The notes under the pieces are model-generated. The model saw nothing but the letters and a program-made list of their open reading frames with translations. It was not told the origin of the DNA and made no database searches. From positions 40,901 to 104,900 of the forward strand of contig DIYF01000017.1 of assembly GCA_002427745.1 (NCBI GenBank): a stretch of 64,000 bases of DNA. Direction: 5' to 3'. Positions 1-64,000 of this stretch are shown here, in pieces (within the stretch, counting starts at the first letter, position 1; each line of letters begins with the position of its first letter). The DNA comes from Roseivirga sp. UBA6061 (GTDB lineage Bacteria; Bacteroidota; Bacteroidia; Cytophagales; Cyclobacteriaceae). Made by a program: the position numbers and the translations under genes.

Positions 1-1133
1 TCGTTTCTGAGAGGATACTGAGGATCTCTGAAGAGTTTAAACACCTCATCTCTTACCTTCTGAGCCTCAGGGCTGCCATCATTGGTATAGAGGTATTTGA
101 ACTTGCCGTGCCTGATCAGCTCGTCAATCGTCTCTTTAAAAGAAGGTGCCAAAAAGTCTCCCAGGTTTACCCACTGCATGCGATAAAGGCGGTACATAAA
201 TGGGAATACCAGGCTGAAATCGGGCTCAAACTCATCCTCCGAGGCTCCGGTTACCATATCGAACATGGTAGAGATCGGCTGAATCTGTGGTGCATAATCC
301 GGTGGTGCAGAAGCCACCCAGGCGGCCGACATAGCATCCTTCAGTTCTATAGGCTTTTTATCTTCACCATGTCTGGGAGTCAGTTTAGCTGTAACGCGTC
401 CATCACAGATATCATCGTACCAGTTAGAATTATCTGCAAAATCCGTATTCAGATCAGAAGGGTTTAATGCAGCGGACTTACCGTCAGCAGGGTAAAAAAT
501 AAGCGTCCCTTCATCTTCATATTCCAGCGTACCCAGCTTCACTTCTGCTCCACTGGCATTCATCTTCTGGAGCAGTCGGCTCTTCACTCCTTTTCCGGGA
601 TTCGGGAATTGGCCTTCGATATCTCTTCTTCTGTGATGAGGGCGAGCGTCCACCTGTACCTTACCCGGATTATTGACCAGCTCTTTTCGGTAGTTGGCAA
701 TTTTAGGATCACGCAATTGCTCAGTCAGTACATTGGGATTACGGTAAGCCGCGCTGATGCCCGGAGCTAAACCCTTTTCAAAGAAACGAGGCGAAAGGTT
801 CTGGTTTTCAAACTGTACGGAAAGATCCATACAGTTATTGAAGACATACCAGAAAGGCTTTTTATTGGCCACCTCAACGGACCATTCAATGTCGTAATCG
901 GCCGGGTCGACTCGCTTTGTAGGCATTCCTGAGTCGTCACACTCATAGATATAAAAGCGCTGTGCCTGCTTTTTCACTTCTCCTTTGTCAGTGAGGTATT
1001 CCTGATGGGTGTCATACAGGTTGTCCCAGGGAATCTCCGGGGAAAAAATAACCTCAGACTTTTCGGCAGGGCCATTACCCATTCGGGTAATCCCCAAAGG
1101 CGGGTAGATTCTAAATTTTGGATGGTTTGACAT
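1..1133 (-). CDS. LodA/GoxA-family CTQ-dependent amino acid oxidase, C-terminus cut by window edge
   Basis: The reading frame runs from an ATG at 1133 off the left edge without a stop, giving 377 codons of the N-terminal part. The start IYPPLGITRMGN and the later WVASAPPDYAPQIQPIS segment are characteristic of the LodA/GoxA family, whose members oxidise lysine or glycine to release H2O2 and carry a cysteine tryptophylquinone made from their own residues. The cofactor residues lie in the C-terminal half, outside the window, so activity and substrate cannot be judged. LodA maturation needs a flavoprotein partner, LodB, usually the neighbouring gene; it is not seen on this side, so it would be expected left of the window. 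The gene is divergent from the decarboxylase at 1309, with 175 bp between them. No signal peptide is visible. Confidence 0.8.
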   Translation of the reverse strand, partial: MSNHPKFRIYPPLGITRMGNGPAEKSEVIFSPEIPWDNLYDTHQEYLTDKGEVKKQAQRFYIYECDDSGMPTKRVDPADYDIEWSVEVANKKPFWYVFNNCMDLSVQFENQNLSPRFFEKGLAPGISAAYRNPNVLTEQLRDPKIANYRKELVNNPGKVQVDARPHHRRRDIEGQFPNPGKGVKSRLLQKMNASGAEVKLGTLEYEDEGTLIFYPADGKSAALNPSDLNTDFADNSNWYDDICDGRVTAKLTPRHGEDKKPIELKDAMSAAWVASAPPDYAPQIQPISTMFDMVTGASEDEFEPDFSLVFPFMYRLYRMQWVNLGDFLAPSFKETIDELIRHGKFKYLYTNDGSPEAQKVRDEVFKLFRDPQYPLRN

Positions 1134-1308
1134 AAAGTGTTTTGTTAGATGATTTGAAGATATAATGTAAGTAAAATAAACATCGATCTCTACCCACTGG
1201 CATAAGTCCAGATAGAAAATCCCCTAAACGCTTAAAAAATAATCCTGAGGTAAAGTGACTTATCGACCGTTGAATTAACTCGTTTGACATTCTTCAGAAA
1301 GGTCTAAA

Positions 1309-2775
1309 TTGCCAACCATCGCCAGTGTAACACCAAGCATGCAGCTAAAGGATAAAATTAAAGCCCTCAATGAGGTATCAGCCGTATTGGAACCTTCCAC
1401 TGATCAGAGACAGTCACTCATTACGGAAGCACATGACTTTGCCGATACCTTTCTGAATAAGGTCACTACCATGCCCACCTACTCCAGTGCTTCTGTTGAC
1501 CGGGATATGTCTATCTGTCATGAAGCGGTACCACTCCATGAGCTGCTCGACCTCTTTAAAACCGAAGTAACCCAAAAAGGCATTCAGCCAGCTGCGGCCG
1601 GACACCTCGGCTATATTCCCGGAGGCGGACTCTATGCTTCTGCCCTGGCCGACTACCTTGTGGGAGTGACGAATGAATATGCCGGAGTGCATTTTGCCTC
1701 TCCGGGTGCGGTGGCCATTGAGCATGCGGTACTCGACTGGCTCAAGTCGGTTTTCCGCTTTCCGGCATCAGCTGTAGGTAACCTTACCTCGGGTGGCTCC
1801 ATTGCTAACCTGATCGCCCTGACAGCCGCCCGCGATCGACACGGGGTTAAAAGTGCGATGATACCTAAGTCAGTCATCTACCTGAGTGAGCAGGTGCATC
1901 ACTGCATACAGAAAGCGCTTCGCATTATCGGGCTGGAAGATGTGATCATTCGTGAAGTGCTGCTAGACACCGAGTTTCGTCTACAACCAGAAGTAATAGC
2001 CAAAGCCATAGAAGAGGATCGGGCTGCCGGGCTCCATCCCTTCCTGGTGATTGCCTCAGCCGGTACAACCGATACCGGAGTAGTCGATCCGCTCAGGGCC
2101 TTAGGAGAGCTCTGCCAGACTGAAGGACTCTGGTATCATATCGATGCTGCCTACGGAGGTTTTTTCATCTTGGTGGAACAAACCAAAGCCCTTTTCGAAG
2201 GCATAGAGCTGGCCGATTCTTTGGTAGTGGACCCGCATAAAGGGCTTTTTATTCCATACGGTGTCGGGGCCGTGCTGGTCAAAGACAAAGCGGCCGTGAT
2301 GCAATCGCAGCACTATACCGCCAACTATATGCAGGACACGATCAGCGATGCGCATCCGTTGAACCCGGCTGATGTATCACCGGAGCTCTCGAAACACTTC
2401 CGCGGACTGCGGGTCTGGTTACCTCTACAGCTCTACGGCCTGGATGTGTTCAAAGCCTGCCTGGAAGAGAAGCTCTTGCTCACGCAATACCTGCGGGAAA
2501 AACTGACCGACTTAGGCTTCAAGGTGGGGCCCAAACCAGATTTATCTGTCAGCTACTTCTGGTATCCCTCTGAGAAAGAGAATCCCAACACATTCAACCA
2601 GCGACTGATGGATGCCCTGATGGCTGATGGTGATGTCTTCTTCAGCTCTACTCTGCTCCATGGACAGTTCGTGATCCGTATTGCCATCCTCTCCTTTCGC
2701 ACCAAGCTGGAAACGGTAGACCGGGCTGTGAAGATGATTGAGAGATGCCTTGCAGGAATGTTGAACGAAGGATGA
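1309..2775 (+). CDS. PLP-dependent group II amino acid decarboxylase
   Basis: The 488-residue protein has the layout of aromatic-amino-acid/glutamate-type decarboxylases: a glycine-rich TSGGSIANLIAL segment for phosphate binding, the VHHCIQKAL histidine that stacks on PLP, the DAAYGG aspartate, and the Schiff-base lysine in VVDPHKGLF (about Lys311). Length is normal for the family. The substrate cannot be told; tyrosine, tryptophan, DOPA or glutamate are possible. The frame opens with a TTG at 1309 and has an ATG at 1339 after ten codons; either could be the start, and the ATG would lose nothing conserved. It is divergent from the amino acid oxidase gene, so a shared role in amino acid breakdown is possible but is inference only. 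Confidence 0.85.
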   Translation: MPTIASVTPSMQLKDKIKALNEVSAVLEPSTDQRQSLITEAHDFADTFLNKVTTMPTYSSASVDRDMSICHEAVPLHELLDLFKTEVTQKGIQPAAAGHLGYIPGGGLYASALADYLVGVTNEYAGVHFASPGAVAIEHAVLDWLKSVFRFPASAVGNLTSGGSIANLIALTAARDRHGVKSAMIPKSVIYLSEQVHHCIQKALRIIGLEDVIIREVLLDTEFRLQPEVIAKAIEEDRAAGLHPFLVIASAGTTDTGVVDPLRALGELCQTEGLWYHIDAAYGGFFILVEQTKALFEGIELADSLVVDPHKGLFIPYGVGAVLVKDKAAVMQSQHYTANYMQDTISDAHPLNPADVSPELSKHFRGLRVWLPLQLYGLDVFKACLEEKLLLTQYLREKLTDLGFKVGPKPDLSVSYFWYPSEKENPNTFNQRLMDALMADGDVFFSSTLLHGQFVIRIAILSFRTKLETVDRAVKMIERCLAGMLNEG

Positions 2776-2884
2776 GAAATGTTGAATGTGGAGCGTTCGG
2801 CTCTCTATTACATCCCCTAACACAGGTCAGACCTCTTGCCATCAGCACAAATAGGTCGGACCGACAATTATTCCAAACCTATTT

Positions 2885-2915
2885 AGAATGTCATTCCCTG
2901 CCCTGACAGGGAATC
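2885..2915. repeat. short hairpin repeat (REP-like)
   Basis: ATTCCCTG and CAGGGAAT form an inverted repeat around a 6-base loop, in the setting GTCATTCC...GGAATCTCC that is common in extragenic palindromes. It lies 110 bp after the decarboxylase stop. The rest of 2776-3030 shows no gene. Confidence 0.5.
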
Positions 2916-3030
2916 TCCATAGTCCATGAGTATCTTTCGGTAAAGGGACAACTCCTCTTAGATGCTTCATTCCTCCGCATTAAAAGAAAAGGAGTTTGCA
3001 ATTCAGTTCCTGATCATATGGTAAAAACCG

Positions 3031-3351
3031 CTCGATTCCCCTCCTCCGAGGAGTGGCCAGGGGTGGCATAGCAACTAACATAACTCTTCATTCATTCGCA
3101 TTGAAAATGCTCCAACTGCATTCCTTAACATACACAGGTCCTCGTTTCTGCTACGCTCAAACAAGGACCAGAAATCAGTAGCTGTTCGTCACTGCCAGAG
3201 AACCCTTAAGGCGACCGCGGCAGTCTCCTGGATAGTGAGTGGGATGCTTGCGGAGAGCCAGATAATAGACAATAGATTTTAGACCAAGGAGTGTTCAGAC
3301 TATCGTCACTGCCAACCTTCGTACCAAAGGCATAGAAACCCAATCAGATCA
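3031..3351. repeat. tandem intergenic repeat, copy A (~321 bp)
   Basis: This block begins CTCGATTCCCCTCCTCCGAG and is repeated almost unchanged in the following block. It contains three palindromic parts: the CTCCTC/GAGGAG hairpin at its start; GGTCCTCGTTT (3137-3147) pairing with AAACAAGGACC (3159-3169); and a GTCACTGCCAGAG...GCGGCAGTCTCC stretch resembling widespread REP-type elements. No coding frame is supported. Copy A differs from copy B by scattered substitutions and a few small indels, so the duplication is not brand new. Confidence 0.8.
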
Positions 3352-3681
3352 CTCAATTCCCCTCCTCGAAGGAGGGGTCAGGGGTGGGGTATAGCAACTG
3401 ATATAGCGCTTCGTTCATTCGCATTACAAATGCTCCAATTCCGTTCCTTAACATGCACAGGTCCTCGTTTCCGCTACGCTCAAACAAGGACCAGAAACTA
3501 GTAGCTTTTCGTCACTGCGAGAGAGCCCTTAAGGCGACCGCGGCAGTCTCCTGGATAGTGAGTGGGATGCTTGCGGAGAGTCAGATAATAGACGATAGAC
3601 AATAGATTTTAGACCAAGGAGTGTTCAGACCATCGTCACTGCAAACCTGCGTACCTAAGGCATAGAAACCCAATGAGGACA
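3352..3681. repeat. tandem intergenic repeat, copy B (~330 bp)
   Basis: Second copy of the preceding block, beginning CTCAATTCCCCTCCTCGAAG. Its opening hairpin is CCTCCT-CGA-AGGAGG followed by GGTCAGGGGTGGGG. Conserved landmarks are the GGTCCTCGTTT/AAACAAGGACC hairpin and the GTCACTGCGAGAG...GGCAGTCTCC element, both at the same spacing as in copy A. A third copy starts at 3682 and is interrupted after 19 bases by the IS110 element. Confidence 0.8.
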
Positions 3682-3749
3682 CTCAATTCCCCTCCTCTCA
3701 CCTTAGATTAGCTCTATAGGATTAAACTAATAATGGTAATAGCTTAGAA

Positions 3750-3890
3750 TAAAGGGGAACCAGTGAGTGAACCAACCTCCTTTTTAGAAACGGACTATCC
3801 TCCTGTTAGGTACTCACCGGTTTTAAAGAACACCAGGCCTGTATAAGAACTTATTTAACCTGTTAAGGTGCTTAGGAAAGTGTTCTATCC
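3750..3890 (+). ncRNA. predicted IS110 bridge RNA (target loop then donor loop)
   Basis: Two stem-loops are visible upstream of the transposase. The first has stem AACC-A-GTGAGT (3758-3768) with ACTCAC-C-GGTT (3812-3822). Its loop holds CCTCCTTT (3776-3783), like the left target 3691-3698, and CCTCCTG (3799-3805), the exact reverse complement of CA core plus right target 4935-4941. The second has stem AGAACAC (3827-3833) with GTGTTCT (3880-3886). Its loop holds ATAAGAAC (3843-3850), identical to the right element end plus core base (4928-4935), and TAAGGTG (3864-3870), the exact reverse complement of core plus left element end (3699-3705). Order and logic match the bridge RNA of IS621. The RNA ends are approximate. 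Confidence 0.75.
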
Positions 3891-3916
3891 CCATTGATTG
3901 ACTAAACATTTAAGTT

Positions 3917-4924
3917 ATGAGATTTATGTATTTTCTAGGTATAGACCTGAGTAAATTAAAGTTAGACTTATCTCTTTTTGACGGTGAAGAAGAACTTTTC
4001 AATGAAAAACGAAAGAATGAGATCGATTCTATTGAAGAAATACTGGATGAACTCATCGACAGATTCCAACTAAATAAGAATGAGCTACTTATATGTGCTG
4101 AATACACTGGTAACTATTCTTATCCACTGGTGAGAACAGCTCTGAAAAAGGGATTAAACCTCTGGATTGAAAACCCTGCTACTATTAAATGGAGTAGTGG
4201 AGTTCAACGCGGTAAAAGCGATAAGATTGATGCTAAAAGATTGGCTATTTATGCTTTTAGATTCCAGGACAAAGCTCGTTTAGTAACCGTAAATGACCCC
4301 ATTATTGACAAGTTGAAGTATCTCCAGTCAGAAAGAGAGTTACTTGTAGCTGACAGAGCCAAGTATTTGGCTCAGATTAAAGACCAACCCAACTTCATGC
4401 CCAGAACCATTTTTGAAGAAAAGAAAAAGAGACTGGATACTATTATCAAGTCTCTTTCTAAGGCCATCAAAATAATCGAAGAACAGGTGAAGAATCTAAT
4501 AAATCAAACAACCTGTTTCAAAGAACAAATGGAAATCATGACTTCAATAAATGGGGTTGGAGATCAGCTGGCTACTTACATGTTGATAGCTACAGAGGGC
4601 TTTCGTAAGTTCAATAACCCAAGACAATTCTGTTGTTATGCTGGCATTGCTCCTTTCAGATATACTTCGGGCACTAGTCAAAGGTCCAAGTCAAAGATAT
4701 CTCACAGAGCCGATAAAAAAGCAAAAAAACTACTCCATATGGCCGCATTATCTTCAGTCAAAAGCAATCACGAAATGAAGATCTATTTTAACAGGAAGGT
4801 TAAAGAGGGCAAAAATAAAATGACCGTCTTAAATGCAGTCAGGGCTAAGATCGTCCACCTAATCTTTGCTCTGATCAGAGAAAATCGAAAATATGACCAT
4901 TTTTATATCAATCAGTTTGCTTAA
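3917..4924 (+). CDS. IS110-family transposase (DEDD / Transposase_20)
   Basis: The 335-residue protein begins with the RuvC-like DEDD domain: D10 in FLGIDLSKLK, E62 in CAEYTGNY, and D102 and D105 in GKSDKIDAKR. A helical middle part (about 130-200) is followed by the C-terminal Transposase_20 domain from SINGVGDQLA (about 213) through CYAGIAPFRYTSGTSQ, which carries the serine expected to attack DNA. Length is typical and nothing is disrupted, so the enzyme may be active. It acts as a recombinase guided by the RNA encoded upstream. A start at 3926 is also possible. The gene is visibly more A/T-rich than its neighbours, which fits recent arrival. Confidence 0.9.
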   Translation: MRFMYFLGIDLSKLKLDLSLFDGEEELFNEKRKNEIDSIEEILDELIDRFQLNKNELLICAEYTGNYSYPLVRTALKKGLNLWIENPATIKWSSGVQRGKSDKIDAKRLAIYAFRFQDKARLVTVNDPIIDKLKYLQSERELLVADRAKYLAQIKDQPNFMPRTIFEEKKKRLDTIIKSLSKAIKIIEEQVKNLINQTTCFKEQMEIMTSINGVGDQLATYMLIATEGFRKFNNPRQFCCYAGIAPFRYTSGTSQRSKSKISHRADKKAKKLLHMAALSSVKSNHEMKIYFNRKVKEGKNKMTVLNAVRAKIVHLIFALIRENRKYDHFYINQFA

Positions 4925-4934
4925 TCCATAAGAA

Positions 4935-4960
4935 CAGGAGGGGTTAGGGGTGCTGCATAA
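4935..4960. repeat. right remnant of the split third intergenic repeat
   Basis: The sequence from the CA core on, AGGAGGGGTTAGGGGTG, corresponds to AGGAGGGGTCAGGGGTG in copy B. After about 25 bases the similarity is lost, so the third copy was a short stub when the IS entered it. An open frame running through this stretch into the cupin gene is not taken as coding. Confidence 0.6.
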
Positions 4961-5108
4961 GCTGTACCCACAACTACCTCAGCACCCCGTTTCCTCCTAT
5001 CGCAAGGAACCTCCAAGGTCCACGAGTCCCCCCTCAGATTACATCAAGCTCTACTCTCACAATTATTCCTTATTTTCTCGTGGATCATATTCACTCAAAA
5101 CATCACCC

Positions 5109-5501
5109 ATGTCACAAAACAACCCACCCGCCCCTACTCCCGGAGTAATCGCCTCTTTTGAAGACCTGAGAGGCATTGACTTCAAGACCATTCTCGGTTC
5201 GGTTACCCGCTATGATGAACCGCCTGCAACAGAAGTACCTCCCTTTACTGAATCGCTGAGTATGCATTACTGGCATATGAAACAGGGAGAGATCGATAAC
5301 CAAAGGCCTCACCTTCAGGATGAGATTTATGTGATACTGGAAGGAAATGGGGCCGTGAAAGTGGATGGTAAGGTTTCAGGGGTGCAGACGGGTGATATCA
5401 TCTTTGTGCCGGCTAAAATGGAGCACAACTTTATAGCCGATAAATCTGATATGCGTATACTCATATTCTTTGCCCCTAACTGGGATGGAATACCGGCTTA
5501 A
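5109..5501 (+). CDS. small cupin-domain protein
   Basis: This 130-residue protein is a single cupin barrel. The first cupin motif is recognisable in the region MKQGEIDNQRPHLQDEIYVILEG, with a histidine and a glutamate in metal-ligand positions. The second is in GDIIFVPAKMEHNF, with its histidine. Such proteins bind a metal and may be isomerases, dioxygenases or sensors; the substrate is unknown. The frame is open back to 4950, but that part lies in repeat remnant and low-quality sequence. The ATG at 5109, followed by SQNNPPAPTP, is the better start. A perfect 14-base palindrome (5519-5532) lies between this gene and the converging lipoprotein gene. Confidence 0.75.
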   Translation: MSQNNPPAPTPGVIASFEDLRGIDFKTILGSVTRYDEPPATEVPPFTESLSMHYWHMKQGEIDNQRPHLQDEIYVILEGNGAVKVDGKVSGVQTGDIIFVPAKMEHNFIADKSDMRILIFFAPNWDGIPA

Positions 5502-5556
5502 GCTAAGATGAGCACCTTGCGAGATATCTCGCATATACCATAAATCTCGTATCAGG

Positions 5557-6972
5557 CTATTGATCTGCTGACGCGTTCCTCGCCTCCCTGTAGGCCTTAA
5601 GATAGTTGGCAACCGTATCTGTCTTCTTAAACTGATTGGTTTCCAACAGATGATAGTACTCTGCAATCTGCAGACCAGAAGTGGTCTCCGGAGCTTCAGA
5701 GATCAGGTACTGCATCCCCTTGACAAAGGAAGCTTCCAGCGTGCTATCTTCTCGCGAGAAGTAAGGATTATAGCTTGCCCCATCGTCAATCAGGTAGGAC
5801 ACCAGCACAGCGGCCTCATTGGTAGCGTAATCCGGAGCAACAAAGCCGGGGTATTTCTCGGCAAACGCCTCCCACAGTATAATATGCCGGGCAATTTCCA
5901 CAGGTTCTACCATCAGCGAGCCCTCCTCCCAATACCCGAGTGTATAAGAGAGCAGAAAGATGTCGAGAAACTCCCGCATGGAGTCGGATACCTTTGGGTA
6001 CAACCTGAACCTGACAAAAGAGGGAAGCTGGCTGAAATAGGGTTCTCCATGGTAGTTAATAAACTCATAGCCAAATTTGCGGGCTTCACGCCTGAGAATG
6101 ATGGCCAGCGGATGTTCATCTTCATAATCACCGAAAACCCGACCATCGTAATATTTATATTCGGGATGGCGCCATAGATTCTCTCCACTCAGAGCCAGGG
6201 CAGCTTCCCGATAATCTTTCAGAAACTGCCAGAAATCGGTATCAGAAATGCTGTCTCGCTCTGCCATATAGCCGGGCAGATTCCAGAGGACCGTATCTTC
6301 CAGCAGAATGGCAGGATAAGCGTCTTTGTTGATATAGTGAGCTAGCTTTTCCATATCAGCATCTACAATACTGTAGACCTCCCTGGCCCCTCTTGTGGTA
6401 TTGAAAGCGATAAAGCTCCAGTAAACTCCGGGTAGTGAGTCTTTTTCAAGGTCATAGAGCTCTTCTACACTACTGTTGATCACAAGAAAGCCCAGGTAAC
6501 GCTCTTTTGCGTTGACTACCTTAATACCAAGTGCTTCAGCCCTTTCAGAAAGCTGTGACATGTAAAACAGGTTATCATCAGCGGGAATGTAGAAATCATC
6601 CGGATCAGGAGAATTGCTCTTAAGCTTATCAATCTGATTCCCCGAAATATCTACCCGCACCAGTACATTCTCACGGATATACTGCAGCCCGGCTGTATCG
6701 GGTAAAGACTCCACCCGGTAGAACTGCAGGCTATCGCTTAAGGTACCCGTAAAATCAGGATCAGCAATAGGGGTAATTTCAGGTTCAGGGTCGGGTTCAG
6801 GTGCAGGATTCACCGCTACCTCAGGCTGCCTGGCTACAGCAGTATCAGGCGTAATAACCGCAGGTTTGTCACCTGCTGTATCCGGAGTCATACGCTCTTC
6901 ACCTCCCCCATTACTACAAGCCCAGAGCACTGTAAACAAGAGCAGGCAGGCATATTTCAATACAGGCTTCAT
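5557..6972 (-). CDS. lipoprotein of unknown function, last gene of DUF4132 operon
   Basis: The 471-residue product starts with a lipoprotein signal peptide whose lipobox ends LWAC at about residue 19, so it should be anchored in a membrane facing the periplasm or surface. A Pro/Glu/Asp-rich linker (about 24-75, including PEPDPEPE) leads to a mostly alpha/beta body of about 390 residues with no motif I recognise. The C-terminal third contains FLDIFLLSYTLGYWEEG and DYATNEAAVLVSYLIDDG. Its ATG overlaps the stop of the DUF4132 gene by 4 bp, so the two are translationally coupled. This pairs a presumed cytoplasmic protein with an exported one. No function is assigned. Confidence 0.75.
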   Translation of the reverse strand: MKPVLKYACLLLFTVLWACSNGGGEERMTPDTAGDKPAVITPDTAVARQPEVAVNPAPEPDPEPEITPIADPDFTGTLSDSLQFYRVESLPDTAGLQYIRENVLVRVDISGNQIDKLKSNSPDPDDFYIPADDNLFYMSQLSERAEALGIKVVNAKERYLGFLVINSSVEELYDLEKDSLPGVYWSFIAFNTTRGAREVYSIVDADMEKLAHYINKDAYPAILLEDTVLWNLPGYMAERDSISDTDFWQFLKDYREAALALSGENLWRHPEYKYYDGRVFGDYEDEHPLAIILRREARKFGYEFINYHGEPYFSQLPSFVRFRLYPKVSDSMREFLDIFLLSYTLGYWEEGSLMVEPVEIARHIILWEAFAEKYPGFVAPDYATNEAAVLVSYLIDDGASYNPYFSREDSTLEASFVKGMQYLISEAPETTSGLQIAEYYHLLETNQFKKTDTVANYLKAYREARNASADQ

Positions 6973-9461
6973 CTTCTGATCTGGCGGAGAATGGTGGTGT
7001 CTTTGATTTTGTCGTCAGCCGCCAGCAAGAAGGCCTTGCTGAGTATCATGGACAGGCGCTTGTCATTGTCGAAAGGTAAAAACACCTTCTCTCCTGCTTT
7101 GCTGCGTTCCTCTACAATACACAAATACTCATCATTGGGCTTCATGAGTATATTGCTGCTTCCGAGGTGGATTTTATAGGTTCTTATCTTGCCCTCCACC
7201 ACCAGGAACTTGCCTTCGAAACTGCATCGATCGGCTATTTTCAGCCGGGGAATCAGCCGCTCCAGCACCTCCTTGCGCATTTGAGCTGTGGCACTCAAAT
7301 CTCCGAATGAATAGCTGGACCAATAGGCATTATAGCGAGGCTCATTACCACTATCCACCCAGTCAGGGTCATTACCAATGCTGGTTACCCCCACAAAAAG
7401 ATCCACATCACGCATGGCTTCTGAAAAGACAATCGGCTCAACCGTTTCCACATTGACCTGCTCTCTGTCTCTGTAAAAACGCACCTGATCAGTGAATACA
7501 TAATTAAAGATGCCCGCCTCATTGATAGAAGACTCCACATCATTCCAGTTACCCTCTATCCAAAACTGCACCTCCATGTTCCAAAGGGGCAGTTCCAGGT
7601 AAGGAATGTTGTGTCCATCCCAGGCTCCCATCAGGTGATAGCGCCAGTTTCTTTGTTGACACAATGCTGCCATCTGATGTTGCCGCAGCACATGTGCTGC
7701 AAACCTGTTGGAGTAGCTGCGCGTGTTCAGCTCAGCATCTGTAACCACATAAACCTCCCTATAAGCCTGTTTAAAGGGTTGCTGTATCTCTCTCGACAGG
7801 AGAAAAATACGCCAGTCCAGCACATAATCAGCATCTTCGCCAATCGGGTGCCAGAGACTTACCATGTTAGCAGCATGGAACTCAGGTAGTGCCTCTCCCC
7901 TGTGGTCTACAAAACTACCATTGAAGTAAAAAGCCTGCACAGACTGCTCATTGTGAGTAAAGGTCCAGATAAGCCTATTGGCAATAAAAGACACCAGGCC
8001 ATGTTGATGATAATGATCCGTCCAGTCTTTCAGAGTCCATACCCTTTGCCTCAGGAATATCGACTCAATGCGGTTGCGCTGTGCACTAAGGGCCGATTGG
8101 ATTTCCCTCACCTTGCGTTTCAGGGCCTTGATTTCCTCAGCATATCCCTCCTTGAGTACGGAAGGTACCGTCTTCTGCTCACGCCCCTCTTTTTTCTGCC
8201 ATACCAGTTCTGCCTTATCTGTGCGAACAGGCCTGATAAGGGCCATATACTCACCTAACTGTTCCTGGTAGCAGTTCTGATCGTTAAGACCAAAGTCCGG
8301 CACAGCCATTTCCTCCACTTCGTCAACAGATTTGCCCTGTCTTTGCGCCACTTTGCTAATCAGTGCATCTACCTGTTTGTGTACAGAAGCCAGTTTTATT
8401 TTTTGTCTGAATTTGGTAAGCCGTGCGATGCCCATACCTTCAGGAAGCTCTGAAAGGGCATAAAGACAGGCATTACCGGTTTTTACAGAAAGCCCTCCCA
8501 CTCCCGGCATCTTCTTAAAACTCATCAGGCCCAGGCGCTCTACAGCCTGGCTAAGGTCATCATCGTTGAGCAGCAAACTCGTCCAGACCATAGACCTGAG
8601 CATGTTCAGGTTATCAGGGTGCATAAACTCAGTATCACCCGTTTTATGAGCATTGGCAATCAATTGCTCTGCCAACAGCAGCAACTCCCGTAAGCTTTCA
8701 GCCAGATTGTCTCTGTCCACCTTATCGATCTGCTCTTCAACTTCCTGCAGCCACTTTTTGCCCGGGCGCGCTTTCTGCATTCCCGTTTTCCATAAATCGG
8801 TCAGAGCCTTCCATATCTCAGCCTGCTTTCCTTTAGCAGCCGATAGTATAAGGCCAAAGGCTATCCCGAAGTCATCAGACTTATTGACAACCAGCAGAGA
8901 ATCACCGGTAACCAGCTCCTCAACCCTCCTTGCCAAATCTCGTTCATCGGCATACATATGGCCTTCACTTCCGAAATTCAGCTTCTTAAGACTGGCCTTA
9001 CCGCCTTCAGATAGCAGCCCTTCCTTTGCCAGCTCTTCTGCCCGCCTCAACAAGGATTTATAGGGTATATAGTAAAACCCGTTACGAGACTTATTGAATT
9101 TGAGAAGATAACCGATGATCTGAGTCTCAGACAATGGCAATTTGGTGCGCAATAACTGCCCCACTACCAGACTCATGACATCATCTCTGTGCCAACTTCT
9201 TTTATTATAGCGCGTTTGGAGGTGGTCGGCAAAAGTATGGATCAAAGTCGTGAGAAACTCCTGCTGATATTGATGGTCCCGTGATTTGAGATCAGCATAG
9301 CTCTTACTATCACTCAGTTTCAAACTGGTATATCCGCCTCGCTCCTGATCTGCATAGAGTACCTCCTTTTGCATACGGTGATAAAGGAGCTCATACTCGT
9401 TGAGAGCAGCCTCTTTGCTGCTGCCACGAAAGAGCCTGTCAAAATTCTCTCTGAACCCCAT
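6969..9461 (-). CDS. DUF4132 (MolR/YehI-type) domain protein
   Basis: The 830-residue protein has no signal peptide. Helical repeats fill the first ~450 residues. The C-terminal half carries segments I associate with DUF4132: ERIESIF-like RNRIESIFLRQRVW, FIANRLIWTF (about 505-515), the NRFAAHVLRQHQ segment, and near the end LGSSNILMKPNDEYLCIV followed by FLPFDNDKRLSMILSKAFLL. E. coli YehI (once called MolR) is in this family; its biochemical role is unsettled. The gene starts 3 bp after the small Gly-Gly-ended protein and overlaps the lipoprotein gene by 4 bp, so the three form one operon. The name molR should not be read as evidence for molybdate regulation here. Confidence 0.75.
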   Translation of the reverse strand: MGFRENFDRLFRGSSKEAALNEYELLYHRMQKEVLYADQERGGYTSLKLSDSKSYADLKSRDHQYQQEFLTTLIHTFADHLQTRYNKRSWHRDDVMSLVVGQLLRTKLPLSETQIIGYLLKFNKSRNGFYYIPYKSLLRRAEELAKEGLLSEGGKASLKKLNFGSEGHMYADERDLARRVEELVTGDSLLVVNKSDDFGIAFGLILSAAKGKQAEIWKALTDLWKTGMQKARPGKKWLQEVEEQIDKVDRDNLAESLRELLLLAEQLIANAHKTGDTEFMHPDNLNMLRSMVWTSLLLNDDDLSQAVERLGLMSFKKMPGVGGLSVKTGNACLYALSELPEGMGIARLTKFRQKIKLASVHKQVDALISKVAQRQGKSVDEVEEMAVPDFGLNDQNCYQEQLGEYMALIRPVRTDKAELVWQKKEGREQKTVPSVLKEGYAEEIKALKRKVREIQSALSAQRNRIESIFLRQRVWTLKDWTDHYHQHGLVSFIANRLIWTFTHNEQSVQAFYFNGSFVDHRGEALPEFHAANMVSLWHPIGEDADYVLDWRIFLLSREIQQPFKQAYREVYVVTDAELNTRSYSNRFAAHVLRQHQMAALCQQRNWRYHLMGAWDGHNIPYLELPLWNMEVQFWIEGNWNDVESSINEAGIFNYVFTDQVRFYRDREQVNVETVEPIVFSEAMRDVDLFVGVTSIGNDPDWVDSGNEPRYNAYWSSYSFGDLSATAQMRKEVLERLIPRLKIADRCSFEGKFLVVEGKIRTYKIHLGSSNILMKPNDEYLCIVEERSKAGEKVFLPFDNDKRLSMILSKAFLLAADDKIKDTTILRQIRR

Positions 9462-9464
9462 GCC

Positions 9465-9857
9465 TTAGCCTCCGACCAGTGGAGTAAGTTTGATAAAACT
9501 CACATGCGTATGCTCATTGACGAGTACCTCTTCTTCCAGGTCCGTGTATTGCCTGTCATCTATGATAAGGAAGAAACCGTTTTGGGCAAATGATTCCAGG
9601 GCTACATACACCTGCTTTTCTACATCAATCTCCTGGTGTTTTCTAAGCCTGAACCCGGAACTGGTCTCCTGAGATTCTGCGGGTTTGATCAGCCCTTTGA
9701 AGAACTCGGGTAATCTCTTATTGTAGCTGGCTACCTCAGATTCTACCCTTGAAGCGATGATATCACGAACGGTGATCCTTTCTTTCTCAATCCTGATTTT
9801 GATTTCGTTGAGAATGTCGCCTCTGGCAGTCTCGTCTTTGATTAGTAATTCTGTCAT
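9465..9857 (-). CDS. small protein with possible ubiquitin-like C-terminal fold ending in Gly-Gly
   Basis: The first gene of the DUF4132 operon encodes 130 residues. The N-terminal half is charged and helical (DILNEIKIRIEKERITVRDI). The last ~50 residues read like a beta-grasp domain: FFLIIDDRQYTDLEEEV, then VNEHTHVSFIKL, then the terminus TPLVGG immediately before the stop. A strand followed by a tail ending in Gly-Gly is how MoaD, ThiS and ubiquitin-like modifiers end, and it is used for C-terminal activation. No E1-like or JAB-type gene is next to it. The start at 9857 is preferred over the in-frame codon at 9878. The gap to the DUF4132 start is 3 bp. The fold call is inference. Confidence 0.65.
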   Translation of the reverse strand: MTELLIKDETARGDILNEIKIRIEKERITVRDIIASRVESEVASYNKRLPEFFKGLIKPAESQETSSGFRLRKHQEIDVEKQVYVALESFAQNGFFLIIDDRQYTDLEEEVLVNEHTHVSFIKLTPLVGG

Positions 9858-10621
9858 GACACTCTTTTTATTTGACAAATGAATCTAATCAAGCTCGGTC
9901 GCTTTTTCAACTCTCTATCCAATAACTAATAACTGACACCCCATAACGCGACCAGGTAAAAAAGAAGTGGGACTGCTTTGCATCAGGCAGGACTGCCTGT
10001 GGATCAGGATAACCAAAAATAAGTAACCCGCGGTAACATCAGAGGGCTGATGTACCCTCCGATGCCCCATGCGGGAAAAATGTTTGTCAAAGAGCATGAA
10101 ATTCCTGACAGACATATGAATCTATAAATTCATACCGTGTAAATGGCAAAATCACATACATCATTAATTGACTTAACAACTTTACTGATTACATCATTAA
10201 TACATCTAAGCACTTAAAAAACGCCCCTGCAAGCATTTTAAAGCCATTATTGAATTTCTCCGGTTTTTCGACATTAAGTCGCGCTTATCTTCCGAGACTA
10301 CCAGTGAAATTGGTCAGTTGCAGGTTGCCGAAGTAAAAACCATGGGCATAGTTTGATGGCATCTGGGTGATCATAAGTTGTTTAGGCAGAGCAATCTTTC
10401 GCTCCTGAATGCAATAAGCGGGAGTCGCTTTGGAGGGGGAATGAACGAGATATACTGAAAGTCTAACCGGACTGACAAAGTCAGATTGCGAAGTAGCCCT
10501 ATAAAAAAGGGAAAGCGTTAAAAGCAGCCAAGCACCCCGGAGGATACCAGGCAAAAGATAAGCGCATGGTAGAAAACAGACCGATACTGCCCTGAAAGAA
10601 GTTTGAAGGAGGCCGGGTTCC
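9858..10621. other. 764 bp intergenic stretch with short inverted repeats
   Basis: No convincing gene is seen. CAGGCAG-GA-CTGCCTG (9984-9999) is a perfect inverted repeat, and ACATCA/TGATGT (10036-10053) another. A minus-strand frame at 10285-10554 begins with a signal-peptide-like stretch but has no recognisable body. The promoter of the 9857 operon should lie in the A/T-rich part just after 9858. Confidence 0.5.
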
Positions 10622-10990
10622 TCAATTAGAACCCAGCCAATCTAATGCTTTCAGTTGATCGTAAAACAGCTTAATTCTGGTATACCCCTGCCTGAAGCAG
10701 TAGTTCTCCCAGACCTTGTACCCTTTTACATCATCATTCAACACAATGGCTCTCCTGAATTTTGTATCCATTCCTATGGACTCCAACTCCCTGGAGAGGG
10801 CAAGCATACCTTCTTCGCTCGCCATCAACTTTGCACTTCTCACGTCTGTTAAGACTCTCTCACATCCTCTTTGCGAGGCAACTTCACCCACTTTGGCAAA
10901 GTATTCAGCAGCGATCTCTACGGTCAGGTCTCCTTCAATCTTTCCGGAGACTACGTCCAACCCCTCTTCGTAACTCACACTAAATTCCAT
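10622..10990 (-). CDS. STAS/SpoIIAA-like single-domain protein
   Basis: The 122-residue protein has the alternating strand/helix pattern of SpoIIAA-like proteins. A first strand pair covers FSVSYEEGLDVVSGKIEGDL, a helix follows at about 30-40, VLTDVRSAK is a buried strand ending at a possible binding loop, and the terminus is QLKALDWL. In STAS anti-anti-sigma factors a serine follows the buried strand; here the loop reads DVRSAKLMAS, so phosphorylation is possible but unproven. No kinase or sigma partner lies next to it. It stands alone, divergent from the gene at 11294. Signal transduction or a lipid/phosphate-binding role are both possible. Confidence 0.6.
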   Translation of the reverse strand: MEFSVSYEEGLDVVSGKIEGDLTVEIAAEYFAKVGEVASQRGCERVLTDVRSAKLMASEEGMLALSRELESIGMDTKFRRAIVLNDDVKGYKVWENYCFRQGYTRIKLFYDQLKALDWLGSN

Positions 10991-11293
10991 CCGTCACTTC
11001 CGTCAAGGCCGCAAAATTATGGTAACGCACACCTTCCCTTAGTCCGGCAACACTAATTTCGATGCAAACGATGATTGCCGAAATCTTCTTCGCTCAAACC
11101 TATGAATAACAATAGAGGCATCTGGTCTTCTGGCCAAACGATTTAATTCTATTTTACCGAGCCTTACACCCCTCCTGTTGCGAACTGCAAAAAGCTGATT
11201 GTCAGTAGCCTTTATTTGCTTTAAAAACCCGGCCCCCGACCTTCCTGCGAACCGGCTGAGTGAAAACATGAATGCAGTATTTATCTTCAAATT
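10991..11293. other. 303 bp divergent intergenic region
   Basis: This stretch separates the STAS-like gene (minus) from the hypothetical gene at 11294 (plus) and must hold both promoters. A minus frame spanning 11039-11326 has unlikely composition and overlaps the start of the plus gene, so it is not called. Confidence 0.4.
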
Positions 11294-11749
11294 ATGACAT
11301 ATCAGGCTCGCAGTATTCGCTTCCACAAGCTGGTTGAAACAGGCACGTGGCGCACAAAAGTTTACAGTATCAGCTATCGTGAGCGCTTTTCAGCACAGCC
11401 CTCCCTCAACAAGGCAATAGCTTCACTACCTCAGTGGCTGGCAGAAGCTGAGGCGAAGACAGATGTTTCAGGCAAAGTGGCGGCATTAATCGTGCATGAA
11501 GGACGAGACGGCATCTGGTCTATTCTCAGCTGGTGGGTAGGTGGCAATATGCTTCAGACGCAAACTTATTTCAACACCGTGGCACAACCGGAAGTACTTA
11601 CTCCCTATGCCCCGGCCGGATCGCTAGCCTGTGTATGGGAGCTGGCCGTAATCAACCATGAGCGCATTGCCTGGACCGATCACATTCTCAAAAAACCAGA
11701 GCCGGATTATGAGAGTCTCCTGGCAGATGTGCTGAATGCCGATATTTAA
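11294..11749 (+). CDS. conserved hypothetical protein, 151 residues
   Basis: A soluble protein without signal peptide or membrane segment. It contains YSISYRERFSAQPSL near the N-terminus and a tryptophan-rich centre (DGIWSILSWWVGGNMLQTQ, about 74-92), then LACVWELAVINHERIAW. The composition is that of a real folded protein, and the centre suggests a buried aromatic pocket. I do not recognise the family. The gene at 11795 follows after 45 bp in the same direction and may be co-transcribed. Confidence 0.6.
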   Translation: MTYQARSIRFHKLVETGTWRTKVYSISYRERFSAQPSLNKAIASLPQWLAEAEAKTDVSGKVAALIVHEGRDGIWSILSWWVGGNMLQTQTYFNTVAQPEVLTPYAPAGSLACVWELAVINHERIAWTDHILKKPEPDYESLLADVLNADI

Positions 11750-11794
11750 TTCAGGCTTTTCCTTGCCCCTTAGTATATTCAGCCTGCTTTATTC

Positions 11795-12379
11795 ATGTAC
11801 GAAGATCTACAACCCTTACGCGTTTCAGCAGGCTGGAAAATTGACCGCAATCTCTTCTTTGATGAAGAAATTGACCCGGAGAAGATGGATACGCTGCCAG
11901 AAACCCTTTTTAATGCTTTTTCAGAAAGCAGATACAGGGCTATAGACCTGGAATGGGTACCGGAAACTCGCAAAAGCGGGTACTTTCAACTAAGCGTGGT
12001 CAATGTAATTCCTGTTTATAATGAAACCACTAAGAGCATTAACTGGGACTATGACTACGACTCTCCCTACTACGAATTGCAAACCACCGACAGAAAAAAG
12101 GTAGTGAGTGAGATTGAAAGGCTCATGTGGCAGACTCCACCATTTGAGGATGAACGAATACTGAAAGGTCCGGGGCAGGTAGATGAACCATCTGAGAGCT
12201 TTCGACTTGCCTTGAAAAATGAGGGGCTCAATCAGCAGCTTTTCGAAGATATTATGAGCAAGGGCAATCGCAGCATTCAAAACATCCTCATTGATCACCC
12301 CGATATTCAACCCGACATGCTGCGGACGATTATAGCATCGGATGCAGCAAAGAAAGTAAGGAAAAAGGCGGAAACATAG
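11795..12379 (+). CDS. hypothetical protein, 194 residues
   Basis: An acidic cytoplasmic protein with no signal peptide. The N-terminal part (FFDEEIDPEKMDTLPE) is followed by strand-rich sequence (SGYFQLSVVNVIPVYNE, WDYDYDSPYYEL) and a basic helical C-terminus ending KKVRKKAET. No known motif was found. It might be an immunity-type or adaptor protein, but nothing in the neighbourhood supports a specific role. It sits between two other small unrecognised genes in the same direction. Confidence 0.55.
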   Translation: MYEDLQPLRVSAGWKIDRNLFFDEEIDPEKMDTLPETLFNAFSESRYRAIDLEWVPETRKSGYFQLSVVNVIPVYNETTKSINWDYDYDSPYYELQTTDRKKVVSEIERLMWQTPPFEDERILKGPGQVDEPSESFRLALKNEGLNQQLFEDIMSKGNRSIQNILIDHPDIQPDMLRTIIASDAAKKVRKKAET

Positions 12380-12449
12380 CTCAACAGCAAGCGTTACAAA
12401 AAAGCCCATGGCCTCTGGATCCAAGAGAACCCAACTGACCAGAAGTAAA

Positions 12450-13043
12450 ATGAAACACGGTTCGCTTCTCCTACTGATTGTAGTTTTGATTAATGCCTGT
12501 GCGGGCACTTCTCTACCTGTTCATGATAATCCCCAGGTGAGTCAGTTCTCCAAAAGTAGCCCTTCCGATTCCCTGACCATTACCATCGAAGCGTTGAATC
12601 TCAGCGAAGACCTGAGCAAAATTCTGTCTACCAAAAATGATGAGCTGCTGATCCTTGTTTATGAAAATCAAACAGAAGGCAACCTGAGTACTCCCTTACT
12701 GATTCAGGAATTGTTGCTGGATATAGACAACCCGAAGAAAAGCTTCCATTGGAAGAAAGACAGAAGTCTCTCAGGAAAGGACCTTCTTTTTGTATTGTTA
12801 GAGCAGGACTATGAAACACCGGTTGAGCAGCTCGATCCCATCTTCAGAGTTCAGCACCAACACATCATAGCTGCCTTCAAAAAACGAGATTACCAAACAC
12901 TTAAGACCTACCTGGGTACCGAAGACTTACTCGGTTATAAAGTGCTACAGGGATTCTCTCTCCAGGAGTCGCTGACATTCACAGTTAAAGGAGTTTATAA
13001 GCTGGACTTATACGAGTATAATATCACGATCAGCCCTTACTGA
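12450..13043 (+). CDS. putative lipoprotein of unknown function
   Basis: From the ATG at 12450 the protein starts MKHGSLLLLIVVLINACAG, a lipoprotein signal peptide with the cysteine at about position 17. The frame is open 42 bp further upstream, but that extension would put polar residues before the signal. The mature ~180 residues are mixed alpha/beta with a serine-rich start (SQFSKSSPSDSLTITIE) and contain PLLIQELLLDI and DPIFRVQHQHIIAAFKK. No family was recognised. It should be membrane-anchored in the periplasm or on the outer membrane. Confidence 0.6.
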   Translation: MKHGSLLLLIVVLINACAGTSLPVHDNPQVSQFSKSSPSDSLTITIEALNLSEDLSKILSTKNDELLILVYENQTEGNLSTPLLIQELLLDIDNPKKSFHWKKDRSLSGKDLLFVLLEQDYETPVEQLDPIFRVQHQHIIAAFKKRDYQTLKTYLGTEDLLGYKVLQGFSLQESLTFTVKGVYKLDLYEYNITISPY

Positions 13044-13097
13044 CTGGTATAATTTGTGTTTACACTATGAAGTAGAGACCTTTGAATCCAATCTAAG

Positions 13098-13610
13098 ATG
13101 ATGTACAAGATCGCCTCAGTACTTTTACTTTGCTCCTTCTTCGTTTCGGTTCAGGCCCAAACCGATAATGAGTGGCTGCAAACCGCTCAGGAAAGTGCTC
13201 AGAAGATGTCAGACGCCTTCCATTCTGCAGATTATGACACTTTTCTGGACTTTACCCACCCTACCATTATCGATGATATAGGAGGAAGAGAAAAGATGAA
13301 AGAGCTGATCAGTGGCGGTCTTGGGCCGGGCATTGAGTTTATCAGCACCAGAGTACTGAAGGCAAAAAAACTCTTTAAAACAGGTGATACCTACCAATGC
13401 GGCATGAAGCAGGAGCAGATTATGGAGGTTGAGGGTAAACGCTACCTGATTACGGGCTGGCTGATAGGCATCTCCTATGATGCAGGAAAAGAATGGCGCT
13501 ACATCTCTGTAAGCAATCATACCCTTGATCATATGAGGAAGTTTTTTCCGGAGCTGGACAAACGACTGCCTGTAAAGCCTCAGAAGGAACCACGCCCTAT
13601 CAAAAATTAA
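13098..13610 (+). CDS. exported NTF2-like protein
   Basis: The 170-residue product has a signal peptide (MMYKIASVLLLCSFFVSVQA, cut likely after QA). The body resembles small NTF2-like domains: an N-terminal helix with WLQTAQESAQKMSDAFHSAD, then YDTFLDFTHPTIIDDIGG, then curved strands (YLITGWLIGISYD, WRYISVSNHTLDHM). Proteins of this kind are usually periplasmic with an unidentified ligand. It is a single gene between two hypothetical genes and a two-component operon. Function is unknown. Confidence 0.6.
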   Translation: MMYKIASVLLLCSFFVSVQAQTDNEWLQTAQESAQKMSDAFHSADYDTFLDFTHPTIIDDIGGREKMKELISGGLGPGIEFISTRVLKAKKLFKTGDTYQCGMKQEQIMEVEGKRYLITGWLIGISYDAGKEWRYISVSNHTLDHMRKFFPELDKRLPVKPQKEPRPIKN

Positions 13611-13716
13611 CATATGGACCAGGTAACTGTGGAACCGCTAGTCACTACCAACAAATCTTTACCCTCTTCCGGCTACTCTTTACCCTAACCTGACAAAGTA
13701 TCTTTAATTTACCGGC

Positions 13717-14883
13717 ATGTTCAATCTCAGTCTGCATGAAAGCCTGCTGATCATTGTAAGCGTGCTGGTGACGGCCGGATGCTTTAATATTGCGCTGTAC
13801 TTCGGCTATCATCGCAGATTGACCTACCTCTTTTTTGCCTGTTACTGTCTCTTCCATGTATTCAAGATCTGGCTAAAGACCTTTCCCGCAGAGCAACTGC
13901 TGGTTCCTGCCCTGAACCTCACGGCTTTTGATCTGATTTATCTTTCTGTACTGGCCGGAATGATTTCGCTGAACACCTTTATCAGCTATCACTTTGACAC
14001 GACCTACAAGAAAAAGCTCTCGCTCGCCTTTGCCATCATCGGGCTTGTGTTTTACTTCTGGCTGCCCGAGGTAAGCTTTATTCGTTTTGCCATGCTCATC
14101 GCCCTGGCCCAGACCCTTTCAGGCATCCGTAAGAGCCATAGCGGCTATATATTGTTAATCGGCTTAGTTGGCTTTATCCTCACCACAGAGCTGGGAAATC
14201 AGGGCTTTCTCAACTACGGCTATTTCGTGGGAGTAATCTTCTTTGTTTTCAGTATGATGCTGGCTGCAGGAATAGAGCTGGCCCGCAGAAACAAAAGCTA
14301 TCAGGAAACCCTGCTCAGATCGTCCAGACTGGAAAACCAGTTACTTAAAAAGAACATTCAGCCGCACTTCATTCTCAACTCACTTACCTCCCTGCAGGAG
14401 CTGATTGAAAGTGATCCGGACAAAGCCTCACAATTTGTGCTGCACCTCTCCAGAGAGTTTGAATTATTCGCTACCATCAGCAATAAGAAGCTTATCTCCA
14501 TTACGGACGAGCTGAGCCTGGTTGAGTCTTACCTGAAGGTCATGTCTATCAGAAAGAGCATCGACTTTGAACTGAAGATCAGCGATATCAATGAAACGGA
14601 TGAGATACCACCCGGTGTACTCCTTACCCTGGTTGAAAACGGTATATCGCATGGCTTTGAAGACCGCACCACTGGTGCCTTTGAAATCATCAAGGAAGAA
14701 GATGATAAACTCTGCAAATACTCTGTGTTGAACGATGGCAACAACCAGGAGGGAAATACCGGTCAGGGTATGGGGCTTTCCTACATTCTGGCAAGGCTGG
14801 AAGAGTCTTATGCCAATAATTTCAAATTCGAGTCCAGGCCCATTCCCGAAGGCTGGATATCAACCATCAGCATTCTCAAATGA
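13717..14883 (+). CDS. LytS-type sensor histidine kinase
   Basis: About seven hydrophobic segments fill residues 8-185, resembling a 7TM-type sensor region. The His_kinase domain follows: KKNIQPHFILNSL with the phospho-acceptor at about H217, then a helical part and the ATPase with PPGVLLTLVENGISHGFED and GQGMGLSYI. The family autophosphorylates and passes phosphate to a LytTR regulator. That partner is the next gene, whose ATG overlaps this stop by 4 bp. The signal sensed is unknown. Confidence 0.9.
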   Translation: MFNLSLHESLLIIVSVLVTAGCFNIALYFGYHRRLTYLFFACYCLFHVFKIWLKTFPAEQLLVPALNLTAFDLIYLSVLAGMISLNTFISYHFDTTYKKKLSLAFAIIGLVFYFWLPEVSFIRFAMLIALAQTLSGIRKSHSGYILLIGLVGFILTTELGNQGFLNYGYFVGVIFFVFSMMLAAGIELARRNKSYQETLLRSSRLENQLLKKNIQPHFILNSLTSLQELIESDPDKASQFVLHLSREFELFATISNKKLISITDELSLVESYLKVMSIRKSIDFELKISDINETDEIPPGVLLTLVENGISHGFEDRTTGAFEIIKEEDDKLCKYSVLNDGNNQEGNTGQGMGLSYILARLEESYANNFKFESRPIPEGWISTISILK

Positions 14884-15584
14884 TCAGGATACTCATTTGT
14901 GAAGATGAAAAGCTGATAGCCGAGCGCCTGGCCCGTTTTGTCAGCAATGCCCTGACTGTCCCGGCTCGCATTGAAAAGGTGCATTCCATCATTCAGGCCA
15001 GGCACTATCTGCAAAACCAGTCGGTGGACCTGCTCTTTCTGGATCTGAATCTTCACGGAAAGGACGGCTTCACCTTATTGGGCGATTTTCTCTCTCAATC
15101 GTTCCAGACCATTGTTGTATCTGCCTATACTGACAGAGCTATTGAGGCCTTTGAGTACGGAGCCCTCGATTTTCTGGGCAAACCCTTTACGCAGGAACGC
15201 ATTCAAAAGGCAGTAAGCCGCTACGAAAACGGACTGGCTGATCAGGAACGGCAGTTAAAGTACCTGGCCGTAAAATGTAGAAGAGAAACTGAATTTGTGG
15301 AGGTAAAAACCATCAAATTCATCAAAGCAGCCAGTATTTACTCAGACCTCCACCTTTCCACTGGTGAAGTTAAAGTCTATGACAAGCCACTGAATCAACT
15401 ATTGAAGCTGCTTCCCTCCCATTTCCAGAGAGTTCATAAATCCTACATTGTCAATAGTCATTTTGTACAGTCCATCCATAGCAAAAAGCAAAACAGCTAT
15501 GTCCTGATATTGTCTTCAGATGAGTCTGTTCCATTGAGTCGCGATAAGAGAAAAGACGTACTCTCTTTTTTGAACCTGCCCTGA
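14880..15584 (+). CDS. LytTR-family response regulator
   Basis: Residues 1-120 form a receiver domain: acidic pair in ICEDEK, phospho-acceptor D55 in LFLDLNLHG, and the conserved lysine in FLGKPF. Residues about 135-230 form a LytTR DNA-binding domain, recognised by VEVKTIKFIKAAS, FQRVHKSYIVN and the terminal strand PLSRDKR. It is the cognate partner of the kinase with which it overlaps by 4 bp. Its targets are not evident; the exported aminotransferase and NTF2-like genes just downstream are candidates by position only. Confidence 0.9.
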   Translation: MIRILICEDEKLIAERLARFVSNALTVPARIEKVHSIIQARHYLQNQSVDLLFLDLNLHGKDGFTLLGDFLSQSFQTIVVSAYTDRAIEAFEYGALDFLGKPFTQERIQKAVSRYENGLADQERQLKYLAVKCRRETEFVEVKTIKFIKAASIYSDLHLSTGEVKVYDKPLNQLLKLLPSHFQRVHKSYIVNSHFVQSIHSKKQNSYVLILSSDESVPLSRDKRKDVLSFLNLP

Positions 15585-15675
15585 AAATATACAGGTCAGA
15601 AGTCCATTGTACAGTTCAGAAGCTTAGGTGTGGTAATCTTGTCCAGCCTGCCTTTTTTACCACAAAAAAGGTGAA

Positions 15676-16782
15676 ATGACAAAATACAGCAGAAGAAAAT
15701 GGCTCGGCAGTGCCACCCTTGCCAGTTCGGCCTTACTGTTCAACCTGGGGGCCATTTGTGCCAATGAGGCCATAGTTTCAGGTCCCTCTCTCCTAAGGCT
15801 CAATGCCAATGAAAACCCCTATGGACCCTCTCCCAAGGTGCTCGTAGCACTACAGAAAAGCCTTTCCGGATCTAACCGCTACCCATTTCAGCAGGCTGAA
15901 GATTTGGTAGAGCAACTTGCGCGATACCATAACCTGCCCTCCTCACATTTTATGCTGGGGGCCGGTAGCACACAGCTGCTTAAGCTTCTGGCACAATGGG
16001 CACTTATGAATCAGTATCATGTCAGCTATGCTGCTCCTACTTTTGACATTCTGCCAAAATATGTAGCCCGTTTCGGAGGCCATACCACCAAAACCCAGCT
16101 TACCACGGGGAAAGTACACAACCTGAATGCCCTGGAGGAAGCAAGCAGAAAGCATCCCGGAATCGTATATGTGGTCAACCCCAATAACCCCACCGGCACC
16201 TCAGTAAACAGAAACGACCTGATCAGATTCTGTAAGCAGGTAAGCTCACATTCCTATATAGTGCTCGATGAGGCCTACATTGAGTATTTGGGAGATGAGA
16301 ACTCGCTCAAAGATCTCATAAGAGACAATCCTCGGATTATCATTGTCCGTACCTTTTCTAAGATCTACGGACTGGCCGGACTTCGCGTAGGCTTCCTTAT
16401 GGCTCACCCTGATACGATCAGCACTTTATCTGCACTGGAAATCTGGCCCAACAGCGGCCTGGGTCTGCCGGGTATCATGGCAGCCTCAGCCAGTCTCTCT
16501 GACTCACAGTTTGTTGCAAGCTCCCGCAGGCAAAACCAGGCCTGTCTGGATTATACACGCGAGCAACTTAAGGCACTCGACATTGCTTCCATCCCTTCCG
16601 CCACTAACTTTCTCTACTTCGACTCCTCAGGCCACACTGGCGATTTTAATACTGAAATGAGTGCCCATTCCGTGCTGGTGCGTGAGTTGGAAGACTCCGG
16701 AAAAACCTGGGTCCGGGTGAGTATGGGCACTATGGAAGATATGAAACGCTTTATCTCAATAATCAAAAAAGTATGGTCTTAA
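15676..16782 (+). CDS. exported HisC-like PLP aminotransferase (Tat signal)
   Basis: The protein begins with a twin-arginine-type signal (SRRKWLG, then a hydrophobic stretch to about residue 30). The body is a class I/II aminotransferase close to histidinol-phosphate aminotransferase: LNANENPYGPSPKV, VVNPNNPTGT, VLDEAYIEYLG, and the PLP lysine in TFSKIYGLAGLRVGF. No his biosynthesis genes are nearby, and export makes a role in histidine synthesis unlikely. Tat export fits an enzyme that folds around PLP before transport. The substrate is unknown. Length, 368 residues, equals a normal HisC plus the signal. Confidence 0.8.
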   Translation: MTKYSRRKWLGSATLASSALLFNLGAICANEAIVSGPSLLRLNANENPYGPSPKVLVALQKSLSGSNRYPFQQAEDLVEQLARYHNLPSSHFMLGAGSTQLLKLLAQWALMNQYHVSYAAPTFDILPKYVARFGGHTTKTQLTTGKVHNLNALEEASRKHPGIVYVVNPNNPTGTSVNRNDLIRFCKQVSSHSYIVLDEAYIEYLGDENSLKDLIRDNPRIIIVRTFSKIYGLAGLRVGFLMAHPDTISTLSALEIWPNSGLGLPGIMAASASLSDSQFVASSRRQNQACLDYTREQLKALDIASIPSATNFLYFDSSGHTGDFNTEMSAHSVLVRELEDSGKTWVRVSMGTMEDMKRFISIIKKVWS

Positions 16783-16811
16783 GGCCATCTCTCTTTAACA
16801 AAACAATCAAT

Positions 16812-17240
16812 ATGAAACACATTAAACCCTTACTGTCACTGGTCATCCTCATTCTCTCAGGCACTCATCTGCAGGCACAATCCAATGCGGAAGACCATGC
16901 TGCTATTTCCACCACGCTGAACTACTACCTGGAAGGTGGTACACAAAACGATTTCAGTACCTTGAGCAAAGCCTTTCATCCCAATGCCACCATGAAATCA
17001 GTGGGAGAAAATGGCATCAGAGAGACCAATGCGGTGGCCTTCTTTAAAAAAGGCATGAAGCCGGGTCCGGCACAGAACAGAAAGACGCGCATCGTCTCTG
17101 TTGACATCAGTGGTACGGCTGCCAATGCCCGGCTGGAAATTGAATACGATACCTTCACCTTTATCGATTACATGCACCTGCTCAAAATTGATGGCGAATG
17201 GAAAATTGTAAGCAAAATATTCTATAAGAAAGATCACTAA
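16812..17240 (+). CDS. exported lumazine-binding-like NTF2-fold protein
   Basis: The ATG at 16812 gives MKHIKPLLSLVILILSG and a signal peptide ending near LQAQ. The earlier in-frame start at 16773 would overlap the aminotransferase and place polar residues before the signal. The mature part has the family features ISTTLNYYLEGGTQNDF, LSKAFHPNATMK, then HLLKIDGEWKIVSKIFYKK, as in putative lumazine-binding (SnoaL-like) proteins. It follows the HisC-like gene after 29 bp and is probably co-transcribed. The pair may act on one exported substrate; that is inference. Confidence 0.75.
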   Translation: MKHIKPLLSLVILILSGTHLQAQSNAEDHAAISTTLNYYLEGGTQNDFSTLSKAFHPNATMKSVGENGIRETNAVAFFKKGMKPGPAQNRKTRIVSVDISGTAANARLEIEYDTFTFIDYMHLLKIDGEWKIVSKIFYKKDH

Positions 17241-17300
17241 AAACCTACCTAGAAACGCTTTAAACAGGGGAAATTCTATAACTTCATGTAGTCTTTCCGA

Positions 17301-17325
17301 AAGCCTCCTTCAGTGAGGCTTTTTC
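17301..17325 (+). terminator. Rho-independent terminator before prs
   Basis: AGCCTC (17302-17307) pairs with GAGGCT (17315-17320) around a 7-base loop and is followed by TTTTT. It separates the aminotransferase/NTF2 unit from prs. Confidence 0.8.
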
Positions 17326-17337
17326 TATTTATTTCCT

Positions 17338-17345
17338 TACCTTTG
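17338..17345 (+). promoter_or_regulatory. Bacteroidota -7 box (TAnnTTTG) of prs
   Basis: TACCTTTG matches the phylum consensus TAnnTTTG exactly and lies 34 bp before the prs ATG. The matching -33 TTG element is not clear, although the preceding T-rich stretch is in the right area. Confidence 0.6.
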
Positions 17346-17379
17346 CGGTTCATTTGGCAAGCCATCTAATTTGAAGAAC

Positions 17380-18303
17380 ATGAACAACTTATTATTTGCG
17401 GGGACGGATACAGGGGACTTAGGTAAAAAGATCGCTGAATTCTACGGCAAATCCTTAGGTTCCATTAAGCTTCAGAAGTTCAGTGATGGCGAAATGGCCC
17501 CTTATTATACCGAATCAGTAAGGGGAGCCAATGTATTCCTGATTCAGTCTACCCTTCCACCGGCAGATAACCTTATGGAGCTTTGCCTCATGATTGATGC
17601 AGCCAAGCGTGCCAGTGCCTATAAGGCCATTGCCGTAATTCCTTATTTCGGCTATGCGCGTCAGGACAGGAAAGACAAGCCCAGGATTGCCATTGGAGCC
17701 AAACTGATTGCCAATATTCTTACGGCAGCGGGTGCGGATCGTGTCATGACTTGTGATTTGCATGCAGGCCAGATTCAGGGCTTCTTCGATATTCCGGTAG
17801 ATCACCTGGATGGTTCCACCATCTTTGTACCTTACCTGAGAAGGCTCAATCTGGACAACCTGCTTTTTGCTTCTCCTGATGTGGGAGGTGTGAAGAGAAC
17901 GAGAACTTTCGCTCAGCACTTTAATGCCGAGATGGTAGTAATCGATAAGCATCGTAAGAAGGCTAATGAAGTGGCTGAAATGCGCATCATTGGTAATGTA
18001 GAAGGCAAACACGTGGTGCTGGTAGATGACCTGATTGATACAGGAGGCACCATTTGTAAAGCTGCCGGTATTATCATGGACCAGGGTGCTCTATCTGTAA
18101 GAGCTTTCTGTACACATGCTGTTCTTTCAGGCAAGGCTTATGATAACATCAACAACTCAAGACTGGAAGAGCTGGTGGTAACAGACACCATTCCATTGAA
18201 ACAAAAATCCGATAAGATCAGAGTGCTGACGGTAGCCGAGCTTTTTGCCAAGGCCATCAGCAGCGTGACTACGGATGCATCCATTAGTAAATTATTTATT
18301 TAA
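17380..18303 (+). CDS. prs: ribose-phosphate pyrophosphokinase
   Basis: Makes PRPP from ribose 5-phosphate and ATP for nucleotide, histidine and NAD synthesis in the cytoplasm. Family landmarks are FSDGEMAPYYTESVRG, the catalytic-loop region SPDVGGVKRTR, the metal-binding DLHAGQIQGFF and the PRPP-binding loop VLVDDLIDTGGT. At 307 residues it has normal length. The ATG at 17380 is chosen; a TTG nine bases upstream is in frame but adds nothing conserved. Next are rplY (12 bp gap) and pth, a common bacterial gene order, so a shared transcript from the TAnnTTTG box is likely. Confidence 0.95.
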   Translation: MNNLLFAGTDTGDLGKKIAEFYGKSLGSIKLQKFSDGEMAPYYTESVRGANVFLIQSTLPPADNLMELCLMIDAAKRASAYKAIAVIPYFGYARQDRKDKPRIAIGAKLIANILTAAGADRVMTCDLHAGQIQGFFDIPVDHLDGSTIFVPYLRRLNLDNLLFASPDVGGVKRTRTFAQHFNAEMVVIDKHRKKANEVAEMRIIGNVEGKHVVLVDDLIDTGGTICKAAGIIMDQGALSVRAFCTHAVLSGKAYDNINNSRLEELVVTDTIPLKQKSDKIRVLTVAELFAKAISSVTTDASISKLFI

Positions 18304-18315
18304 TACATATACATT

Positions 18316-18915
18316 ATGAGAACAGTAGAGATTATAGGGTATAAAAGAGCAAATCTCGGTAAATCAGAATCAAAACGCCTCAGAAATGAGGGCCAGGTGC
18401 CTTGCGTTTTGTATGGTGGAAGCGAGCAAGTTCATTTTTATGCACCCGCCATCCAATTCAGAGACATCGTATACACTCCGGAGCCTGCGTTCGTTAAGTT
18501 GAACATTGAAGGTTACGAAGTTGAAGCCATCCTGCAGGATTCACAGTTTCACCCGGTAAGTGAGGTGATGTTACACGCTGATTTCCTTCAGTTATTCAAA
18601 GGCAAACAAATCAAAATGGACATTCCTGTTAAAACAACAGGTACTTCTCCAGGTGTGGCCAATGGTGGTGCTTTGACTATCAAAAAGCCAAAATTATCTG
18701 TTCAGGCTTTGCCAAAAGATATGCCTGACCACATTGCCGTTGATATTTCTGAGCTGAAATTAGGTAAGTCAACAAAAGTAGGTGAACTACCTAAAGGTGA
18801 CTACACTATTTTGAACAGTCCATTGGTGACTATTGCGTCAGTGGCTATTCCAAGAGCACTCAGAGGTAAATCTGCAGAAGAGCTGGAAGCTGAAGAAGCT
18901 GAAGCAGCAGAATAA
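18316..18915 (+). CDS. rplY: 50S ribosomal protein L25 (CTC/TL5 form)
   Basis: The 199-residue protein has the N-terminal 5S rRNA-binding L25 domain (KRANLGKSESKRLRNEGQVP, then VPCVLYGG) followed by the C-terminal TL5-type beta domain (DIPVKTTGTSPGVANGG, then PDHIAVDISELKLG). It ends with an acidic alanine/glutamate tail, which is typical of the CTC form. It binds 5S rRNA in the large subunit. The gene lies between prs and pth and is followed by a strong terminator. Confidence 0.95.
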   Translation: MRTVEIIGYKRANLGKSESKRLRNEGQVPCVLYGGSEQVHFYAPAIQFRDIVYTPEPAFVKLNIEGYEVEAILQDSQFHPVSEVMLHADFLQLFKGKQIKMDIPVKTTGTSPGVANGGALTIKKPKLSVQALPKDMPDHIAVDISELKLGKSTKVGELPKGDYTILNSPLVTIASVAIPRALRGKSAEELEAEEAEAAE

Positions 18916-18937
18916 GTCTTACCTGATAATATTTAAG

Positions 18938-18968
18938 AAATCCTGTTCAGAAATGAGCAGGATTTTTT
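18938..18968 (+). terminator. Rho-independent terminator after rplY
   Basis: AAATCCTG (18938-18945) pairs with CAGGATTT (18958-18965) around a 12-base loop, followed by a run of T. It probably ends the prs-rplY transcript; pth starts 27 bp later. Confidence 0.8.
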
Positions 18969-18994
18969 TATTTCACCCTGTCTAAACGCATTCC

Positions 18995-19555
18995 ATGAAA
19001 TACCTGATAGCCGGACTCGGCAACATAGGACCAGAGTACGAACTCACCCGCCACAATATTGGCTTTCTGACCCTCGATCGCCTGGCAGATCAAAAGGACG
19101 TGAAGTTTGAAATGAGTCGGCTGGCCTATCATACTGATTTTAAATTCAAGGGCCGTACCATCCATATGATCAAGCCAACCACCTATATGAACCTGAGTGG
19201 TAAGGCCATCAGACACTGGATGACGGAATTAAAAATCCCCATCGAAAATGTACTGGTGATCGTGGACGATATTGCCATCCCCTTCGGGAAGCTGCGGATG
19301 CGTCCCAAAGGCTCCAGTGCAGGACATAACGGACTGAAAAACATAGAGCAGTTGCTGGGTGGGCAAAACTACGCAAGGCTCAAATTTGGCGTGAGTGATG
19401 ACTTTCCCAAAGGCCGCCAGGTAGATTATGTACTCAGCCCCTTTACCCAAAAAGAGTTTGATGAGCTTCCTTTTATCATGGATAAGGCTATTGACATGAT
19501 CCAGGGCTTCTGCACGATCGGTGTGGCCCGTACTATGAGTCAGTATAATGGGTAG
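18995..19555 (+). CDS. pth: aminoacyl-tRNA hydrolase
   Basis: Releases peptides from prematurely dropped peptidyl-tRNA. The 186-residue protein shows the whole Pth signature: [18 protein letters not shown] with the catalytic H20, [24 protein letters not shown] and [12 protein letters not shown]. Length is normal. The gene follows the rplY terminator closely, so it needs its own promoter or read-through. It is followed by an array of hairpin repeats. Confidence 0.95.
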
Positions 19556-19580
19556 TGTCTCCAGGCCCAATTGCTCTCTC

Positions 19581-20121
19581 CTGTCAGCACCAAGGATCAG
19601 ACGGCATCGGCTTTAGGAAGCAAGTTATCAGTTATTGGTTATCAGTAATCAGGGGGAGTGGCTTATAAGCATCCGAATTAGCAATCCCCGTCAGCACCGC
19701 ATATCAGACGGGTAAAGTCTGCAGGCTCAATTGCTCTCTGTCGTCAGCATCAAGGATCAGACGACATCAGATCTAGGGGCAAGTTATCAGGGATCGGTTA
19801 TTAGTAATCAGGGGGATAACGCATAAGTATCCGAATTAGTAATCCCCGTCAGCACCGCAGGTCAGACGGCATCAGTTTTAGGGGGCAGGTTATCAGGGAT
19901 TGGTTATTAGTAATCAGTGGGGGGAATGCATAAGTATCTAATCCCCATCAGTACCGAAGGTCAGACGGGCGATGTTTGTGAGCCTAATTGCTATCTCCCA
20001 TCAGTACTGTAGGTCAGACGGTATCAGCTTTAAGGGGCAGGTTATCAGTAATCGGGCATCAGTAATCAGTGGGGGTAATATAAGTATCGAGTTCTCCCCG
20101 TCAGTACCGCAGGTCAGACGG
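19581..20121. repeat. array of seven REP-like hairpin units
   Basis: A ~25-base unit with consensus CCGTCAG-NACCGCAGG-TCAGACGG occurs at 19581-19604, 19687-19711, 19741-19763, 19846-19869, 19944-19968, 19997-20021 and 20097-20121. CCGTC at one end pairs with GACGG at the other. Units 1, 3 and 6 follow a shared AATTGCT-type leader, while 2, 4, 5 and 7 follow ATCCCC or CTCCCC. Between units, variants of GTTATCAGGGATCGGTTATT and AGTAATCAGGGGG recur. Start-to-start distances are about 106, 54, 105, 98, 53 and 100 bases, so two unit types alternate. The array fills the space between pth and the converging transporter gene. No gene is supported inside it. Confidence 0.8.
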
Positions 20122-20213
20122 TGTCAGGTCTGGAGGCAAGCTATCAGGGATCAGGTGGGGAGTGCTTGGAAAGACTATTAACCAATAACTAAGCACCATT
20201 AACCAAACAGAGT

Positions 20214-21104
20214 TTATTTCTTTCGTGAGACTACATAGATCCCGACAATCACCACCAGGGTGCCCAGAATCTGTAGAGATGATAAACGCTCATCCAGAAA
20301 GATATTGGCCAGGATGATGGTAGAAACCGGCCCGAGACTGCCGATAATAGAGAAGTTGGGCGCTCCTAGAACTTTGATAGCCTCAGAAATCAGGTAGGAA
20401 GGAATCACCGTGGACAATACAGCCATCGCTATGGAGATCCCATACACTGCTATATCATACTGCCACAACTCACTGATATCCTGGGTCAAGGCATAGAACA
20501 GGATAATGCTCAGGCTCGCCACCGTCATGGCGTAGGAAGTAAAGGTGACTGAACCGAACTTTGGAATCAGCCAGCCACTGCCCACCAGATAGCCGGCATA
20601 GGTCACCGCACTGCCAAATACCAAAAGCCCTCCCAGAATTACATCACTACCATCAATGGTAACGGCTCCCCAGAAGGTAATGATAATGCCCAGATAGGAA
20701 ATCAGGATCGCCAGTATCTGTACCCGCGTAATCGCCTTCTTCAGAAAAATCCTGGACATAAAAAGCACCACAGTCGGATACAGAAATAAAATGATCCGCT
20801 CCAGACTGGCCTGGATATGTTGTAAACCCAAAAAGTCGAGATAGCTGGCAGCAAAATATCCCATCATCCCAAAAACCACGATCCAGAGATAGTCTTTCCT
20901 CACAATCTTCTCAGGATGAGCAGGCTTACGAATGATGGTCAGGGTAGCATAAAACGGTAAGGCAAAGAGCATTCTCAACAGCAGCAATGGAATGGGATCA
21001 ATATCATACTGATACGCCATCTTCACCATCACGGCTTTAGCAGAGAACAGTACAACCCCGAGTATTCCTAAAAAGACAGCTATGGTTTTGGCGCTCCTGA
21101 TCAT
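20214..21104 (-). CDS. EamA/DMT-family transporter
   Basis: The 296-residue protein has ten hydrophobic segments arranged as two EamA repeats (about 5-140 and 150-290). The second repeat contains the family-type LGPVSTIILANIFLDERLSS and ends with a short basic tail (VVSRKK). Members export or take up small metabolites such as amino acids or nucleotide sugars across the inner membrane; the substrate is not predictable. The gene ends against the hairpin array, and its start region faces the plus-strand gene at 21253. Confidence 0.85.
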   Translation of the reverse strand: MIRSAKTIAVFLGILGVVLFSAKAVMVKMAYQYDIDPIPLLLLRMLFALPFYATLTIIRKPAHPEKIVRKDYLWIVVFGMMGYFAASYLDFLGLQHIQASLERIILFLYPTVVLFMSRIFLKKAITRVQILAILISYLGIIITFWGAVTIDGSDVILGGLLVFGSAVTYAGYLVGSGWLIPKFGSVTFTSYAMTVASLSIILFYALTQDISELWQYDIAVYGISIAMAVLSTVIPSYLISEAIKVLGAPNFSIIGSLGPVSTIILANIFLDERLSSLQILGTLVVIVGIYVVSRKK

Positions 21105-21252
21105 TGAGATCGCGAAGCTAAGAGAATCTCTATATACCCCACTAAAAATCTATATGAGATTACGATTTCAATTCCTTCTTCTTTTAAATGCTATACGCTG
21201 TCTCACGACAGGGTCAACTTTCAAACTGCATTATCGTTATCCAAACAAACTT

Positions 21253-21672
21253 ATGATGGCAATAGGCGTATTCGCAGCAGTCAATATTCTGACCCTCACG
21301 CTGATCTTTCTTCATCTTAAAAGATCAAATTCTGTAAGGTTGTTTGGTATATATTTAATTGCATTTGTATTTCTCCTGGAGATAGTGAATGGCGATGACT
21401 ACGATCTCATTCGATATGCACTGGAACACGAGTATTACCCGTTTAAATTCTTCTTCCAGATTTTTTCATTGTTTGTACCGGTCCTTCTGGGGATTATTCA
21501 TCTGATAAAAGGTGGTAGATTGTTCCCTATATCAAAAAACAAACTGGTTCTGGCAGGAATACTCTTCCTGGCATTATACCTTTTTGCAGAAGCTCCTCTG
21601 CATGGAATTCACGGAGACTTTGGAGGTAACCAGCATGGACATTCCTATTGGAGTGATGGTCATCTGCATTGA
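21253..21672 (+). CDS. small membrane protein with histidine-rich C-terminus
   Basis: From the ATG at 21253 the product has 139 residues with four hydrophobic segments (about 5-20, 30-45, 67-85 and 99-117). The tail HGIHGDFGGNQHGHSYWSDGHLH-type region holds six histidines in its last ~23 residues and could bind metal. The frame is open back to 21082, but that would overlap the transporter start and adds an unconvincing leader. No family was recognised. It is convergent with the response regulator at 21709. Confidence 0.5.
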   Translation: MMAIGVFAAVNILTLTLIFLHLKRSNSVRLFGIYLIAFVFLLEIVNGDDYDLIRYALEHEYYPFKFFFQIFSLFVPVLLGIIHLIKGGRLFPISKNKLVLAGILFLALYLFAEAPLHGIHGDFGGNQHGHSYWSDGHLH

Positions 21673-21708
21673 CAGTTTTACAAGCTGATGAAATTGGTTT
21701 CTTAGCCG

Positions 21709-22455
21709 TTAAATTATGCCTTTCGTGCCTAAAGCCTGCATAAAGGCATCGCGCATGCGCTTGCTGATGGTCAGCGTATGCTGCTCAATCTTTACCATAT
21801 TACCCTCTACCTCTTCTATACGATTGATATTGACAATACAGGAACGGTGGATACGGAAAAAGTCAGACGATGGCAGCATTTCTTCCATAAAACCGGTGGT
21901 TTGCAGTGCGAGCAATACATCGTTTTCAGTATGCAGCTTCACATACTCACCGAAGCTTTCTACAAAGAGGATTTCTGCATACTTCACCTTAACCATCTTT
22001 CGGTTGGTCTTTACAAAAAAGAAGTCGGAGGCTCTGGCAGTTTCCGGGGGCTGGTCAGTTTTAAGATTAGCAACAGGTTCTTCTTTTGAGAACTGAATCA
22101 ATTCAATCGCCTTGTCAATGGCGCGGCAGAAGCGCTGAAAAGAAATGGGCTTCACCAGGTAATCAATCACATCCAGCTCGTAGCCTTCCAGCGCATATTC
22201 TGAATAGGCCGTGGTAAAAATGGTCACGGGTTGGTGCTTCAGGGTTTTTACGAGGTCAATACCCGTCAGGTCATCCATCTGGATATCAGTCAGCAGGATA
22301 TCAACTTCTCCCTTATTAATGATTCGCTTGGCGTCTAATGCATTGCCCGCTGTCCCCACTACCTCCAGTTCCGTCATTTTCTTTGCATAGCTGAGCAGCA
22401 GGTCTCTGGCTGGCTCCTCATCATCTACAATCAGTACTTTATAATGCTTTTCCAT
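21709..22455 (-). CDS. LytTR-family response regulator
   Basis: The 248-residue protein has a receiver domain (IVDDEEPA, phospho-acceptor D57 in LLTDIQMDD, the lysine in YLVKPISFQRF) and a C-terminal LytTR domain (about 145-245: FFVKTNRKMVKVKYAEILFV, FFRIHRSCIVNINRIEEVEG, TISKRMRDAFM). It is directly preceded by its kinase; the two frames abut without a gap. This is the AlgR/LytR type of regulator that binds imperfect direct repeats. Targets are not known. Confidence 0.9.
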   Translation of the reverse strand: MEKHYKVLIVDDEEPARDLLLSYAKKMTELEVVGTAGNALDAKRIINKGEVDILLTDIQMDDLTGIDLVKTLKHQPVTIFTTAYSEYALEGYELDVIDYLVKPISFQRFCRAIDKAIELIQFSKEEPVANLKTDQPPETARASDFFFVKTNRKMVKVKYAEILFVESFGEYVKLHTENDVLLALQTTGFMEEMLPSSDFFRIHRSCIVNINRIEEVEGNMVKIEQHTLTISKRMRDAFMQALGTKGII

Positions 22456-23487
22456 TTATACTTTCCTTTCCAGTGGCATGCTTACTCTGATACGGTAAAC
22501 TCCCTCCTTCTCTTCATTCTCCAGGGTATAATCATCCCCATACTGTAATTCCAGGCGTTTGACCACATTTTCATGCCCTACTCCGCCATACTTTGTTTGC
22601 GGACCCTTTCGGGTCTTTACGGTATTTGAAATCTCACAAACGCAAAGGTCTGCCTCATCTACTTCCAAATCTACCTTCAGGAAACCCGCGGGATTACTTA
22701 CCGCATCGCTATGTTTGCAGGCATTCTCCACCAGGTTAACGATGATCAGCGGAGCGATCAAATGATACCCCTTTACGCCTGAAATATTCAGGCTAATATT
22801 CTGCTGATCTGAATTCTTCATTTTATAGATCTCCAGCAAATCATCAACTGCCTCCAGCTCTTTATTCAACTCTACCTTTTCTTCACTACAATCGTAGACC
22901 ATAAACCTGAGTACAGAGGACAACCGTTCCAACATAAAGGCCGATTTTTCATTGCCCGTCTGCACATAGGAGTAAATATTGTTAAGTGTGTTAAACAGGA
23001 AATGTGGATTGATCTGGGACTTCAAAAAATTCAGCTCAGCTTCCAGCTTCTCATTTCTCAAGAGCCCCTCCTTCCGGATATTGCGATACCAGGCTTCCAC
23101 AAAGTAATAAGCGCTGGATGCCGATACCAATAAAAGAGAGATGGGAAAGGTATATAAGAAGGATTCCCAGTAAGACTCATAGCCATCTTCAGGGTACTCT
23201 GCGAAGATGGTGATATCAATAATATGGCCGATGGATGAGAACAATAACACCATCGGTATCACCAGAAGAAAAAACAAGGTTTTCTGTCCCCTGTGAAACA
23301 AGGGAAATACCAGGTGGTAATAGAGATAAACCTGTGTCACCTGAATCAGCACAAACTGTAAGGCATACAGCGAGGAGTAGAAAACTCCCAGGTAGGGTAC
23401 ATCTGCCCCAAACATGATCAGAAAGAACAAAAGCCAGACACCGACCTGTATTCTGATACTATATTTCCTGAACTGAGTTTTTTCCAT
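22456..23487 (-). CDS. LytS-type sensor histidine kinase
   Basis: Four hydrophobic segments (about residues 15-140) precede a coiled linker and the His_kinase domain with FLKSQINPHFLFNTL, phospho-acceptor at about H162, and an ATPase part with APLIIVNLVENACKHSD and KYGGVGHENVVKRL. The four-helix input plus this core is common in Bacteroidota. The start MEKTQFRKYS at 23487 is preferred; the frame is open to 23535 with a less typical leader. It is the partner of the regulator that follows with zero spacing. Confidence 0.9.
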   Translation of the reverse strand: MEKTQFRKYSIRIQVGVWLLFFLIMFGADVPYLGVFYSSLYALQFVLIQVTQVYLYYHLVFPLFHRGQKTLFFLLVIPMVLLFSSIGHIIDITIFAEYPEDGYESYWESFLYTFPISLLLVSASSAYYFVEAWYRNIRKEGLLRNEKLEAELNFLKSQINPHFLFNTLNNIYSYVQTGNEKSAFMLERLSSVLRFMVYDCSEEKVELNKELEAVDDLLEIYKMKNSDQQNISLNISGVKGYHLIAPLIIVNLVENACKHSDAVSNPAGFLKVDLEVDEADLCVCEISNTVKTRKGPQTKYGGVGHENVVKRLELQYGDDYTLENEEKEGVYRIRVSMPLERKV

Positions 23488-23749
23488 CTGCCCGAAGAAT
23501 AAGCATAAAATAAGGTAATGAGAACTTTTACACACAAAGTGTCATGGTTTTCCCTTCAATAGCCCTCAATATCCCATAAGTGGATTCGGCTAGTATTTGT
23601 CCCGAATAACCGCCCCGGTTCATCCATTCATAGGATTTCCCAAAGCGCTGATAGATTAAATATCCTTTTGTGATCGGCAATAGCTAGCATTGAAACCAGT
23701 ATCGACCAGATATCACCTAAACACCCGGGTAACACAAGCATACATCACC

Positions 23750-24286
23750 ATGAAACAACTATTGATCATACTCTTCTTAAGCGCAGGCTTTTATCAGGCC
23801 GGAGCTCAGGAACCTCCCGGCAGGCCTCCTGTTTCGGTAGGATATTTCAGCCACTACGGTTTTCAGCCGGGGCTCAAGATTGGAACCATGTTTCCCCTGG
23901 CGGGAGACACATTGAGGCAATGGGTGTTCAGTCCCCAACTAGGTTTTTTCACCAACCCCGGGGACGACACCAATGCCTTGTTTAATCTGGAAGTAGGCTA
24001 CAAAAAGCCAAAAAGAGGAAAGCATGCTTACTCCCAATGGTCTGCGGGGCTCGGTTACCTGCATCAGTCCAAGCTTCAGTCGTTTTCGATTCATCTGGGA
24101 AACGGCAATACCGGAGATCGCCAGAGAGTCGGGGACAACTTTCTGCTACCCACTATCAGCTATGAGTACGGCTGGGCTACTCACCGCAAAATAAGTTGGT
24201 ACCTGAAGCCCGCTCTCGGCATCCGGCTTCTCGGAAGAAATGAGCATAGCACCATGCTGCTTTTAGAATTTGGAATAAGGTTATGA
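23750..24286 (+). CDS. exported beta-rich protein, probably outer-membrane associated
   Basis: The ATG at 23750 gives a clear signal peptide (MKQLLIILFLSAGFYQAGAQ). The mature ~158 residues consist of alternating aromatic strands (VSVGYFSHYGFQPGLKIG, WVFSPQLGFFTNPGDD, WSAGLGYLHQSKLQSFSIHL) and end in a strand with a terminal hydrophobic/aromatic pattern (STMLLLEFGIRL), as small outer-membrane barrels do. No specific family was recognised. The in-frame codon at 23690 is less likely because it places polar residues before the signal. Confidence 0.6.
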   Translation: MKQLLIILFLSAGFYQAGAQEPPGRPPVSVGYFSHYGFQPGLKIGTMFPLAGDTLRQWVFSPQLGFFTNPGDDTNALFNLEVGYKKPKRGKHAYSQWSAGLGYLHQSKLQSFSIHLGNGNTGDRQRVGDNFLLPTISYEYGWATHRKISWYLKPALGIRLLGRNEHSTMLLLEFGIRL

Positions 24287-24315
24287 ACAGGAATAAAGGA
24301 AAAAACACCCGCACT

Positions 24316-25515
24316 ATGGACAGAAAAGAATTTATCAAAACCTGCTCAGCCCTGGGTTTAGGGGCCTACTTGTTCCCCTCCCTGCTGACGGGATGCAGCC
24401 CTGAAGAAGACAGCTACCCTGAGTTTGACGTCAACTTTTCAGGAAAGGTGCTGATCGTGGGAGCAGGAGCGGCCGGTATCACAGCAGGCTATGTGCTCAA
24501 CCAGTACGGTATTGATTTCGAGATTATCGAAGCAGCCCCGGTTTATGGCGGGCGTGTGAAAGAGATTTCGGGGTTTGCCGATTTCCCGATCGATTTAGGC
24601 GGAGAATGGATTCATACGGATGCGACCATACTCTCAACCCTTATCAACGACTCATCGGTTGATGCTAAAATTGACATCATTAATTATAGTCCTGAAACGC
24701 TGTATTTATGGAACAACAACAAGCTCAAAAAGCGCAATTTTTTCTCCAACTTTTATGGCGAGCTTAAATTTAAAAGCACTACCTGGTTCAGCTTCTTTGA
24801 CAACTATATGATGCCGGCTATTGGTAACCGAATTACCCTGAACAGCCCTGTAACAGCCATCGACTATAGCACGGATAAAGTGAGAGTCACCAACACCAAC
24901 AACGATATTTTTGAAGGGGACCGGCTTATTCTGACTGTCCCGCTGACCATTCTGAAACAGAACCGCATTGACTTTACTCCGGCACTACCTGCCTCAAAGA
25001 TCGCGGCACTGGATGAAATATATATGCCCGATGGTATTAAGGTGTTTATGGAGTTTTCTGAACGTTTTTACCCGGATATTACCTACGAAGGTGGCCTGGC
25101 CGATGTGATTAACGGGGATGAGGGTGAGAAGATCTATTATGATGCCGCATTCGGTAAAGACACTAACCGGAATATTCTGGGTCTTTTCAGTGTAGGCTCT
25201 CCTTCTACCCGGTACACCAGTATTGCCACAGATGAGGAACTGGTTCAGTATATATTGAATGAGCTGGATGAAATGTTTGATGGCAAGGCTTCCCGCCACT
25301 ACATCAAGCATGTTACACAGAACTGGTCAAAAGAGCCTTATATCGGAGGTTCCTATACCCATGGAGATAATAGCAGCGCGGCTCCGATACTCAAAGAGTC
25401 ACTGGATGGCAAGGTTTACTTTGCCGGTGAGACGTATGCTCCGGAAGATTATGCCACGGTACACGGAGCCGCACAATCGGCCTATGTGGCGGTTGAACAA
25501 ATTTTAAAAGGCTGA
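24316..25515 (+). CDS. exported flavin-dependent amine oxidase
   Basis: The protein carries an FAD dinucleotide-binding motif (VLIVGAGAAGITAGYVL, about residues 45-61 from this start), the flavin-interaction stretch FEIIEAAPVYGGRV, and the C-terminal FAD segment VYFAGETYAPEDYATVHGA, as in monoamine oxidase/polyamine oxidase family proteins. The N-terminus is an export signal with FIKTCSALGLGAYLFP and a lipobox-like LLTGC, so it is probably a lipoprotein. The start at 24316 is chosen; a GTG/ATG-type overlap start at 24283 would add eleven polar residues. The substrate is unknown. It follows the beta-rich exported protein closely and may share its transcript. Confidence 0.8.
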   Translation: MDRKEFIKTCSALGLGAYLFPSLLTGCSPEEDSYPEFDVNFSGKVLIVGAGAAGITAGYVLNQYGIDFEIIEAAPVYGGRVKEISGFADFPIDLGGEWIHTDATILSTLINDSSVDAKIDIINYSPETLYLWNNNKLKKRNFFSNFYGELKFKSTTWFSFFDNYMMPAIGNRITLNSPVTAIDYSTDKVRVTNTNNDIFEGDRLILTVPLTILKQNRIDFTPALPASKIAALDEIYMPDGIKVFMEFSERFYPDITYEGGLADVINGDEGEKIYYDAAFGKDTNRNILGLFSVGSPSTRYTSIATDEELVQYILNELDEMFDGKASRHYIKHVTQNWSKEPYIGGSYTHGDNSSAAPILKESLDGKVYFAGETYAPEDYATVHGAAQSAYVAVEQILKG

Positions 25516-25597
25516 TCCATTCAGGATGTTTTTGGCATATAAATCAAACCGCTTGCGAAAGAATAGCGAAACGGATACTTTCGGCAAAAGCCACAAT

Positions 25598-26041
25598 ATG
25601 TCTATTGCCATCAGAAAGGTTCAGGAAGCTGACTTCCCTCAATTGATTAATCTCTTCCAGGAGTTTGCGGAGTTTCAGAAAACGCCTGACCGCATGACCA
25701 ATACCCTGGAACAGATGCAAAAAGAAAAGGACTACTTCGAGGCCTTTGTAGCGGTGAATGCAGAAGATAAAATCGTGGGCTATGGCACCTGGTTCTTTAC
25801 CTATCATACCTGGGTAGGCAAATCATTGTATATGGACGACCTCTATGTGTCTCCGGCATACAGAGGAACCGGTCTGGGCCGAAGACTCTTCGAAAGTGTA
25901 TTGGGAGTGGCCAAAGAGGGATCCTGCCATCGGATGAGATGGCTGGTATCAGACTGGAATATCAATGCTCAGGAGTTCTATAAAAAGATAGGTGCCAGTT
26001 TAGACCACACGGAAATGCACTGCGAGCTGGTGATTAAGTGA
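25598..26041 (+). CDS. GNAT-family N-acetyltransferase
   Basis: The 147-residue protein starting at MSIAIRKVQEADFPQL has the GNAT fold. The conserved acetyl-CoA pyrophosphate loop is in LYVSPAYRGTGLGRRLFE, followed by WLVSDWNINAQEFYKKIGA, the typical beta5-alpha4 end. The overall pattern resembles the diamine/spermidine acetyltransferase group. Taken with the amine oxidase just upstream, polyamine metabolism is an attractive but unproven link. The frame is open back to 25526, with no support for the extra residues. Confidence 0.8.
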   Translation: MSIAIRKVQEADFPQLINLFQEFAEFQKTPDRMTNTLEQMQKEKDYFEAFVAVNAEDKIVGYGTWFFTYHTWVGKSLYMDDLYVSPAYRGTGLGRRLFESVLGVAKEGSCHRMRWLVSDWNINAQEFYKKIGASLDHTEMHCELVIK

Positions 26042-26224
26042 CCTTTATTTCCTTAATCTGATCACAGTTCCCCCATCACCGATTGCACGGACTCTGTCCG
26101 CTTTGCTTTCTTAACCTCAGTACAGCGAAGAGGAACTTTGAGGAAATGAAGTGCTCAGAGTCCTTTTTAAGTGACTATGCATGATTGTAGCCCGAAAGAC
26201 TATCAGGCTTAACCCAGTTAACCT

Positions 26225-26254
26225 CCTCAGGGTCCTCCTTGAGAGACCCTGAGG
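26225..26254. repeat. dispersed hairpin repeat (CCTCAGGGT / ACCCTGAGG)
   Basis: CCTCAGGGT (26225-26233) pairs perfectly with ACCCTGAGG (26246-26254). The loop contains CTCCTTGAGAG. The same design returns at 55781-55810 and 55857-55886, and in a looser form at 55694-55723. Confidence 0.7.
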
Positions 26255-26430
26255 GTGGAGAGAGACTCTAAGAGTAAAGACTTCTCTACTCATTCTTTAG
26301 AAACTTCCTTCGTCTGTATTGGAAAGCAGGGGTTCACCTCTGACTATCAGCCATCGGTATCAGTCTGCTGTTTGTCCTGAAACCGTGGACATTGGTCATT
26401 AGTCCGCATAGTGTTGAAAGATTCTTCGTA

Positions 26431-26455
26431 ACATACATAGACTATCAATGTATAT
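26431..26455. promoter_or_regulatory. possible PadR operator
   Basis: ACATACAT (26431-26438) and ATGTATAT (26448-26455) form an inverted repeat (seven of eight pairs) separated by nine bases, 13 bp before the PadR start. PadR-type repressors often bind such ATGTAT-like palindromes at their own promoter. Confidence 0.4.
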
Positions 26456-26467
26456 CGATAATTAGGT

Positions 26468-26815
26468 ATGTTCTCATTTTCAAAATCGCTTGTAGCAGCC
26501 TCCTCCAAACCTCTGATTCTCGGGATTTTACAGGAAGGCACTTCTTACGGCTACGCTATTATCCAAAGGGTAAAGGAAATTTCGCAAGGCAAATTGGAAT
26601 GGTCAGATGGAATGCTCTACCCGGTCCTCCACAGGCTGGAAAAGGAAAAGCTCATTACGTCTCAATGGATGCAATCTGAAGAAGGCCGACACCGAAAATA
26701 CTATGCCATCACTGAGTTGGGGAAACAAAGTCTGCATCAGGAAAAAATGAACTGGTATGGTATGCAGGAAGTCATGGAAGCACTCTGGTCTATCAACCCC
26801 TCCACCTCAAATTAA
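26468..26815 (+). CDS. PadR-family transcriptional regulator
   Basis: The 115-residue protein is a winged-helix PadR regulator: LILGILQEGTSYGYAIIQRV, then LEWSDGMLYPVLHRLEKEKL and GRHRKYYAITELGKQ. It should bind DNA as a dimer and repress its own operon. It is followed after 6 bp by a large ABC-type permease with a permease-prefix domain. This PadR/permease pairing recurs at 43841 on the other strand. Confidence 0.9.
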   Translation: MFSFSKSLVAASSKPLILGILQEGTSYGYAIIQRVKEISQGKLEWSDGMLYPVLHRLEKEKLITSQWMQSEEGRHRKYYAITELGKQSLHQEKMNWYGMQEVMEALWSINPSTSN

Positions 26816-26821
26816 TACATC

Positions 26822-29503
26822 ATGGACCTTGAAAAGAAGATCAAAGACTGGCGCAAAAGCCTGCGCAAACAGGAGCATTTCAGCGATGGATTTACAGAAG
26901 AGCTGGAGGTACATTTGCGCGATGCCATAGAAGGTGGACTGGACAAGGGACTCAGCCCTGAAGAAGCCTTCGATCGGGCAGTAAAAAACTTAGGGGATAT
27001 CACAGCCATCAATAAAGACGAAAGGCTGGCCCATATCTCTTCCGGTAAGTCCGGCCTCATGGTTCCCGGGTTGCTTCGCAACTTCCTGAAAGTCAACAGA
27101 AGACAATTCAGGAAAAACGGATTGCTCAATGGCATCAACCTGGCAGGTCTGACGGTAGCCTTCACTGCCACCTTCTTTATTGGCCTGTTCTTACATGATG
27201 AACTCAGTTTTGAACATCATCATCCCAATGCAGAAAACATCTACCGCCTCTCCTACCAGCACACCAGTGAAACCGGCATTGTTGAAAAACGAGCATTTTC
27301 ATCGGGTATGTGGATAGACGTTGTAAAAGACCGGGTGCCTTCGATAGAAGAAACCATGCGCTTTATGCAGATTTCCTATGGCTACGTGGAGAATCAGGCT
27401 ACCAACCAGTCTTTTTATGAAGAAGGTATATACTGGTCTGATCCCAACTTCTTTGACTTTCTGCACTTTCCACTTAAATATGGCAATCGGGAAGATCAGC
27501 TCTCTCACCCGAGCTCATTGGTGGTGACGGAGTCCATTGCAGAAAAAGTATTTGGTGAAGAAAACCCGATAGGCCAGTCACTGAGGTTTGTCAGAAACGG
27601 CATAGTTGTAAACTTTGTGGTAACCGGAGTCATCTTTGACCCTCCTTCTAACAGCCACTTTCAACCGAATTATATCGCCCAACTGGAAGCCCTGCAGGGC
27701 ATTTTCGGAGAAGCAGAAAGAGGCTGGATCACTTTGAATCCGGCACCGGGCTGGGTTTATACCTACATAAAACTGAGAGATGAAAGCTATAAAGCACAGG
27801 TAACCCAAACACTGGAGGAGTTCTGGAACAATGCCATACCTGAGCGGGCTGAGTTTATGGAGCCACTGCTGACCAAACTTACCGATATCCACTTTCAACC
27901 ACCCATCAAATGGGAAATTGACACCCCCATTACGATGAGCTACATCTACGGGCTGATCGTGATCGCGGCTTTTATACTGATTATCGCCATGACCAATTTC
28001 GTCAACCTGATCACAGCTCAGGCGAGCAAACGACAAAAGGAAATCGGTCTTCGTAAAACTCTGGGTAGTACGCGGAAACAGCTCAGGCTACAATTCTTTC
28101 TTGAATCTGCCGGGCTGACCCTCTTTGCCATCATATCAGCCCTGGCTCTTACTTACCTGCTACTTCCTGAATTCAATGGACTGATAGAAAAGAGAATTGA
28201 CCTCTTTCAGGTATTCTCAAACAGCAATTTATTTATCGGTTTCATAGCGATCGTATTGATGATCTCTTTTACTGCAGGGGCTTTTCCGGCATTGTATTTT
28301 ACCCGAAAGGTTACCAAATCTTTCAATCTGAATCAGTTTTTTAAAGCAGAAAGGGCCAATACTACGGGGCGTAATATGCTCGTCATCCTGCAGTTTGCCG
28401 TAGCCATTACTCTGATCATTTCTACGGTGACTGTTTTCAATCAGCTTCAACTGATCAACAACGGCAAACTCGGTACTAACAGAGAGGCTGTGGTGGGTAT
28501 TCGCACTACCCGTATGGGAGATACTCATCAGATTCAGCGATTCAGAAATGAGATTGAGAATTTTGCTCAGGTATCGTCAAGTACGCTGGGCATGCACCTG
28601 CCACGACTGAGTGATTTTGGTCGCATTAATACGAGATATTTCGCACCCGACCTCCATAACGAACCCTTATACTGGAATAAGTTTGATGCGGATGGAGACT
28701 TTCCGAAAACCTTCGATCTGGAGTTTATTGCAGGTGAAGATTTTCGTGAAGATCATGACCTGAATTCGTTGATCATCAACGAATCGGCAGCCAGAGAACT
28801 GAATCTTGCTCCTCATGAGGCTGTGGGGCTGATCTTGAAAGAAGACAGTATCAACTATGTCTACGGGCAATCTGATGGTGTAGTGATCGGTGTGGTAAGG
28901 GATTTTGCCTATGAATCGGTAAGAAAGCGGGTTGAACCCCTGGTGATCTGTGCCAACACGCAGGTCAACGGAGCCCTTTCCGTGAAGCTAGGTCCGGGAA
29001 ACAAGCAGGAAGCTATTGCACAACTGGGAAAACTCTGGGCTGAAATATATCCCGGACGCCCTTTTGAATACTGGTTTCTGGATTATGAATTCGGTCGCCT
29101 TTACAATCAGGAAAGGAGACTTGGAAAGTTAATTCCTCTGTTCTCTGGGCTGGCCATTGTGATTGCTCTTTTCGGCCTATTTGCCCTCACAGCATATGTT
29201 TCGGAGCTTCGTAAGAAAGAAATCGGTATCAGAAAAGTACTGGGCTGCTCTACATCCGGTATTCTCAGGCTCCTGAGCTGGCAGTACCTACGCACCATCC
29301 TGATCGCTGTTTTCATTGCTATTCCCGTATCCTGGTGGGGCATGGACTACTGGCTGGATAACTTCACCTATCGGGTAAATATCAGCCTGCTGGTGATAGG
29401 TGGATCTATCCTGTTTATTCTGTTGGTTTCTCTGATGACCGTAAGCCTTAAATCCTTAAAAGCAGCCAATGCCAATCCGGTGGAGAGTTTGAAGCATGAG
29501 TGA
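26822..29503 (+). CDS. FtsX/MacB-type ABC transporter permease
   Basis: This 893-residue inner-membrane protein starts with a permease-prefix domain (about 1-75, GFTEELEVHLRDAIEGG). Then come TM1 (about 100), a periplasmic MacB-type core (about 120-375), an FtsX-type block of three TMs (about 380-500, with QASKRQKEIGLRKTLG), a second TM/periplasmic/FtsX half, and KKEIGIRKVLG near the end. It is the permease of a MacB-like export or stress-response system. No ATPase gene is next to it, so the partner is encoded elsewhere. It is co-transcribed with the PadR regulator. Confidence 0.9.
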   Translation: MDLEKKIKDWRKSLRKQEHFSDGFTEELEVHLRDAIEGGLDKGLSPEEAFDRAVKNLGDITAINKDERLAHISSGKSGLMVPGLLRNFLKVNRRQFRKNGLLNGINLAGLTVAFTATFFIGLFLHDELSFEHHHPNAENIYRLSYQHTSETGIVEKRAFSSGMWIDVVKDRVPSIEETMRFMQISYGYVENQATNQSFYEEGIYWSDPNFFDFLHFPLKYGNREDQLSHPSSLVVTESIAEKVFGEENPIGQSLRFVRNGIVVNFVVTGVIFDPPSNSHFQPNYIAQLEALQGIFGEAERGWITLNPAPGWVYTYIKLRDESYKAQVTQTLEEFWNNAIPERAEFMEPLLTKLTDIHFQPPIKWEIDTPITMSYIYGLIVIAAFILIIAMTNFVNLITAQASKRQKEIGLRKTLGSTRKQLRLQFFLESAGLTLFAIISALALTYLLLPEFNGLIEKRIDLFQVFSNSNLFIGFIAIVLMISFTAGAFPALYFTRKVTKSFNLNQFFKAERANTTGRNMLVILQFAVAITLIISTVTVFNQLQLINNGKLGTNREAVVGIRTTRMGDTHQIQRFRNEIENFAQVSSSTLGMHLPRLSDFGRINTRYFAPDLHNEPLYWNKFDADGDFPKTFDLEFIAGEDFREDHDLNSLIINESAARELNLAPHEAVGLILKEDSINYVYGQSDGVVIGVVRDFAYESVRKRVEPLVICANTQVNGALSVKLGPGNKQEAIAQLGKLWAEIYPGRPFEYWFLDYEFGRLYNQERRLGKLIPLFSGLAIVIALFGLFALTAYVSELRKKEIGIRKVLGCSTSGILRLLSWQYLRTILIAVFIAIPVSWWGMDYWLDNFTYRVNISLLVIGGSILFILLVSLMTVSLKSLKAANANPVESLKHE

Positions 29504-29574
29504 GCTACCGCTAAAATTATTCTGAAAAAAAACCTGTACTATTTCCATGGCATGCTCGTTGCTCAGAGTAGACT

Positions 29575-30045
29575 ATGAAGATATCATTCGATCTTGACGG
29601 TACGCTCATTCCTCTGGGAGATAACAGCTTCCCTGTGGAACGAAAAACAGCACTCCAGAAATCACTGCAGGTAGAGCCCCTGAGGGCCGGTACCAAAACA
29701 GTATTCAAAGCATTAAGAATGGCCGGACATGAAGTAGGTATATATACTACCTCATTTCGGTCTCAGCGTGTGATAAAATTCTGGCTTTGGTCTTATGGCC
29801 TGAAAGCTGATTTCATCATCAACGAACAATTGGCTGGCCCAATGCTCAGGCAAATGAACATAGGCGCTTCCAAATACCCCCCTGTCTTTAAGATTGACTT
29901 ACATGTAGACGATCTGCCCGGCATTGCCCTTGAGGGTGAACGCTTTGGCTTTGATACTTTGCTGGTAGACTATGACGTGCGTAACCTCGAATCTCTTCTC
30001 GCAGACATCAGTGATTTTGAAAGAATGGTCGCTGTTCAGGCGTAA
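29575..30045 (+). CDS. HAD-superfamily protein
   Basis: The 156-residue protein opens with ISFDLDGTLIPLG, the HAD nucleophile motif DxDGT, and continues with VGIYTTSFRSQR (motif II threonine/serine) and LHVDDLPGIAL (acidic motif IV region). Its small size leaves little room for a cap domain, so it may act on a large substrate. The catalytic aspartates appear intact, so phosphatase activity is plausible. It is a single gene 71 bp after the permease, probably with its own promoter. Confidence 0.75.
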   Translation: MKISFDLDGTLIPLGDNSFPVERKTALQKSLQVEPLRAGTKTVFKALRMAGHEVGIYTTSFRSQRVIKFWLWSYGLKADFIINEQLAGPMLRQMNIGASKYPPVFKIDLHVDDLPGIALEGERFGFDTLLVDYDVRNLESLLADISDFERMVAVQA

Positions 30046-30152
30046 TGCACAGCTAAAAGGGAACGTAAAAAGTGAGCAGTTCATCATTGCCGATTTATAA
30101 ATCCGCATTTCGGTTTTATCAATAAAAAGCCTTTCCAGCTGACCCTAAGCTA

Positions 30153-30180
30153 CTTTCAAGGGTAGTAAAACCCTTGAAAG
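30153..30180. promoter_or_regulatory. perfect 10-bp inverted repeat at a translation start
   Basis: CTTTCAAGGG (30153-30162) is perfectly complementary to CCCTTGAAAG (30171-30180) around TAGTAAAA. It ends three bases before the ATG at 30184, so it could be an operator or an RNA hairpin that masks the start. Confidence 0.5.
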
Positions 30181-30183
30181 CTC

Positions 30184-31875
30184 ATGAAAGTCACATCATT
30201 CTTCAAACTCCTTCTCTGTTCTCATCTGATCTTGAATCTGGCTGTCAGCGGTCAGGCACAAAGCATTACCGATCGCCAACTGGCTCAAATCGACAGTCTG
30301 TTTCAGGAATATCAAAACATACCGGGAGCCGCGGTAGGTGTTTTCCGGGATGGTGAGATTGTTTTCAAGAAGGGCTATGGTCTCGCCCATCTCGACTACC
30401 GCATTCCGGTTACTACTGAAACTGTGTTTGAAACAGGTCTGGCTTCTACCCAGTTTACGGCAGCCTGTATCGTGTTGCTGGAAAACCAGGGCAAGCTCAA
30501 CCTGGATGATGTGGTACAAAAATTCATCCCTGAATTTCCACGCTACCCTGAAGGAGATATTACAATCCGGCAGTTACTCTTACATACCAGTGGGCTGAGA
30601 GATTATATCCGCATCTTTTTTGCCCAGGCAAAGCCATGGAATCAGGATTTTGATGAAGAGAGAGCACTGGAACTAATGATGACGCAGGACGGACTTTCCT
30701 TTACCCCCGGGAGTCGTTTTGCTCCGGGCGACTCCAGCTATTCCTTGTTGGCTTCCATCGTGAGAAGAATCACCGGTATGTCCATAGGAGAATTTGCCCA
30801 AAAGGAACTCTTCGGGCCTCTGGGGATGGAGCACAGCTTTATCTACGAAGACCTGGGTATGATTGTACCCAACCGTGCCGTAGGTTACTCGGATGAGGGA
30901 ACCGGCTATCAAATGCACCACTATTTTAACTTCACTGGCGGTGGCAATCGCAGGGTCTACTCTACTATTGACGATTTCTTTTTATGGAGTGAGAACCTGA
31001 AGCAAAGTCGGATTGGCAATGATACCTTCCTTGAAAAAATGTTCACCCGTGGTTCCCTCAACGATGGTTCTCCGATCAGTTCAAGCCTCGGGCTGGACCA
31101 TGGGCGCTTTATGGATTATGCACTCATGGGCTATGGTGGCCACTGGGCCGGCAATGCTTCTATGTATCTGAGATTTCCTGAGGCAGACCTGTCCGTAGTC
31201 GTGCTGAGTAATAATGGAACAGTGAATGCAGCCGGCAAAGCATATGACCTGGCAGCCATACTGCTACCTCCCAAAGAGGCGCAAGGCATGACAGAAGCCG
31301 GGCCTGCCCCTGCTTCCACTCCCGAAACGATTACCTTAACCACAGAGCAGTTAGACGCTTTTGCCAGTGACTATTTCAACTATGAATCAGGGTATGTCAG
31401 AAGAATTCTGGTCGAAGACAGTAAACTTATCTATAGCCGCCTGGATGCTGGTACCAGCAGGCTCAGCCCTATCAGCGAACATACCTTTATCATGGACAAT
31501 GTACCCTACAGGGTGAAAATGGACTTCCGGAATAACACCGAGGGTCAGCCTTGTATGTATGTGCAGGTAGAAGATGAAGCTGAAATTGAGTATGTAAGAA
31601 CGGTCAAGCCTGCGTATACCCCAGAGCAGCTAACTGCTTTTGAAGGAGACTACTACGCCCCCACTCTGGACGTGACTTATTCCTTAAAAGCAGAGAATGG
31701 CAACCTGGAAAGCACCATTGGCAGACATTCTTTTCTTACCTGGAACCCGGTGATGACCGACCTGTTTAACGAAGCTCATTTCGGTTACCTGCTCTTCGAA
31801 AAGAATGATAAAGGGGAATACATCGGATTTACGATGAACAATGCTTTGGGAGAAGTCAGGTTCGAGAAGAGGTAA
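30184..31875 (+). CDS. exported serine-hydrolase-fold protein, predicted catalytically dead
   Basis: A signal peptide (to about residue 25) precedes a class C beta-lactamase/DD-peptidase fold: GAAVGVFRDGEIVFKKGYG, QLLLHTSGLRDY, FGPLGMEHSF. The three active-site motifs are altered. Where SxxK is expected (normally GSxSKQFTA) the sequence is GLASTQFTA, so L86 and T89 replace the serine and lysine. The YxN position reads PGD (181-183) after FTPGSRFA. The HxG position reads YGG (about 317-319). The fold is otherwise complete, and two C-terminal beta domains (about 375-475 and 480-563) follow. It probably binds a ligand or partner rather than hydrolysing. The serine hydrolase at 48282 keeps intact motifs for comparison. 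Confidence 0.8.
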   Translation: MKVTSFFKLLLCSHLILNLAVSGQAQSITDRQLAQIDSLFQEYQNIPGAAVGVFRDGEIVFKKGYGLAHLDYRIPVTTETVFETGLASTQFTAACIVLLENQGKLNLDDVVQKFIPEFPRYPEGDITIRQLLLHTSGLRDYIRIFFAQAKPWNQDFDEERALELMMTQDGLSFTPGSRFAPGDSSYSLLASIVRRITGMSIGEFAQKELFGPLGMEHSFIYEDLGMIVPNRAVGYSDEGTGYQMHHYFNFTGGGNRRVYSTIDDFFLWSENLKQSRIGNDTFLEKMFTRGSLNDGSPISSSLGLDHGRFMDYALMGYGGHWAGNASMYLRFPEADLSVVVLSNNGTVNAAGKAYDLAAILLPPKEAQGMTEAGPAPASTPETITLTTEQLDAFASDYFNYESGYVRRILVEDSKLIYSRLDAGTSRLSPISEHTFIMDNVPYRVKMDFRNNTEGQPCMYVQVEDEAEIEYVRTVKPAYTPEQLTAFEGDYYAPTLDVTYSLKAENGNLESTIGRHSFLTWNPVMTDLFNEAHFGYLLFEKNDKGEYIGFTMNNALGEVRFEKR

Positions 31876-31892
31876 AAAATCACATGGACACC

Positions 31893-31923
31893 GTCCTCGA
31901 TACTTTTTAAAAAGTCCGGGGAC
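31893..31923. terminator. inverted repeat between convergent genes, possible terminator
   Basis: GTCCTCG...ACTTTTT pairs with AAAAAGT..CGGGGAC with few mismatches and almost no loop. It lies between the converging genes ending at 31875 and 31984, and could stop transcription both ways. Confidence 0.35.
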
Positions 31924-31983
31924 AGCATCATAACCAGAGGGTGATTGAGAAACCCGGACAGGAGGGTATCCCTCCGATATTCC

Positions 31984-32940
31984 TTACCAGGTCCTTACAC
32001 CCAGAAGTTTCTCACCCAGTTCGGTGAGCCGGGCGGTTTCATATCTTACCTGCTCCCAGTTACGGGGGTCACCGGGAAAGGCATAACCCTCCGGGGCGAT
32101 ACGGTTTTTCCAGGAGTTGATACGCCAGTTTCTCAGGCTGGTATTCTCAGGTTCGGCCGGCATCATGGAAATGTACTGAGCCACCCGCACCTTGTCACCT
32201 GACAGATTAGGGCGGATGCCATGAGGCTGTTGGCTATTGAAAATCAACAGATCACCGGCCTCCATTTTTACCTTGACGATTTTATCCTCAAGGCCCCTAA
32301 TATCAGGTTGGAAAGGGTTGTGATCTGCCGGTTGAGACTTTATCCAGTCATCGAAATTCCGATACAACCAGGGGATGCACTGAAAACCGCCCATACTTTC
32401 ATCCATCTGATCGGCCAGTGCCAGCACTCCCTGTACGTTTTGGGGCTTGGTGGCAGGGTCATAGTCCCAGTGAATAAAGCCTTTGTACTCATATCCGGGT
32501 CGGATGGGAAAGTTCAGATTGGCCCGGTCGATGGTCACCCACAGCTGATCAGTACCCCAGATGTCGGTAAAAGCCTCATAAACTCTGGGCATCTGACGAT
32601 TATTCCAGAGTTGCTGATGATTATACACCTCTACCATGCCTGTACCTGCCAGTTCTTTCATTTGCATCTCAGCCCGGGGAGCTGTATACCAGGTTTCCGG
32701 ATCGTCCGGTTTCTTTTCTTCAAACTCCCAAAGAAATTCGGCTGTTTGCCGTGCCTGTTCTCCTGGCACAGCCTGTTTGATGACAATGTAGCCCTGCTCC
32801 TGCCAGAAAATCCAATCCTCCTCGCTCAGCACCTTGAGTGCTTTGCCATTCGATCGGTCATTCAGTTTCAGCTTGCTGCTTTTGGCCGTTGAGGGATTGC
32901 CTGGAATATCCTTATGCGCGTTTTCCGGATTCATAACCAT
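31984..32940 (-). CDS. phytanoyl-CoA dioxygenase (PhyH) family oxygenase
   Basis: An Fe(II)/2-oxoglutarate oxygenase of the PhyH family, soluble and without a signal. The metal ligands are likely the His and Asp of GFIHWDYDPATK and the His of FNSQQPHGIRPN, with an arginine nearby for 2-oxoglutarate. EEDWIFWQEQGYIVIKQAV is the usual N-terminal segment of the family. Methionines at 32940 and 32934 are the better starts; the frame runs on to 33012 but the extra residues look unstructured. It is divergent from the Tat-exported Gfo/Idh/MocA gene at 33054. The substrate is unknown. Confidence 0.8.
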   Translation of the reverse strand: MVMNPENAHKDIPGNPSTAKSSKLKLNDRSNGKALKVLSEEDWIFWQEQGYIVIKQAVPGEQARQTAEFLWEFEEKKPDDPETWYTAPRAEMQMKELAGTGMVEVYNHQQLWNNRQMPRVYEAFTDIWGTDQLWVTIDRANLNFPIRPGYEYKGFIHWDYDPATKPQNVQGVLALADQMDESMGGFQCIPWLYRNFDDWIKSQPADHNPFQPDIRGLEDKIVKVKMEAGDLLIFNSQQPHGIRPNLSGDKVRVAQYISMMPAEPENTSLRNWRINSWKNRIAPEGYAFPGDPRNWEQVRYETARLTELGEKLLGVRTW

Positions 32941-33053
32941 TTGTTCTTCAGAAGATAAGCATTTGATCTGAGTTTTTTCATAACTTCTGAAGTCACTATG
33001 CATTGGTATCAATAATTAGAGACCACCTTGATCATCAACTGAAAAAAATCATC

Positions 33054-34388
33054 ATGACGCATTCCCGAAGAGGTTTTATCAAAAAATCATCAGCCCTGGC
33101 TTTAGGGCTGTCTGCTTATCCCACCATTCTCTCCGCCAGTGATATGGCAGCTGCGCACGATACAGTGAATATGGCTGTGATTGGCTGCAATGGTATGGGC
33201 TGGTCCAATATGCGGTCACACTTGCAGATGGATAATGTGCGGTGCATCGCCCTTTGCGATGTGGATGACGGTGTGTTGGCCAGACGAACAGAGGACTACA
33301 AAAAGTTCCGGGACAACAGCATTACCACCTACAAAGACTACCGCAAACTACTTGAAAACAAGGATGTGGATGCGGTTATCATCGGCACACCAGACCACTG
33401 GCACTGCAAGATGATGGTAGATGCCCTGGAAGCGGGTAAACACGTATATGTGGAAAAGCCACTGGCCAATTCAGTACAGGAGTGCTACCTGATGGAAAAA
33501 GCTGCTAGCAAATACAACAAACAGGTGGTACAGGTAGGCCAGTGGCAGCGCAGTGGTACACATTATGCCAAGGCGATAGACATCGTGAGAAGTGGTCAAC
33601 TGGGAAATATCAGGCTGGTTAAGGTCTGGGCCTACCAAGGCTGGATGAAGCCAGTACCGGTAAGACCGGATGGTGCTGCGCCTCAGGGAGTGGATTATGA
33701 CATGTGGCTGGGGCCAGCCAGAAAAAGGGCCTTCAACCCCAATCGCTTTCACTTCAATTTCCGCTGGTACTGGGACTATGCCGGAGGGCTGATGACTGAC
33801 TGGGGTGTGCATGAAATTGACATTGCCCTCTATGCCATGCAGGCCAGGGCGCCAAAATCCGTCATGGCTTCCGGTGGTAAACTGGCCTACCCTGACGATG
33901 CCTCCGAAACACCAGATACCCTGCAGGCAGTTTTTGAATATGACAACTTCAATATGCTCTGGGAGCATGCAACCGGTATCGACAATGGGAATTATGGTCG
34001 TACAGAAGGGATTGCCTTTATCGGTAACAATGGCACACTGGTACTTAACCGGGGAGGTTTTGAAGTGATTGTGGAAGACGAGCGGGTTGATGGACAGCGC
34101 AAAGCCCTGATGGATGAGATCCCCCCTGAGAAAACACAGGGCAGCTATCTGGATTTACATACCAGCAACTTTATTGAGGCCATTCAGAAAAATGACCCGG
34201 CTGCCGCCAATTGCCCTCCCTCAACAGGCAGTGTAGCGGCCATCAATGCCCATATGGGTAATGTGGCTTACAAAACCGACAGAAAGGTGTATTGGGATAC
34301 GGAAAAGCAGAACTTCGGTAAAGACAAAGAGGCCAACGCGCTGATAGGAGCTCAATATCATAATGGCTGGAAGCTACCGAAGGTTTAG
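33054..34388 (+). CDS. Tat-exported Gfo/Idh/MocA oxidoreductase
   Basis: The protein begins with a twin-arginine signal (SRRGFIKKSSALALGLSAYP), so it is folded and loaded with NAD(P) before export. A Rossmann domain follows (VNMAVIGCNGMGWSNM, then IALCDVDDGVL), with the hallmark EKP at HVYVEKPLAN and DHWHCKMMVDAL before it. The C-terminal dehydrogenase domain contains TDWGVHEIDIALYAM. At 444 residues it is typical of Bacteroidota Tat-linked members that act on glycosides. The in-frame start at 33003 would bury the signal, so 33054 is used. It is divergent from the PhyH gene. Confidence 0.85.
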   Translation: MTHSRRGFIKKSSALALGLSAYPTILSASDMAAAHDTVNMAVIGCNGMGWSNMRSHLQMDNVRCIALCDVDDGVLARRTEDYKKFRDNSITTYKDYRKLLENKDVDAVIIGTPDHWHCKMMVDALEAGKHVYVEKPLANSVQECYLMEKAASKYNKQVVQVGQWQRSGTHYAKAIDIVRSGQLGNIRLVKVWAYQGWMKPVPVRPDGAAPQGVDYDMWLGPARKRAFNPNRFHFNFRWYWDYAGGLMTDWGVHEIDIALYAMQARAPKSVMASGGKLAYPDDASETPDTLQAVFEYDNFNMLWEHATGIDNGNYGRTEGIAFIGNNGTLVLNRGGFEVIVEDERVDGQRKALMDEIPPEKTQGSYLDLHTSNFIEAIQKNDPAAANCPPSTGSVAAINAHMGNVAYKTDRKVYWDTEKQNFGKDKEANALIGAQYHNGWKLPKV

Positions 34389-34513
34389 TCGAAGACTTTG
34401 GATAAGTAGTAGGACTTAAGTGATCTAATTTCAGTAACCAGCATTCACGTTTGTCCGTGAAAACTATCAGACCCTCACCTTGAAAGTCAGAGGTCTTCAT
34501 TGGGTTCAGGTTG

Positions 34514-34798
34514 ATGACCATAAATACCACATACATACTCATAACAGCTATTTCACTGGCTCATATTTTTATCTGTTGGCGTACTCAGCTACTGATCAAC
34601 GGATCATTTCTGACTTCTTTTCAGAAACGCCTTAATTCTGTTTTGATCTGGGTACTGCCTTTTCTCTGGGCATTCATTGTAAGGTCTGTTGTAAAGCGAT
34701 CAGAGATTAAAGTGATGACAAAAAAAGACCGTAAGATACGCATGAGCTCAGGTGAAGCAGGCGAATCGGTGGCAGGGGCTGCAGGGGGTGCTGTCTGA
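34514..34798 (+). CDS. small membrane protein, translationally coupled to next gene
   Basis: About 94 residues with two hydrophobic segments (about 5-22 and 42-58) and a basic, then Gly/Ala-rich, tail (KRSEIKVMTKKDRKIRMSS, then AGAAGGAV). Its TGA overlaps the ATG of the following exported protein in a TGATG arrangement, the main reason to think it is translated. No family was recognised. A TTG one codon upstream is an alternative start. Confidence 0.5.
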   Translation: MTINTTYILITAISLAHIFICWRTQLLINGSFLTSFQKRLNSVLIWVLPFLWAFIVRSVVKRSEIKVMTKKDRKIRMSSGEAGESVAGAAGGAV

Positions 34799-35553
34799 TG
34801 AATAAAATAACTTATACGAAGAAGGCATTTCTCAGTCTGTTTCTTATAAGCCTGATGGCATGGCCGAATACTGGTCTTGCTCAACAACAGACCTACCTGG
34901 GTGACATGATCTTTGAGATTTATAAGCATCAGGACTCTCTCGTAAAAGATTCATTTTATACCCATGTCGAGATCGGAAAACTATTCGACTATGACCGGAA
35001 ACATGCCTTGATTTTTCAACAGATTGACTCAATAGAATACATCAACCAGCTTAAGTTAATCAGCTACTCAGACAACGAGACTGTCGAAAAAATCATCGAT
35101 ACTTTCGAGATCGGTATGTTCATTGACTTCAGAAGAATAGACATGAATCATGATGGGTACAAGGATGTTCTGATCACCCAGGGCTCTCAAAGATCATGGG
35201 ACAGACTCTACCTCTTTGACCCGGAAAGTGATTCTCTGATAAGCATTCCTGAATTCTCCGGTTACCGAAGCACAAATCAGGTCCTTGAAACAGAATACTT
35301 CTATTCCTATACTTCCAAAGGCTGCGCAGATGACCTGTGGGAATCAAAATTAATCCGTTTTGAAGGCCACAACATACAGGAGCATGGCACCATATATGGA
35401 GATGGCTGTCATCAGGAAAGTAAACTAAGAGTGATTAGAATCACTCATGAAGGTGAGAACAAAAGCCTCCCCATGGATCAAACTATCATGGCCGGAACAA
35501 GCAAAGGGGAATTTATAAAAAGTTACTGGGAACAATTCATAACTAATAAGTGA
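34798..35553 (+). CDS. exported protein with a calcium-binding-like DxNxDG motif
   Basis: A signal peptide (to about residue 29, ending GLAQ) precedes ~220 residues. The segment RRIDMNHDGYKDVLITQGSQ has the D-x-N-x-D-G-x-x-D loop seen in dockerin, EF-hand and FG-GAP/VCBS-like calcium sites. Around it, LYLFDPESDSLISIPEF looks like a blade of a repeat protein. Two cysteines (in KGCADD and GDGCHQ) may form a disulfide. The protein is probably periplasmic. It overlaps the small membrane protein gene by one base. Function is unknown. Confidence 0.6.
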   Translation: MNKITYTKKAFLSLFLISLMAWPNTGLAQQQTYLGDMIFEIYKHQDSLVKDSFYTHVEIGKLFDYDRKHALIFQQIDSIEYINQLKLISYSDNETVEKIIDTFEIGMFIDFRRIDMNHDGYKDVLITQGSQRSWDRLYLFDPESDSLISIPEFSGYRSTNQVLETEYFYSYTSKGCADDLWESKLIRFEGHNIQEHGTIYGDGCHQESKLRVIRITHEGENKSLPMDQTIMAGTSKGEFIKSYWEQFITNK

Positions 35554-35633
35554 CATAAAAAAGCCGGGCTTTCGCCATCACCAAAAACCTGATAATTCTA
35601 TAAGGGAGAAGCAGGAATTAAGCTTAGGATAAA

Positions 35634-35641
35634 TAGCTTTG
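35634..35641 (+). promoter_or_regulatory. TAnnTTTG-like promoter box before the AlkB-like gene
   Basis: TAGCTTTG matches the phylum -7 consensus 30 bp before the ATG at 35672. A clear -33 element is not seen. Confidence 0.4.
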
Positions 35642-35671
35642 TATAGCGCATTAGCCACCAGAACTCCAAAC

Positions 35672-36259
35672 ATGAAACTGCCTCTTAACTGCATCGTCAA
35701 CTATCACGAAGATTTTCTGTCTCCTGAAGAGGCTACCACTCTTTATGACTCCCTGCTCCGGGACTATCAATTGGACAAAGCCCGGTTGACACTCGAGGTC
35801 GGAGGCCGGAAATTCAATACAGACAGTTTTAAGATTCTGTTTGCCACGGACCGGCTGATTCAGAAAAACCATTACCCTGAGAGTGTTCATGGCAAGAGTC
35901 ACCTCTGGACTGGTCCCATGGCTGAGCTGAAAAAGAAGGTAGAAGCATTTACCAACAAAGAGTTTGAAGTAGCCATGTGTCTGTACTATCCTGACGGTGA
36001 GTTTTTTGCACCCTATCACTTCGACCAGGAAACCTCCGGCTACGCTACTACCCTGCCCTCGATTAGCCTTGGTGCCGTTCGTGAATTCAGCTTTAAAGAA
36101 AACGAAACAGAGCGCGTTTATTCACTCCCCCTGGCAGACGGGAGCCTGATATGCATGGCTGACTACTGTCAGTCAAGGTATACGCACAGCCTGCCCAAGG
36201 ACCCACAATGCAAAACCGGTAGAATTAACATCACCTTTCGTGAGCCGGCTTTTAAATAG
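35672..36259 (+). CDS. AlkB-like Fe(II)/2-oxoglutarate dioxygenase
   Basis: This family repairs alkylated nucleic acid bases or acts on proteins by oxidative demethylation. The double-stranded beta helix contains the iron ligands in PYHFDQE (His, Asp) and RYTHSLPKD (His), and the 2-oxoglutarate arginine in CKTGRINITFR. MCLYYPDGEFFAPYH and PSISLGAVREFSFK are the surrounding strands conserved in ALKBH2/3-like proteins. The start MKLPLNCIVN at 35672 is preferred over 35639. Single gene; no ada-type regulator is next to it. Confidence 0.85.
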   Translation: MKLPLNCIVNYHEDFLSPEEATTLYDSLLRDYQLDKARLTLEVGGRKFNTDSFKILFATDRLIQKNHYPESVHGKSHLWTGPMAELKKKVEAFTNKEFEVAMCLYYPDGEFFAPYHFDQETSGYATTLPSISLGAVREFSFKENETERVYSLPLADGSLICMADYCQSRYTHSLPKDPQCKTGRINITFREPAFK

Positions 36260-36321
36260 TAAGCCCGGGATGATCTGGCGTGAACTTTGATACAATCTGG
36301 CAGACTCAAAGTTGAAAGATC

Positions 36322-36714
36322 ATGAAGACAGATACATACACCAGGGTACTCCTCAGTATCATCGCCATTTGCCCTATCAAACTCTCATTTGGCCATATCT
36401 CTCCTTTTCCTGAAGCTCATGCCGGGAGTGACCGTCAAACTACTCCCAACGGCACTTACGGGCTGGTACCCCTCAATGAGGATGGCAGCATTACGGTGAG
36501 ACTCAGCCCTCTGGAAGAAGTGGATGTGAATATTAAAAACATCAGCACCTGGGATAAACTCAAGGTCAATATCGCGGATATCAGCACCTCTGATGAGTTA
36601 AAAGTTGACCTTTCTGATATCAGTACCTCTGACGAGCTGGATATCAACCTTGACGAACTGGGTGGCTCCAACATCATGATGGGTGAGTCCATACCGGTTA
36701 AAATCAAAGACTAG
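36322..36714 (+). CDS. exported protein with three 13-residue repeats
   Basis: The 130-residue protein has a signal-like N-terminus (to about residue 24), a short linker, then tandem repeats: VNIKNISTWDKLK (69-81), VNIADISTSDELK (82-94), VDLSDISTSDELD (95-107), and a part copy INLDELGGSN. The pattern alternates a short strand with a turn rich in Ser/Thr/Asp, as in a small solenoid. I do not know this family. The repeats are also visible as 39-base DNA repeats (36526-36642). Confidence 0.55.
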   Translation: MKTDTYTRVLLSIIAICPIKLSFGHISPFPEAHAGSDRQTTPNGTYGLVPLNEDGSITVRLSPLEEVDVNIKNISTWDKLKVNIADISTSDELKVDLSDISTSDELDINLDELGGSNIMMGESIPVKIKD

Positions 36715-36795
36715 CATAGCTTAAAAAAGGTTTTTGTGCCAATGGCATCACTGGCATAGGTAATCTCAACGCTATTGTTCTATTTTGGAGCCGAG

Positions 36796-37701
36796 ATGAG
36801 TAGTATCAATACATATTCTACTGAAGGCTTCCGCGATAAATTCATGAAAGGGGAAGAAATTCCACCTGATATGCTCAGGGCAGATTTTGGGAAGTTCTTT
36901 ATCGTGAAGGTGGAAGAGATGCTACCGCTGATCAAACTACCCGTTCCTCCAAGTCGGTCTACAACCCATACCTTCATCTATATTTCAACCGGAGAAGCGA
37001 TCATCACCATAGGCAGTGAAAAGTATACGATTCACCAGAATGAATGCATTTTTGTGCCGGCAGGACAGATATTCTCATTTGAGAATCCTGATGTGAATAC
37101 AGGCTACCTGTGCAATTTTCACGAAGATTTTATTATCGGTAAATACGGGCAAGCCGACCTTCTCAGGGGGCTGGAGTTTTTGTCAATCTACGGAAACCCT
37201 TATGTAAAACTTGAAAATGCAGCCCCGCATGTAGCCCTGATACTCAGCAGAATGCTCTCTTTGTATCAAAAAAACGGTCTTCATAACACAGCGCTGCTGC
37301 ACCCCTACTTTATGGCCTTACTGGCGGAAATCAATCAGGTTTACCAGCCACAATACATTGATTTTGCCTCGAGGTACACTACCCTCACCGTTGAATTCAA
37401 AGCGCTGCTATCTCAGTACATCAATACGCTGCATCAGGTAAAGGATTATGCTTCACTTTTGAATGTAAGCCCCAATCATCTCAATAAAGTAATTAAAGCG
37501 ACTACAGGAGTCTCACCCTCAGAATGGATCGACAATCAGCTGATCCTGGAAGCCAAAGTACTATTGTATCAAACCGACTTCCCTATAAACCAGGTAGCTG
37601 CGGAAATAGGTATCATGGATCAGTCTTATTTCAGCCGGTTTTTCAGAAAGCTTACGGGGCAAAGCCCGATGGAATTCAGAAAAATGATTGAAAGGTCCTG
37701 A
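36796..37701 (+). CDS. AraC-family transcriptional regulator with cupin sensor
   Basis: Residues about 40-130 form a cupin-like ligand-binding domain (THTFIYISTGEAIITIG, NECIFVPAGQIFSFE). About 205-301 form two helix-turn-helix motifs (SLLNVSPNHLNKVIKATTG and the signature INQVAAEIGIMDQSYFSRFF ending GQSPMEFRK). It should activate a nearby target when its ligand binds. The next gene, a small membrane protein 83 bp downstream, is the obvious candidate by position. The ATG at 36796 is preferred over the TTG at 36775. Confidence 0.85.
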   Translation: MSSINTYSTEGFRDKFMKGEEIPPDMLRADFGKFFIVKVEEMLPLIKLPVPPSRSTTHTFIYISTGEAIITIGSEKYTIHQNECIFVPAGQIFSFENPDVNTGYLCNFHEDFIIGKYGQADLLRGLEFLSIYGNPYVKLENAAPHVALILSRMLSLYQKNGLHNTALLHPYFMALLAEINQVYQPQYIDFASRYTTLTVEFKALLSQYINTLHQVKDYASLLNVSPNHLNKVIKATTGVSPSEWIDNQLILEAKVLLYQTDFPINQVAAEIGIMDQSYFSRFFRKLTGQSPMEFRKMIERS

Positions 37702-37784
37702 AAGAGGCATCATCCGTCCTAACATCTACCCTGTTTCTGTATCAGTTTTGCGATATCAAAACCCGTATTTGAAACGCAAGCCTT

Positions 37785-38243
37785 ATGTACAGCACTTTTC
37801 TTTCTTTTCATTCAATTTTCAGATGGCTCGTACTGCTCAGTCTGCTATATGCCATCTTTCGTGCATTTCGCGGATACAGGTACCGATTGGCATTTTCAGC
37901 TCATGATAATCACATCCGGCACTGGACCGCCACCATCGCACACGTTCAGCTAATGCTAGGGGTAACCCTCTATGGGCTAAGTCCGCTATCTCAGCTCTTT
38001 ATGAAGCAACCTCTGGCAGCCCTCAAAACCTCACAAACTGCCTTTTTCGGGCTTTTTCACCCTATACTGATGTTAGCAGCCATTGTTGTGCTTACCGTAG
38101 GTTCAGCAAAGGCGAAGAGGAAAGAAAGCGATCTGGATAAATTTAAAACGATGCTGATCTACTTTTCTATCGCCTTGTTGATTATGCTGATTGCCATTCC
38201 CTGGCCCTTCTCTCCCTGGGTAGCCAGACCCTATATTTCATGA
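37785..38243 (+). CDS. four-helix membrane protein, cytochrome b561-like
   Basis: The 152-residue protein has four hydrophobic helices (about 10-25, 50-66, 90-105 and 123-140). Histidines lie at helix ends in SFHSIFRWL, NHIRHWTATIAHVQ and LFHPILML, placed so that heme could be bound between helices. This pattern fits the small cytochrome b561/b-type proteins of Bacteroidota, but the family call is tentative. It is downstream of an AraC regulator and convergent with the permease at 38324. Confidence 0.55.
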   Translation: MYSTFLSFHSIFRWLVLLSLLYAIFRAFRGYRYRLAFSAHDNHIRHWTATIAHVQLMLGVTLYGLSPLSQLFMKQPLAALKTSQTAFFGLFHPILMLAAIVVLTVGSAKAKRKESDLDKFKTMLIYFSIALLIMLIAIPWPFSPWVARPYIS

Positions 38244-38249
38244 GTAAGA

Positions 38250-38301
38250 CCAGGCTGTCTCAAAAGGAATACCATCCCTCTTTTGGGACCACCTGGCTTT
38301 T
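38250..38301. terminator. hairpin terminator between convergent genes
   Basis: CCAGGCTGTCTCAAAAG (38250-38266) pairs with CTTTTGGGACCACCTGG (38280-38296), 14 of 17 positions, and is followed by CTTTT. It lies between the genes ending at 38243 and 38324. Confidence 0.6.
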
Positions 38302-38323
38302 GGAATAGACTTTGCCGGAATAA

Positions 38324-40897
38324 TCACTCAGACCTGAGCGTCTCAGCAGGGTTGATGCGCCTGACATATCTCACCTGGGTGTTGATGGTAATGCCTGCAA
38401 CAGCCAACAGAATCAAGGTAGCCAGGGCCAGGGACAACAGGTTGATGGGAGCATGGTATCCATAGGCACTGTCCAGCAACATGCTGATAACAAAGACCGC
38501 TAATGTGCTTCCCACAACTATAGCAAAGCCAAGGATTGTAATGAATTTTCGATATACATCCCCTGATAACTGAATCGCACTTGCCCCAAGAATCTTCCTG
38601 ATGCTGAAATCTTTGATTTTAGAAGAAACACTTAATGACACAAGGCCGAATAAGCCCATGACGGACAAAATAATGGACAGGATCGCGGTAAAAAGTATAA
38701 TATTACCCACCCCTCTCACATCACTAAAATACCCGTCAAACACCTCTGACTGCCTGTAGCTGTAGAATTCTTCCTCCCCTACAGTCTCATGCCATGCCTT
38801 CCTGAGGATCGCTTCTACAGACGCCAGAGCCCCATTAGTGGTATGTACCGTCATATGTGTCACCTCATTATCAGGAACAAGATGCATTACAGCAGGGCCA
38901 ATGCGTTCATCGAAGGCATGATAGTGGAAGTCTTCCAGTACCCCTGTGATGTGATAATTAGTACTATCTATTCGCACCAGGTTATCTCCGGAGAAGCTAA
39001 GACTAAACTCTTCCATAAATGCCTCATTGACCATGATGGAAGACTTCACATCGCCTTTAAGTTCTTTATCAAAATACCTTCCGTCTTTGAGTTTCAAGCC
39101 CAAAAGCCTGGCATAACCGGCATCTCCGCGCAGTACCTCAACTTGTGCTGAATGCTCACCCACCTGGCCCCGGCCCGAGATATAGGATTTGCCAATGGTT
39201 CCTCTGCTGCCTGCCACCGCGATTACACCAGGATGCTCCAGTGCTTTATCCCGCATTTCCGGATAGACCTGCGGCCCCAGGCCTACGACAAACTTATCAT
39301 TTTGATCATAACCCCAGTCTCTCCTTTCATTGACATAGTTGGTCTGTATGAACATAATGGCCGCTATGATGGTGACGGTGGCCAGGGTGAATTGAAAAGA
39401 CAAGAGAAAGCTCGTAATGCGCTTCTTTCCGCCAGGCATTTCCCCTCCTCTGAAAAGGTTAACGGGTTTGACAGCTGACACGATAAAGGCCGGATAAGCA
39501 CCGGATACCAAAGTAATGAAGCCCAGCAGACCCAAAACAAAGAGCAACAGTTCGCGGTCATGCAACAGATCAAGCGTAAATGTGGCTCCGGAAATCAGAC
39601 TAAACTGAGGCAGAAAAAAACCGGCAGCCAATAAACACCCCAAGCCTACGGACAGTGTGCAGACTATCAGGTTTTCGGTAAGAAACTGTACAACCAGTTG
39701 TCTGCGTTTGCCACCAATCACTTTCCTCACCCCAATCTCCTTTACCCTTTTGACCCCCATGAAGGTAGCAATGTTGATATAATTGAAGGTGGACAGAATC
39801 AACATAAAGCCCGCTATGGAAGCCAGTAATATGATTGGCGCTATAGCCGGAGCAGTTCCTATACCACCTCTGATCTCATTGGCTCTGCTACTGATAGATT
39901 TAAGAGGTACCAGTTCTATACCTTCGTACTTCCGCTCCCGGCCAAGATCTCGCTGTAACCTTGCCAGCGCCTGAAGTTTTGGCCTGAGAGACTCTGAACG
40001 CACCTCTGCTTCCAATTCAACCAGAACCCCGGAGTTAAAATCCCCGGGTTCCTCGCCCTCACGGAGTATGAGATGATTCATAATAACCCCTAGCCTGATA
40101 CTGGAACTCAGGGGAGAGTCCTTGCAAATAGCGGCCACAATAAAGTCTTCCTCCTGATTGTTGACATCCAGGGTAATAATCTGGCCAAGCGGGTCTTGAT
40201 CTCCAAAAAACTGAAGCGCTGTATTCTCTGTGATAACCACATTCCGTGGGTTGCTCAAAGCATTGATGTCACCACTGACAACCGGAAATGAAAAACTTTC
40301 AAAGAACCCATCATCTGTAAACACAGCATGCGAGAAAATCTTGTCCTCTCCCTTCTTTACCAAAACGCCCTGAGAAGCATATCTCATCACACGTTTGATC
40401 TCGGGAAATCGCTCGCGCATCAGTTCGCTTACCTCCTCAGATAGGTAACCATACTGGCTCATTTGGTTGTCTACAAACGCGGAATGTGTAGCCATATAGA
40501 TGCGATCGCCATTTTCATGAAAACGATCTTTCATCAGAGAACTCTCAATAAACTTAAAGGCAACCAGGCAACAGCCAATGGCCAGTGATAAACCTATCAC
40601 GTTGATGGTTGATGCCATTCTTTGTTTCCATAGATTGCGAAGCCCTATTTTAAAGTAGCTTCTGAACATGGCCATATGATCAGGAGCTCTCTCATCATTC
40701 ACGGGTTTGATGTTAGACCATTTAAAGAGTCGTATCACATCCCATACAAAAGCTCTTTTAGCGGCAGCCGGTCCCTTCTCTTCCAGGCGCCAATAAAAAA
40801 GTTCGTGAGCATCACCCTGTACCTGCTCTCTTACCCGGTTATTACAATACCAGCCAAGAAAACGGTCAGGCCATTTCGGAGGTGCAGGGCGACTCAT
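38324..40897 (-). CDS. FtsX/MacB-type ABC transporter permease (second of tandem pair)
   Basis: An 857-residue permease with an N-terminal prefix domain (PKWPDRFLGWYCNNRVRE, about 7-24, then GDAHELFYWRLEEKG), a TM at about 105-120, a periplasmic MacB core, and two FtsX blocks (VKRVKEIGVRKVIGG near 380; KIKDFSIRKILGAS near 735). The end INPAETLRSE matches its upstream neighbour. It is clearly a paralogue of the 40915 gene, with nearly identical prefix and end. It lies 17 bp downstream of it in one PadR-controlled operon. The ATPase is not encoded nearby. Confidence 0.9.
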   Translation of the reverse strand: MSRPAPPKWPDRFLGWYCNNRVREQVQGDAHELFYWRLEEKGPAAAKRAFVWDVIRLFKWSNIKPVNDERAPDHMAMFRSYFKIGLRNLWKQRMASTINVIGLSLAIGCCLVAFKFIESSLMKDRFHENGDRIYMATHSAFVDNQMSQYGYLSEEVSELMRERFPEIKRVMRYASQGVLVKKGEDKIFSHAVFTDDGFFESFSFPVVSGDINALSNPRNVVITENTALQFFGDQDPLGQIITLDVNNQEEDFIVAAICKDSPLSSSIRLGVIMNHLILREGEEPGDFNSGVLVELEAEVRSESLRPKLQALARLQRDLGRERKYEGIELVPLKSISSRANEIRGGIGTAPAIAPIILLASIAGFMLILSTFNYINIATFMGVKRVKEIGVRKVIGGKRRQLVVQFLTENLIVCTLSVGLGCLLAAGFFLPQFSLISGATFTLDLLHDRELLLFVLGLLGFITLVSGAYPAFIVSAVKPVNLFRGGEMPGGKKRITSFLLSFQFTLATVTIIAAIMFIQTNYVNERRDWGYDQNDKFVVGLGPQVYPEMRDKALEHPGVIAVAGSRGTIGKSYISGRGQVGEHSAQVEVLRGDAGYARLLGLKLKDGRYFDKELKGDVKSSIMVNEAFMEEFSLSFSGDNLVRIDSTNYHITGVLEDFHYHAFDERIGPAVMHLVPDNEVTHMTVHTTNGALASVEAILRKAWHETVGEEEFYSYRQSEVFDGYFSDVRGVGNIILFTAILSIILSVMGLFGLVSLSVSSKIKDFSIRKILGASAIQLSGDVYRKFITILGFAIVVGSTLAVFVISMLLDSAYGYHAPINLLSLALATLILLAVAGITINTQVRYVRRINPAETLRSE

Positions 40898-40914
40898 ATG
40901 CGATTATCTCCCGA

Positions 40915-43500
40915 TTATTCAGATCTCAGCGTATCAGCCGGATTCATTCGTCTGACATTTCTCACCTGGGTGTTGATGGTGACGGCTGCTACCGACAGCA
41001 GGATGATTCCCGCCAGGCTTAGCGGAACCACTCCGATATTTTCATGGTAGCCATAAGCAGAGTCAAGCAGCATACCAATCAGGAAGACAGACACTGTGCC
41101 GCCTATAATGATGGCAAGACTCAGAATCAGGATAAACCTTTTGTAGATATCGGCAGATAACTGACGCAGACTGGCTCCCAATACCTTTTTGATGCTAAAG
41201 TCTTTCTGACGGGAGGAAATGCTCAGTGAAACCAGCCCGAAAAGCCCCATGGCCGAGAGCAAAATCGCCAGTGAAGCAGTGAAAAGCATAATATTGCTGA
41301 TGCCTTCCATTTCTTTAAAGTGTTCATCAAACACGGCATTCTGAAAGCCCACGGTATAACGATTTTTCTCAGGGTCCAGCTCACTTAAGGTATTCTCAAT
41401 TTTCTCCTTCATTTCCAGGCTTGTGCCCTTTCTCACCTGAAGGGTCATGTTGGTAAGCAGAGAATCTGCAGCCACATGAAAAGCTGCCGGCTGGATTACC
41501 TCATTGAAGTTAGAGAAGTGAAAGTCTTCTACCACCCCGACAATACTGAAGTTGGTACTGTCCATAACCACTGTCTGCCCCTCTTCCCAGGTCAGTTGCA
41601 GGCGGTTCATAAAAGTTTCATTTACCAGGAGCGATTTCTGGTTCTGTGTAGGAGCATCTTTGTTAAAGAGAGCACCTTCTTTCAGCTGAACCTTCATGAG
41701 TTCCGGAAAGTTCTCATTGGAGCGGTGAATGTGTGCAAATATGCGGTTGCCGTTATGGTCAACCTTCTTGTAATTGATGGATTGCCCCAGAACACCACGA
41801 CTACCGGCCACATCTTCTACATTCGGCATTTTCAGGAGTTCTGTGGACAGGGTCTGATATGTCTGACCTGTCGGAATATAAAGCACGAGCTTGTCATGCT
41901 GATCATATCCCCAGTCACGCGACTCATTCACGCGGTTGGTTTGCACAAACATAATTCCGGCAACGATGGTGATAACGGCCAGCACCATCTGAAAGGTGAG
42001 CAGAGCCCCCGTTAATCTTCTCTTGCTTCCCTTCTCACTGCTTCCTCTGAAAATAGCCACTGGCTTGAAAGATGAAATATAGAAGGCGGGATAGCCACCT
42101 GACACCAGTGTGATGAAACCGAGCAGAATTGCCAGGAACCACCAGAGGTTTCTGTGTCCCAGCAAGTCGAGACTGAGATCGCCCCCTGCTATGTTGTTGA
42201 ACCAGGGAATAAAAAAGGCCGATGCCAGCAGGCAGCCCACGGCCAGTGCCAGAGTACACAACAGGAGGTTTTCTACCAGAAACTGAACAATCAACTGCTG
42301 TCTGCGACCACCGATCACTTTGCGCACCCCAATCTCTTTTACCCGCTTCATGGCCATCACCGTGGCGATATTCACATAGTTAAACGTGGCTAACAAGAGC
42401 ATGAAGCCCCCTATACAGGTGAGCAGGATAAATGGAGCCATGGGAGGCCTTCCTCCAAAACCATTGGCGATATCTTCTCCATTCTTGGCCATTGTAACCA
42501 GGGGTTCCAGGCTAATGGATTCGTAGGGGGTTTTAGGTGTGAGAGCATTCTTTTTCTCTCTGATCCTGTCCAGACTCGCAGTGAGTGATGCAGGATCAAC
42601 CGATTCATTCAAAACGATAAAGGTGAAGGCAGTTTTGGTCAGTGGGTCTGCGAAGTCCTCAAGAAATGAGAAGTTGAGCAGCAGGCCCGGTTTCATAGAT
42701 GAGTTGTCCGGTGCATTTTCAATAACAGCCGAAACTTCAAAGAACTTCTCCTCGCCATTGATTTTAAGACTCAGCTCCTGGCCAATCGGATATTCATCTC
42801 CAAAGAATGCCAGTGCATTGGACTCACTGAGTACGACTGACCGGGGATCATTCAGGGCTGTTTTATCTCCATGGATAATCTTATAGGAGAAAACATCAAA
42901 AAAAGTAGGATCAGTAAAGATAAAGGTGTTGCCAAAGCGGGCATTCTTCACTTTCACCTGCCCGTAACCAAAGGCATAGCGATTCACAAATTCTACTCCG
43001 GGCACCTCTTCTGCCACCATATCGGCAGCCGCCATGGCCACTTTGCCATACCTGATTTTATTCCCATCCTCTGACTTTCTGGTTGGTGTAATCAGGTAGG
43101 TATCCTCAGCTCTCTCGTGGAACTGATCCTTCACCAGATTGGCTTCTATCCATTTGAAGGACACCAGGCAGCAACCAACTGCCAGTGAGAGACCGATAAT
43201 ATTAATGGTGGAAGGCATTTTCTGCTTCCACAGGTTTCTAAGACCGATTTTTAAGTAATTCTTGAACATTGCGATATTGTTGAGTTTTTGATAATTCGTT
43301 CGTTTGATGTTTGACCATTTGAAAAGCCTGACCACATCCCAGGCAAAGGCCCTGCGTGCCCGATTGAGACCCTTATCCTCAAGTCTCCAGTAAAAAAGCT
43401 CATGGGCATCTCCCTGCACCTGCTCCCTTACCCGGTCACTGCAGTACCAACCGAGAAATCGGTCAGGCCATTTGGGTGGTATCGGAGTTTTTTGGCTCAT
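40915..43500 (-). CDS. FtsX/MacB-type ABC transporter permease (first of tandem pair)
   Basis: An 861-residue permease. The prefix domain reads PPKWPDRFLGWYCSDRVREQ, followed by AFAWDVVRLFKWSNIKR. One TM (about 110), a periplasmic core, and FtsX blocks MKRVKEIGVRKVIGGRRQQL and RQKDFSIKKVLGASLRQL complete the typical two-half layout; the end is MNPADTLRSE. Its ATG overlaps the PadR stop by 4 bp. The pair may form a heterodimer or two transporters under one regulator. Such operons are often induced by antimicrobial or envelope stress in this phylum. Confidence 0.9.
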   Translation of the reverse strand: MSQKTPIPPKWPDRFLGWYCSDRVREQVQGDAHELFYWRLEDKGLNRARRAFAWDVVRLFKWSNIKRTNYQKLNNIAMFKNYLKIGLRNLWKQKMPSTINIIGLSLAVGCCLVSFKWIEANLVKDQFHERAEDTYLITPTRKSEDGNKIRYGKVAMAAADMVAEEVPGVEFVNRYAFGYGQVKVKNARFGNTFIFTDPTFFDVFSYKIIHGDKTALNDPRSVVLSESNALAFFGDEYPIGQELSLKINGEEKFFEVSAVIENAPDNSSMKPGLLLNFSFLEDFADPLTKTAFTFIVLNESVDPASLTASLDRIREKKNALTPKTPYESISLEPLVTMAKNGEDIANGFGGRPPMAPFILLTCIGGFMLLLATFNYVNIATVMAMKRVKEIGVRKVIGGRRQQLIVQFLVENLLLCTLALAVGCLLASAFFIPWFNNIAGGDLSLDLLGHRNLWWFLAILLGFITLVSGGYPAFYISSFKPVAIFRGSSEKGSKRRLTGALLTFQMVLAVITIVAGIMFVQTNRVNESRDWGYDQHDKLVLYIPTGQTYQTLSTELLKMPNVEDVAGSRGVLGQSINYKKVDHNGNRIFAHIHRSNENFPELMKVQLKEGALFNKDAPTQNQKSLLVNETFMNRLQLTWEEGQTVVMDSTNFSIVGVVEDFHFSNFNEVIQPAAFHVAADSLLTNMTLQVRKGTSLEMKEKIENTLSELDPEKNRYTVGFQNAVFDEHFKEMEGISNIMLFTASLAILLSAMGLFGLVSLSISSRQKDFSIKKVLGASLRQLSADIYKRFILILSLAIIIGGTVSVFLIGMLLDSAYGYHENIGVVPLSLAGIILLSVAAVTINTQVRNVRRMNPADTLRSE

Positions 43501-43841
43501 GCAGAAAACTGATAGTTGGGTAGAGAGGTGAGTTGGGTATACAGCTTCTCACGCACCGACCTGACCTGATCGAGCGTGTTTTTTCCGGCAGCCGTAAGGA
43601 AGTAAATGCGCTTGCGTCTGCCACCACGGGTATTGGAGGCCCCTCCCATTTCAGATCTGAGCAAGCCTTTATCTTCCAGTCGGTTCATCACTGAGTGAAT
43701 ACCACTGATATTCACTTCACGCCCGGTCTGCTCCTTGATCTCCTTAAGTACAGATACGCCATAGGCTCCTTCATACAGAAGACCTACCACGAGTAGTACC
43801 AACTCTTCCAACTCCCCTATATAAGTTCCTTTCGTTCCCAT
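43497..43841 (-). CDS. PadR-family transcriptional regulator
   Basis: The 114-residue winged-helix protein shows the PadR pattern: ELEELVLLVVGLLYEGAYGVSVLKEI, INISGIHSVMNRLEDKGLL, then GGRRKRIYFLTAAGKN. It heads the tandem permease operon with a 4-bp overlap. A 15-bp palindrome starts 9 bp upstream of its start codon, so autorepression is likely. Ligand or stress signal is unknown. Confidence 0.9.
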   Translation of the reverse strand: MGTKGTYIGELEELVLLVVGLLYEGAYGVSVLKEIKEQTGREVNISGIHSVMNRLEDKGLLRSEMGGASNTRGGRRKRIYFLTAAGKNTLDQVRSVREKLYTQLTSLPNYQFSA

Positions 43842-43850
43842 TTTATTTCA

Positions 43851-43892
43851 TTTACAAACATAGATCAAATCTATTATATCTATGCTTGTAAA
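43851..43892. promoter_or_regulatory. long palindromic operator for the PadR-permease operon
   Basis: TTTACAAACATAGAT (43851-43865) and ATCTATGCTTGTAAA (43878-43892) are complementary at 14 of 15 positions, spaced by 12 bases. The site lies 9 bp before the PadR start. Length and placement fit a dimer binding site over the promoter. Confidence 0.65.
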
Positions 43893-44069
43893 ACAAATAG
43901 ACAACAGGGAAATACGATTGGTTACACTTGTGCCAAAAGCCGCTCGCTGATTTGCAGCATTAACTCAATCAAAAAGCCGAGATACCATTGGCTGAAAAAA
44001 ATTTCAAAGCCTGTGTAACCTTTCCACTACTCAGGCGACTGTCCCCTCAGGAATCCTTATTTTAGTTTT

Positions 44070-44615
44070 ATGGCAGATCAGAAACAACAAGCATTTATGA
44101 AAGCCTATGAGGCCTGCCACGATCCATTTTTGCGCTATTGTTCAGCGCTGGCCTATGGTAAAATGGACGTGCAGGACCTGGTGCAGGATGTGCTTGTAGC
44201 TGCCTATCATCGATTTGAGAAAATTGAGAATAAGGACCAACTCTTACACTACCTGATTCGCGCAGCCCGGAACCGGTCTATCAGTATCTGGCGCAAGCAG
44301 CGACATCAGGAAGCACTCTCAGAGTTACATTCGGAAAGATTGTCTGCCCAGGGTGTTTCACCCGAGATGGTGCTGGACATACAGGTTCTTTACCGGACGC
44401 TCGACAAGCTGCCCACAAAGCAGCGGGATGCTTTGGTACTCTTTGAAATCAGCGGCTTTTCTATGAAGGAAATAGCCGGGATTCAGCAGAGTACCGAGGG
44501 TGCAGTGAAAACAAAGATCAGTAGAGGAAGACAAAAGTTGAAACAGTTAATGGAGGACCAGTCCTCCGCATCAGTATCAAGTCTTCTGGAAACCCTTCAA
44601 ACAATCACGCTATGA
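44070..44615 (+). CDS. ECF-type sigma-70 factor
   Basis: The 181-residue protein has sigma region 2 (about 15-80, with DVQDLVQDVLVAAYHRF and LIRAARNRSISIWRKQ) and region 4 (about 110-165, LDKLPTKQRDALVLFEISG, then MKEIAGIQQSTEGAVKTKIS). It overlaps by 4 bp with the large membrane protein gene that follows, the normal arrangement for an ECF factor and its anti-sigma protein. It may drive its own promoter in the 228 bp upstream; GTAAC at about 44017 is only a weak candidate site. Confidence 0.9.
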   Translation: MADQKQQAFMKAYEACHDPFLRYCSALAYGKMDVQDLVQDVLVAAYHRFEKIENKDQLLHYLIRAARNRSISIWRKQRHQEALSELHSERLSAQGVSPEMVLDIQVLYRTLDKLPTKQRDALVLFEISGFSMKEIAGIQQSTEGAVKTKISRGRQKLKQLMEDQSSASVSSLLETLQTITL

Positions 44616-47116
44616 AAGAGTACGGTACCAATGAGCTGTTTGAAACGGTAAGAGAAGCCCCTACGGAGCTATCCAGACAGCAGGTAATGGAGATGATCAC
44701 GGTGATTCCCACCTTGCCCTCGTCTGGCAACTCCTGGTTCAATATCAATTTAAACTCAATTATCATGACAACAACAGTAGTAACGATCATCAGTACAGCG
44801 GTGATCTATTTCAGCAGTCCCGAAAGCCCAGCCGAGCTCCCTGGTCAGGAGCCGGAAAGCCCTGCCACAGTTGCGGTGGTCACCGATGAACCGGAGACTC
44901 AGGATCAATCAGATGATACCCTGAAAGTAGAACTTATTGTGAGCGTTCCGGGTCCCGGGACAGATACCGCCTACAATGCCGATGAACAGCCGGAGCCAGT
45001 ACCGGTAATTCAGACGCCCGACTTAAAGAGTGATGATGAAAGCACCTCTTCTCTGCAAACACAGCCCATAACGCAAGCTCCTGCTACTGAAGAGACAGCA
45101 GCTACTACAGAAATAGTCGAAGTAAACAAAGGCAGTTCAGAGTCTCGAAATTCCTCAGCAATTCGCAATACCCCGACTCCCCCAAAGCCGGTGATTCACA
45201 GAACTCCTGTAGCTGACAGTGAAACAGTTGCTTCAGATGACGTGGTAAATGTTCCCCTGGGTAAGCTTAAGCGAACGCTCATCAGGGAATTGTATAATGA
45301 TCAGATCATTCCTACCAGGAAGCCTTTTATGACAGTGATTGAGTTCAAAGGTCCGGAGGTGAGTGTTAATTTTAAGACCCTGGACAAGGGGCATCGCGAT
45401 AAGTACAAAAGCATCTTCAAAAAGCATGAGATATCTCCCGGCCCCAACAGACATATTGTGGTTGATGCCGATTTTATCATGGTGGGAGATTTTACCCGAA
45501 GCGGTTTTCTCGGTTCAGCCAAAGGCAAGCGCATGCGCATCTCGTTCCGTGACACCACGGTTTTCTTCGATAGTATGCACAAGAATCCGGGAAAAGGTAT
45601 TAGAGGAAAAATCACCTATAAGCCAAATGGTAAGAAAGGAGAAAGTGTTACCGTCTTTTCTGATGACGACAAAGGCCTGATGAGCAATTCGTCTGACACC
45701 CCGAAAACCGGAGACAACGGTGGCCTGATGATCTCTACAGAAGGTGATTTGCAGGATGCCGAGGGCAATACCCGTTCTGCCCTCTTATTAACCAAAGAAG
45801 AACCTGAAGTGGATATTGACAGCAATCAGGCCCACAAAATCGGCAATGCAGTCACCATGACCAATACGGATGTAGACAGTCCTCCGGTTGAGCTGAACTC
45901 TCTGAAAATTGATAAGTTAAAGAGAACACTGTATCGCTACCTGGTAAGTGATGGTCAGGTAGAAAATAACAGATCTGATGTCAATATGGTGATAGGTACC
46001 GGCCCTTTCCGGGTGAATCGCAACAGCAATTTTACCCCGGCCTTGGAGGAAAGGTATAAAGAGCTGTTTCGCACTTTCGGTGTTCAATTACGTCCGGGAC
46101 TCAAAATTCTGATGAGTACCGACTTCATCTTTGTGGGTGAATTCGGAGAAGACAACTTTAACGGCAGTGTTCAGGGTATGCTGGACAAAGAGAAGATTAT
46201 CGGCACGGTGTTCGAAGAAGATCTGGGCCAATACGCCCTCTTTGGTAATACCAAATCAGATGAAGTGGCTACAGAAAACCGGCCGGTAGCAGCTTTTGAC
46301 AAAATCAAGGTATCAGGCCTGGCAGTAGTCTATTACACTCAGGGACGTGCCAAAGATCTGGAGCTGGCCGTATCGGGCATGGACATAGAAGATGTGATTA
46401 CAGAGGTAAAGGATGGAGAACTATGGGTATACACTCATCCTGACAAGGCTATTAATGAAGAGTCCATCAAGGTGTTTGTGAGCAGTCCTGCTTTGACAAG
46501 TATCACTGTTGACGATTCCGGAGTTTTCAAGGGTAAGAGCAAGATAACGGGAGATGCACTGAAGGTGAACGCTTTGGGAGTAGGGTCTGTAGATGTAGGT
46601 GTGGATGTGGATCGACTTCACCTGGTCATGGATGGCGGAGATATTGCCGTTGAGGGAAGGGCCGTCATGGAGCGTACTGATTTCCTGATTGATGCCAATA
46701 ACGGCACCCTTGATCAAAGCGGACTCAGGGTTTTGAAAAACTGGGAACCGAATGAGAAGACTTCTATGGGGGGTGACAAACTGGTAAAACTGAAAGAAAA
46801 ACTGGCAGAGAAACTCTTCAGTGATGGTTTCATCGAATCTCTGCGCGATAAAGTCTCTATCACCTTCACAACCACCGGCCTTGAGATTAACGAGGCAGAA
46901 ATAACAGTTAATAAGCTCATCGGATATCTACAGCTTTTTAAAGATTACGGACTGACCCTGAGGAATGAGAGAAGACTCTACATGGCACAGGACTTCATCG
47001 TAATTGCAGAAAGAAATGACGGTCGGTTTGAATTCGAAATGCGTGGTAACAACCTAAATTTCAGCGCCCAGGACACATGGGAGGAACTGGAAGAAGACAT
47101 TTTCAACAGAGACTGA
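44612..47116 (+). CDS. membrane-anchored GIN-domain protein with three repeats of an unnamed domain, probable anti-sigma partner
   Basis: The 834-residue protein has a short cytoplasmic part (1-48), one TM (about 49-66) and a long Pro/Glu/Thr-rich linker (67-215). Three related ~90-residue modules follow at about 217-310, 435-525 and 723-815. Each starts KLKRTL/KLKEKL, has a strand ending in V.....G, a Y..+F+..G segment and DFI.VG.F. A GIN (DUF2807) beta-solenoid domain lies at 561-704 (FDKIKVSGLAVVYYTQG, SSPALTSITVDDSG). No zinc-binding HxxxCxxC anti-sigma motif is present. The N-terminal 48 residues would face the sigma factor. Coupling to the ECF gene suggests surface or periplasmic sensing; that is inference. 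Confidence 0.75.
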   Translation: MKEYGTNELFETVREAPTELSRQQVMEMITVIPTLPSSGNSWFNINLNSIIMTTTVVTIISTAVIYFSSPESPAELPGQEPESPATVAVVTDEPETQDQSDDTLKVELIVSVPGPGTDTAYNADEQPEPVPVIQTPDLKSDDESTSSLQTQPITQAPATEETAATTEIVEVNKGSSESRNSSAIRNTPTPPKPVIHRTPVADSETVASDDVVNVPLGKLKRTLIRELYNDQIIPTRKPFMTVIEFKGPEVSVNFKTLDKGHRDKYKSIFKKHEISPGPNRHIVVDADFIMVGDFTRSGFLGSAKGKRMRISFRDTTVFFDSMHKNPGKGIRGKITYKPNGKKGESVTVFSDDDKGLMSNSSDTPKTGDNGGLMISTEGDLQDAEGNTRSALLLTKEEPEVDIDSNQAHKIGNAVTMTNTDVDSPPVELNSLKIDKLKRTLYRYLVSDGQVENNRSDVNMVIGTGPFRVNRNSNFTPALEERYKELFRTFGVQLRPGLKILMSTDFIFVGEFGEDNFNGSVQGMLDKEKIIGTVFEEDLGQYALFGNTKSDEVATENRPVAAFDKIKVSGLAVVYYTQGRAKDLELAVSGMDIEDVITEVKDGELWVYTHPDKAINEESIKVFVSSPALTSITVDDSGVFKGKSKITGDALKVNALGVGSVDVGVDVDRLHLVMDGGDIAVEGRAVMERTDFLIDANNGTLDQSGLRVLKNWEPNEKTSMGGDKLVKLKEKLAEKLFSDGFIESLRDKVSITFTTTGLEINEAEITVNKLIGYLQLFKDYGLTLRNERRLYMAQDFIVIAERNDGRFEFEMRGNNLNFSAQDTWEELEEDIFNRD

Positions 47117-47147
47117 CACAGGTACCAGATATCACGGAAAACAACGT

Positions 47148-47207
47148 AGTGTCAATAGGTTTGTGTTTGCTCCCTTTATGGGTAACAAACCAGTACCTAA
47201 TGACACT
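47148..47207. repeat. 13-bp inverted repeat with an inner alternative hairpin
   Basis: AGTGTCAATAGGT (47148-47160) and ACCTAATGACACT (47195-47207) pair at 12 of 13 positions. Inside, GGTTTGT (47158-47164) and ACAAACC (47185-47191) also pair, sharing the GGT, so two mutually exclusive folds are possible. It lies after the GIN gene. Confidence 0.5.
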
Positions 47208-47235
47208 CGTTTGTCGTTAATACTTTTCCCTTCTC

Positions 47236-47256
47236 AAGTCTTTTGAAGACTTTTTA
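47236..47256. terminator. terminator between convergent genes
   Basis: AAGTCTT (47236-47242) pairs with AAGACTT (47246-47252), followed by TTT; in the reverse direction the hairpin is preceded by A-rich and followed by less T-rich sequence, so it mainly serves the GIN gene. Confidence 0.6.
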
Positions 47257-47296
47257 TTCGCTTATCTCCCTATCTGTTTTTTAGTGCGAACCTTTC

Positions 47297-48289
47297 TTAC
47301 TTGAATAAATTTATGGTTCCACCTGTATGCCAAAACAGGATATTATCGGAAGGCTTAAAAAACCCTTGTCTGGCTTTACTTATGATGGCTGCCAGACCTT
47401 TAGCTGTATAGGTTTGATCTAACAAAATCCCCTCACATTCAGCGAATGCCTCTCCGGCTTCCTTAGAAAGAGGAGTTGGAATGCCGTACCCATCACCAAT
47501 CTGACTTACATCAACTTGTATGGCCTCCTTATACTCTTCCAGAGAAAGGTTGTTTTCTTTAAGCATGGGTGCTGCGGCTTTCATAATATAGGAGGTAATG
47601 TCTTCTACCGAGTCATCAGCACTCACACCTATTATGTCCAGATTATCTCTATTGAATAATTGTTTCCCCAGGACTAGCCCTGCCTGGGTACCTCCCGAGG
47701 AACAGCCATGTATTATATAATCAAATTGAGTCTTGCTCTTCTGCTCAAACTCAACAATCTCTTGAAATGCGTTAACAAAGCCATATGACCCTGTGGAGTC
47801 TGACGCGCCCAAAGGGATTTTATAGACCTTTCGGCCTTCCGCTTCGCGTTGTCGGGCTAATTCATTCATTTTCAGATCCCGTTCTTGTCTTGTTTGCACA
47901 AAATGAATGGCGACTCCCATCAGATCGTTGATCAGGAAATTTGCTGTGTTTTTAGTAGGCTTGTCTCCGTTAAGCACTAATTCGCAATGCAGCCCCAGCC
48001 TTCTGGCAACCTGAGCCGTAATACGCGCATGATTAGACTGAATACCTCCAAAGGTAATAACGGTATCACAACCAGAAGCTATCGCCTCTGCAAATGAGTA
48101 TTCTAACTTCCTCAGCTTATTGCCCCATACCAACGGACCAATCATGTCGTCTCGCTTTATAAAGAGGTTAGGCAATTCTGGGTAGCGTGTTTTAATACGT
48201 TTACATGTTTCTATAGGCGTATTCAGTGGTGCCAGTGAAGCTCTTTTCTTCGATTGAAAGATACTCAGCCGATCATCAGTTTTATTCAT
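47297..48289 (-). CDS. D-cysteine desulfhydrase / ACC deaminase family PLP enzyme
   Basis: The 330-residue protein is a fold-type II PLP enzyme. The PLP lysine is in WGNKLRKLEYSFA, the substrate/phosphate region in TFGGIQSNHARITAQVA, and the glycine-rich loop in HGCSSGGTQAGLVLG. The C-terminus has LDQTYTAKGLAAI and FWHTGG, typical of D-cysteine desulfhydrase and 1-aminocyclopropane-1-carboxylate deaminase proteins. Which substrate it uses cannot be told. Its start overlaps the end of the serine hydrolase gene by 8 bp, so the two are co-transcribed. Confidence 0.85.
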   Translation of the reverse strand: MNKTDDRLSIFQSKKRASLAPLNTPIETCKRIKTRYPELPNLFIKRDDMIGPLVWGNKLRKLEYSFAEAIASGCDTVITFGGIQSNHARITAQVARRLGLHCELVLNGDKPTKNTANFLINDLMGVAIHFVQTRQERDLKMNELARQREAEGRKVYKIPLGASDSTGSYGFVNAFQEIVEFEQKSKTQFDYIIHGCSSGGTQAGLVLGKQLFNRDNLDIIGVSADDSVEDITSYIMKAAAPMLKENNLSLEEYKEAIQVDVSQIGDGYGIPTPLSKEAGEAFAECEGILLDQTYTAKGLAAIISKARQGFFKPSDNILFWHTGGTINLFK

Positions 48290-49457
48290 AAAGCAGTTTG
48301 AAGTAATTTCTAAAAATATGGTTAGCTAATTGTCTGTCCATGGCCCTGTTATCGGGGCCTGTAGAATTAAAACCTACAATAAATGCTATTTTTTTGCTTG
48401 TGTCGAAATAGATATGCGTATGAAAACCATTTTGCCAGCCACTATGACCGTTGATTTTCATCCCTTCAAAATCCTCCATAAAAAACATAAGCGATTGCCA
48501 CTCAGTCATATACTCAGTGTCTCTGCCGGTTTTGACACGGGGTTTGAACATTTCTTCCAGGCTGGAGCGCTTAAGTACTTTTTCGTATAAACCATTGTCA
48601 TCAAAGTCGAGCAGGAAATTAATGTATTTGCTCATGTCACCGAAAGAGCTGTTCAGTCCACCATTCGAAACGGTTACTTCTGTATCCAGGTCAAATATGG
48701 CCTTACTCCTATTCCCTTCATTATCAAAAAGGTAACTCTGCGCCACCTCGTCTTGTAAGTGCCAGGGCGCATGATCAAAGAAGCTTTCAGTCAAGCCCAG
48801 CGGGGTAAAGATGTTCTTTTGAATATAGTACTCGAAATCATCGTTGGTCAATATCTCGATTATCCTACCCAGAAATGTCACAGCCGGATTTGAATACATC
48901 CATTTTGATCCGGGTTTGAAATGAATTTTTGAAAAGGAGAGTGTATGTTCTAATTGTTCCCAGGTTTGTGCATTCAGGGGTTGCCAATCATATTGACGCC
49001 ATGGCCAGGTAGAACCTCTGAATCCGGAAGTGTGTGTCATTAATTGATAGATCGTGACATCATCCATACTACCATAAGTGTTGTGTACCTTTTTAAGCTC
49101 CGGTAAATAGTCAGTCACCTTATCCTCCAAAGAAAGAAGTCCGCGGTCCCTGAGCTGCATGATACCTATGGCTGTCAGAGTTTTGGTGATTGATGCCCAA
49201 TGAAATATGGCGCTTTCATCCATTGGCTTGTTTTTCTCAATATTGGCCACCCCATATGCATCTTTGAAAATCGTTTCTCCGTCTTTCAGCATCCACAGCT
49301 GCCCGCCCACTATATTGTTTTTCTTAAGTAAATCTGTAAAGTATTTATTGAGCGATGAAAAATCAGGGTCTTCGAAACCGGTGCGCTTCTGCGCATTTAC
49401 ATCAACACTAAATGAAATAGTGAAGAGAAGAATAAGGCAATACGTTTTTGTTTTCAT
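48282..49457 (-). CDS. exported serine hydrolase (class C beta-lactamase/DD-peptidase fold)
   Basis: The 391-residue protein has a signal peptide (to about NAQ23). The active-site motifs are intact: S89-I-T-K92 in HWASITKTLTAIG, Y188-S-N190 in KPGSKWMYSNPA, and HSG in KINGHSGWQNG. Family members cleave D-amino-acid-containing peptides, beta-lactams or esters, in the periplasm. The coupled downstream gene is a PLP enzyme of the D-cysteine desulfhydrase type. A joint pathway that releases and then deaminates a D-amino acid is a reasonable guess, not shown. Confidence 0.85.
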   Translation of the reverse strand: MKTKTYCLILLFTISFSVDVNAQKRTGFEDPDFSSLNKYFTDLLKKNNIVGGQLWMLKDGETIFKDAYGVANIEKNKPMDESAIFHWASITKTLTAIGIMQLRDRGLLSLEDKVTDYLPELKKVHNTYGSMDDVTIYQLMTHTSGFRGSTWPWRQYDWQPLNAQTWEQLEHTLSFSKIHFKPGSKWMYSNPAVTFLGRIIEILTNDDFEYYIQKNIFTPLGLTESFFDHAPWHLQDEVAQSYLFDNEGNRSKAIFDLDTEVTVSNGGLNSSFGDMSKYINFLLDFDDNGLYEKVLKRSSLEEMFKPRVKTGRDTEYMTEWQSLMFFMEDFEGMKINGHSGWQNGFHTHIYFDTSKKIAFIVGFNSTGPDNRAMDRQLANHIFRNYFKLLYE

Positions 49458-49912
49458 AAGTAAGAAATGAAGCAGGACAAAATTTGCGGGTAAGAGAAAA
49501 TGCGAGGTTCCTCAGAGTTTGGCCAGATGGAAATCAGAGTTTTACTACCTCCTTCCAATTACCCGAACCAGTATCGTTTAAACACTCATCTCTGAAGTGA
49601 CGATCGAAGGGTTCAAGATACGGATTATCGGTCGGTTTTCCATGACTGGAAGAGTTCGGAACCACCAGTGGTTATAAGCCCGACCTCTTCCTTTTTTTGC
49701 TTCCGGTTCCAAAAGGTTGTCTGGCTTAAGACCATCTCCCATGAGTACCCCAATTACCCACTCCAGGACAAGGACTACCTGAGCTTCAGCGCGATCATTT
49801 CTTTCATCATGGCGGTATTTATTGGCTTTTGAGACAGTCTCTTTTTATTCATGCAATTGCTATTTTAGTAGCTCACTGAAATAGTACCTCCGGGTACACA
49901 ATCAACGCGCGC
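49458..49912. other. 455 bp intergenic stretch with a possible gene remnant
   Basis: The stretch separates the minus-strand hydrolase from the plus-strand Gfo/Idh/MocA gene. A short open stretch at about 49703-49829 is described separately. No repeat or RNA gene was recognised in the rest. Confidence 0.5.
49703..49829 (+). pseudogene. possible C-terminal remnant of a membrane protein
   Basis: In one plus frame the sequence encodes VVWLKTISHEYPNYPLQ, then DKDYLSFSAIISF and IMAVFIGF before a TGA at about 49827-49829. The composition is that of real membrane protein, yet there is no start codon or recognisable upstream part. It could be the tail of a decayed gene. It is too short to assign. Confidence 0.3.
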
Positions 49913-51037
49913 ATGAAATCATATTATCACAAACCTTACTTAATTCTATTTCTTCTCTTGATGTCACTCTCCTCCACTATTGAAAGCTTCGCCCAAAACA
50001 AGCCCGAGCCGGTACGTATCGGTGTGGTAGGGCTGACCCACACGCATGTACACTGGATTCTGGGTAGGGAGAAAAGGTCCGATATCGAGATTGTGGGCAT
50101 AGTAGAACCCAATCGTGACCTGGCTCAGCGCTACAGCGAGCAGCATGGCTATAGCATGGATATCGTGTTCAATACCATGGAGGAGATGATTGCAGCCACC
50201 CGGCCGGAAGCAGTGACCGCCTTCGGTACTATTTACGAACACCTGGAAGTAGTTCAGACCTGCGCCCCTTTGGGGATTCATGTTATGGTGGAAAAGCCAC
50301 TGGCCGTAAGCCTTAAGCATGCAAAGCAAATGGAGGCTCTGGCCAGAAAGTATGGTATTATGCTATTGACCAACTACGAAACCACCTGGTATGCCTCTAA
50401 TCACGAAGCTTATAAGATCGTACATGATGAAGAGAAAATCGGCCCGATCAGAAAAATGGTGGTGCATGACGGGCATCCCGGACCAAAGGAAATCGGGGTG
50501 AACCAGGAATTTCTGGACTGGCTCACCGATCCGGTTCAAAACGGTGGTGGTGCCATTACCGACTTTGGCTGCTACGGGGCCAATCTGTCTACCTGGCTTA
50601 TGAAAGGCGAAGCTCCACTTACCGTGACAGCCGTTACCCAAACCATCAAACCTGATATCTACCCTAAGGTAGACGATGAAGCGACTATCATTCTCACCTA
50701 TCCCAAAGCTCAGAGCATCATTCAGGCTTCCTGGAACTGGCCCATCAACCGTAAGGATATGGAAGTATATGGCAAGACGGGTATAGTTTATACCGACAAT
50801 GGCTCAGACCTGAGGCTCAGGGTTTCAGAAGATTCTCCTGAAGAGAAGTTCTCCATACCGGGAAGATCAACTCCCGTAGATGATCCCTTTGCCTACTTTG
50901 CCGCTCTGATCAGAAAGGAACTCTCCTACGATACAAAAAGCCTCTCTTCTCTGGAGAACAATATGGTGGTGATGCAAATTCTGGATGCTGCGGTTAAATC
51001 GGCAAAGACCGGAAAAACAATAAAGCTCAAGAAGTAA
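49913..51037 (+). CDS. exported Gfo/Idh/MocA-family oxidoreductase
   Basis: A signal peptide (about 1-28, ending SFAQ) precedes the Rossmann domain (VRIGVVGLTHTHVHWIL, then VGIVEPNRDLA) and the hallmark EKP in HVMVEKPLAVSLKHAKQM. The C-terminal domain has GGGAITDFGCYGANLSTWL. The signal is Sec-type, unlike the Tat signal of the family member at 33054. The N-terminal GLTHTHVHW departs from the usual GxGxxG. It probably acts on a sugar or glycoside in the periplasm. It stands alone and is closed by a strong terminator. Confidence 0.8.
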   Translation: MKSYYHKPYLILFLLLMSLSSTIESFAQNKPEPVRIGVVGLTHTHVHWILGREKRSDIEIVGIVEPNRDLAQRYSEQHGYSMDIVFNTMEEMIAATRPEAVTAFGTIYEHLEVVQTCAPLGIHVMVEKPLAVSLKHAKQMEALARKYGIMLLTNYETTWYASNHEAYKIVHDEEKIGPIRKMVVHDGHPGPKEIGVNQEFLDWLTDPVQNGGGAITDFGCYGANLSTWLMKGEAPLTVTAVTQTIKPDIYPKVDDEATIILTYPKAQSIIQASWNWPINRKDMEVYGKTGIVYTDNGSDLRLRVSEDSPEEKFSIPGRSTPVDDPFAYFAALIRKELSYDTKSLSSLENNMVVMQILDAAVKSAKTGKTIKLKK

Positions 51038-51040
51038 ATA

Positions 51041-51074
51041 AAAAAGCCACGGGTTTTGTACCCGTGGCTTTTTA
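51041..51074. terminator. strong bidirectional terminator
   Basis: AAAAAGCCACGGGT (51041-51054) and ACCCGTGGCTTTTT (51060-51073) form a perfect 14-bp stem. It lies between the genes ending at 51037 and 51117, and works both ways because it has A and T runs on the two sides. Confidence 0.9.
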
Positions 51075-51116
51075 AGCAGATCAATGCACTCACCATGAAG
51101 AGTGCCCGCAAGGGTC

Positions 51117-51578
51117 CTAACCCTTTTTCTTAAGCTTTGGCCAGTTGGCATTTGCCTTTTTGGTCATCCCCTTCTTATCCGCCATCCACAGTTGTTTGGC
51201 ATCTACTTCTATACTATTGAGAAAGAGGTAGAGCTTTCCGTTATCTACCAGGAATTTATTAGGGTCTACCCTGAACTTGGCCCCAACGGCAATGCCGGTG
51301 GCGCAGTAGCCGCCAAACTGTGGCATGTACTTTTCAGGGTTGGCATCGAAGGTCTTCTTTTGCTCTGCATTCACAAAGAAGTACTTCACCCCTCCTCTTT
51401 CAGACATGTAATCCTTATCACCTCTCTGAGCCAGGTTCAGGTCTACATAAGACACCGGGCTGTAGCCCTGCAGGGCAATTTTACTATCATCGATATTGTA
51501 TTCTGTTTTGCTCTGTGCAAAGGCCGAAACTGATGCCATAAAAATGGCGGCTAACATAAATAATCTCATCTTTTTCAT
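51117..51578 (-). CDS. exported YHS-domain protein
   Basis: The 153-residue protein has a signal peptide (about 1-22, ending AFAQ). The YHS-type core follows: ALQGYSPVSYVDLNLAQRG, GGVKYFFVNAEQKKTFDANP and EKYMPQFGGYCATGIAVG. The tail is basic (KKANANWPKLKKKG). YHS domains bind metal in some proteins and often sit in the periplasm. It is the last gene of a three-gene minus-strand cluster (SnoaL-like, SPW-repeat, YHS). An AraC-type regulator lies just upstream of the cluster. Confidence 0.8.
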   Translation of the reverse strand: MKKMRLFMLAAIFMASVSAFAQSKTEYNIDDSKIALQGYSPVSYVDLNLAQRGDKDYMSERGGVKYFFVNAEQKKTFDANPEKYMPQFGGYCATGIAVGAKFRVDPNKFLVDNGKLYLFLNSIEVDAKQLWMADKKGMTKKANANWPKLKKKG

Positions 51579-51588
51579 TGCTTGTTCT

Positions 51589-51957
51589 TTATTGTTCTGT
51601 AATGGGTTGTTTGTTTTCTGTTAAGGCTACCACCAGATATACCACTGCGGCATTGATCCAGTAGTAGTGAGCATCCAGTCCTTCAAAAGAGAAGAGAAAG
51701 GGTGCGGACATGAAGGCAGTGGCCGCCATCAGGTCTATGGTCAGGTGACCATCAAAGGGAATCGTTCGAAGTATGGCATAGCGGTAGTCTGTCAGGACAC
51801 TCACCACAAATACAGCGACTCCCGTAATAACAGAGAGCCAGCGTGCTGCGGGATGCGACTCACCCAGCCCCAGGATGTAGGGCATCAGGATCAGACCTGC
51901 TCCTGCACTATAGTCTACCACGCCATGAAGAGTCGGAGAAATAAACCTGAGTTTCAT
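51589..51957 (-). CDS. SPW-repeat-like small membrane protein
   Basis: The 122-residue protein has four hydrophobic segments (about 12-30, 40-56, 70-88 and 98-115), with HGVVDYSAGAGLILMPYILG at the N-terminus and HLTIDLMAATAFMSAPFLFSF in the middle. This resembles SPW/SPW-like repeat membrane proteins of unknown function. It lies 6 bp after the SnoaL-like gene and 10 bp before the YHS gene, so the three should be one transcript. Confidence 0.7.
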   Translation of the reverse strand: MKLRFISPTLHGVVDYSAGAGLILMPYILGLGESHPAARWLSVITGVAVFVVSVLTDYRYAILRTIPFDGHLTIDLMAATAFMSAPFLFSFEGLDAHYYWINAAVVYLVVALTENKQPITEQ

Positions 51958-51963
51958 GTCAGA

Positions 51964-52317
51964 TCAGGCCTTAAAGTATTCCTCGTTTACCACTTCTCCG
52001 TTTTTCCAGACGGAGCGAATGATCTCATGCCACAGGATATGGCTACCATCTTTCATGTCGAAATCGAATGTGAATTCCGCAAAACTCACCTCACCATTAT
52101 TAACTGACCTGTGTAGTGTGATGCCATTTACTTTGGCAATGGCTCCGGCAAAGCCCTGCATTTTGGCTACCATCGCATTCTTGTCAGAAGTGATGGTTCC
52201 GTCAAAGTCGCGGGTTGTGACATCATTGGCGAAGTACTTCTCTGTAGCTTCTACAATTTGTCCTTTTAGTACCATGGCATTTTTTGCTGCCACGATTTCG
52301 GTTAAATTCTGTCCCAT
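51964..52317 (-). CDS. SnoaL-like NTF2-fold protein
   Basis: The 117-residue cytoplasmic protein fits a single NTF2-like domain: an N-terminal helix pair (EIVAAKNAMVLKGQIVEATE), KYFANDVTTRDFDGTITSDK, then curved strands (VNGITLHRSVNNG, EVSFAEFTFDFDMKDG) and IIRSVWKNGEVVNEEYF. Such proteins are often small-ligand binders or isomerases. It is the first gene of the SnoaL/SPW/YHS cluster and is preceded by 217 bp that separate it from the AraC regulator gene, in the same direction. Confidence 0.75.
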   Translation of the reverse strand: MGQNLTEIVAAKNAMVLKGQIVEATEKYFANDVTTRDFDGTITSDKNAMVAKMQGFAGAIAKVNGITLHRSVNNGEVSFAEFTFDFDMKDGSHILWHEIIRSVWKNGEVVNEEYFKA

Positions 52318-52534
52318 TGTATTTCTGTTTTTGTCTTGATTTGATGGAACAAATTTGGGCCGGGCGGACAGGAAAGTGCCTACAAAATTCGCCCTAAGGT
52401 GTATACATTTTGGATCGCGGGGCCTTCAGGTTTGCCAGAGGGAGATAGATCACTACCTGGTACTCCTGTCAACTATCGTCCAGACTCTTCTGCCTGGAAA
52501 AGTAGAGACGTCTGTTATACCAGTAAAACAGGGG

Positions 52535-53578
52535 TTATGCAGGGGAATAGACGGAAGGGCTGGTTCCGGTGTGTGTCTTAAAGAAAGCAGAAAAATGGTT
52601 GGGCTCCTTAAAGCCCAGAGCAAAGGCCGTTTCTTTTACTGTTTCACCAGCCTCCAATAGTTGTTTACCACTGCTCAGCAGACGCTGGTTCATCAATTCA
52701 TTAAAACTCAGGCCGAAAGAAGAGCGGATTTTATGCGACAGGTTCTTGACGGAGAGGTACATGGCATCTGCATAGTAGCCCATAAAGCGCTGTTCTTTAA
52801 AATGCTCGTCCAGCAGCCTGGAAAAGTCCCTGATAAAACCGTCAACCGGTCTGGCCCCGAAGCTTTCTCTGAAACAGCCGGGAGTGGTGGCCGTACTTTG
52901 CTTAAAAAAGCGATTGAAGTAGCTGGGATAGGCAAAACCCAGTTCGTAGGCCACCTCTTTCGTACTCAGGTTGGTAAAGGCTACTTTTCTCCTGGCTTCG
53001 GTTGCCAGCTTATCATAACTCAGCTTATGGACCGTAGCAGCCAGCTTGGCTCTCGTCAGTTTTTTCAGATAACCGGCCTGTTGGTTCAGGGCCTGTGCTA
53101 CCCGGTCGAGTGTCAGTTGTTCATGAAAATGCAGGTCTACAAAATCCTTCAGGTCGAAGAGAAGCTCCAGTTCATCGTCAGAAGCACTAAAGGGGTTGAG
53201 TTTTAACCAGTTTTCAATGGCACTTTCGAGTACAAGGATATCATCATTTACCTCCACCATGGCCAGTCCTGTCTCTCCTTCCCGGCCACTTTCAGAAACA
53301 TCAATATATCCCAGGCTCACCAAATGCTTGAACAGATAGCGGCTTCGCTTCACCTGATCTACTTTGTCTCCCTGAAACTGATATACCTCCATGACCAGAT
53401 CGCCACTGATTTCTCTGAAGTACTGACCCGGGGACAGGAATATGGCCTTGCCTGCCATCAATGAATAATTCCTGAAATCCACCTCCAGTACGCCTATCCC
53501 CTGCTTTAATATCAGGAGAGAATAGTCAGTGAGGATTTCGATACTGTCTGAAATGCCGGTAGAACGTTGAAGTGCCAC
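52535..53578 (-). CDS. AraC-family regulator with two DNA-binding domains
   Basis: The 347-residue protein has an N-terminal cupin-like sensor (about 15-70, LLILKQGIGVLEVDFRNY, then GKAIFLSPGQYF). Two complete AraC-type HTH units follow. The first is at about 140-240 (EQLTLDRVAQALN, KEVAYELGFAYPSYFNRFF, TTPGCFRES). The second is at about 250-345 (LSVKNLSHKIRSSFG, KETAFALGFKEPNHFSAFF, GTSPSVYSP). Ordinary members have one such unit. It sits upstream of, and in line with, the SnoaL/SPW/YHS cluster, which is its likely target, and is divergent from the alpha/beta hydrolase. Confidence 0.85.
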   Translation of the reverse strand: MALQRSTGISDSIEILTDYSLLILKQGIGVLEVDFRNYSLMAGKAIFLSPGQYFREISGDLVMEVYQFQGDKVDQVKRSRYLFKHLVSLGYIDVSESGREGETGLAMVEVNDDILVLESAIENWLKLNPFSASDDELELLFDLKDFVDLHFHEQLTLDRVAQALNQQAGYLKKLTRAKLAATVHKLSYDKLATEARRKVAFTNLSTKEVAYELGFAYPSYFNRFFKQSTATTPGCFRESFGARPVDGFIRDFSRLLDEHFKEQRFMGYYADAMYLSVKNLSHKIRSSFGLSFNELMNQRLLSSGKQLLEAGETVKETAFALGFKEPNHFSAFFKTHTGTSPSVYSPA

Positions 53579-53661
53579 AAAAAGTCGGTTTCATTGAGAA
53601 CAAAACTTCATGGCAAACTAGTTCAATGAGAGATCATATCTTTCTTATCTTGAAGACTTCC

Positions 53662-54432
53662 ATGCGTTCTGTTCAGTTTTCACATGCCAATGGTTTTCCT
53701 GCTCCCACCTACACTTACCTGTTTGAGCAAATGGAGGGTAGCCAGGTTAACTATATAGACCGTTTGGGACATGGGGATTTTCCCGTGAATGGCGATCTGG
53801 GTAATCTCGCCAGGGAACTGATTAGCACCCTTGATAAGCAGCAGGCTGGCCCTGTTGTGGGTATTGGCCATTCAAGTGGGGCTGTAGCCACCATGCTGGC
53901 AGCAGCGGAAAGGCCGGATCTGTTCTCAGAGGTAATCCTGATAGAGCCCGCTTTCTTCAGTGCCTGGAAAAGATCCATGATTCGCCTGGTGACCCACCTC
54001 GGTTTTGCAGATAAGCTGGGGCCAACTCCCAAAGCACTGAAACGCAGAGATCATTTTCCTGACAAAGAAACGGCAAGGGAGTACTTTTTGCAGCGCAGGC
54101 TCTTCCAGGTCTTTCACCCTCAGTGTTTTGAAGATTACCTTACTCATGGATTGAAACCATCTGATCAGGGCGGACTTGAGCTGGCTTTTTCAAAAAAAAC
54201 CGAGATTGAGATCTTTCGCTCAACCCATACCCGTGCTCCCAAAACACTGCGGCAGTTAAAGGGAAAAATGATCTATGGAGAAACCAGCGATCTGTTCTGG
54301 AGATCGGATGTAGCCTGGTGGAAAAGAGCTCTCCCCCACTTTGAACTAATACCTTTCCCGGGAGGACATCTCTTCCCACTGGAACAACCTGATGAAACGG
54401 CCAACCTGATCAATTCCATTTTAGATCATTGA
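53662..54432 (+). CDS. alpha/beta hydrolase
   Basis: The start MRSVQFSHANGFPAPTYTYL gives a normal alpha/beta hydrolase beginning; earlier in-frame codons at 53572 and 53626 add sequence without family support. The nucleophile elbow is GIGHSSGAVAT (serine in GHSSG). The oxyanion region is HANGFPA, and the C-terminal histidine is in FPGGHLFPLEQP. A cap region lies at about 130-200. Esterase or lipase-type activity is plausible; the substrate is unknown. A secreted protein gene follows after 3 bp. Confidence 0.8.
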   Translation: MRSVQFSHANGFPAPTYTYLFEQMEGSQVNYIDRLGHGDFPVNGDLGNLARELISTLDKQQAGPVVGIGHSSGAVATMLAAAERPDLFSEVILIEPAFFSAWKRSMIRLVTHLGFADKLGPTPKALKRRDHFPDKETAREYFLQRRLFQVFHPQCFEDYLTHGLKPSDQGGLELAFSKKTEIEIFRSTHTRAPKTLRQLKGKMIYGETSDLFWRSDVAWWKRALPHFELIPFPGGHLFPLEQPDETANLINSILDH

Positions 54433-54435
54433 GGT

Positions 54436-54924
54436 ATGAAAGGCTTTTTGATATCACTCTTAGTATTCGCTCTTTCCTCCGCCTCACTGGCTCAGAGTAA
54501 AGTCGTATTGCAGCATCAAAGACGTGCTCAAAAACAAGTGGAGATATCTCCCGACCAGATACTTCGATACAAGCTGAAAGACAAAACACGGCATACGGGC
54601 AGAATTCAAAGCTTCAACAGATCTGAAATTGTGCTTATGCAGTATGACAGCTCACTGGTCACTCTACCCATTGATGAGATTGAGCTGATATCTGACTTTG
54701 GCTACAGAGACACGCGCTGGCTGGAGCCCTTCGCTTATGTGGCATTCGGAGCTGCCATGACCCTGGGGGCCACCCCGCTGATCTGGGCAGTAGGAGGCGG
54801 TGAAAAAGCGCTCGAAGGGCTTGAGTTTGCAGGAATACTCACGGCCGTCTCAGCTCCTCCACTCATTATAGGCAGCCGGCCCAGACGGTATAAACTCAAG
54901 CGATGGCGGATAGATATTAAGTGA
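54436..54924 (+). CDS. exported protein with C-terminal membrane segments
   Basis: The 162-residue protein has a signal peptide (about 1-19, ending SLAQ). A small beta domain (about 40-90, LRYKLKDKTRHTGRIQSF, LPIDEIELISDFGYRD) resembles an SH3/Sm-like fold. Two hydrophobic segments (about 99-115 and 130-147) and a basic end (RRYKLKRWRIDIK) complete it. No family was recognised. It is probably co-transcribed with the hydrolase. Confidence 0.6.
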   Translation: MKGFLISLLVFALSSASLAQSKVVLQHQRRAQKQVEISPDQILRYKLKDKTRHTGRIQSFNRSEIVLMQYDSSLVTLPIDEIELISDFGYRDTRWLEPFAYVAFGAAMTLGATPLIWAVGGGEKALEGLEFAGILTAVSAPPLIIGSRPRRYKLKRWRIDIK

Positions 54925-54950
54925 CCACGCTGTCGGGGAAGTCAGCACGA

Positions 54951-54984
54951 AAAAAGGGATTCCACTTGCGCAGAACCCCTTTGT
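54951..54984. terminator. weak hairpin between convergent genes
   Basis: AAAGGGATT and AACCCCTTT pair at eight of nine positions around an A/G/C loop, flanked by A and T runs. It is placed between the genes ending at 54924 and 55008. Confidence 0.45.
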
Positions 54985-55007
54985 TGGTTGTGTTGAGTAT
55001 TGGTGCC

Positions 55008-55406
55008 TTATTTAAGATGCAATCTGTAGTATGCCGTGTTGTGATTCTCAATCAGAAAATCGCTGGCATTGATCAGTCTGCTTAAATGCTTGTTGTTCAG
55101 CTCCTCGACCTTTTTAATAGGAGCTTCCAGTAACAGCACGTTGTTTTCATCGTAAATTTTGATCGTTTTTACCGGAGCACTGAGCATGTTGCCTTCTTCG
55201 TCAAACTCGAAGTCAAACGTCTCTTCTTCGATATTCAGATCGTCTTTTACCTGCAGGATCAGCTCGTTTGCTTCTCCTTTTGTCAATCTGTCTGCTTCCT
55301 TTACGGGAGTAGCCAGAGCCATTGTGCTAATTCCTACCAAGATGCCGATTGCCAATATGAATCTTCTCTTGATTACGTTGATGTTGTTGTTGATAATAGA
55401 GTTCAT
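55008..55406 (-). CDS. exported hypothetical protein, 132 residues
   Basis: An N-terminal asparagine-rich leader (MNSIINNNINVIKRR) precedes a hydrophobic signal core (FILAIGILVGISTMALA, to about residue 32). The acidic mature part contains LTKGEANELILQVKDDLNI, FEFDEEGNMLSAP and VKTIKIYDENNVLLLEA, suggesting two strand pairs. No family was recognised. The long unusual leader means the real start may be the internal region near residue 12, where no methionine exists, so the first ATG is kept. Confidence 0.5.
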   Translation of the reverse strand: MNSIINNNINVIKRRFILAIGILVGISTMALATPVKEADRLTKGEANELILQVKDDLNIEEETFDFEFDEEGNMLSAPVKTIKIYDENNVLLLEAPIKKVEELNNKHLSRLINASDFLIENHNTAYYRLHLK

Positions 55407-55693
55407 GACCTTGTTGTTTTATATTTTGAATTTTCCGGAACCACCCGGATGACTTTTAAAAGTTGTCGACCAAGACAACTGACCTGCCACTTTAATTACA
55501 ACGGGTGTGCCAAAAAATACAAACTACTGAAAATCAAGTATTTACATATTTTTTAACACTACCTTAACACTAAAAGTGTACACATTCGCACAGCAGTGTA
55601 CCCATTGTGATACACCTTTGATACAGCAGCTCTCGCGGAAAAGCCTGGCTGAGCGGAAAACGATTGCAGAATTTTGACATGAAAGGGTAAGGA

Positions 55694-55723
55694 CCTCAGA
55701 GTTTTCGGAGAATAACTCTGAGG
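55694..55723. repeat. hairpin repeat, variant copy
   Basis: CCTCAGAGTT (55694-55703) pairs perfectly with AACTCTGAGG (55714-55723). Compared with the CCTCAGGGT/ACCCTGAGG copies, the stem differs on both arms so that pairing is kept. Confidence 0.65.
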
Positions 55724-55780
55724 GTTTTGCGAGTGAAAAGCCTGGCAGTGGACCGGGGTGATTTTGTTGCAATGGTGGCT

Positions 55781-55810
55781 CCTCAGGGTACTCTGCGAGA
55801 GACCCTGAGG
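55781..55810. repeat. hairpin repeat (CCTCAGGGT / ACCCTGAGG)
   Basis: CCTCAGGGT (55781-55789) pairs with ACCCTGAGG (55802-55810) around CTCTGCGAGAG, almost identical to the copy at 26225, about 29 kb away. Confidence 0.7.
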
Positions 55811-55856
55811 GAGGGCGTGGTTTGAGACTTAGGGTAATCTACCAGAGAATGTGACT

Positions 55857-55886
55857 CCTTAGGGCCCTCCGTGAGAGACCCTAAGG
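55857..55886. repeat. hairpin repeat (CCTTAGGG / CCCTAAGG)
   Basis: CCTTAGGG pairs with CCCTAAGG around a CCTCCGTGAGAG-type loop. Relative to the 55781 copy, C-to-T on the left arm is matched by G-to-A on the right arm. Confidence 0.7.
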
Positions 55887-55928
55887 GGGCTAGTCACAGG
55901 ACCGGAGGGCCTGCGACAGAGGGCATAA

Positions 55929-55957
55929 AAAAAGCCACCCCGTCCGGGTGGCTAAAA
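55929..55957 (-). terminator. terminator of the secreted protein gene
   Basis: AGCCACCC (55933-55940) pairs with GGGTGGCT (55946-55953) around five bases. A/T runs on both sides allow termination of the minus-strand gene ending at 55988. Confidence 0.8.
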
Positions 55958-55987
55958 ATAGCGTCCTCCATTATTTTGATTGCACTC

Positions 55988-56584
55988 TCAATTCAGGATG
56001 ACTGTATGAAAAAAGGTTCTGCCTTTGGCACTGAACTGGAATTTATAGGCTCCAGCTTCCAGCTTTGACAGGTCATATGTCTTACTGCCTGTTCCGTCTG
56101 CTACATTGTGACGGTAGACGATGTCGTTTCTTTGATCGAAGAGCGTTACTTTCATATCTGAGCCATTCTGGCCAAAGTATACTTTCGCAGCGCCTTCGGT
56201 TTGCTTTACTACCGGCTTTTCGATGATGGTTTCAGCCGATCTCTTGATTTTTGCCGATGTTGAGGTGACTTCGATAGGGAGAATTTCGAGTTGATTGTCA
56301 CTTTCAATCTCCAGGTAGATCTCACCTTCTTCCAGTGATTTCAGGTTAAACACCTTGGCGTATTCTGATTCGTTGGTATTGTCTCTGAAAAGCAGTTCTC
56401 CCTCGGCATTCCAGATGGTAATGTTGGTGCCTGTTGGTAAATCTCCCAGTTGCAAGACAACTGCCTTACTGTTTTTAGCTGATACTTTCAGACTTCTTTC
56501 TGAACTGGCGTCTGTTGCGTTTGCGTTGAATGAAGCTGCTATTAACAAAGCAGCTGCCATTAATTTTGTGATTTGAGTTTTCAT
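55988..56584 (-). CDS. exported protein with two DUF3244/sorting-domain-like beta units
   Basis: From the ATG at 56584 (MKTQITKLMAAALLIAASFN) there is a signal peptide ending near ANA. The mature part shows two similar ~70-residue beta units. Each has a segment like DLPTGTNITIWNAEGELLFRD or GSDMKVTLFDQRNDIVYRH, then LEEGEIYLEIESDN or LEAGAYKFQFSAK. These resemble DUF3244 or the C-terminal T9SS sorting domains of Bacteroidota secretion. A separate long cargo part is absent, so it is more likely a small secreted protein than a T9SS passenger. A start 24 bases upstream is possible but disrupts the signal. Confidence 0.65.
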   Translation of the reverse strand: MKTQITKLMAAALLIAASFNANATDASSERSLKVSAKNSKAVVLQLGDLPTGTNITIWNAEGELLFRDNTNESEYAKVFNLKSLEEGEIYLEIESDNQLEILPIEVTSTSAKIKRSAETIIEKPVVKQTEGAAKVYFGQNGSDMKVTLFDQRNDIVYRHNVADGTGSKTYDLSKLEAGAYKFQFSAKGRTFFHTVILN

Positions 56585-56913
56585 TGTTGTTGTTTTTGAG
56601 TTCTTCATAAGTCTTCGCTACAGACCTTGTTGCGATTACTTATTCAAACTAACGGGGCTTTCACGGCAGGTTTGTCACGGGAGGGTAAAGGAATGTCACA
56701 AGTTGTCACAAAAGATGTAAGCTTGTCGTAACAGGGGTCAAAAACGGTGCATTTTGGGCAAAAAATGCAGAAACCGGGGTTTCAAACTTTTTGAAATACC
56801 TCGAAAAAAACCTCCGTTTCTTTGAAACCTCCCTGAATCCCGGGTGATGATCAATAAGAAAACCCCTGCCTGATCGCTCAGACAAGGGCACTCAACCCAC
56901 TCAAAACTATTTC
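56585..56913. other. 329 bp intergenic stretch
   Basis: It separates the secreted protein gene from the end of the tail operon, both on the minus strand. The promoter of the secreted protein gene must be in its left part. Apart from the terminator at 56857-56889, nothing was recognised. Confidence 0.4.
56857..56889 (-). terminator. Rho-independent terminator of the tail operon
   Basis: On the minus strand GCCCTTGTCTGA pairs with TCAGGCAGGGG around a GCGA loop and is followed by TTTTCTTATT. It lies 25 bp after the stop codon of the last tail-type gene. Confidence 0.75.
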
Positions 56914-58035
56914 TTAGTAGATCGTATCGAACTCAATTTCAGTTTCAGCGGAAATGGTAGCTGAAAGATTACCTCCTGCATGAACGAGTTTTAACCCGAA
57001 CTGTAGATTATTGGCAGGAGGTGTCACCAGTTCTAAATGGGCTCTCATAGCACAGTGTTTTATATTTCCATCTCCAAAAAGCCCTTTGCCTCTGAGAGAT
57101 TGCCAAACGCTGTCTCCCACTTCCCTATAGACCAGAATGATAGTGAAGGAGTCATTATCAGGTCCTTGCTTCGAATAATGAAAATCACAAAAGAGTTTCA
57201 CGATTCTTGGTTTTTCAATGGAAGCGGTCAAACGAGCAGCAGGAATATCAGCATTATGAAAATGAAGTATGTCATTGTGATTCAAGACCCTCGTAACTAT
57301 CGGGTTCGCATAGTCCATAATAGCTCCGGTATTTTGCCAGCTTGCCCCTCCGGTCTGAAAGCCCTCTGCGGCCTCTTCCACCTTGGCTAAGGTGTCCAGA
57401 TCATTGGCACCTGCTGTCAGTTCTCCTACTTTTGTGTCAGTATACGTATTGGCAGCAGTTATATCAGACTGTAGCTGTGTAATCGAAGATTGATCTGCTT
57501 TTGCAGCAAGGGCAGCCTCAAGTTCAGCCAAAGTATCAAAGCCCTCACTGGCTCCATCAACAATCTCGCTTTTGAAAGTGTTGAGTTTGGCATCTACATC
57601 CAGCATTACAGCAAGTACATCCTTCAGTTGCTTCAGATCGGCATAGTTGACATCTCCTGAATCTTCTGCCCCCATGCTGATCTCATATTTATGATCTTTA
57701 TGAACTGCCTCAATGGATCCGTCAGCAAATCTCACCGGATCTCCTACTTCCAGCGTAATCGGATTGAGTACCGGTACATTCGTGGAGCTGGTACCGGAAA
57801 AAGCATCTACCAGAAATATCTCTCCCTGGGTAAAGATGGCTCCTGCTGAAATGTTATAGCTGCTTCCGCTTCCGCTGTTCTGCAATCCCCAGAGTGCTGT
57901 TTTCTCATTGGCATCCAGGCCTAAGGACAGCATCACAGAATTGAGTGTTTCAATGACCTGGTTCTGGTGTTGCTGAAAAGTAACACCACTGATCTCCTGG
58001 CCTCTGTTATAATTTGAATAATCGTTTCTTTTCAT
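56914..58035 (-). CDS. phage-tail-like fibre protein
   Basis: The 373-residue protein looks like a tail fibre or its distal part. The N-terminal segment GQEISGVTFQQHQNQVIETL is followed by strand-rich structure (SGSSYNISAGAIFTQG). A coiled-coil-type central region (about 160-215: LAELEAALAAKADQSSITQL, NTYTDTKVGEL) is a common fibre-trimer signature. A C-terminal beta domain (about 270-373: RIVKLFCDFHYSKQG, LQFGLKLVHAGG) may bind receptor. It shares one base (TAATG) with the gene upstream and is the last gene of the operon. Confidence 0.65.
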   Translation of the reverse strand: MKRNDYSNYNRGQEISGVTFQQHQNQVIETLNSVMLSLGLDANEKTALWGLQNSGSGSSYNISAGAIFTQGEIFLVDAFSGTSSTNVPVLNPITLEVGDPVRFADGSIEAVHKDHKYEISMGAEDSGDVNYADLKQLKDVLAVMLDVDAKLNTFKSEIVDGASEGFDTLAELEAALAAKADQSSITQLQSDITAANTYTDTKVGELTAGANDLDTLAKVEEAAEGFQTGGASWQNTGAIMDYANPIVTRVLNHNDILHFHNADIPAARLTASIEKPRIVKLFCDFHYSKQGPDNDSFTIILVYREVGDSVWQSLRGKGLFGDGNIKHCAMRAHLELVTPPANNLQFGLKLVHAGGNLSATISAETEIEFDTIY

Positions 58036-58517
58036 TACGCAATGTTTATTTTGAATCGTTTGGAGTGTAGTTTGTACTGCTTCACCAGAGCAACCACTTC
58101 ATCTTTGGTGGGCTCATCAGGAACCGCTATGGCAGGTGCATTGATGATAAAATCCACGGCATCCGGGTCAAATTCATTTACCTCTCTTGCCACAGGATTA
58201 AGCGGGCTGCCTGAGTTAAAAACACTGGGATTTCTGGTATCTCCCGACCCATATATAAAGAAGGGCCGGGCCGTCAGGTTTTGGTTTATTATCTCGAAGT
58301 TCCCGGGATATTTATCTTGTAAAAGGTACTTGATCGAAATACTCTGACCGTTCCATTTGAGCCTTTTATTGGTATCACTGATAAAGTTTGAAAAAGCATT
58401 ATGGATAAATGAAACCGGATGGGTCAGTGCAGTCAGCCAATCGACTTGCCGGACACCTCTCATAAAAGCCGGGATGGTGGCTTCTACTAATTTAGGTATG
58501 TCAAAATCGTATTTCAT
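58035..58517 (-). CDS. tail-module protein, 160 residues
   Basis: A soluble protein with IPKLVEATIPAFMRGVRQVD at its start, then HPVSFIHNAFSNFISDTNKR and a hinge rich in Pro and Asn (GSGDTRNPSVFNSG). The C-terminus is VKQYKLHSKRFKINIA. It is translated in overlap with both neighbours (4 bp upstream, 1 bp downstream). Position between a baseplate-like and a fibre protein suggests a tail or baseplate part; the family is not recognised with certainty. Confidence 0.55.
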   Translation of the reverse strand: MKYDFDIPKLVEATIPAFMRGVRQVDWLTALTHPVSFIHNAFSNFISDTNKRLKWNGQSISIKYLLQDKYPGNFEIINQNLTARPFFIYGSGDTRNPSVFNSGSPLNPVAREVNEFDPDAVDFIINAPAIAVPDEPTKDEVVALVKQYKLHSKRFKINIA

Positions 58518-59365
58518 TCCACACTGAGTTTTAATACCTCTGTATCGTTCAGGTCAGAAATAACCTGAAAGTATCCGCTATTAGGCTCGTAGACCCTGGT
58601 AACATTTATAAAGTCAGCAGCATCTGCCGCTTTAGCCTGAATGCTATGAGTACTCACATCCAGTACACCTTCTACTGCCTGAATGGCATCAACCAGTTTG
58701 ATGACTCTGAAAGATCCATTGAACTCCAGGTTTGCCAGATATCCATTGATGGCATTCTGAACATTCACTTGCAATGTGGACAAGGGCACCAGAGCATTGT
58801 GAAATACTTCAATCGAAAACTTCAGTTGGTCACTGTCATTGGACACAACTGTTACCGATGAACCGGCATACTGTATCAGATTCAGGTAGCCCTGAAAGGC
58901 AGTAAGTTCTTCCGGTTCCAACGCTCTCAGAGGCCCCTCCTCTTCATCCTGCGTGGCTACTTTCACCACGCTAGCTCCGAAATTGCCCGTAACCGCCACC
59001 CGCTTGACAATCTGATCTTCGGGTTTAATACTGGCATAACCGTAGGTACCATCACTATTGAAGAAAAGCGTGTCCCCATTCTGGAACTTTTTGCACTCAT
59101 TTACCAGCCAGGCATCTGTGCCGGGAATGGCCTTGAGTTTTTCTTCCACCTCCGCTTTAAAGAGATCCCAGAGTTTCTCATGAAAGTAAATCGTAACGGC
59201 CGTGATGTAGGCCCAAAGTCTCCAGACGGCTACCTTGGAACTACTGTTCAGATCTTGTAACAGCAGTTCTGTGTCATCACCTGCATAGCCCAGACCATCA
59301 AGGTCTTCCAGGCTATCTTTTTTAGTGATGATCTGTGTATATATTTCATTGATTGTTCTTGACAT
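58514..59365 (-). CDS. baseplate-type tail protein
   Basis: The start MSRTINEIYTQIITKKDSLE at 59365 gives 283 residues; the frame runs to 59413 with a polar leader. The N-terminus is helical, and the segment SSKVAVWRLWAYITAVTIYF with FHEKLWDLFKAEVEEKLKAI recalls baseplate-wedge proteins of Bacteroidota tail modules. The middle includes WLVNECKKFQNGDTLFF and IKPEDQIVKRVAVTGNFGAS. The C-terminal part has repeating alpha/beta sequence with NVQNAINGYLANLEFNGSFR. The baseplate assignment is from general resemblance, not a definite motif. Confidence 0.55.
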   Translation of the reverse strand: MSRTINEIYTQIITKKDSLEDLDGLGYAGDDTELLLQDLNSSSKVAVWRLWAYITAVTIYFHEKLWDLFKAEVEEKLKAIPGTDAWLVNECKKFQNGDTLFFNSDGTYGYASIKPEDQIVKRVAVTGNFGASVVKVATQDEEEGPLRALEPEELTAFQGYLNLIQYAGSSVTVVSNDSDQLKFSIEVFHNALVPLSTLQVNVQNAINGYLANLEFNGSFRVIKLVDAIQAVEGVLDVSTHSIQAKAADAADFINVTRVYEPNSGYFQVISDLNDTEVLKLSVE

Positions 59366-59578
59366 TATGATGAACTGTTTAGAATTGGATAAATCTTTTT
59401 TGGGCTGAACCACTGATGCCTATGCCATCATATGGAGGCAGCCGAGCACACTGAGAATCAGGTCTTGATGGCCTGAGTAACCCAATGGTCATACTGCTCT
59501 CTTGATAGCTTCTGATAAATGGCTCAGCAGAAAGCCGGATAAGTGATCTACAGCTAAGGGTTAAAGACCTGCTGTCTC

Positions 59579-62500
59579 TTATACCCTACCCATATTACTC
59601 TGGAACTTCCTTACTTTCTCTCTCATCAATTCCAGCTCTGCCTGGGTGAAGTTTCTTTTACCGATCGCAAAGAACTTAAAAGTGCCTACGTACACATTAC
59701 CTTCAGTCCCGCCATAGTTAGCCCCGCCTATTCTCAGGCGAATCTGGTCTCCCACCGTAGTACTGAATGCTGCAGTAAGGGTCTGAACCGTATCGTCATA
59801 CATGAATTTCCAGGTATCATCCCCATTCTGACGGCTAATGGCCAGGAAGTTTTCTTCATTGTCTATGTAAGAAGTAAAGCCCGGCAAGGTGGATTGCAGC
59901 CTGAGAAAGTACTTTGTTCCATTGAATCGAGAAACTCTGAACCAATCCGGGGGCTGATTGGTAAAACCCCAATATGTCCAGTCGTTTGTTGCAAAGTTAG
60001 GACTTGAACTATCCAGGGTTTGATATGCCATCTGACAGCATACCGATGGAGAGGTGACCTCCGAAAAGAAATACGGAGCGATAAGCCTGATTCCACTAAA
60101 AGTGCCATCAGTTGTATAAGGCAGGTAAATGCCATCTTTTGAATATACCGGCTGAACACCTCCTTCTACCAGTGACTTCGCAGGGTCCAGGACATTTACC
60201 CGCAATTGTGCACCCGTTTCACCTACCATAGGATAAATGGCATAGAAGTCATTTTCTAAACTAAAGTCTTCTTCAATACTGTAAAGCAGGCTGTTAGCTG
60301 CCACAATAGATTGTCCATCCGTCAGGCCCTGGTTTATCAGCTCCTTCATTTTGGGATGTAACCCCACACCGCCAAGCACTTCCGAACGAGAAAGGAAATC
60401 ACGGGAAAGGATGAAACTTCTCTTTTCCTTATGATAAATATTTTCCTCTATCAATTCTTTCGGGGAATAGGTATTCCCCCTGAAATTGGATGGTATCTCA
60501 GGGATATCAGGGAAGCGGATATCTGAAGATCCGTTATACTGATTGGTTTCTTCATAACCCTTCTGATCAATGACTCCGTTGACTGCTCCTGCCGGTGCCA
60601 GGCCTGATTCCATAAAAGCGTTGACAAAGAGTCTTTCCTGATCTGTCACATTTCTATTGAAGACAATGAGGTATTTCTGACTACCATCGATTCCAAAGTC
60701 TATCCTGGTCAAGAGTGGGTTATCAGCCGGCTTACTGGTAGGGCCATGATCTGTCAAACTGTTGGTATCTCTTCCAGTATGCAGATTGGAACCATCGTAT
60801 TTGATATTGTAACCAATTTCCTGATCTAAAATGATCTGAGTTACCTCTATATTACCGCTGTATGCCGGAGTAGCACTGGCAGCGTCATAATAAACATTAG
60901 GAATTGTCGAAATAGGATGTTTACCGATAGTCCAGGTTTCCGCATTGGTATTATTACTGACCACCAGGAAATCAGTTTGACTGGAATAAGGCAATTTAAA
61001 TTCACCTCTTATGAAAATATCAAAACTGTTCAGAGTCGATAAGAAATGGTCACCTTCTATGCTCAGACGATTTCCCGCAAGCGTGAGTGCTCCATTCTCA
61101 AACCTTGTATCTGCATGAGTATTTATTAGTTCATAATTATCTGCAGCATCTCTGACACTAGAGATCTGGCCATTTGCATCGAAGGTGTATGAATTGATAT
61201 CGGTGAAATCGAAGAAGGCTTCGACTCCGTCCATGTCTTTTAAAGACTTTATAAAACCTTTATAGAAGTTATAATGGAAGACATTTTGTTTCCCCCATAC
61301 ATCGGGTAAAATGGCGTTGACAATAGTGGCATGTTTATTATTGCCGGAAACATCGTAAACCGTTGATCCGCTGCCTTCTGAAAAAACGTATAAATCTTCT
61401 ACACCATCTGTTGAAGGTAATTGTGTGGATAAGGCCTGTATTTCAGTCAGACTAAATGATCTGAACCATTTACCAAATAAAGAAATTTCTCCATCTGTCC
61501 ATCTGGTGCTACCCTCCCCGAGCGAATCAATTCTAAAGCTGTTCCCACTGCTTACAGAAATGTATCCTTCCGTATTTTGAACCCCGTTTATATAGCAAGT
61601 AAATTTAGAATCAGAAAACCTTCTGATCAGTACTACGTCCTGCCATTCTCCTGTTCTTATGGAGTGGGAGAAAGTCATTATACTCTCTGCGCCATTAGTA
61701 TGCCCTCGCAATCTTATTGTTGTATCCGAGGTAGACCATCTGAATAAACTCAGGTCGCCTGACCCAAAAACTGTATAATCTCCCGATCCGGGGTCTATTT
61801 TAACTTTAAACCAAAAGGTGGTGTCCTGATCTCCAGCCACCTGGGTTTCATAAGGTAAGCTTATTGACTGGTCCGTTCCATTTAAAACTACACATGGTGC
61901 ATTTGCCAGCTGCAGTCTGGGAGCGAGTCGTCCAGGGTAATCTAATAGCCTATGCCCCTGTGTATCATATAAACCAGTGCTGTCAGCTGGAACCGGATCA
62001 GTATTGTCTAAGTTATTACTCGTCCAGGTACTTCCTCCTACCAGATCAGTAACCGTTCCATCAGAAGCCACCTGAGGCTGAGCGACAGGGTTTCCGGTTT
62101 TCAATGTTGCAGGAGTCAGCTCACTGTTATAAAAAGAAACCGCTTTAATATAACCCGTAAAATTCCTATCTGCTGCACTAGCTTTATACTTGCCTATTAC
62201 CCAGGAAGTATTAGGATTATACTGATTAACTCCTACTCCCGTTACCTGCGCTCCATAAGACTCTTCCAATCCATCTACATAGATTCTACACTGTAAAGAA
62301 CTGGCCTCATAAACCACTAGAACATCATGATCCAGACCATCTCTCAGGTCTCGAGATGTAATCGTGCGCGTATTTGAAATAGATTTAGTGACGGTGATCT
62401 GAATTTTACCTCCGGTAATGAGTATATAAACTCCACTGCTAATACCACCGGAGTTCGACATAATATCGTATACATTACCGTCTTGCCGAGTAGACACGTT

Positions 62501-63400
62501 GATTGTAAACGCGACAGAAAAGTCTGCATCGGCCATAAAACTAGCCCAAGCAGGAGTTCTTTGCGCATGATCATCGGCTACGTAAGCATTTTTAAAATAG
62601 GATGGACCAGCTATATTATAGCCTTTTTCGTTAAGGTGGGAATAAGGAATACCACTGTCTTCATGAAAATGAGTATTGTCTACTGTGTTAATTATGTTAG
62701 CATGATTGGCACCGGGAGAATAGTCGTACAAAACGTTTCCTGAAGATTCCTCAATCAGGTAATCACATTTTTCTGTACCGTCCAGCCAGCCCTTAAAAGA
62801 AGCGATACTTGCTGTGGAGTTTGCCCCGGTGGCTGTTCTGAATCCACATAGGACAAAAGAACCATTGGGTGATGGTGCAGCCACAGGTAATGCTGTCTGG
62901 GCTTCTACTACTCCATCGATACTAATAGTGAAACTCGTTGACGTTATAGTCAGGTCTACTTCGTACCAATGACCCAACACTCCAGTGGTAGTAGTAAGTG
63001 TGTCGTATTGTGTGGCTGAGTTTCTACGGGTAACCTCAAAGAAGCCAGATCCATCTAAGTTCAGTATGACATATTGTGTAGAGTTGCCATTCCAACTGCA
63101 AATTGTCTGATTGGACAGATCATTGAGTTTGAAAACAACTTTCATTCTTACTTCAGACACTGAACCAGGAGTTATTGAAACGCTCTCGGCCTGAATGGTA
63201 CTGCCATTCCCCCGGAAAGCTCTTCCTTTGAACTGAATATCATCCTGAATCTTCACCTTATCAGCCATACGTCTTCCCATACGTCCATCCTCTTTTACCA
63301 AATGATCAGAGGGCACGTTACCTGAGATATCTGCGTTTCGGCTGGCTCTGTTAAAGAAGCTGCCGACTACCTTGTCCGGAGAAATGTGATTAACTGCCAT
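59579..63400 (-). CDS. large tail spike/fibre protein with LamG-like jelly-roll modules
   Basis: The 1273-residue protein contains repeated concanavalin/LamG-type jelly-rolls at about 60-230, 285-430, 515-690, 785-910 and a divergent one at about 1110-1260. Signs are strand runs such as VSEVRMKVVFKLNDLSNQTI, DADFSVAFTINVSTR and DQDTTFWFKVKIDPG. The end-of-module motif is ESSGNVLYDYSPGANHA (about 212) and EGSGSTVYDVSGNNKHATI (about 675). Such modules bind glycans. The first ~50 residues (VNHISPDKVVGSFFNRASRN) probably attach to the tail. It overlaps the upstream fibre gene by 11 bp. It is probably the receptor-binding spike. Confidence 0.75.
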   Translation of the reverse strand: MAVNHISPDKVVGSFFNRASRNADISGNVPSDHLVKEDGRMGRRMADKVKIQDDIQFKGRAFRGNGSTIQAESVSITPGSVSEVRMKVVFKLNDLSNQTICSWNGNSTQYVILNLDGSGFFEVTRRNSATQYDTLTTTTGVLGHWYEVDLTITSTSFTISIDGVVEAQTALPVAAPSPNGSFVLCGFRTATGANSTASIASFKGWLDGTEKCDYLIEESSGNVLYDYSPGANHANIINTVDNTHFHEDSGIPYSHLNEKGYNIAGPSYFKNAYVADDHAQRTPAWASFMADADFSVAFTINVSTRQDGNVYDIMSNSGGISSGVYILITGGKIQITVTKSISNTRTITSRDLRDGLDHDVLVVYEASSLQCRIYVDGLEESYGAQVTGVGVNQYNPNTSWVIGKYKASAADRNFTGYIKAVSFYNSELTPATLKTGNPVAQPQVASDGTVTDLVGGSTWTSNNLDNTDPVPADSTGLYDTQGHRLLDYPGRLAPRLQLANAPCVVLNGTDQSISLPYETQVAGDQDTTFWFKVKIDPGSGDYTVFGSGDLSLFRWSTSDTTIRLRGHTNGAESIMTFSHSIRTGEWQDVVLIRRFSDSKFTCYINGVQNTEGYISVSSGNSFRIDSLGEGSTRWTDGEISLFGKWFRSFSLTEIQALSTQLPSTDGVEDLYVFSEGSGSTVYDVSGNNKHATIVNAILPDVWGKQNVFHYNFYKGFIKSLKDMDGVEAFFDFTDINSYTFDANGQISSVRDAADNYELINTHADTRFENGALTLAGNRLSIEGDHFLSTLNSFDIFIRGEFKLPYSSQTDFLVVSNNTNAETWTIGKHPISTIPNVYYDAASATPAYSGNIEVTQIILDQEIGYNIKYDGSNLHTGRDTNSLTDHGPTSKPADNPLLTRIDFGIDGSQKYLIVFNRNVTDQERLFVNAFMESGLAPAGAVNGVIDQKGYEETNQYNGSSDIRFPDIPEIPSNFRGNTYSPKELIEENIYHKEKRSFILSRDFLSRSEVLGGVGLHPKMKELINQGLTDGQSIVAANSLLYSIEEDFSLENDFYAIYPMVGETGAQLRVNVLDPAKSLVEGGVQPVYSKDGIYLPYTTDGTFSGIRLIAPYFFSEVTSPSVCCQMAYQTLDSSSPNFATNDWTYWGFTNQPPDWFRVSRFNGTKYFLRLQSTLPGFTSYIDNEENFLAISRQNGDDTWKFMYDDTVQTLTAAFSTTVGDQIRLRIGGANYGGTEGNVYVGTFKFFAIGKRNFTQAELELMREKVRKFQSNMGRV

Positions 63401-64000
63401 AATGAGGGGTTATTTTAAAGTAGTCTGTGCCCACGCATTCGATTCTTAAAAGGTCCTCATCATTCTGAGACGGATAATAACCGTTATCATTGTGGGGTCT
63501 GATATAGAGCTGCCAATGGCCTGCATCCAGACCTGTCTGGAATTGGGCACCCTGCAGTCCACTCTGACCTGCCGCTGCCTTGTAAACCCTGCCATTCGGG
63601 TGAGTAACCAGGTCACCGGCATTGTAATTACCTACCGTGTCGCTTTCATCCAGAGCCGGAGCAAAAGCAAAGGTTCTGACCACATTATCGATGGCTATAT
63701 TGATCACATAAGCCTGCCCGGGCACTCCATTATTCAGGTTGAGCTGAGTCACATTCGCAGACATATTCACGGGATGTTGCCTGGCTGTGCCCAGGTCCAA
63801 TGTCAGAATACCATCAGTATTGTGATCAACAGCAGCTGCCTGGCCTGATAGTGTGGATAACTTTTCGGTGTTAGTCGTAGTGTCTGACTGCACCGCAGTG
63901 ATATCCGTTTCATTCTGGTCTGCCTTGGTTTGAATGGCCCCAAGACTGGCCGCGGTGGCATATTGTCCTGTCCAGACGCTATTGAGGATCGTGTTTATCT
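63390..64000 (-). CDS. tail-fibre-like protein, N-terminus beyond window edge
   Basis: The frame is open to the right edge; the GTG at 63893 is not needed as a start because coding sequence continues upstream (SVWTGQYATAASLGAIQTKA, then DQNETDITAVQSDTTTNTEK). The heptad-like stretch fits a trimeric coiled-coil, followed by beta sequence (DGILTLDLGTARQHPVNMS, GQAYVINIAIDN) and GDLVTHPNGRVYKAAAGQSG, a short carbohydrate-binding-like turn. It overlaps the spike gene. The rest of the tail operon should lie to the right. Confidence 0.65.
   Translation of the reverse strand, partial: INTILNSVWTGQYATAASLGAIQTKADQNETDITAVQSDTTTNTEKLSTLSGQAAAVDHNTDGILTLDLGTARQHPVNMSANVTQLNLNNGVPGQAYVINIAIDNVVRTFAFAPALDESDTVGNYNAGDLVTHPNGRVYKAAAGQSGLQGAQFQTGLDAGHWQLYIRPHNDNGYYPSQNDEDLLRIECVGTDYFKITPHYGS

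What the first reader, a model, noticed from the sequence alone, without database searches (positions are those of the whole stretch)
3701..4941. IS110 element whose bridge RNA can be decoded: four guides fit both element ends and target around a CA core
Seen directly: two stem-loops upstream of the transposase. In the first loop, CCTCCTG (3799-3805) is the exact reverse complement of core plus right target (4935-4941), and CCTCCTTT (3776-3783) fits the left target 3691-3698 with one G-U pair. In the second, ATAAGAAC (3843-3850) equals the right end plus core base (4928-4935), and TAAGGTG (3864-3870) is the exact reverse complement of core plus left end (3699-3705). Known: in IS621 (IS110 family) a bridge RNA with target and donor loops guides recombination. 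Inference: this is a Bacteroidota version with a CA core instead of CT, programmed for a palindromic target, so both target guides read CCTCCT.
Basis: partly seen in the sequence, partly recalled or inferred. Interest (0 to 1): 0.85.

Follow-up and report, generated by a model that had tools for sequence, protein, structure and literature searches.

The report
IS110 element with readable bridge RNA
This is a small jumping gene whose own guide RNA can be read base by base against both of its ends and its landing site; in related elements guide and landing site change together, and the exchange point differs from that of the well-studied E. coli relative.

Summary
The four guides are at the stated coordinates; in 100,000 shuffles of the RNA region all four never occurred together. 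The transposase (3917-4924) is a complete IS110-group DEDD recombinase, aligned over residues 4-328 with solved IS621 and keeping the five catalytic positions.

In 28 elements with both ends resolved (27 of 123 loci held, plus the window) guides match their own flanks (left 6.1 of 7, right 5.1 of 6) but not others' (2.9, 3.1); 0 of 100,000 permutations of 18 cluster representatives reached the observed sum. Two paralogous hairpins in the window are exactly as long as the rebuilt empty site. Both loop stems covary.

Three additions. (1) The clade's usual core is TA, not CT: the second base is A at both junctions of all 28; the first varies. The window alone is CA/CA; guide bases facing the first core base fit by three pairs and a U-G wobble. 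(2) Joining right end to left end builds a Bacteroidota-type promoter in 28 of 28. (3) Targets are enriched for hairpins.

New variant of a known kind. Transcription and activity are untested.

The parts
3031..3066 (+). paralogous target hairpin, copy 1 (one mismatched arm base)
   Evidence: the repeat finder D5; same arm and loop length as the rebuilt empty site
3352..3387 (+). paralogous target hairpin, copy 2 (CCCCTCCT-CGA-AGGAGGGG)
   Evidence: folds as an 8-bp DNA hairpin, z -2.89
3689..3698 (+). left target flank: left arm of the interrupted hairpin plus two loop bases
   Evidence: stem CCCCTCCT(CTC)AGGAGGGG
3699..3700 (+). core dinucleotide CA, left junction
3701..3916 (+). left non-coding end holding the bridge RNA
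3704..3711 (+). TAGATTAG, -7 box (Bacteroidota TAnnTTTG, one mismatch), proposed to work only when joined to the right end
   Evidence: consensus from a passage of PMC9723704
3756..3824 (+). target-binding loop: arms 3756-3768 and 3812-3824
   Evidence: fold, covariation of 22 sequences
3776..3783 (+). left target guide (LTG) CCTCCTTT
3799..3805 (+). right target guide (RTG) CCTCCTG; G3805 faces core C
3827..3886 (+). donor-binding loop: outer arms 3827-3833 and 3880-3886, inner stem 3838-3841 with 3873-3876
   Evidence: fold, alignment A3, covariation
3843..3850 (+). left donor guide (LDG) ATAAGAAC
3864..3870 (+). right donor guide (RDG) TAAGGTG; G3870 faces core C
3917..4924 (+). IS110-group DEDD recombinase, 335 aa; D10, E62, D102, D105 and S251 align with IS621 D11, E60, D102, D105 and S241
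   Evidence: IS621 residue names from PMC11208158
4916..4919 (+). TTTG, -33-like box inside the end of the gene, 20 bases from the -7 box across the circle junction
4925..4934 (+). right non-coding end, ending ATAAGAA
4935..4936 (+). core dinucleotide CA, right junction
4937..4943 (+). right target flank, right arm of the hairpin (its first base is the core A at 4936)
   Evidence: a second insertion remnant (L002) shares it and then diverges

Best explanation
An IS110-group insertion sequence that moves as a circle under guidance of a bridge RNA encoded in its left end. Excision joins right end to left end across one CA (inferred); that junction puts a TTTG box 20 bases before a TAnnTTTG-type box and so switches on the bridge RNA (inferred from sequence in 28 of 28 junctions). 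The first loop pairs with the two halves of a hairpin, CCCCTCCT-CTC-AGGAGGGG, and the second with the element's own junction (complementarity shown; for the target loop also shown by covariation with flanks). The DEDD/serine recombinase then exchanges strands next to the CA core, as in IS621 (inferred by homology). In this clade the second core base is A throughout the 28 examined, while the first varies. Here the first has switched from the usual T to C at both junctions, and the guide bases facing it agree: RTG G, LDG C and RDG G pair, LTG is a U-G wobble.
For: Guide matches and chance test. Own versus cross guide-target scores and permutation. Loop covariation. Paralogous hairpins of equal length. 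A right-end remnant elsewhere in the same genome with the same AGGAGGGG flank. The rebuilt target of the TA relatives L006 and L007, CCCGATAGCTATCGGG, occurs 73, 25, 11, 1 and 4 times in the genomes of L006, L007, L009, L012 and L017 and 5 times in the window's genome, reversed control 0 in all six. Junction promoter in 28 of 28 against 5 of 28 integrated left junctions with at least 3 of 4 TTTG bases at spacing 19-21 and 0 of 28 with TTG at spacing 20. Core table. Recombinase family and alignment to solved IS621 and ISCro4.
Against: No transcript, circle or transposition was observed. Only one full copy is in this genome, so activity is unproven. The window's -7 box has one mismatch. The RNA does not fold better than shuffles. 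Several relatives fit poorly: L004 and L008 (left 2.5 of 7), L019 (left 4 of 7), L029, L060, L116, L119 and L122 (right 3.5-4 of 6). Guide bases facing the first core base agree only partly across the clade: RTG with the left core 18 of 28, LDG with the right core 20 of 28, RDG with the left core 9 of 28 and with the right core 10 of 28. The donor loop's outer stem pairs in only 72.8% of cells, and the slid controls favour any structure taken from the same sequences. The 28 elements are not independent (18 clusters).
Confidence: 0.93

Rival explanations
1. Same element type, but this copy is a dead relic: the guides are inherited and nothing moves now.
For: Single full copy; the 16 genus mates listed have no match at 1e-40; one -7 mismatch; U-G wobbles in the left guide; the only other trace in the genome is a short right-end remnant.
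Against: Reading frame complete with all five catalytic positions; core and guides agree at CA; full-length relatives at 84-87% identity exist.
Confidence: 0.3
2. The recombinase chooses the hairpin by DNA shape or protein contacts; guide complementarity is incidental.
For: Targets are enriched for hairpins: 8 of 18 cluster representatives have stems of 5 or more, against 66 of 768 cross pairs.
Against: Guides track the sequence of each target, not only its symmetry; L010, L018 and L060 have stems of only 2 and still match the left guide 7 of 7.
Confidence: 0.03
3. The four matches are chance or selection by the first reader.
For: Short motifs; each alone occurs in 0.4-2.6% of shuffles.
Against: 0 of 100,000 shuffles hold all four; the homologous positions match the homologous flanks in relatives.
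Confidence: 0.01

Closest known systems
IS621 (IS110 group) and its bridge RNA, PMC11208160 and PMC11208158
   Same: DEDD recombinase with Tnp serine domain, bridge RNA in the longer left end, target loop then donor loop, LTG/RTG/LDG/RDG layout, two-base core included in the pairings, promoter at the RE-LE junction, REP-type palindromic target.
   Different: CA (clade: NA) core instead of CT; passages of PMC11208158 say the second T is almost invariant in IS621 and related orthologues. Bacteroidota-type promoter boxes instead of sigma70 -35/-10. In the window the left target guide is shifted one base from the core.
ISCro4 (solved structure 9t56)
   Same: Sequence homologue over residues 4-328 of the recombinase.
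   Different: Not compared further; bridge RNA and core not examined here.
IS1111 group and seekRNA, PMC11187229
   Same: Related DEDD recombinases; RNA-guided target choice.
   Different: IS1111 elements have longer right than left ends, the RNA in the right end and 7-17 bp subterminal inverted repeats (section read; passages); here the long end is left (216 bases against 10).
TIGR-Tas
   Same: Weak NCBIfam match, 38.6 bits against a cut-off of 100.
   Different: Below cut-off; the window element is an insertion sequence. A guide array was not searched for.

Membership tests
IS110 group of the IS110 family | DEDD RuvC-like domain plus Transposase_20 domain | tested here: met
   PF01548 63.2 bits (cut-off 29), PF02371 74.5 (21.3); NF033542 170.7 (140)
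IS110 group of the IS110 family | Catalytic D, E, D, D and serine | tested here: met
   D10, E62, D102, D105, S251 invariant in 25 sequences and aligned with IS621; IS621 numbering, the solved chain runs two residues ahead of it
IS110 group of the IS110 family | Long non-coding end on the left holding the RNA | tested here: met
   216 bases left, 10 right; loops in the left end
IS110 group of the IS110 family | Target and donor loops complementary to flanks and own ends | tested here: met
   misfits among relatives are listed in the report
IS110 group of the IS110 family | Short core shared by both junctions, no target duplication beyond it | tested here: met
   CA at both ends; rebuilt site as long as paralogous hairpins; no true empty site of this very locus was available
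IS110 group of the IS110 family | Promoter rebuilt at the RE-LE junction | tested here: met
   Sequence only: 28 of 28; transcription not tested
IS110 group of the IS110 family | Circular intermediate and RNA-guided recombination | not testable with these tools
   needs PCR and a recombination assay
IS621-like elements with CT core | CT core with near-invariant second T | tested here: not met
   Second core base is A at both junctions of 28 of 28
IS1111 group | RNA in the right end | tested here: not met
   10-base right end
IS1111 group | Subterminal inverted repeats of 7-17 bp | not tested
   no dedicated search of the two ends was run

The most novel reading that the evidence does not exclude
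In this Bacteroidota clade the recombinase fixes only the second core base (A), while the first is at least partly written in RNA and evolves: natural elements have switched it (T to C in the window, T to A in L120) with donor ends, target and core-facing guide bases changed together. Many elements also show different left and right cores (16 of 28, e.g. CA left, TA right), as if the left junction records the target's core and the right junction the donor's, so target and donor cores need not match. That would be a natural counterpart of the core reprogramming engineered in IS621, at a second core base that IS621 and its orthologues are reported to use almost never. (Probability lowered from 0.5 to 0.4 on re-check, because the RDG base agrees with either core in only 9-10 of 28.)
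Probability: 0.4. Interest if true: 0.65.

Novelty: new variant of a known kind. Interest (0 to 1): 0.5.

Why it matters
Bridge recombinases are being developed for genome rearrangement, and the core is one limit on target choice. A clade with an NA core, and natural elements that differ at the first core base together with their guides, gives ready-made material to test which core base is read by protein and which by RNA. It also suggests that the junction-promoter logic of IS621 carries over to the Bacteroidota promoter type.

Tried and rejected
Rfam gave no match for the window at gathering thresholds. Single-sequence scans of genome contigs and viral contigs with the window protein gave no relatives; with the alignment A1, 321 genome stretches encoded a relative and the best 80 were kept, and 1 viral locus was found. 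Phage records: no match at 1e-20; plasmids: 4 records under 60% identity, not used. A phylum-wide sample of 395 genomes gave no match at 1e-75 beyond the window's own genome. P0001, 100% identical, is listed without a source, i.e. as the window's own protein, and is not counted as a relative. Energy folding alone did not separate the RNA from shuffles. I rejected a strict rule 'RTG matches the left core, LDG the right core': 18 of 28 and 20 of 28 only; for L086 and L088 these columns may be off by one. Comparing copies of more distant relatives to read their ends left boundaries too uncertain and is not counted. The hairpin is not abundant in this genome under strict patterns (2 sites; 3 sites, two of them in the window; 16 strand matches at 12 places against 4 in the reversed control).

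Rows dropped before the 28-element counts, out of 123 loci held (27 used plus the window): L001-L003 (window genome); L013, L033, L054 (contig begins inside the left end); L016 (contig ends before the right end); L035/L090 (no right end recognised); L011 and L085, L089, L114, L115 (L011 a near-identical copy of L010; the others second fetches of loci already used); L020-L027, L030-L032, L036-L040 (putative two-target-loop group); L041, L117 (contig begins near the gene); L118 (same guides as L120; added for the hairpin test only, 29 elements); the rest of L042-L083 except L060, and L091-L113 (more distant, ends not resolved).

Full report
What was checked. The element was read from the window. 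In 100,000 dinucleotide shuffles of 3750-3890 the single matches occur in 0.4-2.6%, three together once, four never.

The protein. The 335-aa frame 3917-4924 matches both Pfam domains of IS110 transposases and NCBI's IS110 RNA-guided transposase model. By sequence it aligns over residues 4-328 with the solved IS621 (4.3e-24) and ISCro4 (5.8e-23) recombinases. D10, E62, D102, D105 and S251 are invariant in an alignment of 25 sequences and align with the IS621 catalytic residues named in passages of PMC11208158.

Ends and empty site. The window holds imperfect repeats about 323 bp apart that end in the same hairpin. Rebuilding the occupied site with one CA gives CCCCTCCTCTCAGGAGGGGTTAGGGGTG; the nearest paralogous copy is CCCCTCCTCGAAGGAGGGGTCAGGGGTG, the same length; the other copy has the same length too, with one mismatched arm base. 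This fits a two-base core with nothing else gained or lost; the loop bases differ, so it is not a true empty site. A second trace elsewhere in the genome (contig C105) keeps 60 identical bases, the last 51 of the element, the CA core and GGAGGGG, then diverges: an independent insertion into the same right half-site, its left part gone.

Relatives. An alignment-based scan of genome contigs found 321 stretches encoding relatives, of which the best 80 were kept, and one of viral contigs found 1. Samples of the window's family and order gave more (54 of 295 genomes at 1e-40; 8 of 390 at 1e-75; the window's genome included in both). The 16 genus mates listed have no match at 1e-40. The left ends of 22 sequences align with conserved stems and two variable guide sites. 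The target loop keeps standard pairs in 94.7% of cells with 74 two-sided changes, the donor loop in 81.4% (outer stem 72.8%) with 24; in both, 0 of 500 shuffles reach the covariation score and slid controls fall away. The target-loop structure came from RNAalifold on the same alignment and the donor-loop structure was named by hand, which favours them over slid versions. Shuffles do reach two measures of the target loop (pairs with two-sided change 33 of 500, pair types 224 of 500) and one of the donor loop once (1 of 500).

Guides against flanks. For 28 elements with both ends resolved, the left guide matches its own left flank by 6.09 of 7 on average, against 2.86 for flanks of other clusters; the right guide 5.13 of 6 against 3.09. 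Permuting targets among 18 cluster representatives gave 153 at best against 200 observed, 0 of 100,000. Misfits: L004, L008 and L019 on the left; L029, L060, L116, L119 and L122 on the right. In G341 five copies fall into two guide types, CTCCGACCA and CTCGCTCCA, with left flanks CTCCGAC|CA, and CTCGCCC|CA or TCGCTCA|CA: redirection within one genome.

Targets of relatives. For L006, L007, L009, L012 and L017 the left guide begins CGATAGC, and the site rebuilt from L006 and L007 contains the perfect palindrome CCCGATAGC-TA-TCGGG. That string occurs 73, 25, 11, 1 and 4 times in the genomes of these five and 5 times in the window's genome, with a reversed control of 0 in all six. This supports the boundary and the TA core in relatives independently of the window. 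Across the set, hairpin stems at the insertion point exceed those of crossed flanks (sum 87 for 18 representatives; 0 of 20,000 permutations; 8 of 18 with stems of 5 or more, against 66 of 768 crosses); the other 10 representatives have stems of 2-4. In the window the stem is 8 bp with a 3-base loop, which is why both target guides read CCTCCT.

The core. The second core base is A at both junctions of all 28, and the guide base facing it is T in RTG and RDG of all 28. The first base is T at the right junction in 26 of 28, C only in the window, A only in L120; at the left junction it is T, C, A or G. The window has C at both junctions, with C in LDG and G in RTG and RDG. L120 has A at both, with A in LDG and T in RTG and RDG. 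Elsewhere the first-base pairing is loose: RTG agrees with the left core in 18 of 28, LDG with the right core in 20, RDG with the left core in 9 and with the right in 10; LTG was not tabulated. In 16 of 28 the left and right cores differ (two of these, L004 and L008, have doubtful left ends). Passages of PMC11208158 say that in IS621 and related orthologues the second T is almost invariant and the first C less conserved; passages of PMC11208160 describe changing CT to AT, GT or TT together with the guide positions in both loops. Of PMC11208160 I saw passages and sections 6 and 12, of PMC11208158 and PMC11187229 passages, no supplements, so whether NA cores appear there is unknown. A search for IS110 with 'core dinucleotide' lists only the first two papers.

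Junction promoter. When right end, core and left end are joined, each of the 28 has at least 3 of 4 bases of TTTG at spacing 20 (26 elements) or 19 (the two with a one-base-shorter right end, L086 and L088) before a box with at least 5 of the 6 fixed bases of TAnnTTTG; 4 of 28 have the full TTTG, and 24 of 28 the full -7 box, the window not among those 24. In the integrated state 5 of 28 have at least 3 of 4 TTTG bases at spacing 19-21, and none has TTG at spacing 20. TAnnTTTG is the sigma-A -7 consensus in a flavobacterium (passage of PMC9723704); the -33 TTTG box is recalled, not read. IS621 has a sigma70-like promoter in the same place.

Reading. An IS110-group element with a bridge RNA: shown by protein family, loop covariation and guide-flank covariation. 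Circle formation, transcription and strand exchange are inferred from IS621. The copy may or may not be active.

Limits. The closest relatives by protein (84-87%) could not be fetched with flanks, so when CA arose is unknown.

Noticed in passing
L020:1650-1960; also L032, L036, L040: Relatives in Bacteroides, Parabacteroides and Dysgonomonas have a long left end that reads as two tandem target-loop-like stem-loops before one donor loop (fold of L020, energy no better than shuffles; less clear in L030). In L020 both left guides resemble the flank CATGGAAA. I saw no usual right end near the gene, and 3.4-5 kb around them is 99-100% identical in the copies compared (L020 with L021, L022, L024-L026; L036 with L037-L039), as if riding in a larger mobile element beside ArsR-like and methyltransferase-like frames (my reading).
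   Followed up: partly
3031-3697: Imperfect repeats about 323 bp apart in a stretch without a listed frame of 80 aa or more, ending in the CCCCTCCT..AGGAGGGG hairpin; a DNA search of the held genome finds copies only here.
   Followed up: partly
   Followed up: yes
L118 and L120: AA-core relatives inserted in palindromes CCCAGGAATA-AA-TTCCTGGG and CCCCGGAATG-AA-TTCCGGGG; in L120, the one scored, RTG, LDG and RDG all agree with core base A.
   Followed up: partly
3776-3784: Two registers of the left target guide exist in the clade, adjacent to the core (e.g. L006, L015, L060) or one base away (window, L010, L016, L034); the structural reason is unknown (L016).
   Followed up: no
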